64,000 bases of DNA, from contig CAMAUC010000008.1 in assembly GCA_945861265.1 (NCBI GenBank), positions 1-64,000 on the forward strand, read 5' to 3'. The notes under the pieces were generated by a model. It was not told where the DNA came from and did no database searches. It saw only the letters and a program-made list of their open reading frames with translations. The stretch comes from Rhizobium sp. Q54 (lineage in GTDB: Bacteria > Pseudomonadota > Alphaproteobacteria > Rhizobiales > Xanthobacteraceae). The position numbers and the translations under genes were made by a program. This document shows, piece by piece, positions 1-64,000 of this stretch (position 1 is the first letter of the stretch; every line of letters starts with the position of its first letter).

Positions 1-159
1 CTGATCGCTGCGCGCGACAAGCGCCCGCCGCTCGGCCGCCTTGCCGTCGAGCGTCATCCGGTCGAGCACGGCGACGACGGCGAACCCGACGGCAACGAGC
101 GCCACGGCCGGCACCGCCAGCCGCAGCATCATGTCCAGCGCGCCATCGAGTTTCGCCAT
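1..159 (-). CDS. N-terminal fragment of a membrane-anchored protein of unknown function (runs off window)
   Basis: Minus-strand ATG at 159; reads MAKLDGALDMMLRLAVPAVALVAVGFAVVAVLDRMTLDGKAAERRALVARSDQ with one hydrophobic helix; truncated by window edge. Confidence 0.4.
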   Translation of the reverse strand, partial: MAKLDGALDMMLRLAVPAVALVAVGFAVVAVLDRMTLDGKAAERRALVARSDQ

Positions 160-178
160 CACAACCTTTTACCGACTT

Positions 179-1168
179 TTATTGCACCTTCGCGCCGGAG
201 ACTTTCACCACCTCGGCCCATTTGTCGATGTCCTTGCGCAGATAGGCATCGAATTCCGGCGGCGTCATGACCAGCGGAATGGCGCCCTGCTTGAGCCAGG
301 CTTCCTTCACCTCGGGCAGATTGATGACCTTGTTGATGGCGCCGTTGAGATAGGCAATCACGTCCTTAGGCGTATCCTTCGGCGCCATGATGCCGAGCCA
401 GATGGTCGCCTCGTAACCGGGCACGGTTTCCGCCACCGTCGGCAGATCCGGCGTCAGCGGGCTGCGCTTGAGGCCGGTGGTGGCGAGCGCCTGGACTTTG
501 CCGGCTTTGGCCAGTTCCGACATCGTCGTCACCGCGTCGAACATCATCTGCACGGTACCGGCGAGCACGCTGTTGCGCGCGTCGCCCGAGGCCTTGTGCG
601 GGATGTGGACGATGTCGGTCTTGCTCATGGCTTTGAACAGTTCGCCGGCCATGTGATACGGCGTGCCGGGACCCGACGAGGCATAGTTCAGCTTGCCCGG
701 GTCCTTCTTGGCCAGCGCGATGAATTCGGCGACATTCTTGGCCGGCACCGACGGGTGCACGACCATCAAGAGGTCGGAGTAGTTGATCGGCGCCACCGGC
801 ACGAAGTCCCGCATCAGCTCATAGGGCTTGTTGGACAGAAGTGACTCGTTGGTGGTGTGCGTATTCGACATTACCAGCAGCGTGTAGCCATCCGCCGTCG
901 ATTTCGCGACCGCGTCGGTGCCGATCAACGCGCCGGCGCCGGGACGGTTTTCGATGACGAAAGCCTGCTTGGTCTCGTCGGTGAGATATTTCGCCAAAAC
1001 GCGCGCATAGACGTCGGCGGGACCGCCGGCGCCGAACGGCACGATCAGTCGGACGGTGCGGTTCGGATAACCTTGCGCCTGCGCCGGCGCGCTCGGCGCG
1101 GCAAAGGTGATCGCCGCGGCCAGCATGACCGGCACGGCCCGAATGAGTTTACGAAAATCGATGTGCAT
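179..1168 (-). CDS. Bug-family tripartite tricarboxylate transporter substrate-binding protein
   Basis: Signal peptide then YPNRTVRLIVPFGAGGPADVYAR, typical of Bug/TctC receptors; FVIENRPGAGALIGTDAVAKS. Confidence 0.9.
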   Translation of the reverse strand: MHIDFRKLIRAVPVMLAAAITFAAPSAPAQAQGYPNRTVRLIVPFGAGGPADVYARVLAKYLTDETKQAFVIENRPGAGALIGTDAVAKSTADGYTLLVMSNTHTTNESLLSNKPYELMRDFVPVAPINYSDLLMVVHPSVPAKNVAEFIALAKKDPGKLNYASSGPGTPYHMAGELFKAMSKTDIVHIPHKASGDARNSVLAGTVQMMFDAVTTMSELAKAGKVQALATTGLKRSPLTPDLPTVAETVPGYEATIWLGIMAPKDTPKDVIAYLNGAINKVINLPEVKEAWLKQGAIPLVMTPPEFDAYLRKDIDKWAEVVKVSGAKVQ

Positions 1169-1233
1169 GAATCCTCCCATTGTGTCGTTTTGCTCTGTGT
1201 TGTTAATGCTTCGCCGGCCGCTTTATTCCGGCT

Positions 1234-1569
1234 TTACGAGCCGCCAGCCGAGTGAAAACTCGGCGCCAGATCGCTGGCCGCGGCAAAGGCGCCCTTGGCC
1301 TCGACCGAACTCATCGCCACCGTGGTGCGCAGATCGGTGACGCCGCCGCCGGAGCCCGCCGCCAGCAGCACCGCCGCCATTTGCGTGTTGTCCGGCACTT
1401 CGGCGATCGACAGGAAATCATAATCGCCGAAGGTGACATAGTAGCCGATCAGCCGGCCGCCGACCTTGCCGAGAAGACGCGAGACTTCGTGGGCGCGGTC
1501 CTCGGGCTTGACCAGCATGCCGAGAATGGCGTCGCGGGTATAGCGGCCTTGCGTGATATAAATCGGCAT
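1234..1569 (-). CDS. GYD domain-containing protein
   Basis: MPIYITQGRYTRDAILGMLVKPEDRAHEVSRLLGKVGGRLIGYYVTFGDYDFLSIAEVPD matches the GYD family pattern. Confidence 0.8.
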   Translation of the reverse strand: MPIYITQGRYTRDAILGMLVKPEDRAHEVSRLLGKVGGRLIGYYVTFGDYDFLSIAEVPDNTQMAAVLLAAGSGGGVTDLRTTVAMSSVEAKGAFAAASDLAPSFHSAGGS

Positions 1570-1733
1570 GCGCTCCTTCCTCGCGTCGGAAACGGTCCGG
1601 GCTGCCCGGCACTTATAATTTAAAGCGGGACGGAAATCAGGACGCTTTTGCGAATGCGCACGATCTTTGACTGAAAATTATTCGCACACGCACGGAACAC
1701 ATCCGCGCGCGTGCTGTCCGGAGCGCACGCCGT

Positions 1734-2495
1734 TTAGACGCGGTCGAGCTGGCTTTCCTTGGCGACACGCTCGAAGGCCTCGCCGGAACTCTTGATGCGG
1801 TACTGATAGTCGTCGCTTTCCGACGGCAGCAGCTTGATCACCGTATAGGTGCCGGAGGCGGAAGCGCGGCCGAAATTCGGCGAGGTGAAATAGACCGTCT
1901 CGCCGACCTGATATTTGTGCCGCACGACCGGCAGTTCCGGCGCGATGGGCTGCACCGGCGGGCTGTAGGTGCGCATCATTTTCGGCGCCGGCGCTTCCTT
2001 GGCCATGGTCTGAACGGGCGTCTTCGCCGACGCCATCCGCGCGGCAATTTGCGCGGCGATTTTCGAGACGGTGCTGGACACCGGCTTGGACGCAGCCGGC
2101 TTGGAGGCCGGATTGGGCGCCGTGGCGACCGCGACCTTGGCGGCGGTCTTCGCGGCCGGCTTCGACATCAATTTGGCGTCAGGCGAGGACATGGCCCTAG
2201 ATGTGGCCCTGGATGTGGCCTTGCTCGGGGACTTCGCGGACTTGGCGGCCGCCGGCTTGGTCGAAGATTTCGTCACCGCGGCTTTGCCACTGGCGTTGCG
2301 CGCCACGAACGCAGCCGTCGACGGCCGCGCGCCCCGCGTGGTGGCGGCGGCGACACGGCGCGCGGATTTCGACGCCGGCTTTTTGGCCTGCGTGCGAGCG
2401 CTCTTGTGTGCGCTGGCGCCCTTGGTGGCTTTTTTGGCGCTCCGCCGGGATGCCTTGGCGGCCCGCCGGGCGGTCTTGGTCGAATGTGTACCCAT
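1734..2495 (-). CDS. Histone H1-like Lys/Ala/Ser/Pro-rich protein with a conserved-looking C-terminal domain
   Basis: About 180 aa of low-complexity K/A/S/T/P repeats (AKKPASKSARR, SKPAAKTAAKVA) followed by a globular segment HKYQVGETVYFTSPNFGRASASGTYTVIKLLPSESDDYQYRIKSSGEAFERVAKESQLDRV. Confidence 0.7.
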   Translation of the reverse strand: MGTHSTKTARRAAKASRRSAKKATKGASAHKSARTQAKKPASKSARRVAAATTRGARPSTAAFVARNASGKAAVTKSSTKPAAAKSAKSPSKATSRATSRAMSSPDAKLMSKPAAKTAAKVAVATAPNPASKPAASKPVSSTVSKIAAQIAARMASAKTPVQTMAKEAPAPKMMRTYSPPVQPIAPELPVVRHKYQVGETVYFTSPNFGRASASGTYTVIKLLPSESDDYQYRIKSSGEAFERVAKESQLDRV

Positions 2496-2557
2496 GACTG
2501 TAATATAGCAGTTAATTTCAAAAAGGCGCGAACTTTTTTCCGCAAATAAGTTAATCT

Positions 2558-2573
2558 TATCAACCGGTTGATA
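2558..2573. promoter_or_regulatory. Perfect 16-bp palindrome TATCAACCGGTTGATA, candidate operator
   Basis: Read directly; lies 63 bp upstream of the H1-like gene start in an AT-richer intergenic stretch. Confidence 0.5.
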
Positions 2574-2716
2574 TAGTAGATTTGGTTAATGCCAAGGCCG
2601 CCTGCCCGCGCTCCCAAGGCCACCGGCAAATCACCGGACGATGCCTAAACAGGCCCTTTCGGGTCCACATGCGACCAAAGAACCGCCTCTCCGGTCCGGA
2701 GGAAGCCGTCGCGGGC

Positions 2717-2741
2717 GGAACTCTTGCCCGGCCGGCGCGTT
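2717..2741 (+). promoter_or_regulatory. EcfG-type promoter GGAAC-N16-CGTT
   Basis: GGAAC at 2717-2721 and CGTT at 2738-2741, 30 nt before the ATG at 2772. Confidence 0.65.
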
Positions 2742-2771
2742 TTTGCAGCGGGATCACGGGAGATTAGACAC

Positions 2772-2972
2772 ATGCGACTTCTGCTTGGCATTATTCTTGG
2801 CGCGCTTTTGACGATCGGCGGCGCCTATCTCGTCGATCAGCACAACACCACTGTTGCGGCGGAAACACCGGCCGCCGTGCAGCGGCCGATGGTCAACTGG
2901 GACGTCGTCGGCGTGAAATGGCAGCACCTGACTGAGCGCGCGCGCTCGGAATGGACGCGCGTCGCGGGCTGA
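2772..2972 (+). CDS. Small (66 aa) membrane-anchored hypothetical protein
   Basis: MRLLLGIILGALLTIGGAYLVDQHNTT...: single N-terminal helix; preceded by an EcfG-like promoter; the ORF-track start at 2724 lies upstream of that -10. Confidence 0.6.
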   Translation: MRLLLGIILGALLTIGGAYLVDQHNTTVAAETPAAVQRPMVNWDVVGVKWQHLTERARSEWTRVAG

Positions 2973-2996
2973 TCGCATTGAAACAAACTAATTCTC

Positions 2997-3039
2997 CGCG
3001 GCCGCGCGTGTGAACGGTCGCGGCCGTCGGGGCTTTTTA
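2997..3039 (+). terminator. Probable rho-independent terminator
   Basis: CGCGGCCGCG...TCGCGGCCG inverted repeat followed by GGGGCTTTTTA. Confidence 0.5.
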
Positions 3040-3058
3040 TTGCGCCGACGTCGCTATG

Positions 3059-3808
3059 CTACGGCGCCACGGCGGCATCCGTGAAGCTGGCGGCGTCGAG
3101 CGCTCGGCGCACCAGGCCGGACGCTTTGGCCTCCTCCAGAAGCAGGCTGGCCAAACGTAGCGCGCCGGGGCGGCCCTTCGGCACCGCGACCGATATGCCG
3201 GTCTGCTGAAAATGTCCCGGCAGCACCCGCGCGCCCGGCACCTGCGGCAACATGCCGACGAAGGAATCATGCGACAGCGCAAAAGCATCGCCCTCGCCTT
3301 TCTGCGCCTTCGCCGTCATCAGATCGACACCGGCAACTTCCTCGACCGAGGCCAAAGGCGCGGTGCGCGCCGCGCTGCGCGCGGTCGTGGTGTTGGCGAT
3401 GGCGACGATGCGTATGCCGGCGCGGTTGACTTCGTCGATCGACTGGATAATTGAGCCGGCCGGCACCAGATAGGTCGAGGCGATGAAGTAATAGGCCGGG
3501 CCGAAATCGACCTTGCCCTCGCGCGTCGCGTCGCGCGGCATGACAGCGAGATCGCAAGCGCCGGACGCCACCGCGTCGGTCACCTGCCCCGAATTCGAAT
3601 AGAGCTGCACATCGAGCGGCACATTGAGCCGGTCGGCAAAGGCACGGAAAAGATCGACGGTGACGCCACGCGGCGCGCCTTTATCGTCGGTCACGGCGAA
3701 AAACGCCGACGCCGCCGGGGCCAGCACGACGCCGCAACGTAGCTTGCCCGTGGGCGCGAGGTCTTTGAGGTCGGCGGGATCGATCGGCTGTGTCATGGGC
3801 GCGCGCAT
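3059..3808 (-). CDS. ABC transporter-type periplasmic substrate-binding protein (SBP family 3-like)
   Basis: LRCGVVLAPAASAFFAVTDDKGAPRGVTVDLFRAFADRLNV... CDLAVMPRDATREGKVDFGPAYYFIASTYLVPAGS pattern. Confidence 0.8.
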   Translation of the reverse strand: MRAPMTQPIDPADLKDLAPTGKLRCGVVLAPAASAFFAVTDDKGAPRGVTVDLFRAFADRLNVPLDVQLYSNSGQVTDAVASGACDLAVMPRDATREGKVDFGPAYYFIASTYLVPAGSIIQSIDEVNRAGIRIVAIANTTTARSAARTAPLASVEEVAGVDLMTAKAQKGEGDAFALSHDSFVGMLPQVPGARVLPGHFQQTGISVAVPKGRPGALRLASLLLEEAKASGLVRRALDAASFTDAAVAP

Positions 3809-3843
3809 AGCACGGACCCATCTCGGGCGCCAACTACCCGCCG

Positions 3844-4350
3844 CTATTTCTTCCGCGGCGCGTAGTCCTGATTGGTGAAGGCCGGCGTCGTCGGCCGCTT
3901 GATGACGATGAAACCGTTCTCGGTGCCGACATGGCAGGCATTGCAGGCCTTGTTGAGCGCGTCGTAACCGGCGGCGAATTTCTTGAAATCCTTCGCTGCG
4001 ATGGCCTTTTCCAGATCGACGATTTCCTTGGTGATGACGGCGTCGAGCATCTGCGCCAGCGGCAGGTTCTTGAACACCGGCACATGGTCCTGCACGTCAC
4101 CCATGACTTCCTTGATCTCGCCAAGTTCGTAATCGGCGAGCGGCCAGTTTCCAGCCTGGGCGGCGAACCACAATTTGTTGTGCTCGGTGAGAATGACATT
4201 CATGAACTGCTCGAGGCCGGGGATGTAAACTTTCGGCACGGCAGCGGCGGGCGCGGCGGCCGGCGCCGGCACGGACGGCGTCTGCGCGAGGCCGACAAGC
4301 GGCACCAGCATCGCGGCGACAATGGCGGCGGCGATTGTGCGGAAATTCAT
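3844..4350 (-). CDS. Secreted protein with single CxxCH haem-binding motif (cytochrome c-like)
   Basis: Signal peptide; C-terminal NKACNACHVGTENGF contains CNACH. Confidence 0.7.
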   Translation of the reverse strand: MNFRTIAAAIVAAMLVPLVGLAQTPSVPAPAAAPAAAVPKVYIPGLEQFMNVILTEHNKLWFAAQAGNWPLADYELGEIKEVMGDVQDHVPVFKNLPLAQMLDAVITKEIVDLEKAIAAKDFKKFAAGYDALNKACNACHVGTENGFIVIKRPTTPAFTNQDYAPRKK

Positions 4351-4502
4351 CGGAGGACCTCGCTGATAAAGCGCGCCCGAAGTTTCGGAAAGCGCGCATG
4401 CAAATGAGTGTCACCGCGCGCGCGTTAAAGCAAGACGCCGAGCAAACATTGGAATTGGTCTAATTCGAAGCAGGATGGCGTCTGCGGCGATAGACGCGCG
4501 AT

Positions 4503-5195
4503 CTAGAACTTCTCGACCCAGGGCCGCAGCTCGATTTCCTGCGACCACGCATTACGCGGTTGTTGCAGCACCTGCAGGTACGATTGCGCAATCGCGTCCG
4601 GATCGAGCAGCGCGTCGGGTTTGTCGGCCTCGGCCGGGCGGCGCGCGCTGCGGATGCCGCCGTCAATAACAAAATGCGCGACGTGGATGCCTTGCGGGGC
4701 CAGTTCGCGCGCCAGACTTTGCGCGAGGCCGCGCAGCGCGAACTTGCCCATGGCGAAGGCCGCCGACTGCGCATAGCCCTTGACGCTGGCCGAGGCGCCG
4801 GTGAACAGCAGCGCGCCTTCCTTGCGCGGCAACATGCGTTTCACCGCCGCCTGCGCGACCAGAAAGCCGCCGAAGGCGGAGATCGCAATCGTCTTCTCGA
4901 CTTCGGCAGGATCGAGGTCGATCAAAGGACCGCGCACGCGGTAACTAGGATTATAGACGACGACATCGGGCGCGTTGCCTTCGGCATCCAGTTGAGCAAA
5001 CAGAGCCTCGACCTCGTCACGTTTGGCCGCGTCGCAGTTATAGGTGCGCGCAGCCGTGGCAGTGGCGAACTCGGCAAGCTTTTGCGGGGAACGCGCGGCG
5101 AGTGCCACCGTCATGCCAGCCTTGGCGAAGCTATGCGCCAGCGACGCCGACAGTCCGGAGCCGGCGCCGACGATGAGCGCGGATCTATAAGTCAT
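4503..5195 (-). CDS. SDR family oxidoreductase (atypical FxxxK active-site motif)
   Basis: Rossmann start ALIVGAGSGLSASLAHSFAKAG; catalytic region SAAFAMGKFALRGLAQSLARELAPQGIHV. Confidence 0.8.
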   Translation of the reverse strand: MTYRSALIVGAGSGLSASLAHSFAKAGMTVALAARSPQKLAEFATATAARTYNCDAAKRDEVEALFAQLDAEGNAPDVVVYNPSYRVRGPLIDLDPAEVEKTIAISAFGGFLVAQAAVKRMLPRKEGALLFTGASASVKGYAQSAAFAMGKFALRGLAQSLARELAPQGIHVAHFVIDGGIRSARRPAEADKPDALLDPDAIAQSYLQVLQQPRNAWSQEIELRPWVEKF

Positions 5196-5258
5196 GATGT
5201 CCGGTCCGGTGTTGCGCGCGCCAAAGTGTGGCGCTTATGACTTGTTCTCTTAGCTGAA

Positions 5259-5714
5259 CTATTTTTTGTTCTCTCTTTTGCAAACCCCGACCCAGACGGA
5301 AGTCACCTGCTTGTTGGCGGTGGTCTTCTTGCCGGCGAGAATGACGGTCGATGTCAGCACGCCAGTATAGTGCTTGGCGTCGATGAATGTATAGGTCGCC
5401 TGCATGTCCATCGCCATCTGCTGCGGATCGCCGCATTGCATGATGAAGGTGACGACGTTGCCGCTTTGCTTGATGTCCAGTTTGCCACACTCGCCGGCCT
5501 GATCCTTCATCGCCGTGAGAATCTTGACCGGGTCCCTGGCCTCTTCCGGGGTCATGCAATCGACAGTGACTTGCGGCGGCACCGGCTTGCCGTTTTCCTC
5601 GCCGGTTTCGGTATCCTGCCAGGCACCGGGGGTGAGCTCGATGGCGGCGCGAGCAGGCTGGGCGGCGAGCAAGGCGCCGGAAATAAAGGCGATAGCGATC
5701 AAACGAATGCGCAT
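5259..5714 (-). CDS. DUF3617-like periplasmic protein
   Basis: Signal peptide; ELTPGAWQDTETGEENGKPVPPQVTVDCMTPEEARDP resembles DUF3617 proteins. Confidence 0.7.
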   Translation of the reverse strand: MRIRLIAIAFISGALLAAQPARAAIELTPGAWQDTETGEENGKPVPPQVTVDCMTPEEARDPVKILTAMKDQAGECGKLDIKQSGNVVTFIMQCGDPQQMAMDMQATYTFIDAKHYTGVLTSTVILAGKKTTANKQVTSVWVGVCKRENKK

Positions 5715-5809
5715 GGGCGCGGCAAGCCTTTCACGATTCCGCCGCGCGGCGAATCGCGGCAGACATTATCCCGGTACCGCTGTCCTTAGCGTCCGGCCGG
5801 CGGGCGGAC

Positions 5810-5825
5810 TGTGATAAATGTCACA
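5810..5825. promoter_or_regulatory. CRP-type palindrome TGTGA-N6-TCACA
   Basis: TGTGATAAATGTCACA read directly, 96 bp upstream of the DUF3617-like gene start. Confidence 0.45.
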
Positions 5826-5913
5826 ATTCGGCTGCAACTAAGGTCGCAGGCATGAGTCGGCCGCGCCGAACCCGGAGCCCCATCATCGCGCATTTCCGGC
5901 GTGGCGGGCGCGG

Positions 5914-6132
5914 CTAAATCGCCGCATCCGAGCGGACGACCGCGACGATCTCGAACTGATCCTTCTCGTCGTCGCTTTTGCAGAAGGCGTTGAGCGCGTC
6001 GCGCGCCTTGGCAATCGCCTCCTCCGGCGTCCAGCAGCCGACGACCTGCATGCTGTCATCCTCGCCATCTTCGAGATAGACGAAGAAGACTTCCCACGAG
6101 TGGCCGGACGGTTTTTTGAGGGCGGAGGGCAT
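5914..6132 (-). CDS. Small hypothetical protein (72 aa)
   Basis: MPSALKKPSGHSWEVFFVYLEDGEDDSMQVVGCWTPEEAIAKARDALNAFCKSDDEKDQFEIVAVVRSDAAI; coherent globular composition. Confidence 0.6.
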   Translation of the reverse strand: MPSALKKPSGHSWEVFFVYLEDGEDDSMQVVGCWTPEEAIAKARDALNAFCKSDDEKDQFEIVAVVRSDAAI

Positions 6133-6172
6133 GAGTCAATATCGCAGTCTGTAGGGCGCGGTGGCTGACTTG

Positions 6173-6257
6173 TCCGCCGGAGCTCGCAGAGCGAAGGCGG
6201 AAGGCGTAACGCGCCGCGCGGACGCAGGCAACGGCGGATTGCGCTTCGCTCATCCGC
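6173..6257. repeat. REP-like palindromic intergenic element (two hairpins)
   Basis: TCCGCCGGAGCTCGCAGAGCGAAGGCGGA (6173-6201) and GCGGATTGCGCTTCGCTCATCCGC (6234-6257); the first is related to a hairpin at 48383-48410. Confidence 0.6.
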
Positions 6258-6268
6258 GCTACGGGCTA

Positions 6269-6775
6269 TTATTTGCGGCCAACTACCACATAAATGTGCC
6301 CACCCAGAAACGTACCACCAATTCGATTTGATGGGATATCAATGTCTCTTTGGACAACGCCAATAGCATCAAGCGCCCTACGAATTCTATCGGCCGCTTC
6401 AGACATGCTGGGGTCAATGGTTTTAACTACAATAAAACCGGGATTCTCCATCAACAGGTTTCCTGCCACATTCCCCAAATTCCATCCAGCGAAGCGAAAG
6501 GCATCGGCAATTTGACTCGCGAAGTCGTTTCCTTCGCCGTCCATCAATCGGTGATTGACGATAATCACAGCAGACGGCGGCGCACCCAGCACTTCGATAA
6601 ATTTTGCTCTCTGCGCAGGCGTAAGAACACGGCCCTTCAGGCGAGCGATTTCGGCAGCACTTTCCGCACTCGCAATATTTCGAAAGTAGAGCGCACTGCC
6701 CTGGGCCATCACACCGAATGCGCCAAGAATGATGGCGGCCCACTGAAATATTGTTGCGAGATTTCCACTAGACAT
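6269..6775 (-). CDS. Hypothetical membrane-anchored protein
   Basis: N-terminal helix FQWAAIILGAFGVMAQGSALYF; codon composition visibly AT-richer than neighbours. Confidence 0.6.
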   Translation of the reverse strand: MSSGNLATIFQWAAIILGAFGVMAQGSALYFRNIASAESAAEIARLKGRVLTPAQRAKFIEVLGAPPSAVIIVNHRLMDGEGNDFASQIADAFRFAGWNLGNVAGNLLMENPGFIVVKTIDPSMSEAADRIRRALDAIGVVQRDIDIPSNRIGGTFLGGHIYVVVGRK

Positions 6776-6867
6776 TCAATGTACCATCCTGACCAACGAG
6801 GGAGGACTTAAAGAATACGCGCTCGCAGACTGTTGTTATAACCTCAGTCGTCGGATTATCGCCTCCC

Positions 6868-8475
<1,608 letters not shown>

Positions 8476-8601
8476 GCTTTTAGCCTCCCGCCGATTCCTC
8501 TTGGCAACCACTATGGCGCGGCGGCGGGGGGAAGGAAACGGCGGCCGGACTAGGCTAACCTCCGGCAATGCCCCTTCCGGCGGCTATCAAGGAGCCCTTG
8601 A

Positions 8602-8949
8602 ATGATCACCCGTTTCCCCGGCCTGACCCCGACCCGCAGCCGCGCCGTCGTCCACGATGGGCTCGTGCTGACCGTCGCGGTGACGCCCGATCCGGCACCG
8701 GCCGGGCTCTACGAGCAGACCGTCAATGCGCTCAGGCGCATCGACGAGAGTCTCAAGATAGCCGGTTCGGACAAAAGCCATATCCTGTCGGCCATCGTTT
8801 ACATCGCCGGCATCAAGCAGAAAGCGGAAATGAACAGAGCCTGGGATGAATGGGTGGACCGCGCCAATCCGCCGATGCGCGCCTGCCTCGGCGTCGATCT
8901 GGAACATCCGCATCTGGTCGAGATTGTCATTACCGCAGCGGCGCGCTGA
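8602..8949 (+). CDS. RidA family protein
   Basis: YEQTVNALRRIDESLKIAGSDKSHILSAIVYIAGIKQKAEMNRAWDEWVDRANPPMRACLGVDLEHPHLVEIVITAAAR matches the YjgF/RidA pattern. Confidence 0.85.
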   Translation: MITRFPGLTPTRSRAVVHDGLVLTVAVTPDPAPAGLYEQTVNALRRIDESLKIAGSDKSHILSAIVYIAGIKQKAEMNRAWDEWVDRANPPMRACLGVDLEHPHLVEIVITAAAR

Positions 8950-9025
8950 CGCTGCCGTGACGAAATCGTCGCGACGATTTGGTCGCGCGCGCGACCAATG
9001 GAACTGAGGCACGCCGCCTTTATTC

Positions 9026-9050
9026 GGAACAGTAGCGGTGCGACGACGTT
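9026..9050 (+). promoter_or_regulatory. EcfG-type promoter GGAAC-N16-CGTT
   Basis: GGAACAGTAGCGGTGCGACGACGTT, 47 nt before ATG 9098. Confidence 0.7.
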
Positions 9051-9097
9051 CTTTCCACTCACCAGGCATTTGTCGCCGGGGTGCACAGGAGAGTGGA

Positions 9098-9784
9098 ATG
9101 AACAAGTCACGCCTATGGTCGACCGCGGCGATCGCGCTGATGCTCGGCGCCGGTGCAACCTTTGCCCAGGCGCCGTCAAAGGACCAGGCGCCGGCGCAAC
9201 CCGCGCCCGCCGCGCAGCAGAACGCGCCGGCCGAAAAGATCGCGCCGGCCTCGCAATCCGTCGAGCGCAAGGCTTCTGAACAGAAGGCATCGGAACAAAA
9301 AGCTTCCGACGAGAAGCCGGCGGCCGGCGCGCACGCCACGGGCGCCGCCGACGCCAGCGGCAAGGCCGATATCAAGACGCCGGCGAATGCCGGTAAGGCC
9401 GAGATCAAGGGCGCGGCCGAGCCGAACAAGACGGCTGAATCCGGCAAGGACAGCAGCAAGGCTTCCGATAGCAGCAAGGCATCGGAGACCAGCAAGTCTT
9501 CCACCACCGGTCAGGGCGCGGCATCGGGTGCGGCGAAGCTCTCGACCGAGCAGCGGAGCAAAATCACCACCGTGATCCGCCAGCAGAAAGTTCAGCCGGT
9601 GCGTCTCGACGTGTCGATCAGCGTCGGTACCCGCGTGCCGTCGAGCGTGCGTTACTATCCGCTGCCGGTCGAGGTCGTGACAATCTATCCCGAATGGCGC
9701 GGCTACGATTACATCCTGGTCGGCGACCAGATCGTGATCATCGATCCACGCTCGCATGAAATCGTCGCCATCATTGAGGCGTAA
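9098..9784 (+). CDS. DUF1236 domain-containing secreted protein
   Basis: Signal peptide, low-complexity linker, C-terminal QRSKITTVIRQQKVQPVRLDVSISVGTRVPSSVRYYPLPVEVVTIYPEWRGYDYILVGDQIVIIDPRSHEIVAII. Confidence 0.85.
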   Translation: MNKSRLWSTAAIALMLGAGATFAQAPSKDQAPAQPAPAAQQNAPAEKIAPASQSVERKASEQKASEQKASDEKPAAGAHATGAADASGKADIKTPANAGKAEIKGAAEPNKTAESGKDSSKASDSSKASETSKSSTTGQGAASGAAKLSTEQRSKITTVIRQQKVQPVRLDVSISVGTRVPSSVRYYPLPVEVVTIYPEWRGYDYILVGDQIVIIDPRSHEIVAIIEA

Positions 9785-9797
9785 ATCGAGCGACAGC

Positions 9798-9830
9798 GCG
9801 CGGCGTGTTGTTACACACCGCGCCCCTTAA
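9798..9830 (+). terminator. Hairpin terminator-like
   Basis: GCGCGGCGTG-TTGTTA-CACACCGCGC followed by CCCTTAATT. Confidence 0.45.
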
Positions 9831-9853
9831 TTGCCTAACGCCAGCTGGTTCCC

Positions 9854-9878
9854 GGAACCGAACTCGGATCGATGCGTT
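9854..9878 (+). promoter_or_regulatory. EcfG-type promoter GGAAC-N16-CGTT
   Basis: GGAACCGAACTCGGATCGATGCGTT, 54 nt before ATG 9933. Confidence 0.7.
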
Positions 9879-9932
9879 GCTTTCGCAGTGCCCCCTCGCA
9901 CTCAACCCGACAATCCCCAAGGAGACGACACC

Positions 9933-10370
9933 ATGAAGACCCTGACCACCATGACCGCGATCGCGGCGCTAATCACCGGCATCTCTTTTGCGAACGCGCA
10001 GAACTCCGGCAACACGCCGTCGAACAGCGCGACGCCGCCGAGCAGCATCAACTCGAAGGCGACCGATACCCAGAGCTCGAAGAGCGGCACCGAAAGTTCC
10101 GGCGCGGCGCAGATGAAGGCCAAAGGCGCGCAGCAAGGCCAGGCGACTCAGAACAATGTGCCGCCGAGCAACTTGGACGCCAAGATGCCCGACACCCAGT
10201 CGAACAAGAGCGGCAACCAGGCCGCCAATCCGAAAACGGCTCCGTCCACGACGGGCATGAACTCGGACACGAAGGCCAACGCGAACGTGCCGCCGAGCAG
10301 CATCAATGCGAAGGAGCCGGACACAAATTCGAACAAGAGCGGTTCGCAGCCCTCCGGCACCGCGAAGTAA
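9933..10370 (+). CDS. Secreted low-complexity protein with three PPSxxNxK..DTxSxKSG repeats
   Basis: Signal peptide MKTLTTMTAIAALITGISFANA; repeats TPPSSINSKATDTQSSKSG, VPPSNLDAKMPDTQSNKSG, VPPSSINAKEPDTNSNKSG. Confidence 0.7.
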   Translation: MKTLTTMTAIAALITGISFANAQNSGNTPSNSATPPSSINSKATDTQSSKSGTESSGAAQMKAKGAQQGQATQNNVPPSNLDAKMPDTQSNKSGNQAANPKTAPSTTGMNSDTKANANVPPSSINAKEPDTNSNKSGSQPSGTAK

Positions 10371-10391
10371 TTTCTGCAACGACGTTTGATC

Positions 10392-10424
10392 AGCCCCGCG
10401 ATTTCGGTCGCGGGGCTTTTTCTT
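10392..10424 (+). terminator. Rho-independent terminator
   Basis: AGCCCCGCGATTTCGGTCGCGGGGCTTTTTCTTTT. Confidence 0.85.
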
Positions 10425-10435
10425 TTGGGTCTGCC

Positions 10436-10460
10436 GGAACCTGCTGTTGCGCCGACCGTT
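10436..10460 (+). promoter_or_regulatory. EcfG-type promoter GGAAC-N16-CGTT
   Basis: GGAACCTGCTGTTGCGCCGACCGTT, 37 nt before ATG 10498. Confidence 0.7.
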
Positions 10461-10497
10461 GATTTGACGCAAAAAGCAACCACCGGAGGCAACCGCC

Positions 10498-10731
10498 ATG
10501 AAAACTCTGATGATTTCCGCAATTGTCGCCGCGTCATTCGCCGGCCTTACGTCCGCGAACGCTGCGTCGACGGGTAATGGCCGCTATTGCGTGGAGCAAT
10601 CGCCCGGCTCTTTTGAAAAGTATTGCAACTTCGCCACCCTCAAGGCTTGCCAGAAGCAGGCACAGCCGCAGTTCCTGCGCTGCATGCCAAATCCGAAACA
10701 CGGCACCACCGGCTCGGCGTCGCGCAGATAG
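10498..10731 (+). CDS. DUF3551-like small secreted protein
   Basis: Signal peptide; GNGRYCVEQSPGSFEKYCNFATLKACQKQAQPQFLRCMPNP Cys-patterned. Confidence 0.7.
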   Translation: MKTLMISAIVAASFAGLTSANAASTGNGRYCVEQSPGSFEKYCNFATLKACQKQAQPQFLRCMPNPKHGTTGSASRR

Positions 10732-10766
10732 ACGGCCGGACGCGGCGCGATCGCGCATGCGTGGCA

Positions 10767-10784
10767 TTCCCGCCGGCGCGGGAA
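10767..10784. repeat. REP-like palindrome TTCCCGC-CGGC-GCGGGAA
   Basis: Perfect inverted repeat; the right arm contributes the GGAA of the csbD -35. Confidence 0.55.
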
Positions 10785-10805
10785 CGACGCGCCGGTTTGG
10801 ACGTT
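10781..10805 (+). promoter_or_regulatory. EcfG-type promoter GGAAC-N16-CGTT
   Basis: GGAACGACGCGCCGGTTTGGACGTT, 43 nt before ATG 10849. Confidence 0.7.
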
Positions 10806-10848
10806 GTCGTGACGATTTCCGTGAAACGCAAAACCGAAAGAGGACAGC

Positions 10849-11031
10849 ATGAACAAAGATCGCATCGAAGGCAGCGCCACCCAGGCCAAAGGCAAGGTCA
10901 AGGAAGTCGCCGGCAAAGTGACGGGCGACGCCAAGCTGGAGACCGAAGGCAAGGCCGATCAGGTCAAAGGCAAGGTGCAGAACGCCGTCGGCGGCATGAA
11001 GGACACGATCAAGGAAGCTCTCGACAACTGA
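10849..11031 (+). CDS. CsbD family stress protein
   Basis: MNKDRIEGSATQAKGKVKEVAGKVTGDAKLETEGKADQVKGKVQNAVGGMKDTIKEAL. Confidence 0.92.
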   Translation: MNKDRIEGSATQAKGKVKEVAGKVTGDAKLETEGKADQVKGKVQNAVGGMKDTIKEALDN

Positions 11032-11071
11032 TCGTTCGTTCCCCTTCACCAAAGCCAAACTGTACAAAAGC

Positions 11072-11099
11072 AAAACCCGGCCTTCGCGCCGGGTTTTCG
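11072..11099 (+). terminator. Rho-independent terminator
   Basis: AAAACCCGGCCTTCGCGCCGGGTTTTCGC. Confidence 0.75.
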
Positions 11100-11147
11100 C
11101 TTTTGCTTTGGTGCGCTAGTCTCCGGCCAAAGACGGAGGACGCCAAA

Positions 11148-11573
11148 GTGACAACCAGCCCGGCCATCAAGGTCAGCGACTACAAGGATCTCAAGCTCCA
11201 GCTCGATGGCTTCGTGCCGCCGGGCCAGGGATTTCACCGCAATCTGCTGTTGGAAACGCTGTACGCTTCGCTGCCGCGCGACCCGCAGGTGAAGGTGCAG
11301 ATCTATAACGCCGAGATCGTCGCCGGCGGCTTCACCAACTGGCATTGTCATAACGGCGCGGCGTTCTTCGTCGCCTTGCAGGGCCAGTTCGAGGCCCATT
11401 TTCAGGAAGGCGTTCTGGTCAAGGCCAAGGCCGGCGAGTGCTATTCAGAGCCGATCGCCAAATTCCATCGCGGCCATAACCCGCATCCGGAATTGTCCTA
11501 TCTGTGCGTCGGCCTGTGCTTCACCTCGCCCGACCGCGAGCATGTGACCAATTCAGTGCACTGCCCCTGGTAA
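11148..11573 (+). CDS. Cupin domain-containing protein
   Basis: GTG start; NWHCHNGAAFFVALQGQFEAHFQEGVLVKAKAGECYSEPIAKFHRGHNPHPELSYLCV. Confidence 0.75.
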   Translation: MTTSPAIKVSDYKDLKLQLDGFVPPGQGFHRNLLLETLYASLPRDPQVKVQIYNAEIVAGGFTNWHCHNGAAFFVALQGQFEAHFQEGVLVKAKAGECYSEPIAKFHRGHNPHPELSYLCVGLCFTSPDREHVTNSVHCPW

Positions 11574-12262
11574 CGTCAGGTCGGCGATAACCGGCAGATG
11601 GTCGGACATGAACCGGGCGTCGCGGTCGACGAAGCTGCGCAGCATCGCGGCCGCCGGCCGGCAATAGATGCGATCCAGCCGCAGCAGCGGAAAGGCCGCC
11701 GGAAAGGTTCGGAAGCGGGTATGGGCGCCGAGATCGCGTCTGAGCAGGTGGCCGACCGAGCCGGGCCAGAACCAGTCGTTGAGATCGCCAATGACGACGG
11801 CGGGCGCCGCGCCGGTCGCCAGGTCGCGCCACAGCGCCGCCTGATGACGGCGTTCATGAAAGCTCAGGCCGAGATGCGTGGCGACGACGATCAGGGGGCC
11901 TTGCGGCGTTTCCACTTCGGCGCGGATAGCGCGGCGCGGCTCGCGTTCGCCGAATGAGATATCGCGCACTGTTTGCGCCATCACCGGAAAGCGGCTGATC
12001 AGCATCTGGCCGTAATCGCCATCGGCGCCGGTAATCGACTTGGCGCCGATGCCATAGGTGCCGACCGCGCCGGCGAGATATTCAAACGGATTGGCGCCGC
12101 CGGCCAAAGCGCGGCGCGAGTCGACTTCCTGCAAGGCGACGATGTCGGGGTCCCAGAGCCGGATCAGTTCGACGACGCGCGCCAGATCGAAGCGCGGGTT
12201 GCGCCCCAGCGTGCCATGAATGTTCCAGGTCATGACGCGGACCGAGCCCGCTTTGTCAGCCC

Positions 12263-12281
<19 letters not shown>
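11553..12281 (-). CDS. Endonuclease/exonuclease/phosphatase family protein
   Basis: VMTWNIHG, VALQEVD, GDLNDW, SDHLPVIADL motifs. Confidence 0.9.
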
Positions 12282-14365
<2,084 letters not shown>

Positions 14366-14470
14366 TGGCGCGACCGGTTCCCTCAAATGCCGTTCGCCCG
14401 CCAGAGGCGGGCGAAAAGCCACGGTTGGTCAACGCGCCAATGGAACTTTGGTTCTACCGGTTTCGGGGAA

Positions 14471-15169
14471 TCAGGTCGCCGGCGCGACGCCACGGACCAG
14501 CGGCCAATCCGGCTCGTTGCCCTGCATCACCCAGGTCTCTTTCATCGCAGCGGCGTACCATTCCCGCCAGGCTGGCGTCGCCATCACCGCGTCCATATAG
14601 GCGCGGGTCTCGGCGCCAACCGGCAGGCCGTAATTGTGGAAACGCGCCACCACCGGGGCATACATGGCATCGACATTGCCGAAGGCGCCGAACAAGAATG
14701 GCCCGACCTCTTTCGCATTTTTGCCGAAGCGGGCGCGGCACTCCGCCCACAAGGTCTCGATGCGCTTCATGTTGGCGTGTACTTCCGGCGGCATCGGCCG
14801 CGCCTTTACCGGCAGCCACAGATTCATCGTGCAGTGCTGGCGCAAAGGCTGGAAGCCGCCATGCATCTCGGTCGCCGCCGAACGGGCAAAGCTGCGCGCG
14901 CGTGGTTCCGACGGCCACAGCCCGGCGTGCGGAAAGCGGTCGGCGAGATGTTCGAGGATGGCCAGCGATTCCCAGATCGTGTCGTCGCCATCGATCAGGA
15001 TCGGCACCTTGCCGGCCGGCGAGTATTTCCGTATCTCCTCGGCGCTGCCGGGCACATAGAGCGGGATCACGATTTCCTCGAAAGCAATGCCGGCGGCCTT
15101 CATGGCGATCCAGGGCCGCAGCGACCACGAGGAATAGTTCTTGTTGCCGATGACGAGCGTAAGAGACAT
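14471..15169 (-). CDS. Glutathione S-transferase family protein
   Basis: MSLTLVIGNKNYSSWSLRPWIAMKAAGIAFEEIVIPL...; paralogue of the next gene. Confidence 0.85.
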   Translation of the reverse strand: MSLTLVIGNKNYSSWSLRPWIAMKAAGIAFEEIVIPLYVPGSAEEIRKYSPAGKVPILIDGDDTIWESLAILEHLADRFPHAGLWPSEPRARSFARSAATEMHGGFQPLRQHCTMNLWLPVKARPMPPEVHANMKRIETLWAECRARFGKNAKEVGPFLFGAFGNVDAMYAPVVARFHNYGLPVGAETRAYMDAVMATPAWREWYAAAMKETWVMQGNEPDWPLVRGVAPAT

Positions 15170-15187
15170 GCGCGCGGGTCCGTTTGC

Positions 15188-15865
15188 TTAAGTGAGGTTG
15201 TGGGTCTGCGGCCAATCGACTTCGTCTTCGGCAAACAGCCAGGGCTCCTTGATGCCGGCAGCGACCCATTGCTGCCATGCCGGCAGCGTCATGATGGTCT
15301 TCATATAGGCGCGCGTCTCCTCGCCGACGTCGACATCATACGTATAAAAACGCCCGACCACCGGCGCATACATGGCGTCGGCATTGCTGAAAGCGCCGAG
15401 CAGGAACGGACCACCTTTGCCGAAGCGGGCGCGGCAATCGGCCCACAAGGCCTCGATACGCCTGACATTGGCGATGACCTCCGGCGTCAAATCGCGCTTG
15501 ATGACGCGGCGGGCGAAGTTCATCGACAGGTGATTGCGCATCGCCTGGAAGCCGGCATGCATTTCATTGGCGACGACACGGGCATGCGCCCGCGCCGCCA
15601 CATCCTTCGGCCACAGGCCGGCTTGCGGGAATTTCTCCGCTACATATTCGAGAATGGCGAGCGACTCCCAGACGCGGATGTCGCCGTCGATCAACACCGG
15701 CACTTTGCCGGTGCCGGAGACGCCGCCGACCTCGCGTTTGAATTCCTCGGTCTCGAACGGGATGACCTTTTCCTCAAAAGGGATGCCGGCGACGCAGAGC
15801 GCGAGCCACGGCCGGAACGACCAGCTCGAATATTTCTTGTTGCCGACGATCAGCGTCAACGTCAT
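15188..15865 (-). CDS. Glutathione S-transferase family protein (tandem paralogue)
   Basis: MTLTLIVGNKKYSSWSFRPWLALCVAGIPFEEKVIPFETEEFKREVGGVSGTGKVPVLIDGD. Confidence 0.85.
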   Translation of the reverse strand: MTLTLIVGNKKYSSWSFRPWLALCVAGIPFEEKVIPFETEEFKREVGGVSGTGKVPVLIDGDIRVWESLAILEYVAEKFPQAGLWPKDVAARAHARVVANEMHAGFQAMRNHLSMNFARRVIKRDLTPEVIANVRRIEALWADCRARFGKGGPFLLGAFSNADAMYAPVVGRFYTYDVDVGEETRAYMKTIMTLPAWQQWVAAGIKEPWLFAEDEVDWPQTHNLT

Positions 15866-15880
15866 GGCCGCCCCTGCCCC

Positions 15881-15923
15881 GTCCCGTCCCGTCCGGTCCC
15901 GTCCCGTCCCGTCCCGTCCCGTC
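15881..15923. repeat. Pentanucleotide microsatellite (GTCCC)~8.6 with one variant unit
   Basis: gtccc gtccc gtccg gtccc gtccc gtccc gtccc gtccc gtc; minus strand is (GGGAC)n, ending 15 nt upstream of the GST ATG. Confidence 0.95.
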
Positions 15924-15998
15924 AAAATGCGGGGAAGCCGGCGGCGCCGCAAATGAATTTTGCAAATGTGCGGCAGCAGCCGATGTAATCGATCGGCG

Positions 15999-16424
15999 TC
16001 ACGCTTTCCTAGGCTCGCCTGGTCCGGCTTCCGGCGCCTCGACCGGGCCGCCGGCCGCCTTCCAGGCACCGAAGCCGCCACGGATATGGGCGACCGGCTT
16101 GAGCCCCATGCGCTGCGCCGTCTGCGCCGCCAATGCCGAGCGCATGCCGCCGGCGCAGAAGAACACGAATTTCTTGTCCTCTCCGAACACCGGCTTGAAA
16201 TAGGAGCCGTTCGGATCGATCCAGAATTCGAGCATGCCGCGCGGGCAATGGAACGCGCCGGGCACCCTGCCCTCGCGCTGCAATTCGCGGATGTCGCGGA
16301 TATCGACCAGCACCGTATCGTCGCGGCCGGCCAGTTTGACCGCCTCCGCTACCGGCAGCGTCTCGATCTCGCGCTCTGCGGCCTCGCACAGTTCTTTGTA
16401 GCCGATGGTGATGGTCTGGGGCAT
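15999..16424 (-). CDS. Rhodanese-like domain protein
   Basis: DTVLVDIRDIRELQREGRVPGAFHCPRGMLEF...FVFFCAGGMRSALAAQTAQRMG with catalytic Cys loop CAGGMRS. Confidence 0.9.
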   Translation of the reverse strand: MPQTITIGYKELCEAAEREIETLPVAEAVKLAGRDDTVLVDIRDIRELQREGRVPGAFHCPRGMLEFWIDPNGSYFKPVFGEDKKFVFFCAGGMRSALAAQTAQRMGLKPVAHIRGGFGAWKAAGGPVEAPEAGPGEPRKA

Positions 16425-16546
16425 GACGACTTCCTCTGCGCCAAGTCTGGCGGAACCAAGTCTGGCAGAGCGCCGCCCGCCGCTCAAGCCGTTGTCGGCG
16501 AGCCTTGAAGCGGGCATCCTGCGCGGCGATTCATGAGGTCACCGCG

Positions 16547-17239
16547 ATGTTGTCTTTCACCTTGCCCGACACGCTGACGCTGTCGTGGTTCTGCGCCTGC
16601 TGGATCGGCTATTCGCTGATGATCGAGAAATCGGCCAAGGGCAAGACCAGCCTGAACGCGCTGATGAACGGCTATCGCGACCGCTGGATGGAAGAACTGT
16701 TGAGCCGCGACGTGCGCATCGTCGACTCGCAGGTGACGGCGGCGTTGCAGAACGGCACCGCCTTTTTCGCCTCCACCAGCCTGATCGCCATCGGCGGCAC
16801 GCTGACCCTGATCCGCGCCACCGACCAGATCCTGGTGGTCATCGGCGCGTTGCCGTTCAGCGTTCCGGTGACGGCGGAAATGTGGGAGCTGAAAGTTCTC
16901 GGCCTCGCCGTCATCTTCGTCTATGCGTTCTTCAAATTCGCCTGGTCGTACCGGCTGTTCAATTATCTCGCCATCATGGTGGGCGCGGCGCCGCAGCCGT
17001 CAGAAAAAGATACACCGGCCGCGCGGGCTTTCGCCCATCGCGCATCGCGGCTGTGCGCCGACGCCGGCCTGCATTTCAATCGCGGCCAGCGCGCCTTCTT
17101 CTTCGCGCTCGGTTATCTCGGCTGGTTCTTAGGCCCGCTCGAACTGGCACTAACCACCACCGGCGTCGTTATCGTGATGTGGCGCAGGCAATTCTCCTCG
17201 GCGTCGCGCAAGGCGTTCACCGCGTTTCCCGAGGCATAA
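16547..17239 (+). CDS. DUF599 family membrane protein
   Basis: MLSFTLPDTLTLSWFCACWIGYSLMIE... NGTAFFASTSLIAIGGTLTLI... FAWSYRLFNYLAIMVGAAP. Confidence 0.75.
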   Translation: MLSFTLPDTLTLSWFCACWIGYSLMIEKSAKGKTSLNALMNGYRDRWMEELLSRDVRIVDSQVTAALQNGTAFFASTSLIAIGGTLTLIRATDQILVVIGALPFSVPVTAEMWELKVLGLAVIFVYAFFKFAWSYRLFNYLAIMVGAAPQPSEKDTPAARAFAHRASRLCADAGLHFNRGQRAFFFALGYLGWFLGPLELALTTTGVVIVMWRRQFSSASRKAFTAFPEA

Positions 17240-17244
17240 CAGCC

Positions 17245-17415
17245 TCAGTTCATTCCCATCAGCACGGCGACCGTGGTGACGAACAGGACCGCCAGCGTCA
17301 CCGCGACAATGGTCACGAGCCGATCGCCCAGACGCACTTCCAACGCAGATTTACGAAAGCCTTCGCCGTCATGGGCGTTTGGCGGGCTATCGCTCGGCAC
17401 AAAATTGAAGGTCAT
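17245..17415 (-). CDS. Small (56 aa) single-pass membrane protein
   Basis: MTFNFVPSDSPPNAHDGEGFRKSALEVRLGDRLVTIVAVTLAVLFVTTVAVLMGMN. Confidence 0.5.
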   Translation of the reverse strand: MTFNFVPSDSPPNAHDGEGFRKSALEVRLGDRLVTIVAVTLAVLFVTTVAVLMGMN

Positions 17416-17588
17416 GGCAGGCAATTCCCTTCGATCAGTCATCCAATGGATCGCCAGATCCACGGATGGTGCGGCGAGAACGCGGACGCGAACTCGGGCG
17501 CACGAATCGCCCATCTGCATGCAAGGATAACCCCGGTGCGGCTATTCCACAAACAGCCGGCGTATTTATCGCCCGCTTGTGCCGGCGT

Positions 17589-18383
17589 TCAGGGCGCCGG
17601 AAAAAACGCGGAGGTTTTTCCGGTCAGCCAATAGGCCAGAAGCCCGGTCCATTCCGCGGCGGCTGAATCCAGACGCGCCAGATTGCCGCCGATATTAAGA
17701 CTGGGCCGGTAGCTGTAATTCAACTCGGTAAGCCAGGCCGCCGGATAGGCCTCGACCGGAAAGCCCGCCTGCCGGAAAATACCCATCGCCCGCGGCATAT
17801 GTTGCGCCGAGGTGACCAGCAGCCAGCGTTCGCCCGGTTTCGGTTTGACTATCTCTTTTGTGAGCAAAGCGTTCTCGACGGTATTGCGCGAGCGCGACTC
17901 GAGGATGACCCGGTCGCGGGCAATGCCGAACAGATCGAGCAAGGGCGGCACGTAGTCCGCCTCGAACCCATCCTTGCCCTGGAGCGTACCGTCGCCGCCG
18001 GTATAGACAATGCGCGCCTGCGGATAGTCCCGCGCCAGCCGCGCCATGGCAAAAATTCGCCCGGCATCGCCGGCGACCACGGTCTCGTCGCGCAGCCGCG
18101 ACATTCTCGGCAAAATGCTGCCGCCAAGCACGACGATGCCATCCGGTGCGCCGCCGCGCGACGGCTGCCACTGCGGGAAGCGGCTTTCCAGTGCATGGGT
18201 GAGAATATAGCCAAGCGGCGATACACCAAGCGCCAAAAGCGCAACCAGGCTGCCGATTGCCAGTGTCCGGCCGCTGCGCCGCCAGCGGATCGCCATCAGC
18301 AGCAGCCCGATCACGCCGATGACGCAGACCAGGACGGACGGCCGCAAAATAATGGCGACGGTTTTCGACAGGATGAAGAACAT
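17589..18383 (-). CDS. YdcF family (DUF218) protein
   Basis: TM region then DGIVVLGGSI...RIVYTGGDGTL...VILESRSRNTVENALLTKE...LLVTSAQHMPRAMGIFRQAGF. Confidence 0.88.
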   Translation of the reverse strand: MFFILSKTVAIILRPSVLVCVIGVIGLLLMAIRWRRSGRTLAIGSLVALLALGVSPLGYILTHALESRFPQWQPSRGGAPDGIVVLGGSILPRMSRLRDETVVAGDAGRIFAMARLARDYPQARIVYTGGDGTLQGKDGFEADYVPPLLDLFGIARDRVILESRSRNTVENALLTKEIVKPKPGERWLLVTSAQHMPRAMGIFRQAGFPVEAYPAAWLTELNYSYRPSLNIGGNLARLDSAAAEWTGLLAYWLTGKTSAFFPAP

Positions 18384-18419
18384 GGCGATCCAAACCCGGT
18401 CCGCGGCAGCGGCGTGAGG

Positions 18420-19115
18420 TTAGCGCGACTTTTTCCAGTCCTCGTAACGCTTCTTGTTCTCGTCATTGGGCGGATAAAGTCCGGGCAGCTTGGCGCCCTT
18501 CTCGACTTCCTGTACCAGCCAGCTTTCCAAGAGTTCATGCTCGCCGCCCTCGTCGGCGACGAAGTCGATGAGGTCCTTCGGGATCACCACCGCGCCGTCG
18601 TCATCGGCGACGATCATGTCGCCGGGGAAAATGGCGCAACCGCCGCAGCCGATCGGCTGTTCCCAGCCGACGAAGGTCAATTGATTGACCGAGGCCGGCG
18701 CCGCCATGCCCTGGCACCACACCGGCAGGCCGGTGGCAATAACGCCGTGCTTGTCGCGCATCACGCCATCGGTAATCAAAGCGGTGACGCCGCGCTTGAC
18801 CATGCGCATGCAGAGAATGTCGCCGAAGATTCCGGCGCCGGTGACGCCCATGGCATCGGCGACGACGACGCAGTTTTCCGGCATCGCCTCGATCGCCGAG
18901 CGCGTCGAGATCGGCGCCGACCAGCTCGCCGGCGTCGCCAGATCCTCGCGCACGGGCACGAAGCGCAAGGTGAAGGCAGGTCCCACCACGCGCTTGCCGG
19001 AGAAACCGAGCGGCATGGCGCCGGCCATCCAGGAACGGCGAATGCCCTTCTTCAAGAGCATCGTCGTGATGGTGCCGGTGGTGATGTTCTGAAGTTTTTC
19101 GATGGCGGTGGGCAT
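18420..19115 (-). CDS. RraA family protein (aldolase/dimethylmenaquinone methyltransferase-like fold)
   Basis: ENCVVVADAMGVTGAGIFGDILCMRMVKRGVTALITDGVMRD...GDMIVADDDGAVVIPKDL. Confidence 0.88.
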   Translation of the reverse strand: MPTAIEKLQNITTGTITTMLLKKGIRRSWMAGAMPLGFSGKRVVGPAFTLRFVPVREDLATPASWSAPISTRSAIEAMPENCVVVADAMGVTGAGIFGDILCMRMVKRGVTALITDGVMRDKHGVIATGLPVWCQGMAAPASVNQLTFVGWEQPIGCGGCAIFPGDMIVADDDGAVVIPKDLIDFVADEGGEHELLESWLVQEVEKGAKLPGLYPPNDENKKRYEDWKKSR

Positions 19116-19152
19116 TGGGGTGTCCTTGGGGCTGTCCTTGAGATTGCGCGGA

Positions 19153-19716
19153 TCAGGCGGCGTTGAGACCGAGCCGCTCATCGCGGCGACGAAGATAGGC
19201 GACCAGCGGGATCGACAGAAGCACCATCCAGGCCTTGCCGACAATCTGACCGCCGAGGAAATCGAGTGAGCCGAAGGCCAGCCACAGGAAAACAAGCGAA
19301 TCGACGACCAGCCCAACCGTGCTGGAAGCGAGCACCGCCAGCACCAGCCGCCGCCGCGCCAGCGGCGTATAGATGGCGAAATCGGCTAATTCAGACAACA
19401 GGAAGGCCGCCGCCGAGGCGATTACCAGCGAAGGCGGCGCAAGGCCTGCCGAAAGCAAGGCGCCTGCGACGATGGCGGCGATGCCGTATTCGACGCCGAG
19501 CCGGCGCTGCACCAGATCGCGCAGCACCAGAGCCGCGCCGATCATCAAAACGCCGGACGGCGCCAGCAGACCAGGGGCCACCGGCAGGACACAGGGTCCG
19601 TTCGGGATACAGAAGGTACCGACATGGCCGATCATCCAGTTCGCCGCCGGGATGGTGAGGCAGAACAGGACGAGGAAAATATAGCCTTCGATTCTGGTGC
19701 GCAGGTCGTTGCTCAT
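19153..19716 (-). CDS. VUT family protein, putative queuosine-precursor transporter
   Basis: Multi-TM VUT/YhhQ-like pattern (LVLRDLVQRRLGVEYGIAAIVAGALLSAGLAPPSLVIASAAAFLLSELADFAIYTPLARRR); adjacent to queC. Confidence 0.75.
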   Translation of the reverse strand: MSNDLRTRIEGYIFLVLFCLTIPAANWMIGHVGTFCIPNGPCVLPVAPGLLAPSGVLMIGAALVLRDLVQRRLGVEYGIAAIVAGALLSAGLAPPSLVIASAAAFLLSELADFAIYTPLARRRLVLAVLASSTVGLVVDSLVFLWLAFGSLDFLGGQIVGKAWMVLLSIPLVAYLRRRDERLGLNAA

Positions 19717-19747
19717 CGATCGGTCGTTTCTCGTTTTGGATTTGGCG

Positions 19748-20452
19748 TCAGGAGGCGATGAATTGAGCATATCCTTTTGCCCGCAGGTCGCAGGCCGGGC
19801 ACGCGCCGCAGCCATAACCCCAAGGGTGGCGGTGCGCGCGGTCGCCCACGTAACAGGTATGCGTGTCCTCCACAACGATATCGAGGAAGCCCTGCCCGGC
19901 GATATCGCGGGCGAGCGCGAAGGTCGCCGCCTTGTCGATCCACATCAACGGCGTATGGATGGTGACGCGCTTGTCGAGCCCGAGGCTTAAGGCCACCTGC
20001 ATCGCCTTGATGGTGTCGTCGCGGCAATCCGGATAGCCGGAATAATCCGTTTCGCACATGCCGGCGACGATGTGGCGGGCGCCGCGCCGATAGGCCAACG
20101 CACCGGCGAAGGTGAAGAAGATCAGGTTGCGCGCCGGCACGAAGGTGTTCGGCAGACCGCTTTCGGCAAATGCGATCGCAGTCTCGCTGGTGAGCGCGCT
20201 GTCGGAAATGGCGGCGAGCGCGTCGATCGAAATGCGGTGATCGTCCCCAAGGCGCGCTTTCCATTCGGATTTAAGCGCGGCCATGCGCTCGCGCAGCCGC
20301 GGCCGCACATCCAGTTCGACGACATGACGCTGGCCATAGTCGAAGCCGACGGTCTCGACGCGGGCGAAGCGTTCCAGCGCCCAGGCCAGCGCGACGGTGG
20401 AGTCCTGACCGCCGGAAAACAGGACAAGCGCGGAGTCGTTGGATGTGGTCAT
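19748..20452 (-). CDS. queC: 7-cyano-7-deazaguanine synthase QueC
   Basis: [19 protein letters not shown]-loop; C-terminal Cys cluster [29 protein letters not shown]. Confidence 0.93.
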
Positions 20453-20486
20453 GACGCGCGGTTTAGACCACCGTGGCGCGGTTGTC

Positions 20487-21302
20487 TCAATCCCATTTCG
20501 GCGACCACGACCAGTCGACGATGCGGCCCTGGCGCTGCGACAAAGCGCGGATCTCCGTCATCTCGGCCTCGGTCAGCGCGAAGTCGAACAGCGCCAGATT
20601 TTCCTCGAGCCGCCCGATCTTGCTGGTGCGCGGGATGACGACGATGTCCTGCTGCACAAGATAACGCAGGCTGATCTGCGCCGCGCTCTTGCCGTGCGCC
20701 TTTGCGATCTTCTCCAGCACCGCGTCGCCGGCAGCACCCCCGCGCGCGATCGGACTATAGGCGACCACCGCCATGCCATGTTTGCGCGTCGCGGCGATCA
20801 CCTTGGACTGGTCGAGGAACGGATGGCACTCGATCTGATTGCAGACCAGGGGCTCGCTCGACACCTTGCTGGCTTCGTCGAGCAACGCCACGGTGAAGTT
20901 CGAGACGCCGAGCTGTTTGACGTAGCCCTCGCTTTTCATATGCGCCATAGCACCGAGCGTCTCGGACAACGGCACGCGCGGGTTCGGCCAGTGGATCAGC
21001 AAGAGATCGATGACGTCGAGCCGCAGTTTGTGCAGGCTTTCCTTGACCGAGCGTTCGAGATCGTGCGGCGCAAGGCGCTCCGGCTGCACCTTGGTGGTGA
21101 CGACCACCTCGGCGCGCTTGCCGGAAGCGCGCACGCCGTCGCCGACTGCCGCCTCGTTGCCGTACATCTGCGCGGTGTCGATGTGGCGATAGCCGAGGCG
21201 GATCGCCTGCTCGACCAGGCGCGCGCAGTCGCGCCCGGTCAATTGCCAGGTGCCGAGACCGACGATCGGAAGCTTGAAGCCTTTGACATCGACGGTCTGC
21301 AT
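20487..21302 (-). CDS. Aldo/keto reductase
   Basis: [32 protein letters not shown]...[17 protein letters not shown]...NQIECHPFL. Confidence 0.92.
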
Positions 21303-21312
21303 CGCGTTCCCG

Positions 21313-22152
21313 TTACGGCGTGTCCCACACCGGTGCGTGCGGCGGATTGACGACGCGCATATTGTTGGCATTGAGCGCCTTCAGCTCGGCCATCTCCGCA
21401 TCGCTGAGCTTGAAATCGAATATGTCGATATTGGCTTTCAGATGCGCCGGCGTCGCGGTGCGCGGAATGGCGCAGACGCCCAATTGCACCAGATAACGCA
21501 GCGACACCTGCGCCGCGCTCTTGCGATGCGCCGTGCCGATGCGCTCGAGCGCATCCGCACCAGACTCTTGGGAGCCTTGCACCTTGCCGCGCGCGATTGG
21601 GCAATAGGCGACCACCGCCATGCCGTGCTTCTTGCTCGCCGCCACCACCTTGTCCTGATTGATGAAGGGATGCATCTCGATCTGGTTGCAGACAAGCGGT
21701 TCGGTGGTCACCGCCCAGGCCTCGTCCAGCATTTTGGTGGTGAAATTGGCGACGCCGACATGTCTGGCGCGGCCATCCTTTTTGGCGGCGCACAAGGCGG
21801 CGACGCTGGTCGAGAACGGGATGTCCTTGTTGTTCCAGTGGATCAGCAGCAGGTCGACAAAGGGCAGCTGCAGGTTCTTCAGGCTCTGGTCGAGCGATTT
21901 GTTGAAGTTTTCCGGCAGCAGGTTGTTCTCGCGCACCTTGGTGCAGATGAATATGCCCTCGCGCTTTTTCCCAGACGCCCGCAAGCCGGCGCCGACTTCC
22001 ACTTCGTTGCCGTAGAAGGCGGCGGTATCGAGATGCGTATAGCCACATTCCAGCGCGGCCTTGACCGCCTGCACGCAGACGTCCTCTTTCAGGGTCATGG
22101 TGCCAAGCCCGATCTGGGGAATATGGGCACCATGGGCGTCAACGTATTGCAT
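21313..22152 (-). CDS. Aldo/keto reductase (tandem paralogue)
   Basis: GLGTMTL...GYTHLDTAAFYGNEVEVGAGLRASG...LLLIHWNN...VGVANFTTK...NQIEMHPFINQ. Confidence 0.92.
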   Translation of the reverse strand: MQYVDAHGAHIPQIGLGTMTLKEDVCVQAVKAALECGYTHLDTAAFYGNEVEVGAGLRASGKKREGIFICTKVRENNLLPENFNKSLDQSLKNLQLPFVDLLLIHWNNKDIPFSTSVAALCAAKKDGRARHVGVANFTTKMLDEAWAVTTEPLVCNQIEMHPFINQDKVVAASKKHGMAVVAYCPIARGKVQGSQESGADALERIGTAHRKSAAQVSLRYLVQLGVCAIPRTATPAHLKANIDIFDFKLSDAEMAELKALNANNMRVVNPPHAPVWDTP

Positions 22153-22366
22153 CGGGGGGCTCCTGAAGGCCTGGATGGAAAGTGCGGGTGACCCGCCGTT
22201 CTGGAGGGCGGAGAATGCCCGCTTGCGGTGGCCCTGCCAACCCGGCCTTCTCCGGCGGCGGCGGTGGCAATCCCCGGCGGCCTGCGCGCAAAAACCGCAC
22301 GACATTTGACCAAGCGCAAGACGGCGCGTCCGTTGTTAGCGCAAGCTTTTGCGAAGCGTTCTCACA

Positions 22367-22380
22367 TTGGAATAATTCAA
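22367..22380. promoter_or_regulatory. Imperfect palindrome TTGGAATAATTCAA upstream of iron-uptake genes (candidate iron-responsive site)
   Basis: GAA-TAA-TTC core, 73 bp upstream of the cupredoxin ATG. Confidence 0.25.
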
Positions 22381-22452
22381 GAGTAAAAATAAGGACTTGC
22401 ATCGGCACGCGATAGTGGTTTTGTGAGCTTTGTCGAACCGATGGGAACCGCC

Positions 22453-22791
22453 ATGCGCCGGATGATCGCTCTTTTTGTGCCTTTTGCCATAGCCGCCCTG
22501 GTGACCCTGTCGCCGGCGACGGCGCACGCCCAGGATTTCAAGCTGACCATCAAGGACCACAAGTTCACGCCGGAAGAGCTGAAGGTGCCGGCCAATACCC
22601 GGGTCATCATCACCGTGGTCAACGAAGACGCCACCGCCGAGGAATTCGAAAGCAACATTCTCAAGGTCGAGAAGGTCATTCCCGGCAAGTCCAGCGGCAC
22701 CGTGCGCATCGGGCCGCTCAAGCCCGGCCGCTATCCCTTCGTCGGCGAGTTTCATGAAGCCACCGCCAAGGGCGTGGTCATTGCTGAATAA
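22453..22791 (+). CDS. Cupredoxin-like domain periplasmic protein
   Basis: Signal peptide; FKLTIKDHKFTPEELKVPANTRVIITVVNEDATAEEFESNILKVEKVIPGKSSGTVRIGPLKPGRYPFVGEFHEATAKGVV. Confidence 0.85.
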   Translation: MRRMIALFVPFAIAALVTLSPATAHAQDFKLTIKDHKFTPEELKVPANTRVIITVVNEDATAEEFESNILKVEKVIPGKSSGTVRIGPLKPGRYPFVGEFHEATAKGVVIAE

Positions 22792-22814
22792 AACAGGGTT
22801 GGCGGAATAGCATC

Positions 22815-23636
22815 ATGCTTGGCGCACTGATTATCGTCTTTCGTGAAGTTCTCGAAGCCGGCCTGATCGTCGGCATCGTCATGGCGGCGACGCGCGGCGT
22901 CGAGGGCCGCGGTCGCTGGATCTCGATCGGCATCGGCGCCGGCGTCGTCGGCGCAGCCATTGTCGCGGCATTCGCCGGCGTCATCTCGCAGGCGTTCCAG
23001 GGCTCCGGTCAGGAACTGTTCAACGCCGGCATCCTCGCCGTCGCCGTGGTGATGCTGATGTGGCACAACGCCTGGATGGCGCGGCACGGCCGCGAGATCG
23101 CCGCCGAGATGCGCAATATCGGCACCGCCGTCAGCGAAGGCGCCAAGCCGCTGACCGCGCTGGCCGTCGTCATCGGCGTCGCGGTGCTGCGCGAGGGCTC
23201 CGAAGTCGTGCTGTTCCTCTACGGCATTCTGGCGTCGGGCACGTCCGGCGTGTCGATCGCGCTCGGCGGCCTGCTCGGCATTGTCGCCGGCGCGGCGTTC
23301 ACCGGGCTGACCTATTTCGGTCTTCTGGCTATTCCGCAGCGCTACATCTTTTCGGTCACGAGTTGGCTGATCGCGCTGCTCGCCGCCGGCATGGCCGCGA
23401 GTTCGGTGCAGTTTCTCAACAATGCAGGCTTTGCCGAAGTGCTCGGCAATACGGTCTGGGACACGTCATGGATTTTGTCGGAAGGCAGCATCCTCGGCAA
23501 GCTGATGCATACCTTGATCGGCTATACCGAGCGGCCGACCGAACTGCAGCTCACCGTCTATATCGGCACGTTGTTCGCCATGGGCCTGCTGATGCGCCTC
23601 GCGCGCTACCGGCCGCAGGAACGGGTGGCGGTCTAG
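22815..23636 (+). CDS. FTR1 family high-affinity iron permease
   Basis: MLGALIIVFREVLEAGLIVGIV (REVLE motif) and VLREGSEVVLFLYG (REGSE motif), multi-TM. Confidence 0.92.
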   Translation: MLGALIIVFREVLEAGLIVGIVMAATRGVEGRGRWISIGIGAGVVGAAIVAAFAGVISQAFQGSGQELFNAGILAVAVVMLMWHNAWMARHGREIAAEMRNIGTAVSEGAKPLTALAVVIGVAVLREGSEVVLFLYGILASGTSGVSIALGGLLGIVAGAAFTGLTYFGLLAIPQRYIFSVTSWLIALLAAGMAASSVQFLNNAGFAEVLGNTVWDTSWILSEGSILGKLMHTLIGYTERPTELQLTVYIGTLFAMGLLMRLARYRPQERVAV

Positions 23637-23675
23637 CGCCTCACGCGCGCTTTCTCGTGCCGCCCAAAAGGCGCG

Positions 23676-23960
23676 TCAGCGCCGTCTTCCGCCTAACGCC
23701 GCGAAGGCGGCTTCCGGCGCGCTGTCGATCAGCTTGAGCAGCGCTCTCGCCGGCCCACGCGGATTGCGCTTGCCCTGCTCCCAGTTGCGCACGGTCTCGA
23801 TCGGCACCTCGATGCGTTCGGCAAAGGCCGCCTGGGTCAGTCCGCAGCGCGCCCGCACATGGCGCACGAAGGCGGCCGGATCCCTGTGCTCGACGGTCTT
23901 TTCGCTGCCGTCGGCCATGATCTCGACGATCCGTCCGTCGGCTTTCAAGCGCACGCGCAT
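23676..23960 (-). CDS. Helix-turn-helix (XRE/antitoxin-like) regulator
   Basis: VRHVRARCGLTQAAFAERIEVPIETVRNWEQGKRNPRGPARALLKLIDSAPEA. Confidence 0.8.
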   Translation of the reverse strand: MRVRLKADGRIVEIMADGSEKTVEHRDPAAFVRHVRARCGLTQAAFAERIEVPIETVRNWEQGKRNPRGPARALLKLIDSAPEAAFAALGGRRR

Positions 23961-24043
23961 CGCGACCCCTCCGCTTCGAGTGGGCCAATGCACTAGCTGA
24001 TTCGGCAAACCAAAAAGTTAACGCAAAGGCGCAGGCCAGCGGC

Positions 24044-25156
24044 TTACTTGTTCTCGGCCTTTTCAGCCGTCGGGCGCCTGACCGCGAGCAGCAGGTTCGA
24101 CTCGCCCGGCCGCCAGCGATAGCCGAGGCCGAAATTGAGCTTGCCGGCGCCCTTCTCAAACAGCTCGCGGATCTTCGGCTGGCGGCCCTCGGGGAATATA
24201 TTGAGCGGCTCGAGGTAGCGGCCGAACGGCCGCAACTGCCATGCCTTGGCGTCGAAGTAACGGATCGGGACGCCGCTGTCGTCCTGAACCACGGTCGCGC
24301 TCTTGGCGACGATAAAGTCGCGGATGCGCGAGAACTCGTTTTTGAACATCAGGTAGGACGCGCTTTTGTGAAAGCTGTCGGCCGGCCCGAGCTTGTCGAG
24401 AAACTTGAGGAAGCCGCCGCTTTTGGCGCCGTTATTGTCAAGATTGGTGGTGAAGTAATAGAGCGTGCGCTCGGCACCATCGGCGCCGGCAAAGACGATT
24501 CTGACGCCGTGCGCTGCGGATTTGGCGTTCTTCTGTTCGGGATGAACGTCACCCTGCGCATCGACATAGACGAGTTCCGTCGAGCGAACCTGCTTGCCGC
24601 TGCGCGCCAGAAAAACATAAAGGACCGGAATCGTGCCGCGCAGCGAGGATTCGCTGATGTCCTCGCGCATCTCCTTGGTGATGAAGAAACTGATCGACAG
24701 CAACGTACGCATCGCGGTCTGCAGTTGGCCGAGGCCAACCGTTTCGCCATGGCGCTGCTGTTTGAGAATATCGGGAATATCGCCGACAGGCTCGAGCGCG
24801 GCGAGCACATAGGTGGTGGCCTTCGGGAACAAGGTATCGGCAAACAGAAAATCCGGGCCGCTGAACATATAGAACATCGCCGGGCGCGGCGACGTCAGAT
24901 GAGTGGCCGACCATTCGCGCGCCGGCGCCAAAGTCGTCTTCTCAACCTGGGCAAAGGCCCGGTCCATCGTCCTGGCGTGCTGCTGCCAGTGAGCACTTTT
25001 GGTCAACGGCGCCAGCGGCGAATTCGCCGACGGCGGCATGCCGGCGAGATAGCGCGCGGTGTCGTTGACGCTCGCAGCGTCGGCGCAAAGCGCGGGGGAA
25101 ATAGCCAAAGCAAGATAGCCGGCGACCGCGGCCGCAACAGGAGTAAAGCGCATCAT
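24044..25156 (-). CDS. Secreted protein of unknown function
   Basis: Signal peptide LALAISPALCADA; no recognisable family; 4-nt overlap with the upstream permease gene. Confidence 0.7.
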   Translation of the reverse strand: MMRFTPVAAAVAGYLALAISPALCADAASVNDTARYLAGMPPSANSPLAPLTKSAHWQQHARTMDRAFAQVEKTTLAPAREWSATHLTSPRPAMFYMFSGPDFLFADTLFPKATTYVLAALEPVGDIPDILKQQRHGETVGLGQLQTAMRTLLSISFFITKEMREDISESSLRGTIPVLYVFLARSGKQVRSTELVYVDAQGDVHPEQKNAKSAAHGVRIVFAGADGAERTLYYFTTNLDNNGAKSGGFLKFLDKLGPADSFHKSASYLMFKNEFSRIRDFIVAKSATVVQDDSGVPIRYFDAKAWQLRPFGRYLEPLNIFPEGRQPKIRELFEKGAGKLNFGLGYRWRPGESNLLLAVRRPTAEKAENK

Positions 25157-26526
25157 TTGACGACCGTCACTTTTTCATTGGCCGCATCGGCCGGATAATT
25201 TTGCGCAATCGCATAGAGAATAAGACCGGCGAGCATCAGCAATACGCCGGCGAGCGATTCCATCGGGCGGCTGACCAGCAGGTAATACAGCATGAATCCG
25301 GTCACCGACAGGAAGATCAGCGGCGTTACCGGATAGCCCCAGGCGCGATACGGGCGCGGCTGCGCCGGTTTGGTGACGCGCAACACGATCACGCCGAGCA
25401 CGGTGAAGAACGAGCACAGCGTCAGGCTGAACTGGATGAAGTCGAGCACCGCCTCGAAACTTTGCGTCAACAACAGCAGGCTGGCGACCAGAAGCTGAAA
25501 CACGATGGCGAAGGACGGCACGCCGTGTTTCGATTTCTGCGCGAAAAGCCGCAGCAGCGAAAAATCCTCGCCCATCACCATGGTGACGCGCGGCCCGATC
25601 CACATCATCGCGCTGACCGACGAGATCAGGCCGAGGCAGATCAAGGCGCCGACCAGGTTGCCGCCGAGCGGGCCGAAGATGTGGCCGCCGACGATGGTCG
25701 CGACCTGGATCTGCCCGGCGATTTTCTCGATCGGCGTGGTGTAGAGAAACACCATGTTCAGGGCGATATACAATAACGAGACGACGGCGACGCCGGTGAA
25801 CAGAGCGCGCGGCAAAGTGCGGTGCGGCTCGTGCAGTTCGTCGATGATGTAGACCGAGGCGTTCCAGCCCGAATAGGCATACATCACGAAAGCCAGATTG
25901 ATGGCGAAGGCGGAACTGACGATCCGGCCGAAGTCGCCGGGCGCCGGCGCGAACGAGATCGGCTGCGGCGAAGCGACGGCGACGCCGGCAACGATGAAGG
26001 CGACGATCAGCACCAGTTTGATGATCGTCGATATGTTCTGGAACGCCGAGCCGTAGCGGATGCCGGACAGATGAAACGCCGTCACCAGCCAGATGAGGCC
26101 GAGGCCGAGCGCCAGCGGCGGCACGCCGGGCAACAAGGGTCTGGCGTATTCGCCGAAGGCCATCGCCGCCAGCGCGACCGGCACGGCAAAGCCGACAGTC
26201 GCCGACAGCCAGCCGGCGAGAAAGCCGAAGATTGGTTGATAGGTTCGCGCCAGAAAATTATATTCGCCGCTCGAGCGCGGGAACATTCCGGCGAGTTCGG
26301 CGTAGGCCTGCGCGCCGCAAAAAGCGACGATGCCGCCGACCACCCATAAAAGGATCAACGAAAACCCCGAACTCAGCGTTTGAACCTGAAAGCCGAGGCT
26401 GGTGAAGACACCGACGCCGACCATGTCGGCAATGACGATGGCGGTCGCCGCGAATGTCTTGACCCCCGGGACCGAAGCCCGGACCGGAATCGAATGTGTC
26501 ACCCAACGTCCCCCACGACCGATCAT
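25153..26526 (-). CDS. APC family amino acid permease
   Basis: Twelve-TM-type pattern: KTFAATAIVIADMVGVGVFTSLGFQ...VGGIVAFCGAQAYAELAGMFPRSSGEYNFL. Confidence 0.88.
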   Translation of the reverse strand: MIGRGGRWVTHSIPVRASVPGVKTFAATAIVIADMVGVGVFTSLGFQVQTLSSGFSLILLWVVGGIVAFCGAQAYAELAGMFPRSSGEYNFLARTYQPIFGFLAGWLSATVGFAVPVALAAMAFGEYARPLLPGVPPLALGLGLIWLVTAFHLSGIRYGSAFQNISTIIKLVLIVAFIVAGVAVASPQPISFAPAPGDFGRIVSSAFAINLAFVMYAYSGWNASVYIIDELHEPHRTLPRALFTGVAVVSLLYIALNMVFLYTTPIEKIAGQIQVATIVGGHIFGPLGGNLVGALICLGLISSVSAMMWIGPRVTMVMGEDFSLLRLFAQKSKHGVPSFAIVFQLLVASLLLLTQSFEAVLDFIQFSLTLCSFFTVLGVIVLRVTKPAQPRPYRAWGYPVTPLIFLSVTGFMLYYLLVSRPMESLAGVLLMLAGLILYAIAQNYPADAANEKVTVVK

Positions 26527-26693
26527 TAATACAAAATTGAGCTTCTTGGTATGGATTTATAAACGGGCGGTCGTCTGTGGAATTTGAATCGGCCGGTTAG
26601 GTTAACCTGGCGTTTGGCGCTCCGGCGCATGCCCGCAAAAAAGCCGGAAAAGCCGTTCAGGAATGGCCGAATCTATTAACTTCGCGTTTGCGT

Positions 26694-27848
26694 ATGATGG
26701 ACGTTTTCGCCGGAGATGAACGGACAGTGCCGAAGGCGAACTTAACCATTTCAGGCCGATGGCGCCGACACATGTTGCCGGCGCTCGCGCTGGCGGTCGT
26801 GAGCGCGACCGGCGGTGCAGCGCTCGCGCAATCGTCACTGCCAAACCTGAAGCCGCAACTCATCAATGACGTCTTCGCGGCCCGCTGGCCGTCCAACCCG
26901 CCGGCACAGGATGCCGTCGCCGTGCGCACGACGCCGCAAGCCGCGCGCGCGCCGCAACCCCAATTGCCATCGCAAGCGACCAGCCCGGCGCGCGCGCAGC
27001 CGAAGACCGAACTGGTGAAATTCGCCACCGCCCCCTTCCCTTATGACGGCCTGATACCGGAATCCGAGCGGCGGTTTCTCGACGTCGTCAAGGACGGCCA
27101 AAAGGGCCACCGCACCGCGCGCGGCACGGTGCTCTGGCAACACGACACATTCAACGACAGCCGCGTGCTGCTGCATATACCGGGCGGATTCAACATCAAC
27201 AAACCCGCGGTGATGGTCGTGTACTTTCACGGCCATGGCGCCGAACTGACCCGCGATGTGCTGGAGCGGCAGAACGTGCCGGCGCAGATTTCGCTGTCCG
27301 GCAAGAACGCGGTGCTGGTCGCACCGCAGTTCGCCGTCGATGCCGCCGATTCTAGCGCCGGTCGTTTCTGGCAGCCCGGCGGCTTTGCCCGCTTCGTCAG
27401 CGAAGCAGCCAAGAAACTCGCGGCGCTCGGCGGGACGCCGGCCAAGGCGCGGCAATTTGCCAATATGCCGGTTATCATCGTCGCCTATAGCGGCGGCTAT
27501 CTGCCCGCCGCCTGGAGCATCCGCGTCGGCGGCCTCGGCAACCGGCTGCACGGGCTGGTGCTGCTCGACGGCCTCTATGGCGAGATCGAGCACTTCGTCA
27601 ACTGGATCAAAAGTTCAAAGAAGGTCTTCTTTGTCAGCGCCTTTACGCAGTCGACACGCCGGCAGAACCAGGCGCTCGCCGATATCCTGCGTGAGCAGAA
27701 GGTGGCAGTCAGCGGCGAAATCGGCAAGCATCTGTGGCGCGGCCGCGTCGCACTTCTTCCGGCCGCGTCGGACGTCACGCATCAGGATTTCGTGACGCAA
27801 GCGTGGACCGAAAATCCGATCGCCGATATTTTGAGTAATCTCAACTGA
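26694..27848 (+). CDS. Secreted alpha/beta-hydrolase-like protein of unknown function
   Basis: PAVMVVYFHGHGAELTRDV...VIIVAYSGGYLPAAWSI (GxSxG-like AYSGGY)...HGLVLLDGLYG. Confidence 0.6.
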   Translation: MMDVFAGDERTVPKANLTISGRWRRHMLPALALAVVSATGGAALAQSSLPNLKPQLINDVFAARWPSNPPAQDAVAVRTTPQAARAPQPQLPSQATSPARAQPKTELVKFATAPFPYDGLIPESERRFLDVVKDGQKGHRTARGTVLWQHDTFNDSRVLLHIPGGFNINKPAVMVVYFHGHGAELTRDVLERQNVPAQISLSGKNAVLVAPQFAVDAADSSAGRFWQPGGFARFVSEAAKKLAALGGTPAKARQFANMPVIIVAYSGGYLPAAWSIRVGGLGNRLHGLVLLDGLYGEIEHFVNWIKSSKKVFFVSAFTQSTRRQNQALADILREQKVAVSGEIGKHLWRGRVALLPAASDVTHQDFVTQAWTENPIADILSNLN

Positions 27849-27866
27849 ACGCGCGGCGCGAGCCGG

Positions 27867-29039
27867 TCACGCCGTCTTCTCGAAAATCTCGCGGCCGATC
27901 AGCATGCGCCGGATTTCAGACGTGCCCGCCCCGATCTCGTAGAGCTTGGCGTCGCGCAGCAATCGGCCCGCCGGAAAATCGTTGATATAGCCGTTGCCGC
28001 CGAGGCACTGGATCGCCTCCAGCGCCATCCAGGTGGCCCGCTCGGCGGCATAAAGGATAGCGCCGGCGGCGTCCTCGCGCGTCACACGGCCATCGTCGCA
28101 AGCCCGCGCCACGGCATACACGTAAGCCTTGGAGGCATTGAGCGTCACATACATGTCGGCGAGCTTGGCCTGGATGAGCTGGAAGCGGCCGATCGACTGG
28201 CCGAACTGTTTGCGGTCGTGGACGTAAGGGATCACCACGTCGAGGCAGGCCTGCATAATGCCGAGCGGCCCCGCCGCCAATACGACGCGCTCGTAGTCGA
28301 GCCCCGACATCAGCACGTTGACGCCGTTGCCGACGACGCCGAGGATATTTTCTTCCGGCACGTCGCAATCGGTGAACACAAGTTCCGACGTATCCGATCC
28401 GCGCATGCCGAGCTTGTCGAGTTTTTGCGCCGGCGCAAAACCCTTCATCCCCTTTTCGACCATGAACGCGGTGATGCCGCGCGAACCGGCGGTACGGTCG
28501 GTCTTGGCATAGACGACGAGCGTGTCGGCGACGGGACCGTTGGTGATCCACATCTTCGAGCCGTTGAGCACATAGCGATCGCCGACCTTGTCGGCGCGCG
28601 TCGCCATCGACACCACGTCGGAACCGGCGCCCGGCTCCGACATTGCCAGTGCGCCAACATGTTCGCCGGAAATCAGTTTCGGCAGATACTTGCGCTTCTG
28701 CGCCTCGCTGCCGTTGCGGCTGATCTGATTGACGCAAAGATTGGAATGCGCGCCATAGGACAGACCGACCGAGGCCGACGCCCGCGACACCTCCTCCATC
28801 GCCACGCAATGGGCGAGATAGCCGAGGCCCGAACCGCCATAGGCCTCGTCGACGGTGATGCCGTGCAGGCCGAGCGCGCCCATTTCCGGCCAGAGGTCGC
28901 GCGGGAAGACATTGCTGCGGTCGATCTCGTCGGCGCGCGGCGCGATTCTGTCCTGCGCGAAGTCGCTGACCGACTTGCGCAGCATGTCGGCGTCCTCGCC
29001 CAGACCAAAATCGAAGCCCGCCCAGCTATTGGGGATCAT
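27867..29039 (-). CDS. Isovaleryl-CoA dehydrogenase-type acyl-CoA dehydrogenase
   Basis: [10 protein letters not shown]-like [93 protein letters not shown]. Confidence 0.9.
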
Positions 29040-29113
29040 TGCGCCGCCTCCGCGTGAATTATTGAACCGCTCGTCGCGGTCGCGTCTCACGACGGCACTC
29101 TATCGCGTCAGTG

Positions 29114-31036
29114 TCAGGCTGTCAGCGTTGCCGGCGGCGGGGCCAAGGTCTTAGCGCCGGTATTCTGCTTCTGCTGGCTCAGCAGACGGTCGATTGTCGC
29201 GGCCGGCGCCGGCCTGGCGAACAGGAAGCCCTGCATCTCGTCGCAGCCGGCCAGCCGCAGCAACACACGCTGCTGCTCGGTTTCAACGCCTTCGACCAAT
29301 ACCGACAGGCCGAGCGCGCGGCCGAGTGCGACGATCGCCTGGATGATGACGCCGCCATTGGCGGAGGTTCCGAGTGCGACGACAAAGCTGCGGTCGATCT
29401 TGAGCTTGTCGAGCGGGAAACGCTGCAGGTAGCTGAGATTGGAATAGCCGGAGCCGAAGTCGTCGAGCGCGACGCGGACGCCGAGGTCGTGCAGATCCTC
29501 GATGCGTTTGACCATCTCTTCCGGATTGTCGATCAGCACGCCTTCGGTGATTTCCAGCATCAAGCGCGACGGCGCGACGCCGCTTTCCTCGAGCGCAGAA
29601 CGCACCAGATCGACGATGGTACGGTCGCGCACCTGCAAAGGCGACAGATTGACGGCGATGTAGAGGTCGGGCCAGCGCTTGGCTTCGTGCAAGGCGCGGC
29701 GCAGCACGAAGGCGCCCAGCGTATCCATCAGGCCCATCTGCTCGGCGACCGGAATGAACACCGCCGGGCCGATCGGCCCGCGCGTCGGATGCGTCCAGCG
29801 CAGCAAGGCCTCGACGCCGACGATGCGGCCGCCATGCGCGGCGATGATCGGCTGATAGTGCAGTTCGAGTTCATTGGCGCTGAGCGCGCGCGGCAGTTCG
29901 CGGTGGATGAATTTCTGGTCGTTCGAGACTGTATCGATCGCCGTGTCGAAGGCAACGATGCTGCCGGTGCCCTTCTTGTCGGCGGCGCGCAGGGCCAGTT
30001 CGGCGCGGCGGGTGAGTTCGCCGCGCGTCGTCGCGTGGCGCGGCGCCTGGGCGAAGCCGGCATGGGCGCTGACGCGCACCACGGTGTCGAACCAGTGCGG
30101 GCGCGCGACACTGTCGAGAACGGCGCGCAGCATCGCCTCGATATCGACGGTGGCGTCGGCGGTCAGCATCACGGCGAATTCGTCGCTGCCGACGCGGCCG
30201 ACCACGGCGTCCGGCGGCACCGCTTCGCGTAAGCGTTCGGCGACCGCGACGATCAGTTCGTCGCTACCGAGCACGCCGAGATGGGCGGTGACGTCTTCCA
30301 TGCCGTCGAGTTCGATGAGCGCGAAGGTGGTGGCCTCATGGCCGGCATGTTCGGCCAGAAACAGATCGAGCAGTTCGAGGGTCTTGGCGTGGTTGGGCAG
30401 ACCGGTCAGCTTGTCTTCGTCGGCGGCGCGGCGGGCCTGTTCCTCGCTTAACGCCAAATCGCGACCGGCGCGGCGCAACTGCGTCAGCGAAAATCCGGCA
30501 AAGCCGATCAGGACAATGGCGAGCCCGACGACGAACGGCATCAGCCGGTCCATCGCCATCGCCATCGGCCGCGTTTTCTCCCAGGTGAAGAAACCGGCAA
30601 TGCGCCCTTGCGCATCCAGCACCGGCTGCATTTCGCGTTCGCTGGCCGACGGCTCGATTTCAAATTTCAGACCCTGCAAGCGAGCGCTCTGCTCGACCAT
30701 GCGCACGAAGCGCGGATCGACTTCGCGGGTCTGGCCAAACAGGTTGCGGAATTCGGCGACCGCATTGCGCAAGGCGCCGCGCTGCTCCGACCACAGCCGC
30801 TCGTCGCTCTGTTGCGCCAGCCCATAGCCGGCGCCGGCGCTGATCAAGGTGGCGCCGGTGGCCAACAGCGCGAGCAGGACGATGACGCGCGAGGCCGAGA
30901 ATGTGCGGCGCGCGCGCGCCCGCGACACGCCGGCGGCGTCGCTCTGGCGCCTCGCGCCGAAGAGCCCGCCGGCCCAGGCCAACAGCTGGCGCCCCGGCAA
31001 GGACCGGGTCTTTGTTGTTTTAGCTTCGCCGCTCAC
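29114..31036 (-). CDS. Membrane GGDEF (variant GSDEF)-EAL protein
   Basis: VVGRVGSDEFAVML and GVEALLRWTHPTRG...LALDDFGSGYSNLSYLQRFPLDKLKIDRSFV. Confidence 0.92.
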   Translation of the reverse strand: MSGEAKTTKTRSLPGRQLLAWAGGLFGARRQSDAAGVSRARARRTFSASRVIVLLALLATGATLISAGAGYGLAQQSDERLWSEQRGALRNAVAEFRNLFGQTREVDPRFVRMVEQSARLQGLKFEIEPSASEREMQPVLDAQGRIAGFFTWEKTRPMAMAMDRLMPFVVGLAIVLIGFAGFSLTQLRRAGRDLALSEEQARRAADEDKLTGLPNHAKTLELLDLFLAEHAGHEATTFALIELDGMEDVTAHLGVLGSDELIVAVAERLREAVPPDAVVGRVGSDEFAVMLTADATVDIEAMLRAVLDSVARPHWFDTVVRVSAHAGFAQAPRHATTRGELTRRAELALRAADKKGTGSIVAFDTAIDTVSNDQKFIHRELPRALSANELELHYQPIIAAHGGRIVGVEALLRWTHPTRGPIGPAVFIPVAEQMGLMDTLGAFVLRRALHEAKRWPDLYIAVNLSPLQVRDRTIVDLVRSALEESGVAPSRLMLEITEGVLIDNPEEMVKRIEDLHDLGVRVALDDFGSGYSNLSYLQRFPLDKLKIDRSFVVALGTSANGGVIIQAIVALGRALGLSVLVEGVETEQQRVLLRLAGCDEMQGFLFARPAPAATIDRLLSQQKQNTGAKTLAPPPATLTA

Positions 31037-31185
31037 TCGTTACTCCCCGCGTTACGCTGCGGTCCCCAAGCCTTCAGGGATAGGGAGTCAGCCTTAATAG
31101 CGGGTCAGCAAAGAAGGTGAACGAAGGGTAAGAATTCCACCGGCGCGGACGAATAACACAGGTTTTTTGCTGTTATTCTTGGCCA

Positions 31186-32577
31186 TTAGCGCAGCCCGAA
31201 CCAGAGCGTGGCGATGAACAAAAACGAGAAAAATCCGACCACATCGGTGACCGTGGTGACGAACGGGCTGGAGGCCACCGCCGGGTCGATCCCGAGCCGG
31301 TGCAGGCCGAGGGGGATGAGAATTCCGCCGGCCGCCGCCGCGATCAGGTTGCAGATCATCGCCAGGCCGATGACGATGCCGAGACCCGGCACCTGAAACC
31401 AGGCATAGGCGGCGACGCCGGTAATGACGGCGAAGGCCAGACCGTTCAGCAGGCCGACCAGAAGCTCACGGATGATGACGCGCCGGGCGTTAGCGTAACT
31501 CAGTTCCTGCGTTGCCAGCGCGCGCACCGCGATGGTCATGGTCTGGGTGGTGGCGTTGCCGCCCTGACTCGCCACGATCGGCGCCAGCACCGCCAGCGCC
31601 ACCATTTTTTCCATCTGTCCTTCAAAAGCCCCCAACACCGACGACGCCAGAAACGCGGTGGCAAGGTTGACCAGGAGCCAGTTGAAACGGCCGCGCGCGA
31701 TGGTCCAGACCGTGTCGGACAATTCTTCGTCGGCTTTGACGCCGCCGAGCGCCTTGATGTCCTCTTCCGCCTCCTCGACGATGACGTCGGCGACGTCGTC
31801 GAAGGTGATGACGCCGACCAGCCGTTCGTTGGCGTCGACCACGGGCGCGGCCACCAGGTCGTAGCGCTGGAACAGCCGCGCCACGCTTTCCTGGTCTACG
31901 TCGGCCGGCACCCGGCGGCGCTCGGCCTCCATCAGGTCCTTGATCGGCACCGGCCGCTGGCTGCGCAGCAGCCGGTCGAGCGGCACCGCGCCGAGAAAGC
32001 GGCTGTCGGCATCGACGACATAGAGTTCGTAGAACTGCTCCGGCAGCTCGGCGGTCTCGCGCATGTAGTCGATGGCGCAGCCGACATTCCAGTCCGGCGC
32101 AACCGCGATGAATTCGGTCTGCATCCGTCGGCCGGCCGAATCTTCCGGGTAATCGAGGCTGCGCGTCAGCGCGATACGCTCGGCCGGCGGCAGATGATCG
32201 AGGATCTCGGTGCGCTCCTCGCGCGGCATGTCCTCGAGAATGGTGACGGCGTCGTCGGTCTCGATGTCGCGGACGCCATCGGCCACGGTCTGCGGGAGCA
32301 GTTCGTCGAGAATTTCCTCGCGGACCGCGTCGTCGACTTCGGTGAGTGCGGTAAAGTCGAAGTCGATGCCGAGCAATTCGACCAGGCGCGGGCGCTGGTC
32401 GGGATCGAGCGCTTCCAGCAGCGCGCCGAGATCGGATTCGTGCAGGTCGCCGACCAGAACGCGCAGCGCCGGCACGTCGACGGCCTCGATGGCGCGCGCG
32501 GCCTCGGCGACGAAGTCGGCACGGATCGTGCCATCGTCGTCGCGCAGCGGCGGCTTCTCGGTGATTTGGTCGGTCAT
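31186..32577 (-). CDS. mgtE: Magnesium transporter MgtE
   Basis: MgtE_N/CBS/TM organisation: DAVTILEDMPREERTEILDHLPPAER...VDANERLVGVITFDDVADVIVEEAEEDIKALGG...VASQGGNATTQTMTIAVRALA. Confidence 0.93.
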   Translation of the reverse strand: MTDQITEKPPLRDDDGTIRADFVAEAARAIEAVDVPALRVLVGDLHESDLGALLEALDPDQRPRLVELLGIDFDFTALTEVDDAVREEILDELLPQTVADGVRDIETDDAVTILEDMPREERTEILDHLPPAERIALTRSLDYPEDSAGRRMQTEFIAVAPDWNVGCAIDYMRETAELPEQFYELYVVDADSRFLGAVPLDRLLRSQRPVPIKDLMEAERRRVPADVDQESVARLFQRYDLVAAPVVDANERLVGVITFDDVADVIVEEAEEDIKALGGVKADEELSDTVWTIARGRFNWLLVNLATAFLASSVLGAFEGQMEKMVALAVLAPIVASQGGNATTQTMTIAVRALATQELSYANARRVIIRELLVGLLNGLAFAVITGVAAYAWFQVPGLGIVIGLAMICNLIAAAAGGILIPLGLHRLGIDPAVASSPFVTTVTDVVGFFSFLFIATLWFGLR

Positions 32578-32768
32578 GCCGGGCCTCGGCAACGGGCGTT
32601 GCAACTTGATCGCGCTTGTACGCTCGCCGCCGACGCGGAAGCAAATATTAATCGCAGATATTCGCCGCAAACCGCGTCTTTGATGCACCCCCGATGCGCC
32701 CATGGCACTCTTGCCCGCCGCGGCCATTGCGGTCATATGCCTCTCAGATCGTGACAGGGATGCTCCCT

Positions 32769-33548
32769 ATGATTCGTCTTTTTGCCGCCGCGATGCTGGC
32801 GGCGCTTATGTCCCTCGCGGCGGCGTCCGCGCGCGCTCAGCCCTGTCCGGGCAATAGCGATGCCCTCGGCACCGAAAGGATGATCGCGGTCGATGCGCGG
32901 TCCACCCCGCGCGTCGGGCGCAAGCATTTCCCCGATACCTTGCCGCTGCGCGACAAGGAACTGGTCCTGACCTTCGACGACGGCCCCTGGCCGACGACGA
33001 CGCCGAGGGTACTCGATGCCCTGAAAGCGGAATGTGTCCGCGCCACGTTCTTTCTGCTCGGGCGCAACACCGATGCGCATCCGCAGATCGTGCGCCGGGC
33101 GCTGGCCGAGGGCCACACGATCGGCCACCACACTTATTCGCATCCGCTGCTCGACCATCTGCCGTTCGAGCGAGCCGAGGCTGAGATCGACCGCGGCATC
33201 GCCCGCGATGAATTGGCGTCCTATGGCCGGGCGCGGAGCGAACCGACGACGCCATTTTTCCGGTTTCCCGGCTTTGCCTCGAGCGGGCCGCTGCTCGACC
33301 GTTTGCAGCAGCGCGGCATCGTCGTGTTCGGCGCCGATGTCTGGGCCAGCGATTGGCTGCCGATGGGGCCCGAGGCGGAACTGCAACTGCTGCTGGCCCG
33401 CATCGCCCAGGTCGGCCGCGGCATCGTCCTCCTGCACGACACCAAGGTGCAGACCGCCGCGATGCTGCCCGCTTTGCTGCGGGCGCTGAAAATACGCGGC
33501 TACCGCATCGTCCATGTGGTCGCCGCCGGCTCGGGCGCGGCCAACTAA
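32769..33548 (+). CDS. Polysaccharide deacetylase family protein (secreted)
   Basis: VLTFDDGPWPTTTPRVLDAL...EGHTIGHHTYSHPLL (TFDDGP and HxxxSHP motifs). Confidence 0.9.
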   Translation: MIRLFAAAMLAALMSLAAASARAQPCPGNSDALGTERMIAVDARSTPRVGRKHFPDTLPLRDKELVLTFDDGPWPTTTPRVLDALKAECVRATFFLLGRNTDAHPQIVRRALAEGHTIGHHTYSHPLLDHLPFERAEAEIDRGIARDELASYGRARSEPTTPFFRFPGFASSGPLLDRLQQRGIVVFGADVWASDWLPMGPEAELQLLLARIAQVGRGIVLLHDTKVQTAAMLPALLRALKIRGYRIVHVVAAGSGAAN

Positions 33549-33711
33549 TCCGTCACAATTTTATCACAGCCGGCCGAAATCCCTTGAAAAACAAGCCGGT
33601 TGGATAGGCGGCATGGTTAAAGTTCCGTAAATAACGGCGTCGTTAGGGTTCGGGGTCGCCACGGGGGATTGCACCATTCGGGTGCGGTCTGGCGATGCCG
33701 GGGGGTTGCGT

Positions 33712-34710
33712 ATGTCCAAGTTGCGTACCGGGCTGTTTGTCTTGTCGGGTCTTTCGGCAGGTATCATGATGCAGGCGGTCTCGCCGGCATGGGCTGGTGG
33801 CTGTCCGGGCAATCCGGATGCCCTGGGCACCAGCCGTACCCTCATCGTCGAGACCTCGGCGCTGCCGCGCATCGGCACGATGCAATACAACCGCAGCCTG
33901 CCGCTCAACGACCACGAAGTGGTCATCACCTTCGACGACGGGCCGCTGCCGCCCTACTCCAACCGCATCCTCGAGACTTTGGCCGCCGAGTGCGTCAAGG
34001 CGACCTACTTCATGGTCGGCCAGATGGCCCGCGCCTATCCCGACACCGTGCGCAAGATTTACAACGCCGGGCACACGATCGGCACGCACAGCCAGCGCCA
34101 TCCGTTCGGCCTCGGCGACCTTGGCATGAAGCGAATATCGAGCGAGGTCGACGAAGGCATTGCCTCGGTGCAGAACGCGGTCGGCAACGCCCGCGCGGTG
34201 GCGCCATTTTTCCGCATTCCCGGGCTTGCCCGTTCCTATCAGGCCGAAAGCTATCTCGCCGCGCAGAAACTCTCGGTGTGGAGCGCCGACGAAGTCGCCG
34301 ATGACTGGCATCGCCGCATCTCGCCGGAGCAGATCGTGATCCGCGCCATGCGCCGGATCGAAGCGCGGGGCAATCGCGGCGTGCTGCTGCTGCACGATAT
34401 CCAGCCGGCAACCGCTTTGGCGTTGCCGACACTGCTCAGGGAGCTCAAGGCCAGGGGCTATAAAATCGTCCATGCGGTGCCGGCCGGCCCGCGTCCGGAG
34501 ACGGTGCCTGAGCTCCCCGCCAGCATGGCGGTCGCCGAAGGCGGCTGGCCGCGCGTGCTGCCGACCAAGGTCGCGGAAACGACGACGGCGGCCGAGCCAA
34601 CGACGGGGCACACTGCGCGCCGGCATAAAAGGCTGAGCCACCGGCTCGCTTATGCGCTGAAGCGCAAGAAGCATAAGACACGGACCGCGGCACACGCATT
34701 CAGGTCGTAG
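33712..34710 (+). CDS. Polysaccharide deacetylase family protein (tandem paralogue)
   Basis: CPGNPDALGTSRTLIVETSALPRIG...VITFDDGPLPPYSNRILETLAAECVKATYFMVGQMAR; same N-terminal motif as previous gene. Confidence 0.9.
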   Translation: MSKLRTGLFVLSGLSAGIMMQAVSPAWAGGCPGNPDALGTSRTLIVETSALPRIGTMQYNRSLPLNDHEVVITFDDGPLPPYSNRILETLAAECVKATYFMVGQMARAYPDTVRKIYNAGHTIGTHSQRHPFGLGDLGMKRISSEVDEGIASVQNAVGNARAVAPFFRIPGLARSYQAESYLAAQKLSVWSADEVADDWHRRISPEQIVIRAMRRIEARGNRGVLLLHDIQPATALALPTLLRELKARGYKIVHAVPAGPRPETVPELPASMAVAEGGWPRVLPTKVAETTTAAEPTTGHTARRHKRLSHRLAYALKRKKHKTRTAAHAFRS

Positions 34711-34837
34711 GCCGGCTCGCGCCGGACGCTCGGCATTCCTGCTGTGCGTAAATTCCGCTCATTGTCAGAACGCCTCGTCCGGTGCAGCATCACCGCGCCG
34801 GTCGCAATTCCTCAAGGAAAAGGGTTCAGGAGCCAGG

Positions 34838-35251
34838 ATGGACAACCTTCGCATCACCGCCGGATCTTTTGTGTTCGGCGCCAAGTTCGAGACCGCGCTG
34901 GCGCCGAAGACCGTCGCCATTTTCAAGAAGCTCCTGCCCTATGAGCAGAAGGTCATCCATGTGCGTTGGAGCGGCGAAGGCGTCTGGGTGCCGCTCGGCG
35001 AACTCGATCTCGGCCTGACCTACGAGAACCACACCAGCTATCCGCATCCGGGTCAGATGATCGTCTATCCGGGCGGCATCAGCGAAACCGAAATCCTGCT
35101 CGCTTACGGCGCGGTGCATTTCTCGAGCAAGCTCGGCCAGCTTGCCGGCAACCACTTCATCACGCTGACGTCGGGGCTGGATCGTCTGTACGAATTCGGC
35201 CGCGCGGTGCTGTACGAAGGCGCCAAGCCGATCCGCATCGAGGCGGTGTGA
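34838..35251 (+). CDS. DUF3830 family protein
   Basis: AGSFVFGAKFETALAPKTVAIFKKLLPYEQKVIHVRWSGEGVWVPLG...NHTSYPHPGQMIVYPGGISETEILLAYG. Confidence 0.75.
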   Translation: MDNLRITAGSFVFGAKFETALAPKTVAIFKKLLPYEQKVIHVRWSGEGVWVPLGELDLGLTYENHTSYPHPGQMIVYPGGISETEILLAYGAVHFSSKLGQLAGNHFITLTSGLDRLYEFGRAVLYEGAKPIRIEAV

Positions 35252-35304
35252 GCGCAGTTCAGGCGCTTCCCGCGATACCTTCTCGAATTTTGGAAATTCC
35301 GTAC

Positions 35305-35389
35305 TGGTGCGGCCGAGAAGACTCGAACTTCCACGGATTGCTCCGCTGCCACCTCAAGGCAGTGCGTCTACCAATTCCGCCACGGCCGC
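35305..35389 (-). tRNA. tRNA-Leu (anticodon GAG)
   Basis: Reverse complement GCGGCCGTGGCGGAATTGGTAGACGCACTGCCTTGAGGTGGCAGC...GTTCGAGTCTTCTCGGCCGCACCA; cloverleaf arms and anticodon stem CTGCC-TTGAGGT-GGCAG; CCA encoded. Confidence 0.95.
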
Positions 35390-35597
35390 ACAGTACGAAG
35401 AAGGAGCGCGTCGGTAGTCGCGCCCCTGTAACGGCGGATCGTGTAACAAATAGGACCCACAGGGACAAGGGCCGCGGGCCGTTCTCCCGGCCCGGATAGG
35501 CCGAAAAATGCCCGTGGCTTCAATCCGTTAGGCCGCAGGCCCGGAGGGGCCCCGCGCCGGTCGCAAATATAGGGCGATCGGGGGCCGAAAACGCCTT

Positions 35598-35870
35598 CTA
35601 GCGCATGTCCAGCGGGCGGCCGAGCAGTTCGCCGACCTCGACCGCGATGCGGTTGCCGTTGACCACGACGGTGCCCTTGGCCACCGGCAGGTTGTTGGCC
35701 AGGATGCTGACGGCGTCGTCTTCGCCGGCATCGAGCTCGATGATGGCGCCGCGGCCTAGGCGCAGAACCTGATGGATCGGCATCGTTGTGGTACCCAGCA
35801 CCACAGTGATGTCGATTGAAACCTTGTCGAATGTGCCCAAGTAAGAACTTCCTGTCGTGCCCTGCGTCAT
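35598..35870 (-). CDS. FliN/FliM SpoA-domain protein (orphan)
   Basis: FDKVSIDITVVLGTTTMPIHQVLRLGRGAIIELDAGEDDAVSILANNLPVAKGTVVVNGNRIAVEVGELL is the FliN C-terminal pattern. Confidence 0.85.
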   Translation of the reverse strand: MTQGTTGSSYLGTFDKVSIDITVVLGTTTMPIHQVLRLGRGAIIELDAGEDDAVSILANNLPVAKGTVVVNGNRIAVEVGELLGRPLDMR

Positions 35871-35917
35871 TGGGGGCAGACGCCATGGCATCATGGTATG
35901 GTTAATGCGGGATTAAT

Positions 35918-36679
35918 ATGCGCGACGATTTGAATTTGGGGATGCCCGCGCCCGCCGGTCTGGTGGCTGTGGAATGGCGCGTGAGCGACAGACCGGTCTC
36001 TTATGAGAACGCGCTGGCGGTCATGGAGGCGCGCGCCGAAGCAATCGCCAATGGCGAGGCGCCAGAGTTGGTCTGGCTCATCGAGCACCCGCCGCTCTAC
36101 ACCGCCGGCACCAGCGCCAACTCCGCCGACGTGCTGGACGCCCGTTTTCCCGTTTACGAAAGCGGCCGTGGCGGCCAGATGACCTATCACGGCCCCGGCC
36201 AGCGCGTCGGCTATGTGATGATCGACCTGCGGCGGCGCGGCCCCGATTTGCGCCGCTTCGTCGCCACGCTGGAAGAATGGATCATCCGCACCTTGGCGGC
36301 TTTCAACGTGCGTGGAGAGAGGCGCGAGGACCGCATCGGCGTCTGGGTGAAGCGGCCCGATAAAGGCGAAGGCTTCGAGGACAAGATCGCCGCGCTCGGC
36401 ATCCGCGTGAAGAAGTGGGTGACGCTGCATGGCATCGCCATCAATGTCGAACCCGACCTCGCCCATTTCGACGGCATCGTGCCCTGCGGCGTCAGCGTCA
36501 AGCGCTACGGCGTCACAAGTCTGGTCGATCTCGGCATTCCTGTCGCGATGACCGATGTCGATGTCGCGCTGCGCGCCGCCTTCGAGGAATTGTTCGGGGC
36601 TACTCAAAATGTCGGCAGCACGGAAAATTCTTCGCCCGGCACGCGCGCCCTTAAATCGGCTTCGGAGCCGGCACGCTGA
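35918..36679 (+). CDS. lipB: Octanoyltransferase LipB
   Basis: [49 protein letters not shown]-like [27 protein letters not shown]. Confidence 0.95.
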
Positions 36680-36912
36680 TTGATCAGGTCGACGCGCGCG
36701 CCGGAGGGCCCGCGCTTGCAGGCCGCGATCATGTCGTCGATCACCGTGGGCTCGCCTTTGAACAAGGCCTCGACGGTGCCGTCGCGGCAATTGCACACCC
36801 AGCCTTCGAGACAATGCCGGCCCGCTTCACGCGCGACGAAGGCGCGGTAACCGACGCCCTGCACGCGGCCAAAAACGACAATATGCACGACGATGGGCGC
36901 TTGATCGTTCAT
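36604..36912 (-). CDS. Acylphosphatase
   Basis: [47 protein letters not shown] (GRVQGVGYR motif). Confidence 0.9.
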
Positions 36913-37403
36913 CGGGCGACACCACGGGCCAAATCTTCGCAGCCCAATTCTTCGCAAACAATGACGCGGCTGCCGGTCCAGCGCGAGGTGGACCAGCGGG
37001 CAATCGCGCGCGCATGGCGCTCCGGCAAATTCCAGTGGCGGGCGGCGGCGGCGCACATTTCCGCGTAGCCAGGCTTCGGCCGGCCGGCACTGCGCCGCCG
37101 CAGCAGATAGATCATCGCCAGCACCATGCGCTTACCGTGGCGCACCGGCAGGTAGCGCACATCATAGAGACCTTTGTGCAGCAATTCGTAATTATGCAAC
37201 GCGGCGAGATCGCGCGGCGTCAGCCGCCACAGCACCCCATGCACGCTCCCGCCCGGCGCCGGCTTGACCGAACCCCAGCCGTCGATGCCGATAAAGAACC
37301 TGTAGCCATCGAGCTTCGCCGCACCCAGCGCCCGCGCGTTCGGACAGCGCGCCAGCATCGCGGCGCGGTGCATGTTGGAGCCATAGGCGAAGTACAAGGT
37401 CAT
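36909..37403 (-). CDS. Gamma-glutamylcyclotransferase-like protein
   Basis: MTLYFAYGSNMHRAAMLARCPNARALGAAKLDGYRFFIGIDGWGSVKPAPGGSVHGVLWRL. Confidence 0.9.
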   Translation of the reverse strand: MTLYFAYGSNMHRAAMLARCPNARALGAAKLDGYRFFIGIDGWGSVKPAPGGSVHGVLWRLTPRDLAALHNYELLHKGLYDVRYLPVRHGKRMVLAMIYLLRRRSAGRPKPGYAEMCAAAARHWNLPERHARAIARWSTSRWTGSRVIVCEELGCEDLARGVAR

Positions 37404-37594
37404 TGTCTTTGGAAATAGCAGAATAACGCCAGAAGGCTAGCGGATGTACGCCTCGACCGCGCATCCAATCGGTCGATTTCGCGCTCACAACCGAACGGCC
37501 GCGCGACTTGCCGGGCGGAATTTTGAATAGTTAAATGGCAAGCCAAGGTTGCAGCAGCTCGGTGGGGACTTGGCAAGTCTTTGGGGGGACACAA

Positions 37595-38133
37595 ATGATT
37601 GTCTTTGAGCCCGTACAATTGACCGACCTGCTCGGCTATGTCGGCGTGCTGACGGCAGTGGGCTCAGGCATTTGGCAGTACCGAAGCTCCTCAAGGCGAG
37701 ACTTCATCAAACCGCTGCGCGAGGCGCAGCTCAGACTTTATGAAGACGCGACCTCCACGGCATCGATGCTCGCCACGCTGCCGCGTAATTCGAAACAATG
37801 GAAGGAACGCCACAGCCATTTTCTCCATCTTTATTTCGGGCCATTGGCAATATTTGAAGATTTCGAACGCCGCCCTGCCATCGAAGCTCGGCAATCCGGT
37901 ACACAACCAGCCGAGCGAAAATTAACGGTCGAACAAGCGATGATCGACTTTAAGCGGTGCCTCCATCGCGGCACGGACGATAAGATGCTGACAGGCCTTT
38001 CGCTCGCCCTCGCCCATGCATGCCGCGAGTCGCTTGGACGGTCCTGGAATGTCCGCGTTGAGCACCTAACCGGAAAATATAACGAAATACACGGGCCCGC
38101 TGCGCCAAATGTCGCGCTTCCTAGCAATAAAGG

Positions 38134-38137
<4 letters not shown>
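37595..38137 (+). CDS. Hypothetical protein, atypical composition
   Basis: MIVFEPVQLTDLLGYVGVLTAVGSGIWQYRSSSRRDFIKPLREAQLRLYEDATSTASMLATLPRN; GGGGGGAC ribosome-binding-like tract before ATG. Confidence 0.65.
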
Positions 38138-40137
<2,000 letters not shown>

Positions 40138-40384
40138 GGCCGCTGAATTCCCCGCCCGTACCGGCGTTTCAACTTTGCGGCACTGCAGCGAAATGTCAAT
40201 GTGCCGGGCGGCGCTTCCCGGAATTCTATTTCGCCAGCCCGGCCCCTGTCGCCAACTTTGATCTCCGTCAAACCGGATTGCCGGAGCATTCTTACTCTTT
40301 ATGCTGGGCCCTATTCCCCTTGCCGCCCGATGCTTATATTCAACGTTCTCACTATTTCACCGGCTTTCGAATTGGAGACTTTTC

Positions 40385-41044
40385 ATGACATTGGCAATTG
40401 GCGACACCGCACCGGACTTCGAAGCGGAAACCACCGAGGGCAAAATCACCTTTCACGAATGGCTGGGCAATTCCTGGGGCCTTTTGTTCTCGCACCCGAA
40501 AGACTTCACCCCGGTCTGCACCACCGAACTCGGCGCCGTGGCGCGCCTGAAGCCGGAATTCGACAAGCGTAACGTCAAGGTCATCGGCCTGTCGGTCGAC
40601 CCGGTCGATAACCACGCCAAATGGGCGGTCGATATCAAGGACGTCGGCGGCTTTGCGCCGAACTATCCGATGATAGGCGACACCGAACTGAAGATCTCCA
40701 AGGCCTATGGCATGCTGCCGGCCTCGACCTCGGGCACGTCGGAAGGCCGCACGCCGGCCGACAACCAGACGGTGCGCAACGTGTTCGTCATCGGTCCCGA
40801 CAAGAAGATCAAATTGATCCTGGTCTATCCGATGGCGGTCGGCCGCAACTTCCAGGAAATCCTGCGCGTCATCGACTCGTTACAACTCAACGCCAAGCAC
40901 CGCGTCGCCACGCCGGCCGACTGGAAACAGGGCGAGGACGTGATCCTGACCAGCGCGATCAGCAATGACGAAGCCAAGACCTTGTATCCGGAAGGCTACA
41001 AGACCGTGAAGCCTTATCTGCGCGTCGTGCCGCAGCCGAAGTAG
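40385..41044 (+). CDS. 1-Cys-type peroxiredoxin (Prx6-like)
   Basis: HPKDFTPVCTTELGAVARLKPEFDKRNVKVIGLSVDPVDNHAKW (PVCTTE motif). Confidence 0.93.
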   Translation: MTLAIGDTAPDFEAETTEGKITFHEWLGNSWGLLFSHPKDFTPVCTTELGAVARLKPEFDKRNVKVIGLSVDPVDNHAKWAVDIKDVGGFAPNYPMIGDTELKISKAYGMLPASTSGTSEGRTPADNQTVRNVFVIGPDKKIKLILVYPMAVGRNFQEILRVIDSLQLNAKHRVATPADWKQGEDVILTSAISNDEAKTLYPEGYKTVKPYLRVVPQPK

Positions 41045-41070
41045 ACATCCGGCATAAACTGCTAAAGATC

Positions 41071-41103
41071 GAGGGCGCGGATTGCCAAATCCGCGCTCTT
41101 TCT
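41071..41103 (+). terminator. Rho-independent terminator
   Basis: GAGGGCGCGGATTGCCAAATCCGCGCTCTTTCTCT. Confidence 0.75.
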
Positions 41104-41144
41104 CTATGTGCCGCGGTGCCGCCTTGCTTTCCGGAGTAGCTCCC

Positions 41145-41552
41145 ATGACCGACGTCAACGAAACCGCCTTCACCCAGCCGGCCTTCGCGCAATTCCTCGG
41201 CATCAAGATGACGCATATATCGCTCGAGCGCGTCACCGCCGAACTGTTCGTCAAGGACGAGCTGAACAACCGCTTCGGCATCATGCATGGCGGCGCGATC
41301 ATGGCGCTCGCCGACAATGTCGGCGGCACCGCCACCACCGCCAATCTTAAAGACGGTCAGACCACCACGACGATCGAAAGCAAGACAAATTTCTTCGCCG
41401 CGATCCCGATCGGCGACACGGCACGCGCCGAGTGCATTCCCCTGCACCGTGGCCGCACGACCATGGTCTGGCAGACCCGCATCACCCGCAATGACGGCCG
41501 GCTGTGCGCGATGGTGACGCAGACGCAGATGGTGCTGGAGCGAAAAAAGTAA
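41145..41552 (+). CDS. PaaI family hotdog thioesterase
   Basis: NNRFGIMHGGAIMALADNVGGTATTANLKDGQTTTTIESKTNFFAAIPIGDTARAE. Confidence 0.9.
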   Translation: MTDVNETAFTQPAFAQFLGIKMTHISLERVTAELFVKDELNNRFGIMHGGAIMALADNVGGTATTANLKDGQTTTTIESKTNFFAAIPIGDTARAECIPLHRGRTTMVWQTRITRNDGRLCAMVTQTQMVLERKK

Positions 41553-42473
41553 TTACTTGTCTGGCGTCGACGACGCCGCCGCGTTGCCCGCCACCGGCGT
41601 CACCTGCGCGCCGCGATTGACCAGCACGACTCCTACCGCGCAGACCACCATGCCGGCGATCGACAGCGCGTCGAGCTTTTCGCCGAACAGGCCGTAGGCC
41701 ATCAGCGCGGTCACCGCCGGCACCAGATAGAACAGGCTGGCAAAGCCGGTCGCCGCCGAACGGCGGATCAGCCAGTACATCAGGCCGACCGCGGCGATCG
41801 ACAGCACCAGCACCAGCCAGGCGATGGCGAAGATCAATTCGCCGTTCCAGTGGATCACCCGCGTCTCGAAGGCGAAAGCCGCGCACCAATAGAGGACCAC
41901 CACGCCGGCATATTGGAACACATTGCCGGTTCGCCAGTCGATATTGCCGCTGTATCGCTTCTGATACAGCGCGCCGCCGGTGACGCCGAGCAGCGAGACG
42001 ACGCTGGCCGCCCAGCCGATCACCGATGCTTCGGCGACCATCTCCCGGTCGTGCAGGACGAATGCGACGCCGACCAGGCCGAGCGCCAGCCCGAACCATT
42101 GCTGCCGCGACACCGTCTCGCCCAAGAAGTGGTTGGCGATGACCGAGGTCAAAATCGGCTGCAAGCCCGGGATCAGCGCCGAGATGCCGGCGGGCACGCC
42201 CTGGCTGATGGCGAAAAAGACCCCGCCCAGATAAAGCCCGTGCATGAGAATGCCGATGACGATGCTGTGCCCGATTTCGGCGCGGCCCGGCCATTTCGCG
42301 CCGCTGACGACGGCGATGATCGTCATGATGACGACGACAAACACCATGCGGACGCCGAGAAACGTCATTGGCTCTATGTACGGCAGACCGAAACGGGCGC
42401 CGATGAAACCGGTACTCCACAAAAGCACGAACAGCGCGGGCGCTGCCGCGATCGCAAATTTGGTCAGGCGCAT
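41553..42473 (-). CDS. EamA/DMT family transporter
   Basis: Ten-TM-type pattern, LLWSTGFIGARFGLPYIEPMTFLGVRMVFVVVIM. Confidence 0.9.
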   Translation of the reverse strand: MRLTKFAIAAAPALFVLLWSTGFIGARFGLPYIEPMTFLGVRMVFVVVIMTIIAVVSGAKWPGRAEIGHSIVIGILMHGLYLGGVFFAISQGVPAGISALIPGLQPILTSVIANHFLGETVSRQQWFGLALGLVGVAFVLHDREMVAEASVIGWAASVVSLLGVTGGALYQKRYSGNIDWRTGNVFQYAGVVVLYWCAAFAFETRVIHWNGELIFAIAWLVLVLSIAAVGLMYWLIRRSAATGFASLFYLVPAVTALMAYGLFGEKLDALSIAGMVVCAVGVVLVNRGAQVTPVAGNAAASSTPDK

Positions 42474-42650
42474 GCGTATCTCTGTTGCCGGGCCGGATGG
42501 TCCAATGCTTTCCGCCGGAAGGACGTGAATCGGCGGCCCCCGCGCTATAGCATTTCCGGCAGGCGTCGTGGCTCCTGTGGACGGCCTGCGTAGCCGAGCG
42601 CCCCGGCCTGTGCTAGGCATTTAAAAAAGGGCAAGGGGCAAGGCAACGAC

Positions 42651-42836
42651 ATGCAGATCATGGCATTTTATATCGTGTTCGTTTTGATCGGCGATCTCGG
42701 CGCCTATTTCGTCGGCCGCACCGTGGAACAATGGTCGCCGACGAGCAGCCTGCCGGTGTTCCTCGGCTGCTTTTTCCTGGTGTTCTGGCTGGCTTGGCGC
42801 CTCGCGGTTCGGGTCACGGCACCCAAGGCTGCTTAG
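42651..42836 (+). CDS. Small (61 aa) membrane protein
   Basis: MQIMAFYIVFVLIGDLGAYFVGRTVEQWSPTSSLPVFLGCFFLVFWLAWRLAVRVTAPKAA. Confidence 0.65.
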   Translation: MQIMAFYIVFVLIGDLGAYFVGRTVEQWSPTSSLPVFLGCFFLVFWLAWRLAVRVTAPKAA

Positions 42837-42942
42837 GACATTGCAGGTCTGTTAATTCAAGAGAATCAGGAACTCAGCGCGAATTCGCGGGTTTCCTCCT
42901 TTCGAGACGCGGCAACGTGTTTCGTGACCCAAGGAGGAGATT

Positions 42943-43296
42943 ATGACCGACCCCCGCTTTACCGATCCGCGCTATAGCGACGCGCAAAACAGCGATCCTC
43001 GTTACGTCCCACCTGCCCCGTTGCGCAGCGAAAATGCCGGTGGCGTTTGGGGCTGGATTGCCGGGCTAGCCGTCGTTGCCTTGATCGCATTCGTCGTCGT
43101 CGCCGGCTGGAACAGCGCCACGACCAACACCGCGTCCAACCCGCCGGCAGCCACGCCGGCGCCAATGACGACCGGCAGCGGTGCCCCGATCCGCAACGTG
43201 ACGCCGCCAAGCACCACCGGTTCAGGCTCGACCTCGCCGCTGACCAATCCGGCACCGCAGGCGTCGCCGCCGGCTTCAGGCGGTTCGCAGCAGTAG
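42943..43296 (+). CDS. Single-pass membrane protein with Pro/Thr/Ser-rich tail
   Basis: MTDPRFTDPRYSDAQNSDPRYVPP...VWGWIAGLAVVALIAFVVVAGW then low-complexity periplasmic tail. Confidence 0.65.
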   Translation: MTDPRFTDPRYSDAQNSDPRYVPPAPLRSENAGGVWGWIAGLAVVALIAFVVVAGWNSATTNTASNPPAATPAPMTTGSGAPIRNVTPPSTTGSGSTSPLTNPAPQASPPASGGSQQ

Positions 43297-43341
43297 TTTG
43301 ACGCAATCGGTCCCGGCGCTGCGTTTGCGCCGGGACTTGCG

Positions 43342-43731
43342 TCACGTCTGAAACGCCGGGTCGATCGGCACGCGATAGCCGTTGGCCAGCCGGTTGGTTT
43401 CATTGGCCATGCCGGTCACCGCCATCAGTTCGCCGAACATCGCCTCGCTCATACCGGCCTTGCGCGCGGCGGCGCTGTGACTGGCGATGCAATAAGCGCA
43501 ACCATTGGTGACCGAGACGGCGAGATAAATCATTTCCTTGGTTAGCGGATCGAGCGCGCCCGGCGCCATGATCTCCTTGATGCTTTCCCAGGTGCGCTTG
43601 AGCGTCGCCGGATCGTGCGCCAGAAATTTCCAGAAGTTGTTGACGTCCGGCACATTGCGCGACGTCTTGATGTCGTCATAGACCGCGCGCACGGCGGCTG
43701 AGGCATCGGCATATTCAATCGGCGTCGGCAT
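43342..43731 (-). CDS. Carboxymuconolactone decarboxylase family (AhpD-like) protein
   Basis: LTKEMIYLAVSVTNGCAYCIASHSAAARKAGMSEAMFGELMAV (CxxC, H pattern). Confidence 0.9.
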   Translation of the reverse strand: MPTPIEYADASAAVRAVYDDIKTSRNVPDVNNFWKFLAHDPATLKRTWESIKEIMAPGALDPLTKEMIYLAVSVTNGCAYCIASHSAAARKAGMSEAMFGELMAVTGMANETNRLANGYRVPIDPAFQT

Positions 43732-43817
43732 GGAGCGTCATCCTCGCGGCTGTTTGATGCGGCCGATTATGATGACATCGGCGGTCGCTGCAAGGCTGCG
43801 GCCTGTGCGCCGCCGCG

Positions 43818-44912
43818 TCAGGCCGGCGACACCATCAGCATCGGCGCACCCTTGCACGCGCGCGCGCGCAGCACGTCGTTGACCCGGCGCGGATTGGCGA
43901 CCTTGCCTTTGGTGGCATCGATCAAATTCTGGGTGAGTTTTTCGATGCTGTGCTGAGAGATGCCAAAGCCTGTCAACAAATTGAAGCGCACCGTCCGAAT
44001 ACGCGGATGGCAAGCCGCCGGCGGGATAAAGTTCTCCACGATCATGCGCGGCAAAGCGAGAATTTCCCCCGCTTCATAGGTGCGGTCGATGCCAAGTCCA
44101 TCGACGGATTTGTCGCGGATCAACGCGCTGACGTCGAAAAATCCGGTGACCGGCGACGGATCGAAGGCATAGACGTAGCGAATTGGCTTGTCGCCGCTGG
44201 CATACGCCGCCTGTTGCGCCAGGCCGCCGCCGAGCGAGTGACCGACCGAAACGAATTCGGTGACAGCGCCGCGGCAGTCGCCTTTGCGGATACCTTCGAG
44301 GATGTCGGCAATGTGAGTCTGCACCTGCGCGTACTGGTCGAATTTCGGCGCCAGCCGGTAAAGCCAGCGGAAGTTCGAAATCCAGTCGCCGAACTCGTTC
44401 CCGTCGGTGCCTCGGAAAGCAATCGCGACATGGCATCGACCTTTCTCGCGCCGGCGCCACACGTGATATTCAAGCCCGCTCACCGGCTTACATTTCGAGC
44501 CAAGTTTTTCCGGACAGGGCAGACTGCCAGCCCGTCCGGCAATACATTCCCAATGGTGGCGATCTTTCAGGGTGCGAACCCAGTCCAAAACTGTCTTGTT
44601 AAACTTATACTGGCCGTCGCTGTCCCGGGGGAGATGGTTGATGAGCTTCTTGGGATCGGGACAACGCGTGTCGTCGTTGAGCGCGTTTTCATTGGTATAG
44701 GCGATGGTCGCCATCATGGCGTAGGGCTTATACAGCGCCGCATAATCGGCGGCTGCCTGGTCCGTCATTTCGCCGGTGCCGATACCGACATAAACCTTTT
44801 CGCGCGGCTGGGTCGCGCAGCCACCGAGGACGGCACTAAACGCAAGCAGGACCGCGAAGGCGGCCGGCCGCGCCGAGCAACGCTTACCCCACCCCACCAT
44901 GACGCACCCCAT
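43818..44912 (-). CDS. Lipase (class 3)-like lipoprotein
   Basis: Lipobox-like FSAVLGGCAT; FVSVGHSLGGGLAQQAAY serine-hydrolase elbow. Confidence 0.8.
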   Translation of the reverse strand: MGCVMVGWGKRCSARPAAFAVLLAFSAVLGGCATQPREKVYVGIGTGEMTDQAAADYAALYKPYAMMATIAYTNENALNDDTRCPDPKKLINHLPRDSDGQYKFNKTVLDWVRTLKDRHHWECIAGRAGSLPCPEKLGSKCKPVSGLEYHVWRRREKGRCHVAIAFRGTDGNEFGDWISNFRWLYRLAPKFDQYAQVQTHIADILEGIRKGDCRGAVTEFVSVGHSLGGGLAQQAAYASGDKPIRYVYAFDPSPVTGFFDVSALIRDKSVDGLGIDRTYEAGEILALPRMIVENFIPPAACHPRIRTVRFNLLTGFGISQHSIEKLTQNLIDATKGKVANPRRVNDVLRARACKGAPMLMVSPA

Positions 44913-45046
44913 ACCCGCGTAACGTGTATCGAAGCAGGAACCATACTCCGCGACAAGGGGTGACGCGCGCCGGTCCGCGGTTTCGACGCGGCGGCCGGAT
45001 GCGCTAGCGTTACAACCGGACAACCTGAAAAGCACGGGGAAGACGC

Positions 45047-45847
45047 ATGTCGAAGACGCCGGATTATTTCCACGGCAAGACCATCGTCATCACCGGCGCC
45101 GGCAGCGGCATCGGCCGCGCCACCGCGCTGATCTTCGCCCGCGAAGGCGCCAATGTCGTCTGCGCCGATATTAATGAGAACGCGGCGGCCGAGACCGCCG
45201 CGATGGTCGATGCGCACAACCGCGCCGCCCAGACATCCGGCAGCAATGCCGGCCGGACCCTGGCGCTGACCATCGACGTGACCAAACGCGACGCGGTCAA
45301 CGACATGATCGATCTGGCGATCGGCGAATTCGGCAGCGTGCAGTTTCTGTTCAATTCGGCCGGCTCGGCCATCCGCCGTTCCAAATTCCTCGACATCGAC
45401 GACGATCTGTTCGAGCGCACCTACGATCTCAACGTCAAGGGCACGTTCTACGGCATGCAGGCGGTGCTTCCGCATATGCTCACGAACAAGTTCGGCGTCA
45501 TCGTCAATATGGGCTCGCAATCGCACAAGCGCGGCGGACCGGGATCGGGCGTGCATTATGCCTCAGCCAAGGGCGCGGTGGTGACAATGACAATGGGCGT
45601 GGCGCGCGAATTCGCCACGCAGGGCATCCGCGCTTTGTCGATATCGCCGGGGCCGATCGACACTGCGTTCCAAGCGGCGGCGGCGACGTCGCCCGAGATG
45701 GCAGCGCAAATGCTCAACGACGTGCCGATGAAGCGTTTCGGCAAAGCGGAGGAAATCGGCGAACTCGTGCTGTTCATGTGTTCCGACGCCTGCGGCTTCA
45801 TGACCGCCGACACCGTCTATGTGAACGGAGGCGGCGGCTTTCGCTGA
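45047..45847 (+). CDS. SDR family oxidoreductase
   Basis: VITGAGSGIGRATALIFAREGANVV...FNSAG...GVHYASAKGAVVTMTMGVAREFATQGIRALSISPGPIDT. Confidence 0.93.
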   Translation: MSKTPDYFHGKTIVITGAGSGIGRATALIFAREGANVVCADINENAAAETAAMVDAHNRAAQTSGSNAGRTLALTIDVTKRDAVNDMIDLAIGEFGSVQFLFNSAGSAIRRSKFLDIDDDLFERTYDLNVKGTFYGMQAVLPHMLTNKFGVIVNMGSQSHKRGGPGSGVHYASAKGAVVTMTMGVAREFATQGIRALSISPGPIDTAFQAAAATSPEMAAQMLNDVPMKRFGKAEEIGELVLFMCSDACGFMTADTVYVNGGGGFR

Positions 45848-45850
45848 AAG

Positions 45851-46825
45851 CTATTTGCGCAAGCCGGCCGCCTCCACCGCGGTTTTCCATTTTTCCAGTT
45901 CGGCCGCCTGCGCTTTGGCGAAATCCTCAGCCGAACCGCCAATGGCGTCGAAGCCCTGCGCCTTGAACATGGTCTGTGCCTCGGGACCTTTGATGCCGAT
46001 ATTGCCGGCGCGTGACAATTTATCGATTACCGCGCGCGGCGTGCCGGCCGGGGCCCAGATCGAGAACCACAGGCTGGCATCGAGATCGACGCCGGACTCG
46101 CGCAAGGTCACCAGATCGGGCGCGGCCGACGAGCGCGTCGCCGTCGATGTCGCCAGCGCCTTCAACGCGCCGGAGGCAATGTGCGGCAGCACCGCCGCCG
46201 CCGGCGAGAACATCAGCTGGATGCGGCCGGCGATAAGATCGGTGGTCGCCTGCGGCGAGCCCTGATACGGCACATGCACCATCTTGATGCCGGTGCGCAG
46301 CGCGAACAATTCGGTCAGCAGATGCGGAATGGCGCCGACGCCGGTCGAGCCGTAGGACAATTCGCCGGGCTTGGCCTTGGCCAGCGCGATCAGTTCGGCA
46401 ACGTTTTTGACGTTGAGCGAAGGATGCACCGCCAGGATCATCGGCTGGCCGGCGACCATGATGACCGGCAAAAAGTCGCGCTCCATGTCAAAGCTCTGCT
46501 TGGCGTTGAGCAGGCCGGTGCTGATATTGACGCCGCCGCCGGCGAGCAGCGTGTAGCCATCCTTCGGCGCGCGGGCGACCGCGTCGGCGGCGATGGCGGA
46601 AGCCGCGCCGGGCCGGTTCTCGACCACGAATTGCTGGCCGAACTGGCGGCTCCATTCATTGGCCATCAGCCGCGCGATCAGGTCGGTCGACGAGCCCGGC
46701 ACGAAGCCGACGACGATGTGAACCGCCCTGTTGGGATAATCCCCCGCCGCAGGCGCCTGAGCTTGCGCCTGCGCGCCGGAAACAAACGCCGTCAACACGG
46801 CCGCCACTTTAAGCCAGCGCATCAT
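45851..46825 (-). CDS. Bug-family tripartite tricarboxylate transporter substrate-binding protein
   Basis: YPNRAVHIVVGFVPGSSTDLIARLMANEWSRQFGQQFVVENRPGAASAIAADAVARAPKDGYTLL. Confidence 0.92.
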   Translation of the reverse strand: MMRWLKVAAVLTAFVSGAQAQAQAPAAGDYPNRAVHIVVGFVPGSSTDLIARLMANEWSRQFGQQFVVENRPGAASAIAADAVARAPKDGYTLLAGGGVNISTGLLNAKQSFDMERDFLPVIMVAGQPMILAVHPSLNVKNVAELIALAKAKPGELSYGSTGVGAIPHLLTELFALRTGIKMVHVPYQGSPQATTDLIAGRIQLMFSPAAAVLPHIASGALKALATSTATRSSAAPDLVTLRESGVDLDASLWFSIWAPAGTPRAVIDKLSRAGNIGIKGPEAQTMFKAQGFDAIGGSAEDFAKAQAAELEKWKTAVEAAGLRK

Positions 46826-47035
46826 CCGTCAACCTCCCTGCCCGTCGCGTCAAATGCGCGAAGCTGATTCCGGTTGCCGGACGCTAGCAGACTGGCTGGA
46901 AATAACCCGGTATCGGGCGGGAATATTCACCACGCTGCGTCGTTTAATCAGATGGACCGGAAGACCCGGCCCGGCAATATCAAGCGGCGGCAACGTGCGC
47001 AAAGCTCAGATCAAGCCGCCATCAGGGAGGATGCC

Positions 47036-47953
47036 ATGATCAGATTCGCATTGGCGACAGCGACGGCACTGTTGTTTTCCGGCGCCGCGTTCGCCCAGCA
47101 GCCCGCCGGTCCGCCGGTCGGACCCGACTGGTCGAAGATCGAGGTGAAGACCACCGATCTCGGCAACCGCACCTATATGCTCGAAGGCCAGGGCGGCAAT
47201 GTCACGGTCGCCGCCGGCAATGACGGCGTCATCATGGTCGACGGCCAGTTCGCGCCGATGCACGACAAGCTGAAAGCCGCGATCGCCGCGGTGTCGCCGC
47301 AGCCGATCAAGTTTCTCGTCAACACGCATCATCACGGCGACCATGTCGGCGGCAACGCCGCCTTCACCGCCGACGGCGCGGTTGTCGTCGCGCACGCCAA
47401 TCTGCGCGACATCATGGCCAAGGGCGGCACCAATAATGTTTCGATGCAGCCTGTTGCGCCGGCAAGCGGCGCCGCGCTGCCGGCCAAGACCTATACCGAC
47501 GCAATGACGGTCGACGTTAAGGGCCGCGCCGCGCAACTCAAGCACACCGCCAATGCGCATACCGGCGGCGACACTTACATCTATTTCGCCGACGCCAATG
47601 TGCTGTCGACCGGCGACGTCGTCACGCTCGGCCGCTATCCCAACATCGACTATCTCAATGGCGGCAGCGTCAAGGGCATGATCGCGGCGGTCGACGCCTA
47701 TATCGCGCTCAGCAACGACAACACCAAAGTGGTGCCCGGACACGGCCCGGTTTCCAGCAAGGCGCAGCTGATCGAATACCGGACGATGCTGGTGACGGCG
47801 CGCGACCGCATGGCCAAGCTGATCGCCGAGGGCAAGAGCCTCGACGATGTTTACGCCGCCAAGCCCTATGCCGACTTCGACGCCAAGCTCTCGGCCAACG
47901 AACAAATGGCGAAGAACTTCATGCGCGTGGTCTATTCGAGCCTGAAGGGGTAA
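47036..47953 (+). CDS. MBL-fold metallohydrolase (secreted)
   Basis: FLVNTHHHGDHVGGNAAFTADGAVVVAHANLRD; TGGDTYIYFADANVLSTGDVV. Confidence 0.92.
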   Translation: MIRFALATATALLFSGAAFAQQPAGPPVGPDWSKIEVKTTDLGNRTYMLEGQGGNVTVAAGNDGVIMVDGQFAPMHDKLKAAIAAVSPQPIKFLVNTHHHGDHVGGNAAFTADGAVVVAHANLRDIMAKGGTNNVSMQPVAPASGAALPAKTYTDAMTVDVKGRAAQLKHTANAHTGGDTYIYFADANVLSTGDVVTLGRYPNIDYLNGGSVKGMIAAVDAYIALSNDNTKVVPGHGPVSSKAQLIEYRTMLVTARDRMAKLIAEGKSLDDVYAAKPYADFDAKLSANEQMAKNFMRVVYSSLKG

Positions 47954-47963
47954 GCGCGCGCGA

Positions 47964-48287
47964 TCATGCGGGCGCCGAGAGCCCGACGAAACCGCGCAGC
48001 TCCTTCACCGTCGCTTCGGCTTCCTTTGCTTCTCCGGTCGTGAGCACCATCGTCTCGCCGGTGCGCCGGTGCAGCACGCTGTGATAGATCATCGCGCCGG
48101 AGAGGCCATCCTTGTCCGACTTCACCGCGATGTCGTCGATGTCGGTGAGTGCGAACTCGACCGGTTTCTTGCTCCAGAACAACAGCTTCTGTTGCAGCGC
48201 CGCCTTGCCGGAATCCTTGTCGAGCGTCAGCGTCGTCGCGCCTTCGGTGAGCACGAGCTTGCGCGATGTATTCTCGATTTTTGCCAT
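47964..48287 (-). CDS. Hypothetical protein
   Basis: MAKIENTSRKLVLTEGATTLTLDKDSGKAALQQKLLFWSKKPVEFALTDIDDIAVKSDKDGLSGAMIYHSVLHRRTGETMVLTTG; coherent coding composition. Confidence 0.65.
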   Translation of the reverse strand: MAKIENTSRKLVLTEGATTLTLDKDSGKAALQQKLLFWSKKPVEFALTDIDDIAVKSDKDGLSGAMIYHSVLHRRTGETMVLTTGEAKEAEATVKELRGFVGLSAPA

Positions 48288-48349
48288 GACCAGGTCCCCT
48301 TGGTGGTTTCCCGTTCGCCATCATAGCAAAAATACGCGGGCGAGGTTGC

Positions 48350-48900
48350 GGCGTGCTGACGCGGCGATGAAATTTTCAAACAGCCCGCCTTCGCTAAAGC
48401 TTCGGCGGGCAAGCTCAAGACAAAAGCCAACGCTTCGCCGCCCGTATTATTTGTGAGGCGCCGGGTGCGCCTGTCTTTCGTTAGTTCCCTCAAAGATGAG
48501 GGAATGGCGCGCCGAAGGGCGCTTCCATTATCCTTATGTCCGCGCTTCATTCGCAAACAAGTCTACGCAGTTTGCGTGAGACCCAATGCGCGGAGCGCGG
48601 GCGCCTCTCGGCGCGCCAATGCGGCGTCTTACAGCAGCCGGGCCGCGCTTCCGACGGCTATTGGCCTTCCAGGACGGCCGAGCCTCGGCCCTTTTGGGCA
48701 CCGAGCCTCTTTAGTCCGGGCAAAGCCAAAGGCTTCGCATCGTCAGCGAGCTCCTCGCGGGAGGTCCTTGTGCCTCCGGGCGGAACCCCGGCACCGCCCG
48801 GGCGCGATGAGTGCGTAAACTCACCGCCCGCGGGCGCCGCATCCCACCCCGCTTTCACGACGCCTCATGACAGCGCCCCTCGTCGGGTGGAACGGCAATA
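48350..48900. other. Coding-poor, hairpin-dense intergenic block (candidate structured ncRNA or repeat mosaic)
   Basis: Chain of inverted repeats: GCCCGCC..GGCGGGC (48383-48410), TTCCCTCA-AAGA-TGAGGGAA (~48485-48504), CGCAAAC..GTTTGCG (48552-48576), CTCGGCCC..GGGCACCGAG (~48682-48704), CCGGGCGG..CCGCCCGG (48776-48801); overlapping ORFs on both strands look non-coding. Confidence 0.5.
48383..48410. repeat. REP-like palindrome, related to the 6173-6201 element
   Basis: GCCCGCCTTCGCTAAAGCTTCGGCGGGC versus reverse complement of 6173-6201 TCCGCCTTCGCTCTGCGAGCTCCGGCGGA. Confidence 0.6.
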
Positions 48901-48995
48901 GGATTATATAGGTTGGGAATAAGGTCAATATGAAGCGCGGGATCTTTTCTTGGGAAACTGCGCGCGGCAGCGGCCTTGAAAATCCGGCGCGACCG

Positions 48996-49016
48996 ATGAT
49001 ATCATATTGATATCAT
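48996..49016. promoter_or_regulatory. Tandem palindromic operator ATGATATCAT-A-TTGATATCAT
   Basis: Two TGATATCA octamer palindromes centred 11 bp apart, 19 bp upstream of the antitoxin ATG. Confidence 0.7.
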
Positions 49017-49034
49017 TTTGAACGGAGGCCCCTC

Positions 49035-49277
49035 ATGGCCGACATTCTGATCCGCAATCTCGACGACGATATCGCCCGCCGCCTGAAGGAAAAGGCCAAG
49101 GCCGCTGGCGCGTCAGTGAACGAGACAGCGCGCCAATTAATTACTCAGGGCCTGAAGCCGAGCAAGGAAGAAGCCTGGGCGGCGGCTGATGCGCTGCGCG
49201 AGAAGATCGGCAAGGTCACCGGCGACTCGACGGATATCATTCGCGAGTGGCGCGACAACAAAGAACCCTACCGGTGA
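49035..49277 (+). CDS. FitA/VapB-like ribbon-helix-helix antitoxin
   Basis: MADILIRNLDDDIARRLKEKAKAAGASVNETARQLITQGLKPSKEEAWAAADALREKIG. Confidence 0.88.
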   Translation: MADILIRNLDDDIARRLKEKAKAAGASVNETARQLITQGLKPSKEEAWAAADALREKIGKVTGDSTDIIREWRDNKEPYR

Positions 49278-49678
49278 TGCTGGTCGTCGATGCCAGCATC
49301 GCCGTCAAATGGGTATTGCCGGAAGAGAATTCCGACCGCGCCGCTGCGTTGCGCCGCCCCGAAGAAAGGTTCGTTGCGCCTAATCTGGTCGCCGCCGAAA
49401 TCGGCAATGCCGTCTGGAAGCGCGTGATGTGGCAGGACTTCCCGCTTGCCGACGGGCTTAGCGCGATCGACCTAGCCCTCACCCATTTCACGCAATTGAT
49501 AGCGACGGAAGAATTGGCTGCCCGCGCCACTGAAATCGCCGTCGAACTCAAGCATCCGGTCTACGATTGCTTCTATCTCGCGTTGGCCGAGCGCGAACGC
49601 TGCCCGTTGGTGACGGCGGACAAGCGGCTGTTGGCGGCGGCGAAGAAATTCAAGAGCGTTGAGGTGAGAGCGTTGTAG
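49277..49678 (+). CDS. vapC: VapC-type PIN-domain toxin
   Basis: MLVVDASIAVKWVLPEE...NLVAAEIGNAVWK...HPVYDCFYLALAERERCPLVTADKRLL; TGATG overlap with antitoxin. Confidence 0.92.
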   Translation: MLVVDASIAVKWVLPEENSDRAAALRRPEERFVAPNLVAAEIGNAVWKRVMWQDFPLADGLSAIDLALTHFTQLIATEELAARATEIAVELKHPVYDCFYLALAERERCPLVTADKRLLAAAKKFKSVEVRAL

Positions 49679-49711
49679 GCCTCCTTGCGACTGCGAGCCG
49701 CGCCCACCTCA

Positions 49712-50113
49712 CTACCCCACCCGCTCCGCCAGCGCCTTGTCCAGCTCCGGCAACATGACGATGCCTTCCTGATCGCTGCCGGACGAATGCACCACGATCC
49801 AGGTGCAGGGCGCGTGCGGCAGATCGGCCTGCACAAAGGATTGTTCGCCGGCGCGCACCAGCACCCGATGTTCGAGAGCGTCGCCGTAATAGACGTAGCA
49901 TTCGCCGGTCAGCATATAGGCGATGGTCTCGATGCCCTTGTGATAATGCGCCTTGGCGCGCGCGCCGGGCGGCATCGGCATGATGTTCATGCAGATCTTG
50001 TTGGCGCCGACCGTCTCGGCCGAGGCGCCGGCGCCGTAGGTGATGCCCTGCTTGCCGACATAGGTCTGGCCCGGCTTGACGATTGTCACACGCGATGTGT
50101 CGAGAACGACCAT
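49712..50113 (-). CDS. Cupin domain-containing protein
   Basis: MNIMPMPPGARAKAHYHKGIETIAYMLTGECYVYYGDALEHRVLVRAGEQSFVQADLPHAPCTW. Confidence 0.88.
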   Translation of the reverse strand: MVVLDTSRVTIVKPGQTYVGKQGITYGAGASAETVGANKICMNIMPMPPGARAKAHYHKGIETIAYMLTGECYVYYGDALEHRVLVRAGEQSFVQADLPHAPCTWIVVHSSGSDQEGIVMLPELDKALAERVG

Positions 50114-50154
50114 CGTACCCTCCCTCTCGTTCGCGCCGAGCTGATCGTAAAGAC

Positions 50155-50232
50155 GTGGATGGCCGGGACAAGCCCGGCCATGACGCGATATGTTGGTTAC
50201 CCCCACCCCACCCGCAAAAGGGGGAGGGTTAA
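50155..50232. repeat. Intergenic palindromic repeat cluster
   Basis: GTGGATGGCCGGGACAAGCCCGGCCATGACG (50155-50185) followed by ACCCCCACCCCACCCGCAAAAGGGGGAGGGTT. Confidence 0.65.
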
Positions 50233-50238
50233 GAAGCG

Positions 50239-51192
50239 CTACCACCCCATCAACGTCTTGGTCGAAGCCTCGTTGTCCTTCAGGAACTTCACATAGTCCG
50301 CGCCCTTGATGACGCGCGGCTCGAGGCTGAGGGAAGCCGCCTTGTCCTGGTGCTCCTTCGAGTTCAGCGTCTTCTCAAGCGCCGCGACGAGCTTGGCCTC
50401 GACATCTTTCGGCAAACCCGCCGGAGCTGCGATGCCGCGCGACACCGACCAGTTCTGATTGAAGCCCTGCTCCTTGAAAGTCGGCGCGCTCGGCAAAAAG
50501 CGCGAGCGCTCCGGCGACATGACGCCGAGAATGCGGATGGTGCCGGCCTTGGCCTCCTCGGCCACTTCGCTGATATTGGCGCCGAGAATGTGGATGTGGC
50601 CGCCGAGCGCCGCGGTCTTGGCCTCGGCCGTACTCTTGTGATGCACGGTGATCATCTTGATCTTGTTCTCGACTTCCATCGAGAGAATGGCGAGATGATC
50701 GTCGGAGCCGGCGCCGAAGGCCGAGACGGTGAGCGTGTCCGGCGTTTTCTTCGCCGCCTCGACCACGTCCTTGACGCTCTTGAATGGTGAGTCCGCCTTC
50801 ACCGCCCAGACATTGTAATCGAGCACGTGGTTCATCAGCGGCGTGAAGCTGTCGAGCGTCTCGGTGCGCTTGTACTGCTTGTCGAGATAGCCGGCATACA
50901 TGCTCGGCACGTTGAGATAGCCGACCGTGTAGCCGTCCGGCTTGGCCTGCGCCAGCGCGCCCCAGCCAACCCAGCCGCCGCCGCCGGCGCGGTTTTCCAC
51001 CGTCACCGGCTTGCCCAGCGCGGCTTCGAGGTCGCGAGCCAGCATGCGCGCGGTGATGTCGGTGCCGCCGCCGGCGCCATAAGGCACGATCAAGGTGATG
51101 TTGCGTTCCGGGTATTGCGCCTGCGCGGGTGCTGAGAATATCAGCGCGGCGGTGGCCGCGGCCGCGACGATACGAATTCCTGCTGTGAGCAT
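50239..51192 (-). CDS. Bug-family tripartite tricarboxylate transporter substrate-binding protein
   Basis: YPERNITLIVPYGAGGGTDITARMLARDLEAALGKPVTVENRAGGGGWVGWGALAQAKPDGYTVGYLN. Confidence 0.92.
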   Translation of the reverse strand: MLTAGIRIVAAAATAALIFSAPAQAQYPERNITLIVPYGAGGGTDITARMLARDLEAALGKPVTVENRAGGGGWVGWGALAQAKPDGYTVGYLNVPSMYAGYLDKQYKRTETLDSFTPLMNHVLDYNVWAVKADSPFKSVKDVVEAAKKTPDTLTVSAFGAGSDDHLAILSMEVENKIKMITVHHKSTAEAKTAALGGHIHILGANISEVAEEAKAGTIRILGVMSPERSRFLPSAPTFKEQGFNQNWSVSRGIAAPAGLPKDVEAKLVAALEKTLNSKEHQDKAASLSLEPRVIKGADYVKFLKDNEASTKTLMGW

Positions 51193-51305
51193 GGTTGTGT
51201 CTCCCCCTGGTGCCGTCTTGGTTGCGGTTCAGGGGCTAAGACTGCGCGCGAATGCGCAAACCGGCAAGGGGGCGCGCTGCCCGGTGCGGCAATTAGACTT
51301 TGCCC

Positions 51306-52838
51306 TCACACCGGCAGATTATCGTGCTTCCGCTTCGGCACCTCGACGTGCTTGTTCCTCAGCATCGCCAGCGCGCGGGCGATGCGCTTGCGCGTCGCGT
51401 GCGGCATGATGACGTCGTCGATATAGCCGCGCTCGGCGGCGACGAAGGGCGACAGGAAGCGGTCCTCGTATTCCTTGGTGCGCGCGGCGATCTTGTCCTT
51501 GTCGCCGATGTCGGCGCGGAAGATGATCTCGACCGCGCCCTTGGCGCCCATCACCGCGATCTGCGCGGTCGGCCAGGCATAATTGACGTCGCCGCCGATG
51601 TGCTTGGACGCCATAACATCATACGCGCCGCCGAAGGCCTTGCGTGTGATGACAGTGACGAGCGGCACGGTGCACTGGCTGTAGGCGAACAGTAGTTTTG
51701 CGCCGTGCTTGATTAGGCCGCCATATTCCTGGTCGGTGCCGGGCAGAAAGCCGGGCACGTCGACGAAGGTGACGATCGGAATGTTGAAGGCGTCGCAGAA
51801 GCGCACGAAGCGCGCCGCCTTGCGCGAGGCGTCGGAATCTAGCACGCCCGCGAGCACCATCGGCTGGTTGGCGACGAAGCCGACGGTGGAGCCTGCGATG
51901 CGGCCGAAGCCGGTGACGATGTTCTTGGCGTAGGCGGTGGAGATTTCGAAGAAGTCGCCCTCGTCCACGACCTTCGTGATCAGTTCCTTGATGTCGTAAG
52001 GCTTGTTCGGATTGTCCGGAATAAGCGTGTCGAGGGACTCGTCGATGCGGTCGACTTCATCAAGCGTCGGCCATGACGGCGGACCGGCCTCGAAATTCGA
52101 CGGCAGGAAGTCGATCAGCCGGCGCATCTGCAACAGGCACTCGACGTCGTTGTCGAACGAACCGTCGGCGACGCCGGACTTGGTGGTGTGAATGCTCGCG
52201 CCGCCGAGTTCTTCCGCCGTCACCACTTCGTTGGTCACGGTCTTCACCACGTCGGGCCCGGTGACGAACATATAAGACGTGTCGCGCACCATGAAGATGA
52301 AGTCGGTCATGGCCGGCGAATAGACGTCGCCGCCAGCGCAGGGGCCCATGATGATACTGATTTGCGGGATGACGCCCGAGGCCAAGACGTTGCGCTTGAA
52401 CACTTCGCCGTAGCCGCCGAGCGCGGCGACGCCTTCCTGGATGCGCGCGCCGCCGGCGTCGAACAGGCCGATGACCGGGCAACGCGCCTTCATCGCCATG
52501 TCCTGCACCTTGACGATTTTCTGCGCGTGCGCTTCCGACAGCGAGCCGCCGAACACGGTGAAGTCCTTGGAGAACAGATAGACGGTGCGGCCGTTGACGG
52601 TGCCCCAGCCGGTGACGACGCCGTCGCCGGGGATCTTCTGGTTTTCCATGCCGAAGTCGGAGGAGCGGTGCTCGACGAACATGTCGAACTCCTCGAACGA
52701 GCCCTTGTCGAGCAGCAGTTCGATGCGCTCGCGGGCGGTGAGTTTGCCGCGCCGGTGCTGGGCGTCGATGCGCTTGCCGCCACCGCCGAGGCGGGCCTCG
52801 CCGCGCCGCGTCTCCAGCCTGTCGAGAATGTCCTTCAT
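51306..52838 (-). CDS. pccB: Propionyl-CoA carboxylase beta (carboxyltransferase) subunit
   Basis: [75 protein letters not shown]...[10 protein letters not shown]. Confidence 0.93.
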
Positions 52839-52968
52839 GGTCGCCTTTTAGCCCCCTCAAAATCCGTGGACCGGAGTTTGGCCCACTTTGGTGCGCTGCA
52901 AAAGGCATATCTTGCCAAGGCCCCCACGAGGCTTGGCATTCCCGCCAATCCCTGTTTACAAGCCCCCC

Positions 52969-54609
52969 ATGAACGAACAAAAGCCCGACCAGAGCGCAGG
53001 CCACCAGACCATCGCCCAGTTGCTGCAACAGGGGCTTTACCACCATCGCAGGGGCGAGATTCAGCTGGCCATGGACCGCTATGCCGACGTCCTGGCTCGG
53101 GACCCGAAATCCGCCGACGCGCTGTATTACGTCGCGGTCATCGCCTGCCAGGAAGGCCAGTTCCAGCAGGGCGTCGATCTGGTCCGGCGCGCCATGACCT
53201 TCGCGAAGCCCGAGGCGCGCATGCTCAACGTGCTCGGCCAGGCGCTCGACCGTCTCGGCCAGCCGCTCGAGGCGATGAAGGCGCTCGACCAGGCGATCGC
53301 GCTCGACCCCAAGCTCGCCGCCGCGCACGGCAACCGCGCCAATATCCTGGTCGACGCCGGCATGCCGCTCGAAGCACTCAAGAGCTTCGACAAGGCGCTG
53401 GCGCTGGCCCCGGATTCGATCCCCGACTTGATCAACCGCGGCGCGCTGCTCGCCCCGCTCGGCCGCTACCAGGACGCGCTGCGCGACTATGACAAGGCGC
53501 TCGCCCTCGATCCGTCCGTTCCGGAAGTGCACACCAACCGCGCCAATGTCCTCAAGGACCTGGCGATGATGGAGATCGGCGCCGGCAGCACCGACAGCGC
53601 GCATCTCGACGCGGCGCTCGCCGGCTACGATCGCGCCATCAAGATCGAGCCGCGCCTGCACGATGCCTATCTCGCGCGCGCCATGCTCAAGCTGATGCGC
53701 GGCGACTGGGTCGCCGGCTTTGAGGATTACGAGCACCGCTCGGACGTCGGCCGGCCCGGCTTCACGCCGCTGGACGAGCCGCGCTGGGACGGTGCGCCGC
53801 TTGCCGCCGGCGAGCGACTGGTGCTGCTGGCTGAACAAGGCCTCGGCGACACCATCCAGTTCTGCCGCTTCGCACCCGTGCTGGCGGCGCAAGGGGTCGA
53901 TGTGACCTTGCTGGTCAAGCCGGCGATGGCGCCGCTGATGGCAACGCTGCCGAACGTCACTATCGCGACCGACGCCGACGCCATCCGCAAGGAAGGCCGC
54001 GCGTTTGTCTGGCTGCCGCTGATGAGCGCGCCGCATATTCTCGGCACGACAATCGACACGCTGCCGCGCGCGACGCCTTATCTCAAGGCCGATCCGGCGC
54101 GGGTCGCGACATGGGCCGGCAAACTGGGGGACGCCACGTTCAAGATCGGCATCAACTGGTCGCCGGGCCATGCCGATCATACGGTGACGTCGCAGCGCGA
54201 TATTCCGCTGGCCGCTTTCGCTGAACTAGCCGCCCTGCCCGGCGTCGAACTCATCGCTTTGCAAAAAGGCGCGGCCGTCGACGATATCGCCAAGGTGGCG
54301 TTCCGCGACAAGATCCGCGTTATCGACGCCGACACGAAGGCGGACGCCGACTTCTTCCTCGACACCGCGGCGGTGATGGAAAGCCTCGATCTGGTAATCG
54401 GCTGCGACACCTCGGTCGTGCATCTGGCAGGAAGCCTGGCGCGGCCGGTGTTCACCGCCGTGCCGGTGATCTCCGACTGGCGCTGGATGCTCGGGCGTAA
54501 CGACACGCCGTGGTACCCGACCATGCGCGTGTTCCGGCAGGCCGCGCCGGGACAATGGGGACCGGTCTTCCAACACATCGCCGCTGCGGTGCGAGAAAAG
54601 CTGGCCTGA
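52969..54609 (+). CDS. TPR-repeat protein with glycosyltransferase family 9-like C-terminal domain
   Basis: Tandem TPRs (ALKSFDKALALAPDSIPDLINRGALLAPLGRYQDALRDYDKALALDPS) then LAEQGLGDTIQFCRFAPVLAAQG...DLVIGCDTSVVHLAGSLARPVFTAV. Confidence 0.88.
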   Translation: MNEQKPDQSAGHQTIAQLLQQGLYHHRRGEIQLAMDRYADVLARDPKSADALYYVAVIACQEGQFQQGVDLVRRAMTFAKPEARMLNVLGQALDRLGQPLEAMKALDQAIALDPKLAAAHGNRANILVDAGMPLEALKSFDKALALAPDSIPDLINRGALLAPLGRYQDALRDYDKALALDPSVPEVHTNRANVLKDLAMMEIGAGSTDSAHLDAALAGYDRAIKIEPRLHDAYLARAMLKLMRGDWVAGFEDYEHRSDVGRPGFTPLDEPRWDGAPLAAGERLVLLAEQGLGDTIQFCRFAPVLAAQGVDVTLLVKPAMAPLMATLPNVTIATDADAIRKEGRAFVWLPLMSAPHILGTTIDTLPRATPYLKADPARVATWAGKLGDATFKIGINWSPGHADHTVTSQRDIPLAAFAELAALPGVELIALQKGAAVDDIAKVAFRDKIRVIDADTKADADFFLDTAAVMESLDLVIGCDTSVVHLAGSLARPVFTAVPVISDWRWMLGRNDTPWYPTMRVFRQAAPGQWGPVFQHIAAAVREKLA

Positions 54610-54651
54610 ACGGCGCGGCCGGCAAAAGGGAACTTTTCCGGCGGCCAGCCA

Positions 54652-54678
54652 TTATCGGGGCGAAACCTTCCCCGATAA
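54652..54678. promoter_or_regulatory. 9-bp perfect inverted repeat in the dps leader
   Basis: TTATCGGGG-CGAAACCTT-CCCCGATAA, 13 nt before the ATG. Confidence 0.5.
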
Positions 54679-54691
54679 AGGACCCGCCCCC

Positions 54692-55207
54692 ATGACCGCC
54701 AAGACCGTCACCCGGCTGAAGACCCCGACCGATCTGGAAAACAAGGCGACGACAGCGGTGGCCGGCGCGCTCAATGCGATCCTGGCCGACACTTTCGCGC
54801 TTTATATGAAGACCAAGAACTTCCACTGGCATGTCAGCGGTCCGCATTTCCGCGACTATCATCTGATGTTCGACGAACAGGCGGCGGAATTGTTCGCCTC
54901 GACCGACGAACTGGCCGAGCGCGTGCGCAAGATCGGCGGCAATACTTTGCGTTCCATCGGCGACGTCGCCAAGCACCAGACGATTGCCGACAATGACGCC
55001 AATTATGTATCGCCGGAAGACATGCTGGCCGAGCTGCGCGCCGACACCCAGCACACGATCGAGGCGATGCGCAAGGCGCACAAGCTGTGCGACGACCACG
55101 AGGATGTCGCGACCGCGAGCCTTTTGGAAAACTTCATCGATGCCGCGGAAAAGCGCGCCTGGTTCCTGTTCGAGGCCGGCCGCAACAGCGACGGCGGCGG
55201 GCATTAA
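54692..55207 (+). CDS. dps: Dps family DNA-protection/ferritin-like protein
   Basis: LADTFALYMKTKNFHWHVSGPHFRDYHLMFDEQAAELFASTDELAERVRKIGG. Confidence 0.92.
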   Translation: MTAKTVTRLKTPTDLENKATTAVAGALNAILADTFALYMKTKNFHWHVSGPHFRDYHLMFDEQAAELFASTDELAERVRKIGGNTLRSIGDVAKHQTIADNDANYVSPEDMLAELRADTQHTIEAMRKAHKLCDDHEDVATASLLENFIDAAEKRAWFLFEAGRNSDGGGH

Positions 55208-55224
55208 GGCTCCGGCTTTAAGCT

Positions 55225-56175
55225 TCAGGTTTGCTCCGGCGCCGGCTTGCGATTGAGCCGGCGCAGAACGAGTGCCGCCAGCAACAGCAGCACGCCGGCG
55301 ATCAATACCGACACAGGCGTGGCGCCCAGCCGCTCGAACCACTGCGTATAGAAGTGGATGGCGCCGAACACGGCAACGGTATTGACCAGCCAGGGACGCC
55401 CGGCGCGCATGGCCCAGACCATCGCCGCGACCAGCAGCACCGCCCAGGCTATACCGAAGGCGTAGTCGGGGATGACGACCTTTATATTCGCCACCGAACG
55501 CGGCGGCACACGCTCGCCGTTGAACATGAAAAAGGGATCGCCCCACAGTGAACCGATCCAGAAGCCGCAATTGACCAGCACGATCGACATGCGCGCGGCG
55601 GCGAGCGCGATGCGCTCGTAGCCGGCGTTCAAGCGATTCGATGCCTGATAGGCCAGAAGCGCCAGCGCCGAAAATAATGCAATGGTCAATGTCGGCTCAA
55701 AGATCGCCAGCGAATAGGCCGCGTGGCTGTAGCCGGTACGCGCGCCGAGGCAGGCGGACGCCGCCAGCACGGCAAAGCACATCAGCAGGCTGGAGCGCGC
55801 GGCGATCGCCGCCAGCGTCAAAGCGCCAGTGACAACAAGCGTCGAAGCGAGCGAGCCCTCGCCCAGCGCCAGCACGCCGCCGCAGAACATCAACGCGCCG
55901 ACGATCAGGCAGATCTCGCCGAGCACGAACCACGGCGGCTGCCGCACGATGACAAGGCCGCCGGCGAAGATCGCGACGCCCATGGCGACCGCGGTCGCCG
56001 GCGTCGGCACCAAAGCCACCGCGCCGGCGGCGACTCCGACCACGCCAAAGCCGATCAGGATATTGAAGGCCAAAGTGCCGACATCCGATGAGGCGAGGCC
56101 CTTGAGGCGCACGGCCTCCTCCGGCGTCAGCTTGCCCTCTTCGACCAGCCTGGAAATGTCGAGCGTGATTTTCAT
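55225..56175 (-). CDS. Polytopic membrane protein (DUF2157-like)
   Basis: N-terminal LDISRLVEEGKLTPEEAVRLKGLA followed by multiple hydrophobic helices. Confidence 0.65.
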   Translation of the reverse strand: MKITLDISRLVEEGKLTPEEAVRLKGLASSDVGTLAFNILIGFGVVGVAAGAVALVPTPATAVAMGVAIFAGGLVIVRQPPWFVLGEICLIVGALMFCGGVLALGEGSLASTLVVTGALTLAAIAARSSLLMCFAVLAASACLGARTGYSHAAYSLAIFEPTLTIALFSALALLAYQASNRLNAGYERIALAAARMSIVLVNCGFWIGSLWGDPFFMFNGERVPPRSVANIKVVIPDYAFGIAWAVLLVAAMVWAMRAGRPWLVNTVAVFGAIHFYTQWFERLGATPVSVLIAGVLLLLAALVLRRLNRKPAPEQT

Positions 56176-56203
56176 ATCGCCTGCCCCGCCGCAAGCATCC
56201 CTA

Positions 56204-56983
56204 TCACGAAACCACCAGCTTCAGCACCGTCGCCGCCGCCATGAATTCGGCGAAGCGGCCTTCGCGACGCTTGAGCGCCATGTCATCGAGACCCCATTGC
56301 GCCATTTGATAGTCCTCGTCGGCATGCGCCGCTTTCCACGCCGCCGCCGGATCGAGCGCGCCGGCGTTGAGCGCCAGCCCGATCAAGGCCGAGCCGGTCA
56401 AGGTCATGATCGAGGCGACTGCGCCGAGGCGCCATAGGTCTTTCGGTATGCTCGCCGACGCGGCCGCGATCGCTTCCTGCGGCTGCGGCGCATAAACGAT
56501 GCCCTCGATCAGGATGAAGCGCGCGCCGAGCGCGTCGCGCGCCCAGGCGATCACCGGGTCCCATTCGGCCTTCTGCAATTCGACCAGACCCGGCGGCGTA
56601 TCGGCGCGATAGCAAATGAGATCGGAGCCGAGATACTGGACGATCTCCTCGACCACCGGACCCGGAGTCGCGGCGACGCCGTCGATGACGACGTTAGCAA
56701 GGCGCGTCAGCGACATGGCGAAAGGATCGATGACCTCGACCTGCGCTTCCCATTCCGCCGCGATGGCGGTCGCCAGTTCGCGCACCGGCGCGACCAGCGC
56801 CTTGCGCGCCGGCGTCATCACCTGCTTGCCGTCGAGCAAGAGAGGAAAACCCTCGCCGTTATTCTCGCCAACCTGCGCCTGCTTGTAGAAGCGCTTGCGC
56901 AAGGACGCGCGCGCGCCCTGCCGCGCCGACACCATCGGATCGAGCGGCTGGTTGATGAAGATTTCCTCGATGAACTCACGCAT
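56204..56983 (-). CDS. ATP12-family F1-ATPase assembly chaperone
   Basis: RKRFYKQAQVGENNGEGFPLLLDGKQVMTPARKALVAPVRELATAIAAEWEAQVEVIDPFAMSLTRLANVVIDG. Confidence 0.9.
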   Translation of the reverse strand: MREFIEEIFINQPLDPMVSARQGARASLRKRFYKQAQVGENNGEGFPLLLDGKQVMTPARKALVAPVRELATAIAAEWEAQVEVIDPFAMSLTRLANVVIDGVAATPGPVVEEIVQYLGSDLICYRADTPPGLVELQKAEWDPVIAWARDALGARFILIEGIVYAPQPQEAIAAASASIPKDLWRLGAVASIMTLTGSALIGLALNAGALDPAAAWKAAHADEDYQMAQWGLDDMALKRREGRFAEFMAAATVLKLVVS

Positions 56984-57680
56984 GACGGACAACCTTCTCG
57001 CTCATGTCGCTCTTGTCGCTCGCGGGCCACAGCCCAGCCAGCGCCGCATCGAGCGCGGCGAAGTCGTCGATGACCGACACGGCGCCGGCCTCGTGCAGAT
57101 CGGCGACCGGATGGTAGCCCCACGATACGCCGATGGCCGACGCTTGGGCATTTCGCGCCATCGCCATATCGAACACGGTGTCGCCGATGACGACCGTATT
57201 CTCCGGCCCGATGCCGGTCTCGCGCATCGCCTCCAGCACCATGCCCGGATGAGGCTTGGACGGCGCGGTGTCGGCGGTTTGTATCGTCGCGAAAACGCCG
57301 TCGAGCGCATGGGTTTCGATCATGGCGGCGACGCCGCGCCGCGATTTGCCGGTGGCGACGCCGATCACACAATCGTCACGCCGTTGCAAACTTTCCAGCG
57401 CGTCACGCGCGCCGGGATAAAGCGGCGCTTTCCAGGTGCCAGCCGCGCGCATCGCCGTGAAGGCCTGCTTGTAGCCGATTACCAGCTCGTCGATCGGATG
57501 ATCCTCGCCGGCTGACAAGCGCTCCATCGCATTCGCCAGCGACAGGCCGATGATCGCGCGCACCGCGGCGGGCTCCGGACTGGGCAAGCCCTGCCCGCGC
57601 CAGGCCATGTCCATCGCCGCACAGATCATGTGCTGACTATCCATCAGCGTACCGTCGACATCGAAAAGGATGAGCTTCAT
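56976..57680 (-). CDS. HAD-IA family hydrolase (phosphoglycolate phosphatase-like)
   Basis: MKLILFDVDGTLMDSQHMI...VATGKSRRGVAAM...KPHPGMVLEAM...VVIGDTVFDMAMARNAQASAIGVSWG. Confidence 0.92.
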   Translation of the reverse strand: MKLILFDVDGTLMDSQHMICAAMDMAWRGQGLPSPEPAAVRAIIGLSLANAMERLSAGEDHPIDELVIGYKQAFTAMRAAGTWKAPLYPGARDALESLQRRDDCVIGVATGKSRRGVAAMIETHALDGVFATIQTADTAPSKPHPGMVLEAMRETGIGPENTVVIGDTVFDMAMARNAQASAIGVSWGYHPVADLHEAGAVSVIDDFAALDAALAGLWPASDKSDMSEKVVRHA

Positions 57681-58082
57681 GTGATTTTTTTACGGATGGT
57701 TTATTGCCGCGCCGGGGATGCATAGCGCCTCCCCTGCCCCAAGGGAACCTGATTGTGCGCCGCAATACATGGAGGCGATCAGCCGCAAAAAGGCCCCGCC
57801 ATGGTCAGCAAAGCGACATGCCGCGCTGCGAAAGACCGGGCATCGACATTGCGCTATATCATGGCGCACGTTGTTTCGGAGCGCGAAAAGACGCCCTGCG
57901 CATGTCGTTGAAAGATCAGCGCTATGACGGAAGGATAAGTAGCCTTGGGCGAATTCTGCTCATAATATCACCTTCGGAGTCGTGCCGGATAACAAGGCCG
58001 ACCCGGGGGAAACCGGCCCGGTGCTGGCTATAACGCGAACCGCTCGTACAGAGATCACTTGCGGCCGCGTTTTGAGAAAGCA

Positions 58083-59897
58083 ATGAAGAATACCGACATT
58101 TCCGACCCGCAATATTTCCACAAGGTCGTGGACTGCCAATACGCCTGTCCGGCGCACACGCCCGTTCCCGAATATATCCGCATGATCGCCGCCGGGCGTT
58201 ACGGCGACGCTTATATGGTGAACTGGAAGTCGAATGTGTTTCCGGGAATTCTCGGCCGCACCTGCGACCGCCCGTGCGAACCGGCCTGCCGGCGCGTGCG
58301 CGTCGAGGAAGAGCCTGTCGCGATCTGCCGGTTGAAGCGCGTCGCCGCCGATTTCAAGGAAGACATCACCGGGCGCATGCCCAAGCCGGCCGCGCGCCAC
58401 AACGGCAAGCGCGTCGCATTGGTTGGTGGCGGCCCCGCGTCGCTGACCGTCGCGCGCGATCTTGCGCCGCTCGGCTATAGCGTCACCGTGTTCGACGCCG
58501 ACGCCAAGGCGGGCGGCATGATCCGCACACAGATCCCGAAATTCCGCCTGCCCGATTCAGTGATCGACGAAGAGACCGATTACGTTCTCAATCTCGGCGT
58601 CGACTTCCGCGGCGGTCAGCGCATCGAATCGATGAAGGCGCTGTTGGCGCAGGACTGGGACGCGATCTTCGTCGGCACCGGCGCGCCGCGCGGCCGCGAC
58701 CTCGATATCCCCGGCCGCAAGGAAGCCGCCGCGAATATTCATATCGGCATCGACTGGCTGTCTTCCGTATCGTTCGGCCACATCAGCAAGATCGGCCGGC
58801 GCGTCATCGTGCTCGGCGGCGGCAACACGGCGATGGACTGCTGCCGTTCCTCGCGCCGGCTCGGCGGCGAGGAAGTGCAGGTCGTGGTGCGCTCCGGCTT
58901 CGACGAGATGAAGGCGTCGCCCTGGGAAAAGGAAGACGCTCAGCACGAAGGCATCCCGATTCATAATTTCCTGGTGCCGAAGGAATTCACTCACGAGAAC
59001 GGCAAGCTCACCGGCGTCATCTTTGAAAAGGTGAAGGCGGAGTTTGACGCCAAGGGCCGCCGCAAGCTGGTGAACGCCGGCGAGCCGGATCAGCATTTTC
59101 CCTGCGACGACGTGCTGGTCGCCGTCGGCCAGGAAAACGCCTTCCCCTGGATCGAGCGCGACGCCGGCATCGCCTTCGACGAATGGAACATGCCGAAGGT
59201 CGATGAGAAGACCTTCCAGTCGAGCAACCCGAAAGTGTTCTTCGGCGGCGACGCCGCCTTCGGCCCCAAGAACATCATCTGGGCGGTGGCGCATGGCCAC
59301 GAAGCCGCGGTGTCGATCGACAAGATGCTCAATGGCGAGGACATCGCCGAGCGCCCGCTGCCGGCGGTCGAGGTGATCAGCCAGAAGATGGGCATTCACG
59401 AATGGTCCTATGACAACCAGATCGATCTCGACAAGCGCTACAAGGTGCCGCATCGCGATCTCGGCATCGCGCTCAAGGATATCAAGTCCGAGGTCGAACT
59501 GGGGTTCGACGTCAATCTGGCGCTGAAAGAGGCCGGGCGTTGCCTGAATTGCGACGTGCAGACCGTGTTCAATGCGCCTTTGTGCATCGAGTGCGACGCC
59601 TGCGTCGACATCTGTCCGATGGATTGCATTACTTTCACGCCGAATGGCGAGGAAGCCGAATTGCGCACCCGCCTGACCGCTCCGGCCAAGAACCTCACTC
59701 AGGCGCTTTATGTGCAGGACGGCCTGAAGACCGGCCGCGCCATGATCAAGGATGAAGACGTCTGCCTGCATTGCGGCCTGTGCGCCGAACGCTGTCCGAC
59801 CGGCGCCTGGGACATGCAGAAATATCTGCTCGAAGTAACACACGCAGGAAGCTCATGCCGACCGCCAAATCCAGCGCAGCGCCGATCAGCCGCGTAA
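58083..59897 (+). CDS. GltD-like FAD/NAD(P) oxidoreductase fused to a 2x[4Fe-4S] ferredoxin domain (KorC-like subunit)
   Basis: N-terminal CQYACPAHTPVPEYIR/CDRPCEPACRR; nucleotide folds ALVGGGPASLTVARDLAPLGYSVTVFD and VIVLGGGNTAMDCCR; C-terminal CIECDACVDICPMDC and CLHCGLCAERCP. Confidence 0.92.
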   Translation: MKNTDISDPQYFHKVVDCQYACPAHTPVPEYIRMIAAGRYGDAYMVNWKSNVFPGILGRTCDRPCEPACRRVRVEEEPVAICRLKRVAADFKEDITGRMPKPAARHNGKRVALVGGGPASLTVARDLAPLGYSVTVFDADAKAGGMIRTQIPKFRLPDSVIDEETDYVLNLGVDFRGGQRIESMKALLAQDWDAIFVGTGAPRGRDLDIPGRKEAAANIHIGIDWLSSVSFGHISKIGRRVIVLGGGNTAMDCCRSSRRLGGEEVQVVVRSGFDEMKASPWEKEDAQHEGIPIHNFLVPKEFTHENGKLTGVIFEKVKAEFDAKGRRKLVNAGEPDQHFPCDDVLVAVGQENAFPWIERDAGIAFDEWNMPKVDEKTFQSSNPKVFFGGDAAFGPKNIIWAVAHGHEAAVSIDKMLNGEDIAERPLPAVEVISQKMGIHEWSYDNQIDLDKRYKVPHRDLGIALKDIKSEVELGFDVNLALKEAGRCLNCDVQTVFNAPLCIECDACVDICPMDCITFTPNGEEAELRTRLTAPAKNLTQALYVQDGLKTGRAMIKDEDVCLHCGLCAERCPTGAWDMQKYLLEVTHAGSSCRPPNPAQRRSAA

Positions 59898-61711
59898 ACG
59901 ACTTCGTCGTTCGCTTTGCCAACGTCAACGGCTCCGGCTCCGCCAGCGCCAATGAAATGTTCGCCCGCGCCATCATGCGCATGGGTGTGCCGGTGGCGCC
60001 GCGCAACATCTTTCCGTCGAACATTCAAGGGTTGCCGACCTGGTACGAGGTGCGCGTCACCGAGGCCAACCATCTCGGCGCGCGCGGCGGCGTCGACCTG
60101 ATGGTGGCGATGAACCCGCAGACTTTCGATAAGGACATCGCCGGCATCGAGGCCGGCGGCTATCTGTTCTACGATTCGACCAAGGAGCTGCCGGCCTCGA
60201 AATTCCGGCCCGACATCACCGTCATCGGCGTGCCGCTGACGGCGATCTGCAACCGCGAATACACCGATCCGCGCCAGCGCCAGCTGTTCAAGAACATCAT
60301 CTATATCGGCGCGCTGACCGCGCTTCTGGACATGGATGTGAAGGCGGTCGAACAACTGATCGGCGAACAATACAAGAGCAAGCCGCAGCTGATCGAACCG
60401 AACCTGAAAGCGCTCAATATCGGCCGCGACTTCGCCATCCTCAATCTGTCATGCCCGATCGGCTTGACCGTCAGGAAGGCCGACAAGGTCGGCGACCGCA
60501 TTTTCATCGAGGGCAATGCCTCGGCGGCGCTCGGCGCGGTCTATGGCGGCGCCACCGTCTGCGCCTGGTATCCGATCACTCCGTCTTCCGGCCTCGCCGA
60601 CGCTTTCACCAAGCATTGCGAAAAACTGCGCGTCGATCCGGAAACCAAGAAGGCGAAATACGCCATCGTCCAGGCCGAGGATGAACTGGCCTCGATCGGC
60701 ATGGTGATTGGAGCTGCCTGGAACGGCGCGCGCGCTTTCACGGCGACGTCCGGCCCCGGCATTTCGCTGATGCAAGAATTTATTGGGCTCGCCTATTTCG
60801 CGGAAATTCCGGCGGTGATCTTCGACGTGCAGCGCGCCGGCCCCTCGACCGGCATGCCGACGCGCACGCAGCAATGCGACATCATTTCGTGCGCTTATGC
60901 CTCGCACGGCGACACCAAGCATATCCTGTTGTTCCCGGAGAACCCGGCCGAAGCCTTCGAATTCGGCGCCATCGCCTTCGATCTCGCCGACCGCCTGCAG
61001 ACGCCGGTTTTCGTCATGCTCGATCTCGACATCGGCATGAACCATCATCTGTCGCGCCCGCTCACTTGGGACGACAGCAAGAAGTTCGACCGCGGCAAGG
61101 TGATAACGGCCGAGGAACTCGAGGCCGGCAAGGATTTCGGCCGCTATCTCGACGTCGATGGCGACGGCATTCCGTTCCGCACCTATCCCGGCACGCATCC
61201 GACCAAGGGCTCGTTCTTCACCCGTGGTACCTCGCGCGACCGCTACGCCAAATACACCGAAGAAGGCGCACCTTACGTCGACAACATGCAGCGCCTGGTG
61301 CGCAAGTTCGACACCGCCAAGGATATGGTGCCGCGCCCGCTGCAGGCCACCTCGGTCAACCAGACCAAATACGGCGTTCTGTATTTCGGCTCGACCGCGC
61401 CGGCGATGGACGAAGCCATCCACATGATCGAGGCGCGCGGCCATGCGCTCGACCGCATGCGCATCCGCGCCTTCCCGTTCCATTCGTCGGTCAACTCGTT
61501 CGTCGCCGACCACGATTTCGTTTTCGTCGTCGAGCAGAACCGCGACGCTCAACTGCGCTCGCTGATCGTCAACGAATGCGGCATCGACCCGGTGCGGCTG
61601 GTGCCGATCCTGCATTATGACGGCACGCCGATTACCGCGCGCTTTATCGCCAAAGCCATCGGCGATCATCTCGACCAGCTCAAGCTGACGCCGATGAAGG
61701 TGACCTCATGA
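59856..61711 (+). CDS. korA: 2-oxoacid:acceptor oxidoreductase, fused gamma-alpha subunit (KorA-like)
   Basis: SD AGGAAG before ATG 59856; gamma domain VVRFANVNGSGSASANEMFARAIMRMG, alpha domain CAWYPITPSSGLADAF...AEDELASIGMVIGAAWNGARAFTATSGPGISLMQEFIGLAYFAEIPAV. Confidence 0.92.
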
Positions 61712-62763
61712 CCTATCTCGCCAAGCCGAAATTCCATCATCCCGGTCTGCCGAAAAACGATCTCGGCTACACTCACCGCGATTACGAAGGCACGGTGTCG
61801 ACTTTGTGCGCCGGCTGCGGCCATGACTCGATCACCGCCGCGATCATCCAGGCCTGCTTCGAGCTGTCGATAGAGCCGCATCGCGTTGCCAAGATTTCCG
61901 GAATCGGCTGTTCGTCGAAGACGCCGACCTATTTCCTCGGCAATTCGCACGGGTTTAATTCGGTGCACGGCCGCATGCCGTCGGTGCTGACCGGAGCGAA
62001 CCTCGCCAATCGCGACCTGATCTATCTCGGTGTCTCCGGCGACGGCGATTCAGCCTCCATCGGCTTCGGCCAGTTCGCGCATGCGCTGCGGCGCGGCGTC
62101 AACATGGCCTATATCGTCGAAAACAACGGCGTCTACGGCCTGACCAAGGGCCAGTTCTCGGCCACCGCCGACCGCGGCTCGAAGTCGAAGCGCGGCGTCA
62201 CCAATACCGACAATTCCATCGATCTGGCGGCCATTGCGCTACAGCTCGGCGCCTCGTTTGTCGCCCGCTCGTTCTCCGGCGACAAGCAGCAGCTTGTGCC
62301 GATCATCAAGGCGGCGATCGCGCACAAGGGCGCCGCCTTCATCGATGTCATCTCGCCATGCGTGGCCTTCAACAACCACGCCGGCTCGACCAAGAGCTTC
62401 GATTTCGTGCGCGAGCACAACGAGGCGGTCAACCGCCTCGACGTCATTTCCGGCCGCATGCCGATCGAAGTGCAATACGCGCCCGGCCAGATCGAGATCG
62501 TCGAGCAGCATGACGGCTCGACTATCGCATTGCGCAAACTGGATGCCGATTATCAGGTGCACGACCGCGCCGCCGCGCAGGCGTTCCTCCAGCATCACGC
62601 GGCCAAGGGCCAGATCGTCACCGGCCTGTTGTATGTCGAAAAAGACGCCGACGATCTGCACGCGCATCTGCACACGGTCGACACGCCGCTCAATGCGCTG
62701 AACGAGAAGGAACTGTGCCCCGGCCAGTCCGCGCTCGACAAGTTCAACGCCAGCATGCGGTAA
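61708..62763 (+). CDS. korB: 2-oxoacid:acceptor oxidoreductase beta subunit, TPP-binding (KorB-like)
   Basis: STLCAGCGHDSITAAIIQACFEL...KISGIGCSSKTPTYFLGNSHGFNSVHGRMPSVLTGANLANRDLIYLGVSGDGDSASIGFGQFAHALRRGVNMAYIVENNGVYGLTKGQFSAT; ATGA overlap with korA. Confidence 0.93.
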   Translation: MTYLAKPKFHHPGLPKNDLGYTHRDYEGTVSTLCAGCGHDSITAAIIQACFELSIEPHRVAKISGIGCSSKTPTYFLGNSHGFNSVHGRMPSVLTGANLANRDLIYLGVSGDGDSASIGFGQFAHALRRGVNMAYIVENNGVYGLTKGQFSATADRGSKSKRGVTNTDNSIDLAAIALQLGASFVARSFSGDKQQLVPIIKAAIAHKGAAFIDVISPCVAFNNHAGSTKSFDFVREHNEAVNRLDVISGRMPIEVQYAPGQIEIVEQHDGSTIALRKLDADYQVHDRAAAQAFLQHHAAKGQIVTGLLYVEKDADDLHAHLHTVDTPLNALNEKELCPGQSALDKFNASMR

Positions 62764-62797
62764 CCCGCCGGCGCTTTAAGGGCGGGATGCGGATCGC

Positions 62798-63961
62798 TCA
62801 GGCGGCGCGCAAGTCGCCGGCGGCCGGCAACTGGCCGACCGATACCTGATTGCGGCCGGCGGCCTTGGCAGCGTAAAGCAGCCGGTCGGCGAATTCGACC
62901 AGGGCGGCCGGCTCACCTCTGAGGTTTCTGGCGGTCGCGGCGCCGATGCTGATGGTCATGCGCGGACCGGCCGGCGAACGCGGATGCGTGATGTCGGCGT
63001 GGCGCAGCGCGGCCGCGAGTTTGTTGGCCACCGCCAAGGCGCCGGCGGTGCCGATGTCGGGCATCAGCACGACGAATTCCTCGCCGCCGTAGCGCGCAAC
63101 GATATCGCCCGGCCGCTTGATCGTATCGACCAGCAATTGCGCGAGTTGGCGCAGGCAGGCATCGCCCTGCGGATGGCCGCAATGATCGTTATAGGCCTTG
63201 AAGTGGTCGACATCGATCATCAGCAGCGATAGCGGCGCGCCGGCGCGGCGGCAGCGGCGCCATTCGCGCTCCAGCGCGGCGTCGAAGCGGCGGCGGTTGG
63301 GGATGCCGGTCATCGCGTCGGTCGACAGCAAGTGGGTCATCACCAGGCCTTGCGCATATTGCATCCGCTGGCTGCGCTGCAGAGAATTGGCCGCTGTAAA
63401 GCCGAGCGCATTGGCGAGGAATACCCAGACCAGCGCGCGATAAAAAACATCGGGCGCCAACGCATCGCCGAGCACCTGCGACCACCATATCGGCGCGATA
63501 CAGGAAAAGGTGATGGCGAGCACGGTCGATCCGGTCAGCCGAAGCGGCAGATAGAGATAGATGACGAACACGATGCCGACCATCAATGTTGGCCACATTC
63601 CAATCATATCCGGGCGGAGCGTCAGCATGCCTAAGCGACCGACGATGCCGATAGCGAGGCTTGCCAGCGTCATGGCTTCGAGGAGTTGCGGCGAACGAAT
63701 GCGCGCGCCGATCGCCAAACCGACGAGCGGCAGCCAGATCAGGGTAAAGGCCTGCGCCAACGCCGCCGTATTACTGACGCCACGGCCGCAGGCGTCGAGT
63801 TCGACAAAAAAATTCAGGCCGCTGGCGACGGCGACCAGCACCAGCAGCAGGAGAACACGGCCCCGATCCTCAGGAAAACGGTGCTGCTGATAATCGCGCT
63901 CGCATTTTGGGTCCGCAAGGCGCGCGGTCCAGCGCGTCACCGCGACCGGCGTGATCGCCAC
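62798..63961 (-). CDS. Membrane diguanylate cyclase (GGEEF, with RxxD I-site)
   Basis: MTHLLSTDAMTGIPNRRRFDAAL...KRPGDIVARYGGEEFVVLMPD; N-terminal multi-TM sensor. Confidence 0.93.
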   Translation of the reverse strand: MAITPVAVTRWTARLADPKCERDYQQHRFPEDRGRVLLLLVLVAVASGLNFFVELDACGRGVSNTAALAQAFTLIWLPLVGLAIGARIRSPQLLEAMTLASLAIGIVGRLGMLTLRPDMIGMWPTLMVGIVFVIYLYLPLRLTGSTVLAITFSCIAPIWWSQVLGDALAPDVFYRALVWVFLANALGFTAANSLQRSQRMQYAQGLVMTHLLSTDAMTGIPNRRRFDAALEREWRRCRRAGAPLSLLMIDVDHFKAYNDHCGHPQGDACLRQLAQLLVDTIKRPGDIVARYGGEEFVVLMPDIGTAGALAVANKLAAALRHADITHPRSPAGPRMTISIGAATARNLRGEPAALVEFADRLLYAAKAAGRNQVSVGQLPAAGDLRAA

Positions 63962-64000
63962 GCCGACGTCATCGCGTTTAAGCCGTCCGTTTGCTGGAGA

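What the first reader, a model, noticed from the sequence alone, without database searches (positions are those of the whole stretch)
9026..11031. Four consecutive small genes each preceded by an exact EcfG general-stress promoter (GGAAC-N16-CGTT)
Exact GGAAC-N16-CGTT occurs at 9026-9050, 9854-9878, 10436-10460 and 10781-10805, lying 47, 54, 37 and 43 nt before the ATGs of a DUF1236 protein, a triplicate-repeat secreted protein, a DUF3551-like protein and CsbD. With nine fixed bases, a random 64 kb strand would contain about 0.24 such motifs (64000/4^9, uniform composition). Three CDSs are followed by terminator-like hairpins, so each looks like an individually transcribed stress unit. This reads as a compact cell-envelope stress island under PhyR-NepR-EcfG-type control; the CDSs of largely unknown function become candidate general-stress effectors.
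Basis: partly seen in the sequence, partly recalled or inferred. Interest (0 to 1): 0.82.

Follow-up and report, generated by a model that had tools for sequence, protein, structure and literature searches.

The report
Four stress-promoter genes in a row
Four neighbouring small genes, three for exported proteins and one for the stress protein CsbD, each carry their own switch for the general stress response of alphaproteobacteria; the switches are kept in about 30 related genomes, so this is a real but mechanistically ordinary part of that regulon.

Summary
All four GGAAC-N16-CGTT sites are exact and at the stated places, and a fifth at 2717-2741 was missed. The same genome encodes PhyR, NepR and EcfG, and phyR itself has this promoter. 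Exact sites in the genome are mostly intergenic (52/76, against 2/30 for the reversed pattern). In a motif-blind search of upstream regions across the genus, this dyad comes out first: 28/30 for csbD and 19/20 for DUF1236. Thirty genomes of the genus (relatives labelled Pseudolabrys sp.) keep DUF1236 upstream of csbD. In the two closest relatives the promoter boxes have 0 changes of 72 and the spacers 32 of 112. The middle of the cluster varies: 0, 1 or 2 genes, sometimes a gene2/DUF3551 fusion. The DUF1236 domain is predicted to have a CigR/RcnB-like fold, and mature gene 2 is a repetitive hydrophilin-like protein. What is new is the cluster and its candidate effectors; the control mechanism is textbook. 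Weaker points: only two of the 'terminators' are canonical, DUF3551 may read through into csbD, and there are no expression data. Verdict: a new member of a known kind.

The parts
9026..9050 (+). EcfG-type promoter of the DUF1236 gene (GGAAC-N16-CGTT)
   Evidence: exact match; top motif-blind dyad in 19 of 20 orthologous upstream regions
9098..9784 (+). DUF1236 protein, 228 aa: signal peptide, about 135-residue low-complexity hydrophilic linker, C-terminal CigR/RcnB-like domain
   Evidence: Pfam 1.2e-18; model pLDDT 91; Foldseek best hit CigR 4ew5, prob 1.00; dN/dS 0.25-0.28
9797..9822 (+). strong hairpin after DUF1236, no U-run; at best a weak terminator
   Evidence: fold -20 kcal/mol; not listed by the terminator scan
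9854..9878 (+). EcfG-type promoter of gene 2
   Evidence: exact match; present in relatives
9933..10370 (+). gene 2, 145 aa: signal peptide plus disordered, hydrophilin-like protein with three repeats of about 18 residues (PPSSINSKATDTQSSKSG type)
   Evidence: no family; mature GRAVY -1.25, Gly 7.3%; homologues in the same slot in relatives; dN/dS 0.19
10392..10417 (+). intrinsic terminator after gene 2
   Evidence: 11-pair stem plus T-run
10436..10460 (+). EcfG-type promoter of the DUF3551 gene
   Evidence: exact match; exact in the two closest relatives
10498..10731 (+). DUF3551 protein, 77 aa, signal peptide, four cysteines in the mature part
   Evidence: Pfam 2e-8, above cut-off; dN/dS 0.17-0.18
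10781..10805 (+). EcfG-type promoter of csbD
   Evidence: exact match; top motif-blind dyad in 28 of 30 orthologues
10849..11031 (+). CsbD, 60 aa, no signal peptide
   Evidence: Pfam 1.4e-20; PDB relative YjbJ 1ryk 4e-9
11072..11097 (+). intrinsic terminator after csbD (bidirectional)
   Evidence: 10-pair stem plus T-rich tail
   Evidence: orthologous sites before the same gene in L098 and L110
2772..2972 (+). 66-aa membrane or secreted protein of no known family, downstream of the fifth site
   Evidence: coding score; homologues with motif in L098 and L110; no Pfam or NCBIfam match

Best explanation
A compact cluster of general-stress genes in a Hyphomicrobiales bacterium of the Pseudolabrys group. 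Stress-activated PhyR sequesters NepR and frees the sigma factor EcfG, which directs RNA polymerase to four separate GGAAC-N16-CGTT promoters, one before each gene. The products are three exported proteins (a DUF1236 protein with a disordered tail and a CigR/RcnB-like domain, a disordered repeat protein, and a small Cys-containing DUF3551 protein) and cytoplasmic CsbD. They probably protect periplasm and cytoplasm during desiccation, osmotic or related stress. Shown by sequence: the promoters, their conservation, the regulators, the synteny and purifying selection. Inferred: EcfG dependence, inducing signals, start sites and protective function.
For: Exact sites at promoter distance. PhyR, NepR and EcfG genes in the genome, with the same motif 26 nt before phyR. 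Own genome: 52/76 sites intergenic and 44/76 within 200 nt upstream of a same-strand gene, against 2/30 and 1/30 for the reversed pattern (Fisher 3e-9 and 5e-8). Motif-blind dyad search: GGAAC-N16/17-CGTT ranks first in 28/30 csbD and 19/20 DUF1236 upstream regions. 30 genomes keep the order; boxes 0/72 changed, spacers 32/112. csbD is listed as a directly regulated EcfG target in Sphingopyxis granuli (PMC7083833).
Against: No transcript or mutant data. A second ECF sigma factor 38% identical to EcfG exists in the genome and could share or replace EcfG at these sites. No clear terminator between DUF3551 and csbD. In some relatives the gene 2 promoter is degenerate, and DUF1236 of G104, csbD of G110 (one mismatch) and csbD of G117 (upstream region cut by a contig end) lack an exact site.
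Confidence: 0.9

Rival explanations
1. The promoters are real ECF promoters but are used mainly by another ECF sigma factor of the genome (for example the EcfG-like one at C57), so the cluster is not strictly a PhyR-NepR-EcfG target.
For: A second ECF sigma factor, 38% identical to EcfG, with a PhyR_sigma2 domain match.
Against: GGAAC plus CGTT is the canonical EcfG pair (PMC8103513; PMC7083833); phyR of this genome carries the same motif.
Confidence: 0.06
2. The cluster is transcribed as one or two operons from the DUF1236 or gene 2 promoter, and the downstream motifs only add to it.
For: All genes on one strand in about 2 kb; no U-run after the DUF1236 hairpin and none after DUF3551.
Against: A canonical terminator after gene 2; the motif before csbD is the best conserved even where the middle genes are absent.
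Confidence: 0.15
3. Chance matches in a GC-rich genome.
For: Genome-wide exact matches (76) are no more numerous than the reversed control (84).
Against: They sit between genes rather than inside them, are conserved in position while spacers diverge, and the genome holds no comparable cluster: the next tightest four sites among the contigs checked span 24 kb against 1.8 kb.
Confidence: 0.01

Closest known systems
EcfG (sigma-EcfG/SigT/RpoE2) general stress regulon of Alphaproteobacteria
   Same: GGAAC-N16/17-CGTT promoters; phyR divergent from nepR-ecfG; targets include csbD and many small secreted or unknown proteins (PMC7083833, PMC6599016)
   Different: Four single-gene units side by side with a variable middle; DUF1236 and DUF3551 were not found described as targets in the held papers
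csbD of Sphingopyxis granuli TFA (SGRAN_3063)
   Same: CsbD family, direct EcfG target
   Different: Here it is the conserved end of a multi-gene cluster
CigR/RcnB-type periplasmic domain (PDB 4ew5; RcnB assignment of the fold class is from own knowledge)
   Same: Predicted fold of the DUF1236 domain (Foldseek prob 1.00 for 4ew5, E 0.009; profile match E 0.025)
   Different: Only 19% identity; no evidence for a metal or other role; long hydrophilic linker in front
Hydrophilins / LEA-like proteins
   Same: Mature gene 2 has Gly 7.3% and strong hydrophilicity (GRAVY -1.25), and is repetitive
   Different: Exported, of no known family; protection not tested

Membership tests
EcfG-dependent promoter | -35 GGAAC and -10 CGTT with 16-17 nt between | tested here: met
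EcfG-dependent promoter | Located shortly upstream of a start codon, intergenic | tested here: met
   37-54 nt before ATG; all four intergenic
EcfG-dependent promoter | Genome encodes EcfG, NepR and PhyR | tested here: met
   NepR 6e-14; PhyR NF006623 2e-110, ECF sigma NF009192 4e-99; locus order
EcfG-dependent promoter | Boxes conserved at orthologous genes | tested here: met
   28/30 csbD, 19/20 DUF1236
EcfG-dependent promoter | Expression lost in an ecfG mutant; mapped start site | not testable with these tools
   needs an experiment
CsbD family | Pfam CsbD above cut-off | tested here: met
   73.4 bits, cut-off 40
DUF1236 family | Pfam DUF1236 above cut-off | tested here: met
   67 bits, cut-off 32.4
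DUF3551 family | Pfam DUF3551 above cut-off | tested here: met
   34.7 bits, cut-off 26.5
RcnB/CigR family (DUF1236 domain) | Significant sequence or fold match | tested here: inconclusive
   profile E 0.025; Foldseek E 0.009, prob 1.00, TM 0.59; no RcnB family match in Pfam
Hydrophilins (gene 2) | Gly above 6% and high hydrophilicity | tested here: met
   Gly 7.3%, GRAVY -1.25; thresholds from own knowledge
Hydrophilins (gene 2) | Protects in dehydration assays | not testable with these tools
   needs an experiment

The most novel reading that the evidence does not exclude
The cluster is a modular envelope-protection cassette of this genus: small genes that each bring their own stress promoter, with fixed ends (DUF1236 and csbD) and an interchangeable middle (disordered repeat proteins, DUF3551, and fusions of the two), whose exported products act together as periplasmic dehydration or metal-stress protectants.
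Probability: 0.25. Interest if true: 0.55.

Novelty: new member of a known kind. Interest (0 to 1): 0.4.

Why it matters
The function of most EcfG targets is unknown. A cluster conserved over some 30 genomes, with the promoters as the best conserved feature between the genes, names a short list (DUF1236, gene 2, DUF3551) to delete and test as envelope protectants beside CsbD. It also yields a predicted regulon of about 44 promoter-gene pairs for this little-studied group.

Tried and rejected
Chance: rejected by the genome-wide position bias and by conservation. Bulk genome-wide over-representation: not present (76 against 84 reversed-control matches); only the position upstream of genes is enriched. 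That caller did not itself call DUF3551, whose reality rests on Pfam and on conservation. The control classification covers 30 of the 84 control sites (those returned as loci). A regular expression for DUF1236 starts failed and was replaced. NCBIfam gave nothing for DUF1236, gene 2 or DUF3551. The held papers contain nothing on DUF3551, and for DUF1236 only one report of induction, by aluminium in Rhizobium phaseoli (PMC8909678). In other genera of the family, csbD homologues have an exact site in 14 of 28 loci, so csbD control is common but not universal there; many of those loci are distant paralogues. Three family/structure calls failed on a wrong frame and were repeated.

Full report
Observation. 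The window holds five exact sites with N16 or N17, against 0.99 expected in dinucleotide shuffles. The fifth, 2717-2741 +, was missed and precedes a 66-aa ORF that keeps the site in two relatives. The genes are a DUF1236 protein, a protein of no family with three 18-residue repeats, a DUF3551 protein and CsbD. Canonical terminators follow genes 2 and 4 only.

Regulators. The genome has one NepR gene in the standard arrangement: phyR divergent from nepR-ecfG, each supported by family models. An exact site lies 26 nt before the phyR ATG, which fits the autoregulation described for EcfG systems (PMC8103513). The closest other sigma factor to EcfG in this genome is 38% identical.

Genome-wide test. 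Exact sites are not over-represented in bulk (76, reversed pattern 84). Their position is what stands out: 52 of 76 are intergenic and 44 lie within 200 nt upstream of a same-strand gene, against 2 and 1 of 30 classified control sites (Fisher p 3e-9 and 5e-8). About 1.2% of genes have such a site, so four in a row are expected about 8e-5 times per genome if sites were spread at random. The cluster spans 1.8 kb; the next tightest four sites span 24 kb among the contigs with several sites that were checked.

Conservation. In 44 genomes of the genus, 39 have a DUF1236 match and 38 a CsbD match. Thirty have DUF1236 upstream of csbD on one strand of one contig, with 139 to 1092 nt between. Without using the motif, a search for the commonest spaced word pair in upstream regions returns GGAAC-N16/17-CGTT first, in 28 of 30 csbD and 19 of 20 DUF1236 regions. 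Against the two closest relatives the boxes have no changes in 72 positions and the spacers 32 in 112. These genomes are related and not independent, but the spacers have diverged. Named relatives are labelled Pseudolabrys sp. and Hyphomicrobiales. Bradyrhizobium DUF1236 homologues also carry the site or a one-mismatch form; a simple pattern search found no csbD in the fetched flank.

Anatomy. The full four-gene form is seen in the window's genome and its two closest relatives. Others have a single middle gene like gene 2 or a gene 2/DUF3551 fusion, or none. All four genes are under purifying selection (dN/dS 0.09-0.28). The DUF1236 domain models with confidence (pLDDT 91) and is nearest to CigR (4ew5), by fold and weakly by profile. 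Mature gene 2 meets the composition criteria of hydrophilins.

Mechanism and status. The best reading is four EcfG-dependent units. EcfG dependence is inferred; for csbD it is reported in Sphingopyxis granuli (PMC7083833). Protective function is a guess from composition and from the company the genes keep. The system works like, and by every testable feature belongs to, the EcfG regulon. The novelty lies in the arrangement and the candidate effectors, hence a moderate score.

Noticed in passing
window 2717-2972: Fifth exact EcfG site before a 66-aa membrane or secreted protein of no known family, conserved in two relatives (L098, L110) near the same cluster.
   Followed up: partly
L010 (G000:C2:120240 and 120365): Two exact EcfG sites in tandem before one small secreted protein gene.
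   Followed up: no
L041/L069 (genome G139): Two EcfG sites 99 nt apart before csbD with no middle gene; the first may be the relic promoter of a lost gene.
   Followed up: no
L050, L057, L066: Gene 2-like leader and DUF3551 domain fused in a single EcfG-promoter gene in genomes where the two are not separate.
   Followed up: partly
L100:10887, L116:8261, L117:8274, L118:8234: EcfG-type site upstream of a membrane protein of about 500 aa, possibly a sensor kinase (not family-searched), in Bradyrhizobium and another genus.
   Followed up: no
L222 (G000:C57:18563-19012): Second ECF sigma factor, 38% identical to EcfG, with a PhyR_sigma2 domain match; possible EcfG paralogue.
   Followed up: partly
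L152 (G000:C67:12551-12576): Exact EcfG site about 240 nt upstream of an RpoH-like sigma factor gene.
   Followed up: no
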